Below are positions 1 to 15,052 of a DNA stretch of 15,052 nucleotides, in pieces. Source of the stretch: Nanobdellati archaeon (GTDB lineage: Archaea; B1Sed10-29; JAGVWA01); NCBI GenBank assembly GCA_018304505.1, contig JAGVWA010000016.1, forward strand, positions 1 through 15,052, given 5' to 3'. A model generated the notes under the pieces. The model made no database searches. It saw only the letters and a list, made by a program, of their open reading frames with translations, and was not told the DNA's origin. Every line of letters begins with the position of its first letter. Position 1 is the first letter of the stretch. The position numbers and the translations under genes were made by a program.

Positions 1-288
1 GAAGCAGTGATACCATTTACAAAGTACACCCGAGGCATTGGGCATAGGGTCCATGGGGTTATTGGCAGGTACCCCCAAAAAGCAAGCGCCATGGTTCATG
101 GCCTACTGAAGAACGCCAAGGCTAATGCAGACTTCAAGGGCCTAGCAACGGAAAAACTCAAGGTGGCGCACGCAACCGCTTACAGGAAACAGCGCTTCGA
201 CAGGCGAAGGCCAAAAGGCGGCGGCTCAAGCCCCGACAGGCACCACATCGACTGGGCAGGAATTGAATTGGTAGTGAAGGAAGTATGA
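1..288 (+). CDS. rpl22: 50S ribosomal protein uL22, C-terminal part (start lies upstream)
   Basis: Large-subunit protein uL22, which lines the peptide exit tunnel and binds 23S rRNA domains. The reading frame is open from base 1 (E-A-V-I-P-F-T-K-Y), so the true start is outside the window; the GTG at 7 is internal. The 95 visible residues contain the archaeal signature: GRYPQKAS near residue 22, the LLKNAKANADFKGL segment, and the C-terminal pattern of a basic extended loop (KQRFDRRRPKGGG) followed by a beta strand ending in IELVVKEV. The stop overlaps the uS3 start in an ATGA at 285-288, so the two are likely translationally coupled. Identity is from family recognition of these motifs; the missing N-terminus is probably about 60 residues. 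Confidence 0.95.
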   Translation, partial: EAVIPFTKYTRGIGHRVHGVIGRYPQKASAMVHGLLKNAKANADFKGLATEKLKVAHATAYRKQRFDRRRPKGGGSSPDRHHIDWAGIELVVKEV

Positions 289-1016
289 TAGAGAGAAAAT
301 TCATCGACGAAGCCATACGCAAAAACAACGTGCGGCGATTCATAAAGAACGAGCTCGGCAGGGCCGGCATTATTGACGTTGACATTCAGCGAACGCCGAT
401 CGCAACCAGGGTCAACATCGTCGCAGAGCGCTCAGGCATCGTCATCGGCAGGAAAGGAAAAACCATCCAAGACCTGACCAAACGAATCGAGGAAGAACTA
501 AGAATCGAGAACCCGCAACTCGAAGTCACAGAGGTAAAAGACGTAAACCTTGAACCAGTTGTCATAAGCCGCTGGATCGTAAGGATGCTTGAACGCGGAC
601 AAAAACAAAAAATCGTGATACACCGAGCCCTTGACAGGATAATGAGGGCAGGGGCCATGGGCGGAGAAATAATACTAAAAGGCAAGATGCAGGCTAAGAA
701 GGCAAAAGCACGCAAGGAGCGCGTTGCTGCAGGTTACATAAAGAAGGCTGGCGACGCAGTCAAGCAAGTAATGACATCCCACGAAGGCGCAAAACTCAAA
801 CAAGGAGTAATGGGCATAACGGTCAGCATCGTGCCAGGGACCGCGCAGTTCCCTGACAAAATAGACATATCAGAGGCGCTGGCAAAACACAGGCAAGAAA
901 CCCCAGAACGCAAACCAGCAACCGAGGAACAAGTAACAACACCCGCAAGTGTCGAAATAGAAAATACAACCGAAGAAAAGACGAGTGAGGAAAATGGCAA
1001 TAATGAAAATGAGTGA
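285..1016 (+). CDS. rps3: 30S ribosomal protein uS3
   Basis: Small-subunit protein uS3, located at the mRNA entry tunnel. It has 243 residues starting MIERKFIDEAIRKNNVRRF. The type-2 KH domain spans about residues 17-95, with the GxxG loop in GIVIGRKGKT (residues 51-60). The C-terminal uS3 domain follows (residues 96-200, including GAMGGEIILKGKM). Residues from about 205 onward form an acidic, Thr/Glu/Asn-rich, probably disordered tail ending in GNNENE. The start ATG overlaps the uL22 stop (ATGA). The 3' end overlaps the uL29 coding region by 23 nt, so the tail is partly fixed by the overlapping frame. uS3 next to uL22 and uL29 is the universal S10 operon order. Confidence 0.97.
   Translation: MIERKFIDEAIRKNNVRRFIKNELGRAGIIDVDIQRTPIATRVNIVAERSGIVIGRKGKTIQDLTKRIEEELRIENPQLEVTEVKDVNLEPVVISRWIVRMLERGQKQKIVIHRALDRIMRAGAMGGEIILKGKMQAKKAKARKERVAAGYIKKAGDAVKQVMTSHEGAKLKQGVMGITVSIVPGTAQFPDKIDISEALAKHRQETPERKPATEEQVTTPASVEIENTTEEKTSEENGNNENE
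985..990 (+). promoter_or_regulatory. Shine-Dalgarno-like GTGAGG for uL29
   Basis: GTGAGG lies just upstream of ATG 994 and inside the end of uS3. The GTG could itself be read as a start, but archaeal uL29 proteins usually begin MAI-, which matches ATG 994. I therefore take this motif as a ribosome binding site. The spacer to 994 is short (3 nt), so the in-frame ATG at 1003 cannot be excluded. Confidence 0.45.
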
Positions 1017-1200
1017 CATCCGCGAAAGAAGTTCGGATGACCTCAATGAGCAAGTAGCACAACTGCGTGCAGAGCTAGCGACCGAAAGGGGGCAATCGGC
1101 ATCAGGCATAAAACCTGAGAACCCGAAGAAACAGCGCGACCTGAGGCACACAATCGCAAGGGCTCTAACGATAATTAGGGAAAGAGGAGAAAACAGATAA
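994..1200 (+). CDS. rpl29: 50S ribosomal protein uL29
   Basis: Small helical large-subunit protein uL29, located near the tunnel exit and part of the docking site for SRP and chaperones. It has 68 residues from ATG 994 (MAIMKMSDIRERSSDDL). The sequence shows the typical two-helix pattern: an N-terminal D-I-R-E-R-S segment, a central helix with repeated Q-L-R-A-E-L, and a C-terminal helix with ARALTIIRER. A GTG nine bases upstream is in frame but looks like part of the ribosome binding site. The gene overlaps the end of uS3 by 23 nt and its stop abuts the aIF1 ATG with no spacer. Length is usual for the family. Confidence 0.93.
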   Translation: MAIMKMSDIRERSSDDLNEQVAQLRAELATERGQSASGIKPENPKKQRDLRHTIARALTIIRERGENR

Positions 1201-1506
1201 ATGGATGAAATTTGCCAAGTGTGTGGACTGCCGAAGGAGATATGCGTATGTCAAGAGATCGCCAAAAGTGGACAAAAAATACGCGTAACGTCCGAGACAA
1301 GGAGGTTCAAGAAGAACTACACAATCATCAGCGGGTTCGATGAAAACACAGACCTCCAGCAAATCGGAAAAGAGCTGAAACAGAAACTCGCATGCGGGGG
1401 CACAACCAAGAACAACCGCATTGAGCTCCAAGGAGAACACAAACAAAAAGTAAAAAAGGCCCTCATCGAAATGGGCTACACAAATGACCAAATAGACATG
1501 TACTGA
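1201..1506 (+). CDS. Translation initiation factor aIF1 (SUI1 family) with N-terminal zinc knuckle
   Basis: Archaeal aIF1/SUI1, which acts on the small subunit during start-codon selection. It has 101 residues. An N-terminal Cys cluster (C5, C8, C15, C17 in CQVCGLPKEICVC) should bind zinc, as in many archaeal SUI1 proteins. The SUI1 fold follows: the basic loop TRRFKKNYTIISGF (about 33-46) and the hallmark strand region LACGGTTKNNRIELQGEH (about 63-80), ending in a short helix with GYTNDQI. The ATG directly follows the uL29 stop, and GAGGAG at 1184-1189 can act as ribosome binding site. Placement between uL29 and the RNase P protein gene is the common euryarchaeal arrangement. Confidence 0.95.
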   Translation: MDEICQVCGLPKEICVCQEIAKSGQKIRVTSETRRFKKNYTIISGFDENTDLQQIGKELKQKLACGGTTKNNRIELQGEHKQKVKKALIEMGYTNDQIDMY

Positions 1507-1510
1507 TCGC

Positions 1511-1804
1511 ATGATGCCAAAGTTGATCATGGACGAGCTAATCGGGCTCAACGTAACCATAAAGAAAAGCACGCAACGCGGCCTGATCAACGTTAAAGGC
1601 AGAATCATCGATGAAACACAACGGACATTCACAATCGAAACACAAACAAAAGAAATCAAAGTTCCAAAGGAACACTGCACATTCGAGTTCGAAACACCCG
1701 AAAAGCAGCACACCACGCTTGAGGGAAAGGCTCTCATGGCAAGGCCCGAGGAGCGCATAAAAAAGCACTGGAGGCAATTCAATGCCAAACACAACAGCAA
1801 CTGA
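1511..1804 (+). CDS. rnp1: RNase P protein component 1 (Rpp29/Pop4 family)
   Basis: Protein subunit of archaeal RNase P, the ribonucleoprotein that matures tRNA 5' ends; Rpp29 pairs with Rpp21 on the specificity domain. It has 97 residues. The Sm-like barrel is visible: DELIGLNVTIKKSTQRGLIN, then VKGRIIDETQRTFTIET, KVPKEHCTFEFETP, and the basic C-terminal helix RPEERIKKHWRQF. The first ATG (1511) is followed directly by another ATG at 1514 and an in-frame ATG at 1529; no strong ribosome binding site separates them, so the start is uncertain by 1-6 residues. The last 23 nt overlap uS17. Its position between aIF1 and uS17 is the conserved archaeal one and supports the call. Confidence 0.93.
   Translation: MMPKLIMDELIGLNVTIKKSTQRGLINVKGRIIDETQRTFTIETQTKEIKVPKEHCTFEFETPEKQHTTLEGKALMARPEERIKKHWRQFNAKHNSN
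1770..1774 (+). promoter_or_regulatory. Shine-Dalgarno GGAGG for uS17
   Basis: GGAGG lies 7 nt before ATG 1782, inside the 3' end of the RNase P protein gene. It fixes the uS17 start and implies that the 23-nt overlap between the two genes is real. Confidence 0.8.
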
Positions 1805-2069
1805 AGTCTCATCAGATCTCCCAAAACGAGGAGCCGTTCTTAGCGGCAGGGTTGTAAGCAACAAGCCAAAGAACACCCTGGTAGTGGAAAGCGAATACCT
1901 GCACTACATTACAAAATACAAACGATACGAGAGACGAAAATCACGACGCAACGTGCACATCCCACCGGGATACAACGCAAACCCCAACGATGTAGTTGAA
2001 TTTGCTGAAACAAGGAAAATCAGCAAAACCAAGAGCTTCGTCGTAACCAAAATAATTCCAAAACAATAA
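1782..2069 (+). CDS. rps17: 30S ribosomal protein uS17
   Basis: Primary 16S rRNA binding protein uS17 with an OB fold. It has 95 residues, slightly shorter than many archaeal homologues (about 105-115). Visible family features are RGAVLSGRVVSNKPKNTLVV (about 16-35), the archaeal insertion YITKYKRYERRKSRRNVHIP (about 42-61) and the DVVEFAETRKISKTKSFVV segment near the C-terminus. The start is fixed by GGAGG at 1770-1774. The TAA stop is embedded in TAATG, so the next ATG (2069) opens a 20-codon frame that leads into uL14. The product assembles early in the 30S body. Confidence 0.96.
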   Translation: MPNTTATEVSSDLPKRGAVLSGRVVSNKPKNTLVVESEYLHYITKYKRYERRKSRRNVHIPPGYNANPNDVVEFAETRKISKTKSFVVTKIIPKQ

Positions 2070-2131
2070 TGAACATTATTCCACACATGAGACTACGAGA
2101 CAAAACATTAACACGAGATGACACAACATGA
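2069..2131 (+). CDS. Possible 20-codon linker ORF coupling uS17 to uL14
   Basis: The 58-nt gap between uS17 and uL14 is exactly spanned by an open frame of 20 codons: MNIIPHMRLR followed by DKTLTRDDTT. Its ATG shares a base with the uS17 stop (TAATG), and its TGA overlaps the uL14 start (ATGA at 2128-2131). I recognise no family and composition tells nothing. It could be a translated coupling peptide that carries ribosomes from uS17 to uL14, or a chance open frame. The frame has no ribosome binding site of its own other than what terminating uS17 ribosomes provide. GAGATGA at 2114-2120 inside it can serve uL14 independently. Confidence 0.25.
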   Translation: MNIIPHMRLRDKTLTRDDTT

Positions 2132-2526
2132 AAGCAATAGCCGCAAAGCATCACTCTGGCGTAACCCACCTGAGCATCGTAAAGTGCGATGACAATTCAG
2201 GCGCCAAAACGCTGAAGGTCATAGCCCAAATGGGCTTCAAAGGAACCAAGAAGAGGCGCCCAACTATTGGCGTCGGCGACGTATTCAAGGCCTCGGTCAT
2301 CAAGGGAAAACCCGCAATGCGGAAAAAAATCGTAAAGTGTGTCCTAATCAGGCAAAAACACGAGTACAGGCGCAGAACCGGCGACAGGGTCAAGTTTGAC
2401 GAAAACGCCGCCGTCCTCATTACGGACAAAAACGAGCCAGTTGGTTCGGAAATCAAGGGCGCAGTCGCAAAGGAAATCGCAGAGAGATTCCCAAGGATAT
2501 CAACCATCGCAAAAAACGTGATATAA
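2128..2526 (+). CDS. rpl14: 50S ribosomal protein uL14
   Basis: Large-subunit protein uL14, at the subunit interface next to the factor-binding region. It has 132 residues, as expected for archaea. Family landmarks: THLSIVKCDDNSGAKTLKVI (about 13-32), KRRPTIGVGDVFKASVIKG, then the basic RQKHEYRRRTGDRVKFDENA segment, and DKNEPVGSEIKGAVAKEIAE near the C-terminus, ending with RFPRISTIAKNVI. GAGATGA at 2114-2120, 7 nt upstream, is a good ribosome binding site. uL24 begins one base after the stop. Nothing is unusual in the protein. Confidence 0.97.
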   Translation: MKAIAAKHHSGVTHLSIVKCDDNSGAKTLKVIAQMGFKGTKKRRPTIGVGDVFKASVIKGKPAMRKKIVKCVLIRQKHEYRRRTGDRVKFDENAAVLITDKNEPVGSEIKGAVAKEIAERFPRISTIAKNVI

Positions 2527-2527
2527 A

Positions 2528-2884
2528 ATGACCGTACAGAGCAAAAAAGCACGAAAGAAGCGGAAGGACCGCTCAACCCTAGCACTGCACAAGCGTGGTG
2601 CAGCAATGTCCGCACACCTCTCAAAAGACATCAAAAAGGACGTTAAAAAAAGAAACGTGCCCGTGAGAAAGAATGACGTGGTAAAGGTACTCCGGGGAAC
2701 CCACAGGGGAAAAACCGGAAAAATAGTCGCTGTTGACTACCGGAATTACAAGATAAACATAGAAAACGTCACGCTGAAAAACAGGGCTGGGAAGGAGTCC
2801 TTCATACCGATTGACCCCTCAAACGTGCTCATAACAGAGCTCGTCCTTGAGGATGAAAAACGAAAAAACAGCATAAAGAGATGA
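2528..2884 (+). CDS. rpl24: 50S ribosomal protein uL24
   Basis: Large-subunit assembly initiator uL24, which binds the 5' region of 23S rRNA near the tunnel exit. It has 118 residues. The N-terminus is strongly basic (SKKARKKRKDRSTLALHKRG). A KOW motif spans about residues 47-74 (RKNDVVKVLRGTHRGKTGKI). It is followed by the second barrel half with NYKINIENVTLKNRAGKE and the typical PIDPSNVLITEL segment at about 94-105. The short spacing of one base after the uL14 stop and four bases before eS4 indicates one transcript with coupled translation. Confidence 0.96.
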   Translation: MTVQSKKARKKRKDRSTLALHKRGAAMSAHLSKDIKKDVKKRNVPVRKNDVVKVLRGTHRGKTGKIVAVDYRNYKINIENVTLKNRAGKESFIPIDPSNVLITELVLEDEKRKNSIKR

Positions 2885-2888
2885 CAAA

Positions 2889-3614
2889 ATGGCATCAAAA
2901 GGATCGCAAACACACCTGAAACGAAGAGCAGCACCCCGATCATGGGGCGTGCTTAGAAAGAGCTCCACCTGGATAGTGAAGCCACAGCCAGGGGCGCACC
3001 CCATCAACGCATCACTGCCGATACTAGTCATAGTGAGGGACATGCTGAAATACGCCGACACAAACGCAGAAGCCAAAAAAATAATCAATGCTGGTGAAAT
3101 CAAAATCGATGGACGCAAGGTCAGGGACTACAAGCTGCCCGTTGGCTTCATGGACCTGGTCTCTATTGACAAAACAAACGAATACTTCAGGGTTTCATAC
3201 ACCCAAAAAGGCCGCGTAACACTTCAAAAAGCAGACCAAAAAAACGCAGGCTTCAAGCTCTGCAGGATCAGGGGCAAAAAAATACTCCGGAAAGGCAAAA
3301 CGCAACTCAACCTGCACGACGGCAGAAACATAATAACTGATGACAAAAAATACAAGGTCGGCGACGTGGTAAAACTTGAGATCCCTGAACAAAAGATCAC
3401 GGACCACTACCCCCTAATAGAAAACAACATGGCGTACGTCACAAGGGGAAAACACGCAGGAAAAATAGGGGTAATAGCACAAACAATACCCGGAAAGATC
3501 GAGAGCGATCCGTTAGTAATCCTGAAAGCGCAAGACGGAACAGAATTCAAGACGCGCAAGGATTACACATTCGTAATAGGACGAGACAAACCAGCTATTA
3601 GCATAAGTGAATAA
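2889..3614 (+). CDS. rps4e: 30S ribosomal protein eS4
   Basis: Archaeal/eukaryotic small-subunit protein eS4 (no bacterial homologue at this locus). It has 241 residues. The N-terminus HLKRRAAPRSWGVLRKSSTW is diagnostic. An S4-type RNA-binding segment follows at about 43-105 (VRDMLKYADTNAEAKKIINAGEI is split across 49-71). A central eS4 domain comes next (about 106-175), and a KOW motif sits near 178-200 (AYVTRGKHAGKIGVIAQT). The C-terminal FKTRKDYTFVIGRDKP is typical of the family. The protein stops just before the uL5 start. eS4 between uL24 and uL5 is the standard archaeal order. Confidence 0.97.
   Translation: MASKGSQTHLKRRAAPRSWGVLRKSSTWIVKPQPGAHPINASLPILVIVRDMLKYADTNAEAKKIINAGEIKIDGRKVRDYKLPVGFMDLVSIDKTNEYFRVSYTQKGRVTLQKADQKNAGFKLCRIRGKKILRKGKTQLNLHDGRNIITDDKKYKVGDVVKLEIPEQKITDHYPLIENNMAYVTRGKHAGKIGVIAQTIPGKIESDPLVILKAQDGTEFKTRKDYTFVIGRDKPAISISE
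3605..3610 (+). promoter_or_regulatory. Shine-Dalgarno-like AAGTGA for uL5
   Basis: AAGTGA lies 5 nt before ATG 3616, overlapping the end of eS4. It argues for 3616 as the uL5 start rather than the in-frame GTG at 3607, which is itself part of the motif. Confidence 0.5.
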
Positions 3615-3615
3615 C

Positions 3616-4122
3616 ATGACAGCAGACATGACGAAACTCGAGAAAGTGACCCTCAACATAAGCATTGGCGGAGAAAAGCACGACGTGGAAAAGGCACAGG
3701 CCCTGCTAGAAAAAATAACTAGCAAGAAATCGATAACCACCAAGGCAAAAAAACGTATCCCAACCTGGGGCCTGAGGAAAGGCCTGCCAATAGGCGCAAA
3801 GGTCACGCTAAGGCGCAAGGAAGCCTCAGAGTTTCTGAAAAAATGCCTAGACGCAAATGACAACACCCTAAAAGAACAGAACTTCGACGATCACGGAAAC
3901 TTCGCTTTCGGCATCAAGGAATACATCGACCTACCCGGCACAAAGTATGACCCGGAAATCGGCCTGCTGGGGTTCGACGTGTGCGTCACGCTAAACAAAT
4001 GGGGATACCGCAATCAGAAAAGAAAAATACAAAAAAGCAAGATCCCGCAAAGACACAGGCTCACAAAGAACGAAGGAATAGACTTTGCAAAGAAACACTT
4101 CAGCATAGGTGTAGAAGCATGA
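3616..4122 (+). CDS. rpl5: 50S ribosomal protein uL5
   Basis: uL5 binds 5S rRNA and contacts the P-site tRNA. From ATG 3616 it has 168 residues; ATG 3628 (MTKLEKVTL) is a possible later start. Landmarks: LEKVTLNISIGGEKHDVEKA, TTKAKKRIPTWGLRKGLPIG (the conserved basic loop), FDDHGNFAFGIKEYIDLPG, and KYDPEIGLLGFDVCVTL, then the archaeal C-terminus KIPQRHRLTKNEGIDFAKKH. The stop overlaps the uS14 start in an ATGA at 4119-4122. Length is close to other archaeal uL5 proteins. It assembles with uL18 and 5S rRNA, and uL18 is encoded further down the operon. Confidence 0.96.
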   Translation: MTADMTKLEKVTLNISIGGEKHDVEKAQALLEKITSKKSITTKAKKRIPTWGLRKGLPIGAKVTLRRKEASEFLKKCLDANDNTLKEQNFDDHGNFAFGIKEYIDLPGTKYDPEIGLLGFDVCVTLNKWGYRNQKRKIQKSKIPQRHRLTKNEGIDFAKKHFSIGVEA

Positions 4123-4280
4123 AAAGACAAACAGAACGGCCCATGGTGGCGGCAAAACGAAAAAGGGCATGCAGGTACTGCAGAACCTACAGAGGCGTGA
4201 TTAGAAAATACGGCCTCATGATATGCAGACGGTGCTTCGTAGAACAAGCAGGGGCCCTGGGCTTCAAAAAATATGAATAA
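4119..4280 (+). CDS. rps14: 30S ribosomal protein uS14, zinc-binding form
   Basis: Small zinc protein of the 30S head. It has 53 residues starting at the ATG that overlaps the uL5 stop. Two CxxC pairs are visible (C18-R-Y-C21 and C36-R-R-C39), spaced as in archaeal uS14, with GVIRKYGLMICRRCF between and around them and the usual ending LGFKKY. The frame stays open far upstream through uL5, but that part is only the overlapping frame; homologue length and the ATGA overlap fix the start. The next gene, uS8, follows after 24 nt, as in the universal spc order. Confidence 0.96.
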   Translation: MKRQTERPMVAAKRKRACRYCRTYRGVIRKYGLMICRRCFVEQAGALGFKKYE

Positions 4281-4304
4281 TTCGAATAAAGGAATTGATG
4301 AAAA

Positions 4305-4688
4305 ATGGACAACTTCGCAAATGCATTGGTAAACATTAAGAACCACGAACTAGTGGGCAAGTCAGGGTGCACCCTAAAACCTGCGTCAAAAATACTCGGA
4401 AACATACTCACCATACTTCAGAAACACGGATACATCGGCAATTTCGAACTCATCGACGACGGCAAGGCGGGGCAATACAAGGTACAGCTGCTTGGAACAA
4501 TAAACAACATTAAGGCCATAAAGCCACGGTTCTCGGCCGGCTTTAGGGACATCCAGCAATATGAAACGCAATATTTGCCGTCAAGGGGCTTCGGCATGCT
4601 GATCGTGTCAACCCCAAAAGGCCTAATGACACAATATGACGCGATACAGCAAAAAACCGGGGGGAAACTCCTAGCATTCGTTTACTAA
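4305..4688 (+). CDS. rps8: 30S ribosomal protein uS8
   Basis: uS8 binds the central domain of 16S rRNA and in many organisms represses its own operon. It has 127 residues. Visible signatures are ANALVNIKNHELVGKSGCTL, SKILGNILTILQKHGYIG, the linker INNIKAIKPRFSAGFRDIQQ, YLPSRGFGMLIVSTPKGLMT and the archaeal C-terminal KTGGKLLAFVY. ATTGATGA ahead of ATG 4305 can act as ribosome binding site. The preceding 24 nt hold no other gene. The protein is normal for an archaeon. Confidence 0.96.
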   Translation: MDNFANALVNIKNHELVGKSGCTLKPASKILGNILTILQKHGYIGNFELIDDGKAGQYKVQLLGTINNIKAIKPRFSAGFRDIQQYETQYLPSRGFGMLIVSTPKGLMTQYDAIQQKTGGKLLAFVY

Positions 4689-4715
4689 AAACATGATAAA
4701 GAAAAGTGATCACAA

Positions 4716-5237
4716 ATGAAAATGGAACTAAACCTGCCAAAGGACACAACCGTCTCCATAAATAACGGCACCATCAGCGTAAAAGGCCCAAAGGGTGAGC
4801 TAAGCAGGACCTTCAACCTAGCAGGCATAACAGCAGAACAAAAAGACTCAAAAGTCATATTCATGTCAGACGCCACAAGGAAAAAAAACAGGGCGTATCT
4901 AGGCACTGTTATAGCCAAAACACGAAACATGATCAAGGGCACGACTGAAGGCTACCAGTACAAACTACGGGCAGTCTTCAAGCACTTCCCAATGAACATC
5001 ACCGTTCAGGGGAATGCACTAAACATAAAGAATTTCATGGGAGAAAAACGCATGCGCAAAGCCCGGATATTTACTGGCGCAAAAGTAGAAATAGACGAAA
5101 AGGACATCACGGTTTCCGGAATAGACATTGACATTGTAAGCCAGACCGCAGCCAGCTTCGAAATGGCAACGCGCCTGACTGGGCGGGACAGACGGGTCTT
5201 CCAGGACGGCATATTCATAACTAAAAAAGGACGATAA
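4716..5237 (+). CDS. rpl6: 50S ribosomal protein uL6
   Basis: uL6 sits next to the sarcin-ricin loop at the factor-binding site. It has 173 residues, with two tandem alpha/beta repeats: the first with DTTVSINNGTISVKGPKGEL (about 10-29), the second starting near YKLRAVFKHFPMNITVQGNA and containing the conserved NFMGEKRMRKARIFTGAKVE. The C-terminus has RLTGRDRRVFQDGIFITKKG, which is typical of archaea. GTGATCAC (4706-4713) just upstream matches the 16S 3' end very well and fixes the start. The 27-nt gap after uS8 also holds an 8-codon frame whose stop overlaps this ATG, which I regard as chance. Confidence 0.97.
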   Translation: MKMELNLPKDTTVSINNGTISVKGPKGELSRTFNLAGITAEQKDSKVIFMSDATRKKNRAYLGTVIAKTRNMIKGTTEGYQYKLRAVFKHFPMNITVQGNALNIKNFMGEKRMRKARIFTGAKVEIDEKDITVSGIDIDIVSQTAASFEMATRLTGRDRRVFQDGIFITKKGR

Positions 5238-5239
5238 AC

Positions 5240-5875
5240 ATGCTTAACAAGAGACAAAAACCAACGTTCAAAAGGCAACGCAGCCACGCATTCAAAAGAG
5301 TCGGACGCCTCAACAGGTGGCGCAGACCCAGAGGCATGGACTCAAAGCAAGCAAAGGGCATGAAGCACATGGGTGCCAAGCCAAACGTTGGCTACGGGCA
5401 ACCAAAAACCATCAGGGGCCTACACCCCAGCGGCCTGCTCGAAGCAATGGTGCTTAACCTAAATGGAATTGAAAACCTGAACCCGAAAGAGCACATCATA
5501 CGCATCGGCGGATCAGTTGGGACAAAAAAACGAATGCAGATACTCGAAAAGGCAAAGGAACTGAAAATCAGGGTGACGAACGAAAACATCAAAGAGCGAC
5601 CGAAGAAAAAAGAAAAGAAAAAGGCAAAAACCGAAGAAGCAAAACCAGAAGCCACCACAGACGCAGCAACCGGTGAGCCAAAGGTAGAAACCGCAGAGCC
5701 GAAAGCAGCAGAGACCGCCATAACAAAAGCGCCTGCAACGGCAAAACCAGAACAAGCAGAGCACCCGAAAAAGCATGGCGCCCCAAAACAGGAAACCCAA
5801 GAAAAAAAACAAGCCGCAGAAAAGACACAAGCAACAGAAAAAACAGAAAAGAAAACAACTGACAAAAAGAAGTGA
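5240..5875 (+). CDS. rpl32e: 50S ribosomal protein eL32 with long Lys/Glu/Ala-rich C-terminal tail
   Basis: Archaeal/eukaryotic large-subunit protein eL32. The conserved core covers about residues 1-115: FKRQRSHAFKRVGRLNRWRR, PRGMDSKQAKGMKHMGAKPN, GYGQPKTIRGLHPSGLLEAM and the end VGTKKRMQILEKAKELKIRV. The total of 211 residues is much longer than usual archaeal eL32 (about 130). The extra 90 or so residues are low-complexity: lysine blocks, then repeats of the type K-P-E, A-T-A and E-K-K, ending in TDKKK. This tail keeps an open frame and ends two bases before a TAA-rich spacer, so it looks genuine. It is probably disordered and solvent-exposed or rRNA-contacting. The start follows uL6 by two bases. 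Confidence 0.95.
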   Translation: MLNKRQKPTFKRQRSHAFKRVGRLNRWRRPRGMDSKQAKGMKHMGAKPNVGYGQPKTIRGLHPSGLLEAMVLNLNGIENLNPKEHIIRIGGSVGTKKRMQILEKAKELKIRVTNENIKERPKKKEKKKAKTEEAKPEATTDAATGEPKVETAEPKAAETAITKAPATAKPEQAEHPKKHGAPKQETQEKKQAAEKTQATEKTEKKTTDKKK

Positions 5876-5881
5876 TAATTC

Positions 5882-6346
5882 ATGGATTCAAAAAGACTTA
5901 AACAATTAGCCGGAGACGTCCTGAACACAGGCGCCCACAAGATTGTCATCAAGGACTTAGAGAAGGCGCGACAGGCCCTAACCAGAGATGATATTAGGGC
6001 ACTCGCAAAACAAGGCGCTTTAGAGGCAAAACCAAGGAAAGGCGTAAGCAGGGGCAGGGCTAAAAAAATCGCTAAACAAAAGAAAAAGGGCCTACGGAAA
6101 GGCAGAGGTAAAAGAAAAGGCGCCATCGGCACCAGACTACCGAAGAAAGAGGTATGGATGACAAAAATCAGGGCGCTAAGAAGAAAACTCCAAGAATTAA
6201 AACCAGACCTCCCGGACATAAAAACATACCGACACCTGTACAACATGTCCCGCGGAGGCTACTTCAGAAACAAGGCGCACTTACAAATATTCATCGAAGA
6301 CAAAGGATACATAACCAAGGAAAAAAATAAAGTAAAAAAACAGTAA
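5882..6346 (+). CDS. rpl19e: 50S ribosomal protein eL19
   Basis: Archaeal/eukaryotic protein eL19, with long basic helices that reach across the large-subunit surface. It has 154 residues. Landmarks: DSKRLKQLAGDVLNTGAHKI (start), LTRDDIRALAKQGALEAKPR, KGVSRGRAKKIAKQKKKGLR, then LPKKEVWMTKIRALRRKLQE and the typical C-terminal MSRGGYFRNKAHLQIFIED. GTGATAATTC ahead of ATG 5882 overlaps the eL32 stop and can act as ribosome binding site. It is adjacent to eL32 and uL18 as in other archaea. Length and motifs are ordinary. Confidence 0.96.
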   Translation: MDSKRLKQLAGDVLNTGAHKIVIKDLEKARQALTRDDIRALAKQGALEAKPRKGVSRGRAKKIAKQKKKGLRKGRGKRKGAIGTRLPKKEVWMTKIRALRRKLQELKPDLPDIKTYRHLYNMSRGGYFRNKAHLQIFIEDKGYITKEKNKVKKQ

Positions 6347-6382
6347 AGAAAAAAAGTGAAGTGGGAAAAAAGGTGACTGCAC

Positions 6383-6877
6383 ATGGCAGACAATGTACGA
6401 TACAAGACAAGCTTTAGGAGAAGACGCGAAGGCAAAACAAATTACCACAAACGCCTGGGCTTGCTAAAATCAGGCGAAGTAAGGCTAGTCGCTAGGGTAA
6501 TGGGAAACAGCGCCGTCGCACAGCTCGTGCAATACAAAGAAACCGGCGACGCGGTACTGGCAAACGCGACATCAAAAGAATTGAAGAAATACGAATACAA
6601 TGGGCACAAGGGAAATACTTCAGCAGCATACTTAACAGGCCTGCTCATAGGCACCAAGGCCAAGCAAAAAGGAATAAAAAAGGCCAACCTCGACATAGGC
6701 CTGGTAACACCGACAAAAGGGGCCAACGTCTACGGCCTCCTAAAAGGAGCCCTCGACGCAGGCCTTGAAGTGCCCCACAATGCAGGGGTGCTGCCAAGCG
6801 AAGACCGCATCAACGGGGCGCACACCAAAACAAAACAGGACATAGAAAAAATCAAACAAGCAATACTAAAACAGTGA
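6383..6877 (+). CDS. rpl18: 50S ribosomal protein uL18
   Basis: 5S rRNA-binding protein uL18, part of the central protuberance with uL5. It has 164 residues, somewhat shorter than many archaeal versions (about 190). Visible motifs are KTSFRRRREGKTNYHKRLGL, the strand segment VARVMGNSAVAQLVQY, the helix around GNTSAAYLTGLLIGTKAKQK, NLDIGLVTPTKGANVYGLLK and GALDAGLEVPHNAGVLPSED near the C-terminus. A clear AGGTGA at 6371-6376, 6 nt before ATG 6383, gives the start. The 36-nt spacer after eL19 is purine-rich and holds nothing else. Confidence 0.96.
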   Translation: MADNVRYKTSFRRRREGKTNYHKRLGLLKSGEVRLVARVMGNSAVAQLVQYKETGDAVLANATSKELKKYEYNGHKGNTSAAYLTGLLIGTKAKQKGIKKANLDIGLVTPTKGANVYGLLKGALDAGLEVPHNAGVLPSEDRINGAHTKTKQDIEKIKQAILKQ

Positions 6878-6883
6878 TGAAAA

Positions 6884-7534
6884 ATGGCAGAAAGAAAACC
6901 GACACGCGAAGACCTACTCGAACAATGGCATCCAAAAACAGAACTCGGCAGGATGGTCAAACGAGGAGACATAACAAGCATCGAAGAGATCTACAAGAAA
7001 AACCTCTCAATACTTGAACACGAAATTGTCGACTATCTGATTCCTAATTTACAAGAAGAAGTTCTGGGAAGACCAAAATCAGTACAGAGAGCCACCGGCT
7101 CCGGAAGAAAAATGAGCTTCTTCGCGATAGTCGCAGTAGGAGACAAGAACGGCCACATCGGCTTCGGAACCGGAAAAGCCCTAGAAGTAAGGCCATCAAT
7201 TGAACGCGCAGTAAAAAACGCAAAGAAGAACATCATGCACGTCCGAAGGGGCTGCGGCTCATGGGAATGCGCATGCGGCACAAGCCACAGCTTACCATTC
7301 AAGGTTCAGGCCAAATTCGGCTCTGCAAAGATCACGCTAAGGCCGGCACCAAAGGGCACGGGGGTCGTCGCAGGCAAGACCGCCAAGAAGGTCTTGGAAC
7401 TCGCGGGCTTCACAGACCTCTGGAGCCGCTCAGAAGGTTCAACAGATACTAAAATGAACCTCGCCAAGGCCACAATGAAGGCCCTTAACGAAACAAGGAA
7501 AATGAAACTCAAAACAGAAGTTGGGATACTATGA
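6884..7534 (+). CDS. rps5: 30S ribosomal protein uS5
   Basis: uS5 at the mRNA entry site, involved in decoding fidelity. It has 216 residues. An archaeal N-terminal region (TELGRMVKRGDITSIEEIYK) precedes the dsRBD-like domain at about 75-140: GSGRKMSFFAIVAVGDKNGH, IGFGTGKALEVRPSIERAVK, and the archaeal Cys-containing GCGSWECACGTSHSLPFKVQ. The C-terminal domain follows with LRPAPKGTGVVAGKTAKKVL, ELAGFTDLWSRSEGSTDTKM and NLAKATMKALNET. GTGATGA directly upstream can serve as ribosome binding site. Its stop overlaps the uL30 start (ATGA, 7531-7534). Confidence 0.97.
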   Translation: MAERKPTREDLLEQWHPKTELGRMVKRGDITSIEEIYKKNLSILEHEIVDYLIPNLQEEVLGRPKSVQRATGSGRKMSFFAIVAVGDKNGHIGFGTGKALEVRPSIERAVKNAKKNIMHVRRGCGSWECACGTSHSLPFKVQAKFGSAKITLRPAPKGTGVVAGKTAKKVLELAGFTDLWSRSEGSTDTKMNLAKATMKALNETRKMKLKTEVGIL

Positions 7535-7974
7535 CAATAACAGCAGTCCGCGTAAGAGGCAACGCAAAGCTCAGGAAAACAATAGAGGCCACCATGCAAA
7601 TGATGAATCTAAAGGCCGTCAACAACGTTGCCACATTGACTGACAACAAGGTAACCGAGGGTATGCTGCAAAAGGCAAAGGACTACGTAACCTGGGGCAC
7701 AATCACAAAGGACACATTCACGAAAATGCTGCTAAAGTGGGCAAAAACTGTTGACAACGCAAAAGTCACAGAGGGCTTCCTGAAGGAGCAGAACACAAGC
7801 GTCGATGAGTTGTACGAAGGCAAAAAGAAATTCAAAGACGCGAATATAAAAGCCACGATAAGGCTGCACCCCCCAAGAAAAGGATACGAAGGCGTGAAAA
7901 GACCGTACAGCATGAAGGGCGCGCTGGGCAACAGAAAAGACAAACTCGACGAACTCGTACAACGAATGATATAA
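7531..7974 (+). CDS. rpl30: 50S ribosomal protein uL30
   Basis: Large-subunit protein uL30, archaeal long form with 147 residues. The ferredoxin-like N-terminal part reads TITAVRVRGNAKLRKTIEAT and MQMMNLKAVNNVATLTDNKV. The archaeal extension includes GTITKDTFTKMLLKWAKTV and ends with RLHPPRKGYEGVKRPYSMKG and GALGNRKDKLDELVQRMI, which are strongly diagnostic. The start is ATGA-coupled to uS5. Downstream lies an 82-nt spacer, the largest in the operon, which contains short tandem repeats before uL15. Confidence 0.96.
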   Translation: MTITAVRVRGNAKLRKTIEATMQMMNLKAVNNVATLTDNKVTEGMLQKAKDYVTWGTITKDTFTKMLLKWAKTVDNAKVTEGFLKEQNTSVDELYEGKKKFKDANIKATIRLHPPRKGYEGVKRPYSMKGALGNRKDKLDELVQRMI

Positions 7975-8047
7975 GTGTAACAAGTGTAACCGAAATAACG
8001 TTAACTGAAATAACTTTAACTGAAACAACCATAACTGAAAATTAACA
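7973..8047 (+). repeat. Short tandem repeats in the uL30-uL15 spacer
   Basis: Two kinds of repeat stand side by side. AAGTGTAAC occurs twice in tandem (7973-7981 and 7982-7990). It is followed by four 15-nt units: AACCGAAATAACGTT (7988-8002), AACTGAAATAACTTT (8003-8017), AACTGAAACAACCAT (8018-8032) and AACTGAAAATTAACA (8033-8047). The first 8 bases of each 15-nt unit are nearly invariant and the second half drifts. The units end just before the uL15 ribosome binding site. They could be slippage products, a binding site for an RNA-binding protein, or an unstructured A-rich leader. No function is assigned. Confidence 0.8.
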
Positions 8048-8056
8048 CGTGATAGC

Positions 8057-8503
8057 ATGATAAGACGAAAACGAAAAATCAACAAACTCCGGGGCACCAG
8101 GACAGTTGGAGGCGGCAACACCAAAAACAGGAGAGGCAAAGGCAGCAGAATGGGCCGAGGCAGCGTAAAATCCCGCGGTGGCGGAACAAGAAACTTCATG
8201 CACATAAGAAAATACGAGCCGGAAAGGCTGCACCAGCCCGGCTTCAACAGCCTGCGCAAGAGGCTCAAGGCAATCACCCTCACAACTATTGAAAGCTTAG
8301 CAAAGGGCGCAAAGGAGCTCGACGTGACAAAATACGGATACCAAAAGGTAATCGCTACCGGCAACCTCAGTAAGCCAATAATTATAAAAGCACTCAAGTT
8401 TTCAGAAAAAGCAATTCAAAAAATAGAAGCCGCGGGTGGAAAAGCACAGCCCATATTCGAAGACGAACAGACACCACAAATGAGCCCCAGCGGAAACCAG
8501 TGA
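8057..8503 (+). CDS. rpl15: 50S ribosomal protein uL15
   Basis: Large-subunit protein uL15, whose extended basic N-terminus penetrates 23S rRNA. It has 148 residues. The N-terminal half is Gly/Arg/Lys-rich (KRKINKLRGTRTVGGGNTKN, RRGKGSRMGRGSVKSRGGGT). The globular C-terminal part contains TKYGYQKVIATGNLSKPIII and SEKAIQKIEAAGGKAQPIFE, the usual uL15 ending, followed by a short polar tail. CGTGATAGC before ATG 8057 contains a GTGAT ribosome binding site. It is followed by SecY after 6 nt, as in spc operons of bacteria and archaea. Confidence 0.96.
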   Translation: MIRRKRKINKLRGTRTVGGGNTKNRRGKGSRMGRGSVKSRGGGTRNFMHIRKYEPERLHQPGFNSLRKRLKAITLTTIESLAKGAKELDVTKYGYQKVIATGNLSKPIIIKALKFSEKAIQKIEAAGGKAQPIFEDEQTPQMSPSGNQ

Positions 8504-8509
8504 AGCATA

Positions 8510-9880
8510 ATGGTACACGTAAGAGTCTTCAAACCCCTGCTCGGGTTTCTGCCAGAAATCGCGCCACCTGTAGAAAAACCAGCACTAAACGAGCGGCTCA
8601 AGTGGACAGGCTTCGCACTACTCATTTTCGCCATAATGAGTGTCGTGAAACCGCTTGGCATCGCGACTGGTTCCCAGGCAGCGTTCCTGCAAAACCTCCA
8701 ACTAATTACAGCGTCAAGCATCGGAACACTTGCAACACTGGGCATTGGGCCAATCGTCATGGCCTCAATCATTCTGCAACTCCTTGTCGGAGCCGGCTTC
8801 ATTCAATTTAACCAACAGAATCCAGAAGAGCGACAGATATTTCAGGGCACGCAAAAGCTCGGCGCCGTGGTTTTCGCATTTGTTGAAGCAATTATTTATA
8901 CAATGAGCGGCTTCGTACCAAGCGCGCCGGGTGCGTTCTCTGTATTCATCTTAATACTTCAACTGGCATTCGCCGCAATCGTACTAATATACCTCGACGA
9001 GCTCATTGGAAAATACGGCATCGGCTCGGGGGTCGGATTGTTCATTGCGGCAGGGGTAAGCTTCAACATCATCTGGGGAGCATTCTCGTGGATATCGCAA
9101 GAAGGCGTCTTCATAGGGCAAGTCCCATTGCTGTTCCAGAGCCTGCTTGGCGGTGACCTAGAAGGCAGCGCCCTGTTGATACTGCTGTCAACCATTGCAG
9201 TGTTCCTCGTTGTCGTGTTCGCAGAGTCGATGAAAATCGAGATCCCAATCACGTTCGGACAGCAAAGGGGCATGAGCGGAAAATATCCCCTGAAGTTCTT
9301 TTACGTTTCGAACATGCCCGTCATCTTCGCCGCCGCCTTACTTGCAAACGTGCAACTATGGGGGATATTCCTACAGTCAGCAGGCCTCCCGATCCTGGGC
9401 ACGTTTGTCCAAAACCAGCCAACAGGGGGCCTGGCGTACTACCTAAGCAACCCATTCGGCTACCTGTCAAGCCCGGAAAACATCGTAACAACATTGTCAT
9501 CAATGGACCGACTGATGAACATCGGCGTCTACGCCTTATTCATGATAATATTCTGCATCATCTTCGGAAAGTTCTGGGTCGAAATGCAGGGCCTCGGACC
9601 AAAACAGGTTGCCTCGCAAATGCAGGGCCTAGGCTGGCAAATTCCCGGATTCAGGCGCGACCCCAGGGTGATCGAAAAAGTCCTCGAGAAGTACATCCCA
9701 ATGGTTACGGTGCTCGGAAGCGCAGCAGTAGGCCTCCTGGCAGTCATTGCAGACCTTACCGGGGCCTTAGGCACGGGCACGGGCATACTGCTTACAGTCG
9801 GCATCCTATACAGGTTATATGAAGAACTCGCGTCGCAACAGGCCTTCGAGCTGATGCCCGCCTTGAGGGGGATACTGTAA
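8510..9880 (+). CDS. secY: Preprotein translocase channel subunit SecY
   Basis: Central subunit of the SecYEG/Sec61 channel, which moves or inserts proteins at the cytoplasmic membrane. It has 456 residues and the hydrophobicity pattern of ten membrane helices, roughly at 32-50, 74-96, 117-135, 143-165, 173-194, 220-240, 263-285, 337-355, 397-418 and 423-441. The region between the first two (about 52-70) corresponds to the plug. Cytosolic loops carry the family motifs FGQQRGMSGKYPLKFFYVSN (about 249-268) and GLGPKQVASQMQGLGWQIPG, FRRDPRVIEKVLEKYIP (about 361-397), which contact the ribosome. The C-terminal YEELASQQAFELMPALRGIL is typical. Its stop overlaps the AdkA start (TAATG at 9878-9882). 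Confidence 0.98.
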   Translation: MVHVRVFKPLLGFLPEIAPPVEKPALNERLKWTGFALLIFAIMSVVKPLGIATGSQAAFLQNLQLITASSIGTLATLGIGPIVMASIILQLLVGAGFIQFNQQNPEERQIFQGTQKLGAVVFAFVEAIIYTMSGFVPSAPGAFSVFILILQLAFAAIVLIYLDELIGKYGIGSGVGLFIAAGVSFNIIWGAFSWISQEGVFIGQVPLLFQSLLGGDLEGSALLILLSTIAVFLVVVFAESMKIEIPITFGQQRGMSGKYPLKFFYVSNMPVIFAAALLANVQLWGIFLQSAGLPILGTFVQNQPTGGLAYYLSNPFGYLSSPENIVTTLSSMDRLMNIGVYALFMIIFCIIFGKFWVEMQGLGPKQVASQMQGLGWQIPGFRRDPRVIEKVLEKYIPMVTVLGSAAVGLLAVIADLTGALGTGTGILLTVGILYRLYEELASQQAFELMPALRGIL

Positions 9881-10449
9881 TGAGCATCATCGTCGCAGGG
9901 GCACCAGGAGCAGGAAAAACAACTGTCCTTAACGAAGCGAAGAAAATCGACAAGAAAATCAGAATTCACGGGGCCTGGGAGTACATCCTTGACGAAGCAA
10001 AAAAACAAAAAATAAAGACAAGCCACGACACAATACGCAAGCTGCCAAGGGAAACATGGATACAGCTCCAAGAAAGGGCATTCGAGGAGATAAAACACAA
10101 ATCCGAAATGCCCCTCATCGATACCCACCTCGCAATCCTGTCAGAAAACGGGTACTTCCCTGGATTGCCCGAAAACGTTTTAAAAATCATACAACCCAAA
10201 CTCATAATACTGCTCGAAGCTGACCCAAAGGACATCCTGGCTAGGCGCAAAAAGGACAAAACCAGGCAACGGAGCGACTTCGGGGGCAGTACAAAAATCC
10301 TGGAGCAACAGGACATAAACCGTGCATATGCAGCCACGTGCAGCAACAAAACCAACGCGCTCGTGAAAATAATAGTAAACCGCGAAGGGAAAGCCAAGGA
10401 AGCTGCAAAAGAGCTGATAGAAACAATTAAAAGCGTGAAAAACACATGA
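9880..10449 (+). CDS. adkA: Archaeal-type adenylate kinase AdkA
   Basis: Converts AMP + ATP to 2 ADP in the cytoplasm. It has 189 residues, the usual size of the archaeal family, which is distinct from bacterial Adk. The Walker A P-loop is at 7-15 (GAPGAGKTT). Other family motifs are DTIRKLPRETWIQLQERAFE (about 50-69), the AMP-site region IDTHLAILSENGYFPGLPEN (80-99), LLEADPKDILARRKKDKTRQ (111-130) and EQQDINRAYAA (142-152). Methanogen AdkA proteins that I recall have Gly at the Walker lysine position, whereas here K13 is canonical. It overlaps SecY (TAATG) and DUF106 (ATGA, 10446-10449), the standard archaeal arrangement. Confidence 0.95.
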   Translation: MSIIVAGAPGAGKTTVLNEAKKIDKKIRIHGAWEYILDEAKKQKIKTSHDTIRKLPRETWIQLQERAFEEIKHKSEMPLIDTHLAILSENGYFPGLPENVLKIIQPKLIILLEADPKDILARRKKDKTRQRSDFGGSTKILEQQDINRAYAATCSNKTNALVKIIVNREGKAKEAAKELIETIKSVKNT

Positions 10450-10919
10450 CATTACTAGGACTACAACCTGGACTTGAACTCTTGGCAATCGGCGCAATCC
10501 TAACTATAGCGCTCAACATAGTCAACAAAAAACTCGTGGACCAAAAGAGACTCAAGCGCATACAAAATGACATAAAGGAATTCCAAAAAGAGCACATGCA
10601 AGCAGTAAAAGGCCAGGACGAGGCAAAGAAAAAGAAGCTCGAAGAACGGCAGCCAGAAATCAACAAGCTCATCTCAGAGTCAATGAGCATGAGCATGCGA
10701 CCGTTGATGTACACCGCCATCCCCATGCTGGCCATATTCGGATACCTTCATTCCATTTACAACAACGACGCCACCGTCATAGTGCTGCCGCTGCTAGGAG
10801 ACATCAACTGGTTTTGGTGGTACTTCTACACGTCAATGCTCACAAGCATCATACTCCTCACAGTAGAAAAATTCACAAAAAAGGGTGAAAAGAATGACAA
10901 AGGTAATGCACAGAAATAA
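10446..10919 (+). CDS. DUF106 / EMC3-like membrane protein of the Oxa1 superfamily
   Basis: 157-residue integral membrane protein of the archaeal DUF106 family, which is related to Oxa1/YidC, EMC3 and TMCO1 membrane insertases. Three membrane segments are visible at about 9-26, 86-104 and 123-142. Between the first two lies a long, highly charged, predicted coiled coil (about 28-80, with KRLKRIQNDIKEFQKEHMQA and KKKKLEERQPEINKLISESM). This is the layout of the family: TM1, cytosolic coiled coil that can reach the ribosome, then two more TMs. The position just behind SecY and AdkA is conserved in archaea and fits a role in co-translational insertion. The catalytic details are inferred from relatives. 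Confidence 0.88.
   Translation: MTLLGLQPGLELLAIGAILTIALNIVNKKLVDQKRLKRIQNDIKEFQKEHMQAVKGQDEAKKKKLEERQPEINKLISESMSMSMRPLMYTAIPMLAIFGYLHSIYNNDATVIVLPLLGDINWFWWYFYTSMLTSIILLTVEKFTKKGEKNDKGNAQK
10883..10888 (+). promoter_or_regulatory. Shine-Dalgarno GGGTGA for eL34
   Basis: GGGTGA ends 5 nt before ATG 10894, within the end of the DUF106 gene. It selects 10894 as the eL34 start over the in-frame GTG at 10885 (part of this motif) and the internal ATG at 10906. Confidence 0.6.
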
Positions 10920-11199
10920 ACGGCTTAGAAACATAAGCTACAGGACACCGGGAAACGACACTAGAAAACGATACGTTAGGAAAGTCACGACAATCGTAAA
11001 GTGCGGCAACTGCAAAACCGCACTGCACGGCGCAACAAGCTTAAAGAGCGCAAGCAAGACACAAAAAACGCCAACAAGGGTCTATGCAGGAGAACTCTGC
11101 CACACATGCACAGAGCAAATACTAAAAATAAAAACGCGCATAAACGAAAAGACACTGGCGATCGAAAGCGTCGAACCGAGGTACAGGAAATACATATGA
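10894..11199 (+). CDS. rpl34e: 50S ribosomal protein eL34, zinc-binding
   Basis: Archaeal/eukaryotic large-subunit protein eL34. From ATG 10894 it has 101 residues. The family pattern is clear: a basic N-terminus with SYRTPGNDTRKRYVRK (about 15-30), a first zinc pair C37-G-N-C40 followed by LHG (44-46), the SKTQKTPTRVYAGELCHTC stretch, and the second pair C69-H-T-C72. The C-terminal tail of about 25 residues (LKIKTRINEK and on) goes slightly beyond the usual end. It overlaps DUF106 by 26 nt and its stop is in an ATGA with cytidylate kinase (11196-11199). It belongs to the archaeal adk-DUF106-eL34-cmk-eL14 cluster. Confidence 0.93.
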   Translation: MTKVMHRNKRLRNISYRTPGNDTRKRYVRKVTTIVKCGNCKTALHGATSLKSASKTQKTPTRVYAGELCHTCTEQILKIKTRINEKTLAIESVEPRYRKYI

Positions 11200-11735
11200 T
11201 AATAACGATGTCCGGACCCCCAGGAGCGGGCGACACAACAACAGCCAGAATCCTCGCAAAGAAGCTCAACTACTTTCTCCTTGAAATTGGAGAAGTAGGG
11301 AAACACATCGCGCAGGAACAAGGCTACAACATAGCAGAGTTCTGGGAACAAATCAAGAAACACCCTGACAAGCTCAGGGATTTCAACGAAACAATCGACA
11401 AAAAACAAACCGAGATCGTTAAGAGCGAGCGCAACGTCATAGTGAACAGCAAACTCGGCGCGTACAAACTCAACGCAGACCTCAAAATATTCATCAACGC
11501 GCCACTGCAGGTCCGAGCAGAGCGCGTAGCAGAGCGCGAAGACATACCGTTAAACGAGGCCCGGGAACGCATAACTAAAAGGGAAAAGAGCGAAAAGGAA
11601 GAATGGCTCAAACTCTATGGCATCGACATGGGCAACCTATCTGTCTATGACCTCGTGATCAATTCCGGGAAGCTCACCGCAGAGGACACCGCGGACATCA
11701 TACTTGAGTATTTACAGAAAATAAAGGCATACTAA
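11196..11735 (+). CDS. cmk: Cytidylate kinase, archaeal type, with Asp at the Walker A lysine position
   Basis: Phosphorylates CMP/dCMP to the diphosphates. From the ATG that overlaps the eL34 stop it has 179 residues; the frame is open further upstream through eL34, but homologue length and the ATGA overlap fix this start. Motifs of the archaeal Cmk family: P-loop region MSGPPGAGDTTTARILAKKL (5-24), an acidic LEIGEVGKHIAQEQGYNIAE (29-48), IDKKQTEIVKSERNVIVNS (67-85), DLKIFINAPLQVRAERVAER (95-114), and YGIDMGNLSVYDLVINSGKL (141-160). The usual Walker A lysine (or the Thr found in some archaeal Cmk) is Asp13 here. The gene is followed after 19 nt by eL14. Confidence 0.92.
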   Translation: MIITMSGPPGAGDTTTARILAKKLNYFLLEIGEVGKHIAQEQGYNIAEFWEQIKKHPDKLRDFNETIDKKQTEIVKSERNVIVNSKLGAYKLNADLKIFINAPLQVRAERVAEREDIPLNEARERITKREKSEKEEWLKLYGIDMGNLSVYDLVINSGKLTAEDTADIILEYLQKIKAY

Positions 11736-11754
11736 CAACAGAGGTGAAACAAAC

Positions 11755-12120
11755 ATGGCAATAATCGAACCAGGGCGAATCTGCGTCATCACAAAAGGCT
11801 CAGACGCAGGAAAAGAAGTCACAATAAAGGAAGCAATAGACGCAAACTTCGTAAAGATATCCGGGGAACACGTAAAGGAAAGGCGAATCAACATCAAACA
11901 CCTTGAGCCAACACCAAGAATAGGCAAGGCACCAGCAGGAAGGGCAGCCAAGGAAAAGAAAGAAATGGGAACACAGACTACAAAACGCGACACCAAAAAA
12001 GCAGCGCGCGCAGAGGCCAAAGCCGCCAAACCCAAGAAAGAAAAGAAAGCCCTTGTAAAAAAGACAGCGGAAGCAGCAAAAGAGAAAACAGCAAAGAAGA
12101 AAACTGAGAAGAAAAAATGA
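11755..12120 (+). CDS. rpl14e: 50S ribosomal protein eL14 with Lys/Ala-rich C-terminal tail
   Basis: Archaeal/eukaryotic large-subunit protein eL14 with a KOW-type barrel. The core is residues 1-55: MAIIEPGRICVITKGSDAGK, EVTIKEAIDANFVKISGEHV and KERRINIKHLEPTPRIG, which match the archaeal family closely. The remaining 65 residues are a Lys/Ala/Glu tail ending in TEKKK, where most archaeal homologues end shortly after the core (total about 75-95). GAGGTGA at 11741-11747, 7 nt upstream, is a very strong ribosome binding site. The stop overlaps the Cbf5 start (ATGA, 12117-12120). This eL14-Cbf5 pair is conserved in archaea. Confidence 0.93.
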   Translation: MAIIEPGRICVITKGSDAGKEVTIKEAIDANFVKISGEHVKERRINIKHLEPTPRIGKAPAGRAAKEKKEMGTQTTKRDTKKAARAEAKAAKPKKEKKALVKKTAEAAKEKTAKKKTEKKK

Positions 12121-12947
12121 ATTCTCTCGTCATCATCGACAAGCCCGCAGGACCAGCAAGCAACCAGGTGACTCAGTGGGTCAAGGAAATATTCAACGAA
12201 AAATCAACACACTGCGGCACCCTGGATCCGCAAGTCTCTGGCGTACTCCCCGTACTCATGGGAAACAAGGCAATCAAACTACAACCCTACTTGATGACCA
12301 GTGACAAGGAATACATCGTCCTGGCGAGGTCTGAAAAACCACTTCAAGAAACGGACATTCAAGGCGCGCTGCGCGAATTCACAGGCAAAATCTACCAAAC
12401 ACCCCCTGAAATCAGCGCAGTTGCAAAGAAAACCAGAATAAGGCAGATCTACGAAACAGAACTCATTGAAACCCAGGGAAATTATTTTCTCTTCCGCGCT
12501 GTGTGCCAGCATGGAACCTACATACGCAAACTGATCGAGGACTTATCACACGTCCTCGGAACCAAAGTAACAATGGAAGAGCTCCGAAGAACACGCACTG
12601 GGGCATTTACAGAACAGCAAGCCTATACCTTAACGAAAATCAATGACCTCCACGCGCTTGGGAGGGACTCATTAGTAACGCTGACACTTGAGCAGGCGGT
12701 GCAAAAACTGCCACGCATTGACATCAACACTAAAGCTGCAGAAAACATCGCCAAGGGCGCCGATCTGTACAACATCGGCATCATGGCCAAGAAGGGCAGC
12801 ATACAAAAGGGCACGCCCGTTGCCCTATTTCACGATCAACAACTCATAGCGGTTGGCGACGCGCTCTGCGACGAAACCCAGTTCAGTAAGCAGAAAGGAG
12901 CGGTCATCAAGACGAAAAAAGTTTTACAGGAGAAGGTGAACGAATGA
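12117..12947 (+). CDS. cbf5: tRNA/rRNA pseudouridine synthase Cbf5 (TruB family), short N-terminus
   Basis: Catalytic subunit of box H/ACA RNPs; archaeal Cbf5 makes pseudouridine in rRNA under guide RNAs and also U55 in tRNA. It has 276 residues. The catalytic Asp is D37 in HCGTLDPQVSGVLPV (32-46). KEY at 64-66 supplies the conserved Tyr, and QHGTYIRKLIEDL (131-143) contains the conserved Arg. RTRTGAFTEQQAYTL (158-172) matches the family. A PUA domain covers about 198-272. The protein starts directly at LVIIDKPAGPASNQV, so the roughly 40 residues that normally precede this motif in archaeal Cbf5 (total about 330) are missing. Starts in eL14 and ends in the next small gene are both ATGA overlaps. 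Confidence 0.92.
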   Translation: MNSLVIIDKPAGPASNQVTQWVKEIFNEKSTHCGTLDPQVSGVLPVLMGNKAIKLQPYLMTSDKEYIVLARSEKPLQETDIQGALREFTGKIYQTPPEISAVAKKTRIRQIYETELIETQGNYFLFRAVCQHGTYIRKLIEDLSHVLGTKVTMEELRRTRTGAFTEQQAYTLTKINDLHALGRDSLVTLTLEQAVQKLPRIDINTKAAENIAKGADLYNIGIMAKKGSIQKGTPVALFHDQQLIAVGDALCDETQFSKQKGAVIKTKKVLQEKVNE

Positions 12948-13096
12948 GCGAAACGCAAGCAAACGAATTAGGGCAAACATCAACCATGCAAACAACCCAA
13001 TCACAGCCAGAACCAAAAGCAACGGAGACTGAAAACGTTTGTCCAACATGTGGACTAGTTTTATACAACGATGGAACCTGCCCAACCAAACACTAA
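12944..13096 (+). CDS. Small zinc-knuckle protein coupled to Cbf5, function unknown
   Basis: A 50-residue protein. The start ATG overlaps the Cbf5 stop (ATGA, 12944-12947) and GGTGA at 12935-12939 is 4 nt upstream, so it is very likely translated. Residues 1-31 are polar low complexity (Thr, Gln, Glu, Pro). The C-terminal part, VCPTCGLVLYNDGTCPTKH (32-50), has C33, C36, C46 and the terminal H50 as a probable Cys3His zinc site. I do not recognise a family with certainty. The arrangement recalls the zinc ribbon of Nop10 (CPxCG...TCP), the small partner of Cbf5, but the Nop10 C-terminal helix is absent and the last pair is C-x3-H instead of CxxC. It is the last gene of the operon. Confidence 0.75.
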   Translation: MSETQANELGQTSTMQTTQSQPEPKATETENVCPTCGLVLYNDGTCPTKH

Positions 13097-13160
13097 AACA
13101 ACAGAAACACAATTAAAAAAAACGGCGCCCAAGACAAAAACGGGGTACAGAGCGCAAAGC
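13097..13160 (+). other. Spacer between operon and tRNA-Ser, no terminator seen
   Basis: A-rich on the + strand with one GGCGCC palindrome (13128-13133 region). There is no T-run and no strong hairpin, so transcription from the operon may read through into the tRNA. I see no gene here. Confidence 0.5.
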
Positions 13161-13164
13161 ATAG

Positions 13165-13173
13165 TTATTAATA
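13165..13173 (+). promoter_or_regulatory. Probable TATA box for tRNA-Ser
   Basis: TTATTAATA lies 29-37 nt before the mature tRNA 5' end, preceded by an A-rich, BRE-like GCAAAGC. With the archaeal TATA-to-start distance of about 26 nt, transcription would begin a few bases before the tRNA, leaving a short leader for RNase P. A second AT-rich stretch (TAAATTATAA, 13191-13200) is too close to act for this tRNA. Confidence 0.45.
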
Positions 13174-13201
13174 GCCAATTCTGTAAATACTAAATTATAA
13201 T

Positions 13202-13306
13202 GCCGAGATCGCATAGCGGTATTGCGCAAGCCTGGAATTAATGCTCTAAGAAAACACAGACAGCTTGTCCCGCAAGGGATCGTGGGTTCAAATCCCACTC
13301 TCGGCG
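13202..13306 (+). tRNA. tRNA-Ser(GGA), intron-containing
   Basis: All arms can be drawn. The acceptor stem GCCGAGA (13202-13208) pairs perfectly with TCTCGGC (13299-13305). The D arm is GCA/TGC (13211-13213 with 13223-13225), with AGCGGTA in the loop including G18G19. The anticodon stem CAAGC (13227-13231) pairs with GCTTG (13263-13267). The anticodon is GGA at 13234-13236. The long variable arm TCCC/GGGA closes a GCAA tetraloop (13268-13279). The T arm is GTGGG/CCCAC around TTCAAAT (13282-13298). The class II variable arm, G73 discriminator (13306) and GGA anticodon agree on serine. CCA is not encoded. After removal of 13238-13261 the anticodon loop is a normal 7-nt CUGGAAA. A U13-U22 mismatch is the only oddity in the D stem. 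Confidence 0.95.
13238..13261 (+). other. tRNA-Ser intron at position 37/38 (24 nt)
   Basis: The anticodon stem halves are separated by 24 nt more than a normal loop. C13232-G13259, U13233-A13258 and G13234-C13257 form the central helix, with a G13235-A13256 mismatch. The two 3-nt bulges are then AAU (13236-13238) and ACA (13260-13262). Cutting both between the second and third base gives 13237/13238 and 13261/13262, the usual archaeal splicing geometry. The intron-internal helix is very weak, so this is a relaxed bulge-helix-bulge form. Confidence 0.85.
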
Positions 13307-13332
13307 TCAAAAGGCTGCGCCCTCTTGACACC

Positions 13333-13358
13333 TGAAAAAAACCTAGTTGGTTTTTTCA
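13333..13358 (+). terminator. Hairpin terminator after tRNA-Ser
   Basis: AAAAAACC (13336-13343) pairs with GGTTTTTT (13349-13356) around a TAGTT loop. The stem extends through a one-base bulge by TG/CA. The T6 run on the 3' arm fits archaeal termination, which depends mainly on U-runs. It separates the tRNA unit from the next gene. A competing longer pairing of CTTGA (13324-13328) with TCAAG (13356-13360) is possible. Confidence 0.6.
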
Positions 13359-13367
13359 AGCACTACA

Positions 13368-13375
13368 TTAATATA
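13368..13375 (+). promoter_or_regulatory. TATA box for the swivel-domain gene, leaderless start
   Basis: TTAATATA is centred about 25 nt before ATG 13396, the distance at which archaeal transcription starts. The mRNA would begin at or within a few bases of the start codon, and there is no Shine-Dalgarno sequence (only GAGAAAA precedes it). This gene therefore has its own promoter. Confidence 0.6.
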
Positions 13376-13395
13376 CACACGACAAACTGAGAAAA

Positions 13396-14442
13396 ATGAT
13401 TATCAACGGAATGCCGGCAAGCCACGGCGTATTTACTGGCAAAGCGTACATTGCAACATACGAACACGAAGACATTGACAGCATTAGTGCCAACACTGTG
13501 CTTGTAGGAAAAAGTTTTTGGGTTGAAGACGACCTGCTGCTCTACAAGGCAAAGGCAGTAGTAACAGAAATTGGGGGACTGCTGTGTCATGCTGCAATAA
13601 TTTGCAGAGAACTCGGAAAACCATGCGTCGTTGGTGTTGATGACCTCTTGTCGCTTGTGAAAAATAATGACACAATAACAGTAGACGGAACAAACGGCAA
13701 CATAATACTTGAAAAAGAAGTAGGACGCCAGAGTTACGAAAATCCAGGCTACATCAATTTTATTGACAACATGAAAAAAGAACAATTCAAAGGCATAACG
13801 ATATTCACGGAAGAGTTCAACGGTAAACTGTACTTGTACTTTCCAAAAACAACAAAAGAAATCAAAGAAGCAGCAATAAAACACCTTGAGAAACAAAACC
13901 CTGGAATGAATATTCTTGAAGCAAAACCAAAACCCCCTGCGATAGTAATAGAAAAATACTCATACTTCAAAATCCACCTGGAAAACTTAGAAGACAAAGA
14001 ATATGCAAAGAATTATGATAAATCGTTGCAGCTAGCGCACGACTTGAACATAAAGGAAGCAAGAGAGTTCATACAACATGTGTACAAAAAGGCATACTCT
14101 CATTTACAAAAATGTCTGGAGTGCTACGAAAAATCGGACATGAAAAACACACGCAAGCACGTAAATCTCTATACCGGGTACTTTGAACAAATTTCTAAGG
14201 TCAGCATGGCCAAGAAAACATTTCAAGAACTAGAAAAGGGATTCATGAATCAGCAAGAGCTAGGGGCATTCCTCGTAAAAGCAGATGGGGAAGAAAAAAC
14301 CCCAAATAGAGAAAAAGAATTTGAGGTTTATGCATTTGTCAAGGAAGCCCTGAACAAGAAAAAAGAAGACATTAAGTTCGGAAAGAAGACCCTTGCAGAG
14401 ATGTTCGACAAAGCGTGCGAAAACGGGGTAAGGTTTGGTTAA
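13396..14442 (+). CDS. Phosphohistidine swivel-domain protein (PEP-utilising enzyme mobile domain) with unknown C-terminal part
   Basis: 348 residues. Residues 1-108 match the mobile phosphohistidine domain of PEP synthase, pyruvate phosphate dikinase and EI: GMPASHGVFTGKAY at 5-18, then AVVTEIGGLLCHAAIICREL (54-73) with phospho-acceptor His65, GKPCVVGVDDL, and the closing strand VDGTNGNIIL (96-105). The ATP-grasp domain and PEP-binding barrel that normally flank it are both absent. Residues 110-348 are not recognised. They include an alpha/beta stretch (about 132-195) and long charged helices with several Tyr and two close Cys (KCLECYEKS, 239-247). There is no signal peptide or membrane segment, so it should be cytosolic. 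It may carry phosphoryl groups for a separate kinase, or the domain may be used only for binding. The gene is more AT-rich than the operon before it. Confidence 0.85.
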   Translation: MIINGMPASHGVFTGKAYIATYEHEDIDSISANTVLVGKSFWVEDDLLLYKAKAVVTEIGGLLCHAAIICRELGKPCVVGVDDLLSLVKNNDTITVDGTNGNIILEKEVGRQSYENPGYINFIDNMKKEQFKGITIFTEEFNGKLYLYFPKTTKEIKEAAIKHLEKQNPGMNILEAKPKPPAIVIEKYSYFKIHLENLEDKEYAKNYDKSLQLAHDLNIKEAREFIQHVYKKAYSHLQKCLECYEKSDMKNTRKHVNLYTGYFEQISKVSMAKKTFQELEKGFMNQQELGAFLVKADGEEKTPNREKEFEVYAFVKEALNKKKEDIKFGKKTLAEMFDKACENGVRFG

Positions 14443-14519
14443 AGGCCAAAAAAACGATTTGCTGCATCGCTTACACAATGCAACTGTTTTTGGTTTTGAT
14501 AAACAAGTTTTCGAATAGT
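14443..14519 (+). other. 3' spacer of the swivel-domain gene
   Basis: AT-rich stretch between the stop codon and the hairpin at 14520, with T-runs on the + strand (CTGTTTTTGG near 14484) that could also end transcription. I see no gene. Confidence 0.4.
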
Positions 14520-14542
14520 TTTGAAAAACGGAGTTTTTCAAA
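14520..14542. terminator. Perfect inverted repeat, probable bidirectional terminator
   Basis: TTTGAAAAAC (14520-14529) and GTTTTTCAAA (14533-14542) are exact reverse complements around a 3-nt GGA loop. Each strand ends its 3' arm with a T5 run, so it can work in both directions. It lies between the swivel-domain gene on the + strand and the broken frame on the - strand, as expected for convergent genes. Confidence 0.6.
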
Positions 14543-14561
14543 TTTGACAATTACTGGTTTC

Positions 14562-14571
14562 TTGTTAACAA
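14562..14571. repeat. 10-bp palindrome TTGTTAACAA
   Basis: TTGTTAACAA is self-complementary and lies in the AT-rich spacer between the hairpin at 14520 and the stop of the minus-strand frame. It could be a binding site, but such AT palindromes occur by chance in this composition. Confidence 0.3.
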
Positions 14572-14612
14572 TCATTAATTAAACTTTAAGTATTATTAAC
14601 CCCTGTGCCATA

Positions 14613-14855
14613 TCATGCGTGGTGCCTTTCGATTTTGTCGAGCATTTCGTCATGCTTATCTAATATAAAGTTTATAAATGACTCTATGTTTTTTTCCCTG
14701 CCCTCCTCCAAGGACTCGAAGTATTTGTTTTTTCGTTTGGGTCAAACACAAGCAAGGGATAACTGTTTTCCAACAGTATTTTCGAATGAAGCAACCTGGC
14801 TGTTCTTCCATTAGTGTATTTGCGCTAGCGCATCAAAAGCTGTTGGCGTGGCCAT
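14613..14855 (-). pseudogene. Broken minus-strand gene with two in-frame stops
   Basis: Read from ATG at 14855-14853, one frame runs MATPTAFDALAQIH, TAA (14813-14811), a 22-residue middle piece (WKNSQVASFENTV then GKQLSLACV), TGA (14744-14742), and a 42-residue final piece to TGA at 14615-14613. The final piece contains KYFESLEEGREKNIESF and INFILDKHDEMLDKIERHHA, an amphipathic charged helix of natural composition. A TATA box at 14875-14883 is placed for leaderless transcription from this ATG, and a bidirectional hairpin lies downstream. The + strand is T-rich here, opposite to the operon, which fits a minus-strand gene. I recognise no family. It could also be two or three chance frames; the last piece lacks its own ATG except near its end. 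Confidence 0.4.
14821..14832. repeat. Perfect 12-bp palindrome TGCGCTAGCGCA
   Basis: This GC-rich palindrome stands out in an AT-rich region. It falls within the first codons of the broken minus-strand frame (GAT-GCG-CTA-GCG-CAA). It could be a protein-binding site just after the predicted transcription start, or chance. Confidence 0.5.
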
Positions 14856-14874
14856 ATAATACAATTTAACCTCA

Positions 14875-14883
14875 TTTTATATA
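14875..14883. promoter_or_regulatory. Strong TATA box, usable on either strand
   Basis: TTTTATATA on the + strand (TATATAAAA on the - strand) is the best TATA match in the last kilobase. On the - strand it puts the start near 14853-14855, where an ATG stands. On the + strand it would start transcription near 14906. The minus direction has the better support. Confidence 0.5.
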
Positions 14884-15052
14884 CAAATATTTGCTTATTT
14901 TGAGTAAAAAGTAATCAATACACTTGTATTGCTTAACTTATACTCACGGGCCACTACACGAATTCAATTATGGAGTGCAGACTGGGTTGCTCTCATCATG
15001 ATTTTAATGGTCTAGAGCCCCAATTGCGGAATCGTTTCTAAAAAGCGTTACT
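14884..15052. other. Terminal stretch without a recognised gene; several small stem-loops
   Basis: No open frame longer than 23 codons looks real on either strand. CAATAC/GTATTG (14916-14921 with 14926-14931) forms a 6-bp hairpin around ACTT. GAGTGCA (14973-14979) pairs with TGCTCTC (14988-14994) with one T-T mismatch. GGGC (14948-14951) could close a larger element with GCCC (15017-15020). ATCATGAT (14995-15002) is a palindrome. This could be a structured RNA, a regulatory leader of a gene beyond the window, or noise. Confidence 0.3.

Follow-up and report, generated by a model that had tools for sequence, protein, structure and literature searches.

The swivel-C gene and its surroundings

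The stretch of DNA under study (the window, 15,052 nucleotides) takes up all of contig C18 in a draft genome (G000; 0.92 Mb, 92.8% complete), and its gene content is archaeal, with a ribosomal protein operon, SecY, a Cbf5-type gene and an intron-bearing tRNA. The ORF listing places on the + strand an intact 348-aa ORF with an ATG start (13396..14442, including the stop codon), here named the swivel-C gene, which encodes an N-terminal phosphohistidine swivel domain, i.e. the mobile domain of PEP-utilising enzymes (residues 1-108; 13396..13719, + strand), and a C-terminal module (residues 110-348; 13723..14439, + strand). That the ORF is not a chance one follows from the presence in the same genome of one paralogue (contig C15) with 59% identity over the full length, and from a pN/pS of 0.31 between the two copies (dS being saturated); on this comparison, the window copy is under purifying constraint.

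The gene comes after a tRNA-Ser(GGA) gene, and the contig ends 610 bases downstream of it. A TATA-like sequence read directly from the DNA, TTAATATA (13368..13375, + strand), lies about 25 bases before the ATG and is a candidate leaderless promoter; the window copy may have a promoter of its own. No radical SAM gene and no precursor-like ORF were found near the gene within the contig, i.e. up to the last of the 610 downstream bases.

The tRNA-Ser(GGA) gene (13201-13308) contains a 24-nt intron in the anticodon loop; it was overlooked by the default tRNA scan and recovered by Rfam, as well as by aragorn once introns were permitted. Further upstream, a 50-aa ORF (12944-13096) lies directly 3' of a pseudouridine synthase gene, and its end is zinc-ribbon-like, with a CxxC...C pattern (CPTCGLVLYNDGTC).

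The swivel domain and its histidine

An earlier note, made from the letters alone, had described the N-terminal part of the protein as a complete stand-alone mobile domain with the phospho-acceptor at His65, and the profile search bears this out: PF00391 matches residues 32-101 with E=1e-20 and 73.5 bits (curated cut-off, 23.1), and the codon of His65, the predicted phosphoryl acceptor (13588..13590, + strand), is intact within GGLLCHAAIICRELGKP. In the AlphaFold model of the full protein, built from three sequences, the swivel superimposes on that of rifampin phosphotransferase (5hv2) with a Z of 18.2 and 2.0 Å over 104 residues, residues 1-107 being the stretch that aligns.

Among the stand-alone swivels found in related genomes (see below), His65, Arg71, Glu72 and Pro76 are invariant in all 12 that were aligned, at identities down to 31%, and the phospho-acceptor His is also present in the other three; the conservation that the earlier note had proposed to look for is found in all homologues seen. 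Two positions before the His, the window protein has a Leu and not the regulatory Thr of PEP synthase. The same holds for the stand-alone proteins in general (Leu in 13 of 15, Ser in two), whereas 27 of 28 multi-domain proteins have Thr there. The residue immediately preceding the His is Cys, Ser or Thr in every copy. In a tree of swivel domains, the stand-alone ones group together, most branches being long and weakly supported.

The C-terminal module

According to the model, a small region of beta hairpin precedes the helices in the C-terminal module, and the label 'helical' previously given to it was accordingly nearly right. The other statement made about these approximately 240 residues, namely that they are unrecognised, stands: no match of residues 110-348 to Pfam or NCBIfam exceeds the curated cut-offs, and by the sequence and structure searches run they are unlike any known domain of PEP synthase or dikinases. 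Fold comparison with Foldseek and VIA-align of the C-terminal part modelled alone (pLDDT 81) returned no PDB match with an E lower than 0.17; the highest Z, obtained with designed helical proteins, was 7.4, which is below the level stated by the structure-comparison tool for helical proteins. The structure prediction that had been suggested as a check yielded a swivel like that of rifampin phosphotransferase and a C-terminal module without a confident fold match.

Several candidate identities were considered and set aside. Weak Pfam/NCBIfam matches to Peptidase_C2 (E 0.008), Ago_N_1 (E 0.02) and kynureninase (E 0.001) are below the cut-offs and mutually inconsistent; Foldseek and VIA-align gave no confident match, be it to a rifampin-binding domain or to anything else; and blastp and hhalign gave no kinship with the helical partners of other swivels or with archaeal helical-plus-swivel proteins. 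The module is proposed to be an acceptor- or partner-binding domain. Its distribution is narrow, since among 101 genomes it was found in G000 (two copies) and in one further genome of the same order (G004, one copy).

The swivel-C operons

The homologue in G004 is the only additional one detected in the 101 genomes, with about 33% identity overall and 29% in the C-terminal part. A single-protein query of GTDB contigs gave no swivel-C homologue, the swivel-C alignment used as a query retrieved from them just the G004 contig and a PEP synthase, and none was found in viral contigs.

Both the C15 paralogue and the G004 homologue have adjacent genes for a maturase-like enzyme and a precursor-like peptide, which the window copy has not. 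In the two operons the order is the same: a radical SAM gene, a gene for a Cys-containing peptide of about 50 aa and, then, the swivel-C gene, which comes directly 3' of the radical SAM gene apart from this short ORF. The G000 version of the latter has 48 aa and that of G004 has 50 aa; each is preceded by a strong Shine-Dalgarno sequence, and the two share the motif CxxxPCxGGCSA, the remainder having diverged. A degenerate DNA pattern for this Cys motif matches exactly these two sites in 19 genomes of the phylum, and its reversed control none.

As regards the radical SAM proteins of these operons, a PqqD-like element, the kind that recognises the leader peptide in RiPP clusters, is at most hinted at: the N-terminus of the G004 one matches PqqD with an E of 0.0084, below the cut-off, and the G000 one gives no match. 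Near the swivel-C cluster of contig C15 there is a further pair of genes (L079:7246-8673, - strand), of which the first encodes an 84-aa protein that looks PqqD-like, though lacking Pfam support, and the next is a second radical SAM/SPASM gene. Two radical SAM genes of G004 (L082:5144-6450 and L075:5216-6324) have a broken reading frame in the assembly, and the two clusters concerned are for this reason perhaps decayed or mis-assembled.

Stand-alone swivels and radical SAM genes across the phylum

Swivel domains were surveyed in 19 genomes of the archaeal phylum and their surroundings were then read. Outside PEP synthase and other PEP-barrel enzymes, 15 swivel proteins were found, 14 of them encoded by separate genes (most of about 110 aa, three of the swivel-C type) and one being a 652-aa fusion (L078) of swivel, radical SAM and SPASM domains in a single reading frame. 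A radical SAM gene lies beside, or overlaps, the stand-alone swivel gene in 10 of the 14 cases, including three of the four in G000. Taking the chance of a radical SAM neighbour as about 3%, an estimate from the 4 to 15 such genes per genome rather than a measured null, the binomial P is about 5e-13 over the phylum as a whole and 1e-4 when G000 is taken by itself. The swivel copies are related, so that the events are not fully independent, but their radical SAM partners vary widely in length and subfamily. The association of stand-alone swivel genes with radical SAM genes in this phylum is solid. Outside it, homologues of one type of radical SAM partner were not found beside swivels, and in 26 other archaeal genomes with at least two swivels no open frame shorter than 400 aa contained a match.

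The radical SAM partners belong to the sulfatase-maturase/PapB superfamily. The profiles that they match best are those of peptide maturases (CbpB, PapB, GrrM and others), with scores that do not reach the equivalog cut-offs, and there are also matches to the profiles of MoaA, NirJ and mycofactocin.

Candidate precursor peptides

A short ORF rich in Trp, Tyr and Asp, or in Cys, adjoins the radical SAM gene at all 11 sites, the putative peptides of the gene sets being of 32-51 aa; some of these ORFs were chosen by eye and their start codons are uncertain. Four of them, in G004, G015, G010 and on contig C15 of G000, have in common the motif GTW[IT]DTY or near variants of it, the first three preceding one radical SAM subfamily and the fourth another. 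In the phylum, W[IT]DTYG has six matches, three at swivel clusters and three judged to be due to chance. On contig C21 of G000, GGWEADGWEKDNWKSDSDGIDHWK is found between the swivel and radical SAM genes, and the gene for the fusion protein has a Cys-rich 51-aa ORF upstream.

Under a rule set in advance, which asked for an ORF of 28-60 aa in the 5' region with W, Y or C making up no less than 12% of its residues, such ORFs precede six of the 12 genes that contain a radical SAM motif and five of 99 control genes (p=1.5e-4). The Cys-containing peptides of the swivel-C operons fall outside this rule because they are located 3' of the radical SAM gene. The short ORFs are, on these statistics and on a partly manual selection, candidate precursors of ribosomally synthesized, post-translationally modified peptides (RiPPs).

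A possible source of the phosphate

As the earlier note had stated, the gene encodes no ATP-grasp (PF01326) or PEP-barrel (PF02896) domain, PF00391 being its sole family match. The orphan ATP-grasp or PEP barrel that it had proposed to search for in the genome did not turn up: in the 92.8% complete assembly there is exactly one ATP-grasp and one PEP barrel of this type, and both are found in an ordinary PEP synthase on contig C3. As no other domain of either type is encoded, the PEP synthase would, we infer, be the protein by which the swivels are charged in trans. The suggestion that phosphate comes from a separate protein, though deprived of an orphan donor in G000, remains plausible in the light of G007, a genome of the same order, in which, on one short contig, the gene for a helical protein separates that of a stand-alone swivel from that of a nearby, intact and likewise stand-alone ATP-grasp (319 aa). 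This helical protein is homologous over its whole length (E 1e-13) to the protein whose gene immediately follows that of the swivel in one of the radical SAM clusters of G000, and the G007 locus itself has no radical SAM gene. The invariance of His65, Arg71, Glu72 and Pro76, the absence of the regulatory Thr two positions before the His, which the published two-component dikinases share, and the G007 arrangement argue for a working phosphocarrier, although His65 could instead be kept for structure.

Other arrangements of these domains also occur. In another archaeon, genes for an ATP-grasp (356 aa) and for a helical-plus-swivel protein (623 aa) adjoin each other (L112:1224-4265), as in HpeHI or PpsAB; in other archaea (L113:4106-5350 and L114:2924-4165), 414-aa proteins have an N-terminal swivel and a PEP-barrel-like C-terminal part, and no ATP-grasp. 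The PEP synthase open frames of G007 (contig C38) and G008 (contig C21), of 1181 and 1056 aa, respectively, have their swivel matches interrupted at the catalytic His by approximately 1.2 kb, in the manner of an intein.

Proposed function and alternatives

The swivel-C protein is tentatively viewed as a split dikinase-type phosphocarrier serving peptide-modification (RiPP-like) clusters, with the window copy as an unlinked paralogue, a reading that is the best available and that may well fall short. The carrier would have been derived by splitting from the design of dikinases such as PEP synthase or rifampin phosphotransferase. His65 would receive its phosphate in trans, with the ATP-grasp of the single PEP synthase of the cell as the likeliest source and PEP at its barrel as an alternative, and would pass it on to a substrate that either the C-terminal module or a partner presents. 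In the linked clusters, the radical SAM/SPASM enzyme would modify the short precursor peptide, and the swivel protein would add a phosphotransfer step that either acts on the peptide or serves to activate it. The window copy would be a duplicate, now alone after a tRNA gene, and probably acting in trans on the same or a similar substrate. As regards the phosphorylation, its donor and acceptor, the RiPP product and what the window copy does, this scheme is a prediction from sequences and models. Against the proposal count the lack of linkage of the window copy, the lack in G000 of an orphan ATP-grasp or PEP barrel, the absence of detectable kinship between the C-terminal module and the helical partners of other swivels or archaeal helical-plus-swivel proteins, the possible structural role of the His, and the partly manual choice of the precursor ORFs.

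A broader formulation, which appears doubtful, is that stand-alone swivels are a recurrent part of an undescribed class of radical SAM RiPP clusters in an archaeal phylum with reduced genomes, in which a carrier charged in trans by PEP synthase would phosphorylate or activate the peptide, swivel-C being a three-copy family among them with a new acceptor fold. The literature covered, in which subscription journals were mostly out of scope, gave no paper pairing radical SAM enzymes with PEP-utilising mobile domains, or RiPPs with PEP-utilising proteins or PEP synthase, and, judging from titles and the beginnings of abstracts, none of those listed for RiPPs and phosphohistidine appears to describe the pairing. 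If correct, the proposal would mean that a phosphate shuttle of central metabolism has been recruited for peptide modification, that RiPP-like pathways are present in very small archaeal genomes, and that one PEP synthase may feed several stand-alone carriers. The gene sets, with a radical SAM enzyme, a 32-51 aa peptide and a swivel, and the natural swivel/radical SAM fusion are compact and can be tested.

That only one PEP synthase is available as donor would also suit a regulator, the phosphorylation state of the swivel reporting the ATP/AMP or PEP/pyruvate status and switching the radical SAM enzyme or, in the case of the window copy, another target. Swivels of unclear role do exist, e.g. 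as an additional domain at the C-terminus of certain pyruvate kinases (2e28, 3t05), and the lack of linkage of the window copy is consistent with such a function. However, overlapping genes, the swivel/radical SAM fusion and the variety of cluster types better fit a pathway component, and there would be no need for a genome to have several paralogous sensors, which makes this explanation unlikely. The occurrence of the close homologues in operons with radical SAM and precursor-like peptide genes points, indeed, to peptide modification rather than to a general sensor. The window copy may itself have a regulatory role.

The matches to MoaA, NirJ and mycofactocin profiles, and the fact that some SPASM enzymes make cofactors, raise the question of whether no peptide is involved and the protein belongs to an ordinary split small-molecule dikinase (an HpeH without HpeI), the radical SAM link reflecting a cofactor or small-molecule pathway. 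HpeHI and PpsAB provide precedents (PMC12167813), and the stand-alone ATP-grasp locus of G007 has no radical SAM gene, but the recurrence of precursor-like short ORFs beside the radical SAM genes and the different domain order, with the swivel first, render it improbable. Least likely is that the swivel is a docking domain or a radical SAM substrate (e.g. at the Cys, Ser or Thr before the His) instead of a phosphocarrier: peptide-type radical SAM enzymes often modify the product of a neighbouring gene, and both the superfamily of the partners and the residue before the His in all copies would be compatible with this, but PEP synthase and its kin also have Cys, Ser or Thr there (PMC12167813), so that the feature is ancestral, the surfaces have diverged to approximately 31% identity with no change in the His, Arg71 or Glu72, and better peptide substrates are encoded at each site.

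Comparison with known systems

With the radical SAM/SPASM RiPP clusters (PapB-, CbpB- and GrrM-like), the loci of homologous swivels share maturase-like genes and short precursor-like ORFs, whereas the maturases found here do not reach the equivalog cut-offs, the window gene has no such linkage, and no swivel or dikinase component of such clusters was found in the papers searched.

PEP synthase and pyruvate phosphate dikinase (PPDK) combine in one protein the ATP-grasp and the PEP barrel, neither of which is present in the window protein. Rifampin phosphotransferase (PMC4844700), which provides the closest solved swivel structure, differs in that its ATP-grasp, acceptor-binding and swivel domains are all parts of a single chain.

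The two-component dikinases HpeHI, CreHI and PpsAB (PMC12167813) resemble the window protein in joining the swivel to a second domain in one chain that lacks the ATP-grasp. HpeHI is a functional split dikinase, in which a change of the swivel His abolishes activity (PMC12167813). Thr is missing two positions before the His in both, with Met in the two-component dikinases (PMC12167813) and Leu in the window protein. In contrast, their swivel is C-terminal and that of the window protein N-terminal, G000 has no gene for an ATP-grasp partner, and kinship of the C-terminal module with their rifampin-binding domain was not detected, in searches that are weak with a three-sequence model.

Finally, when compared with the PF00391 mobile domain at large, the window protein has the same fold, the catalytic His in GGxxxH and the invariant R-E-x-x-x-P stretch, but it stands alone, with a new C-terminal module and with Leu in place of Thr two positions before the His.
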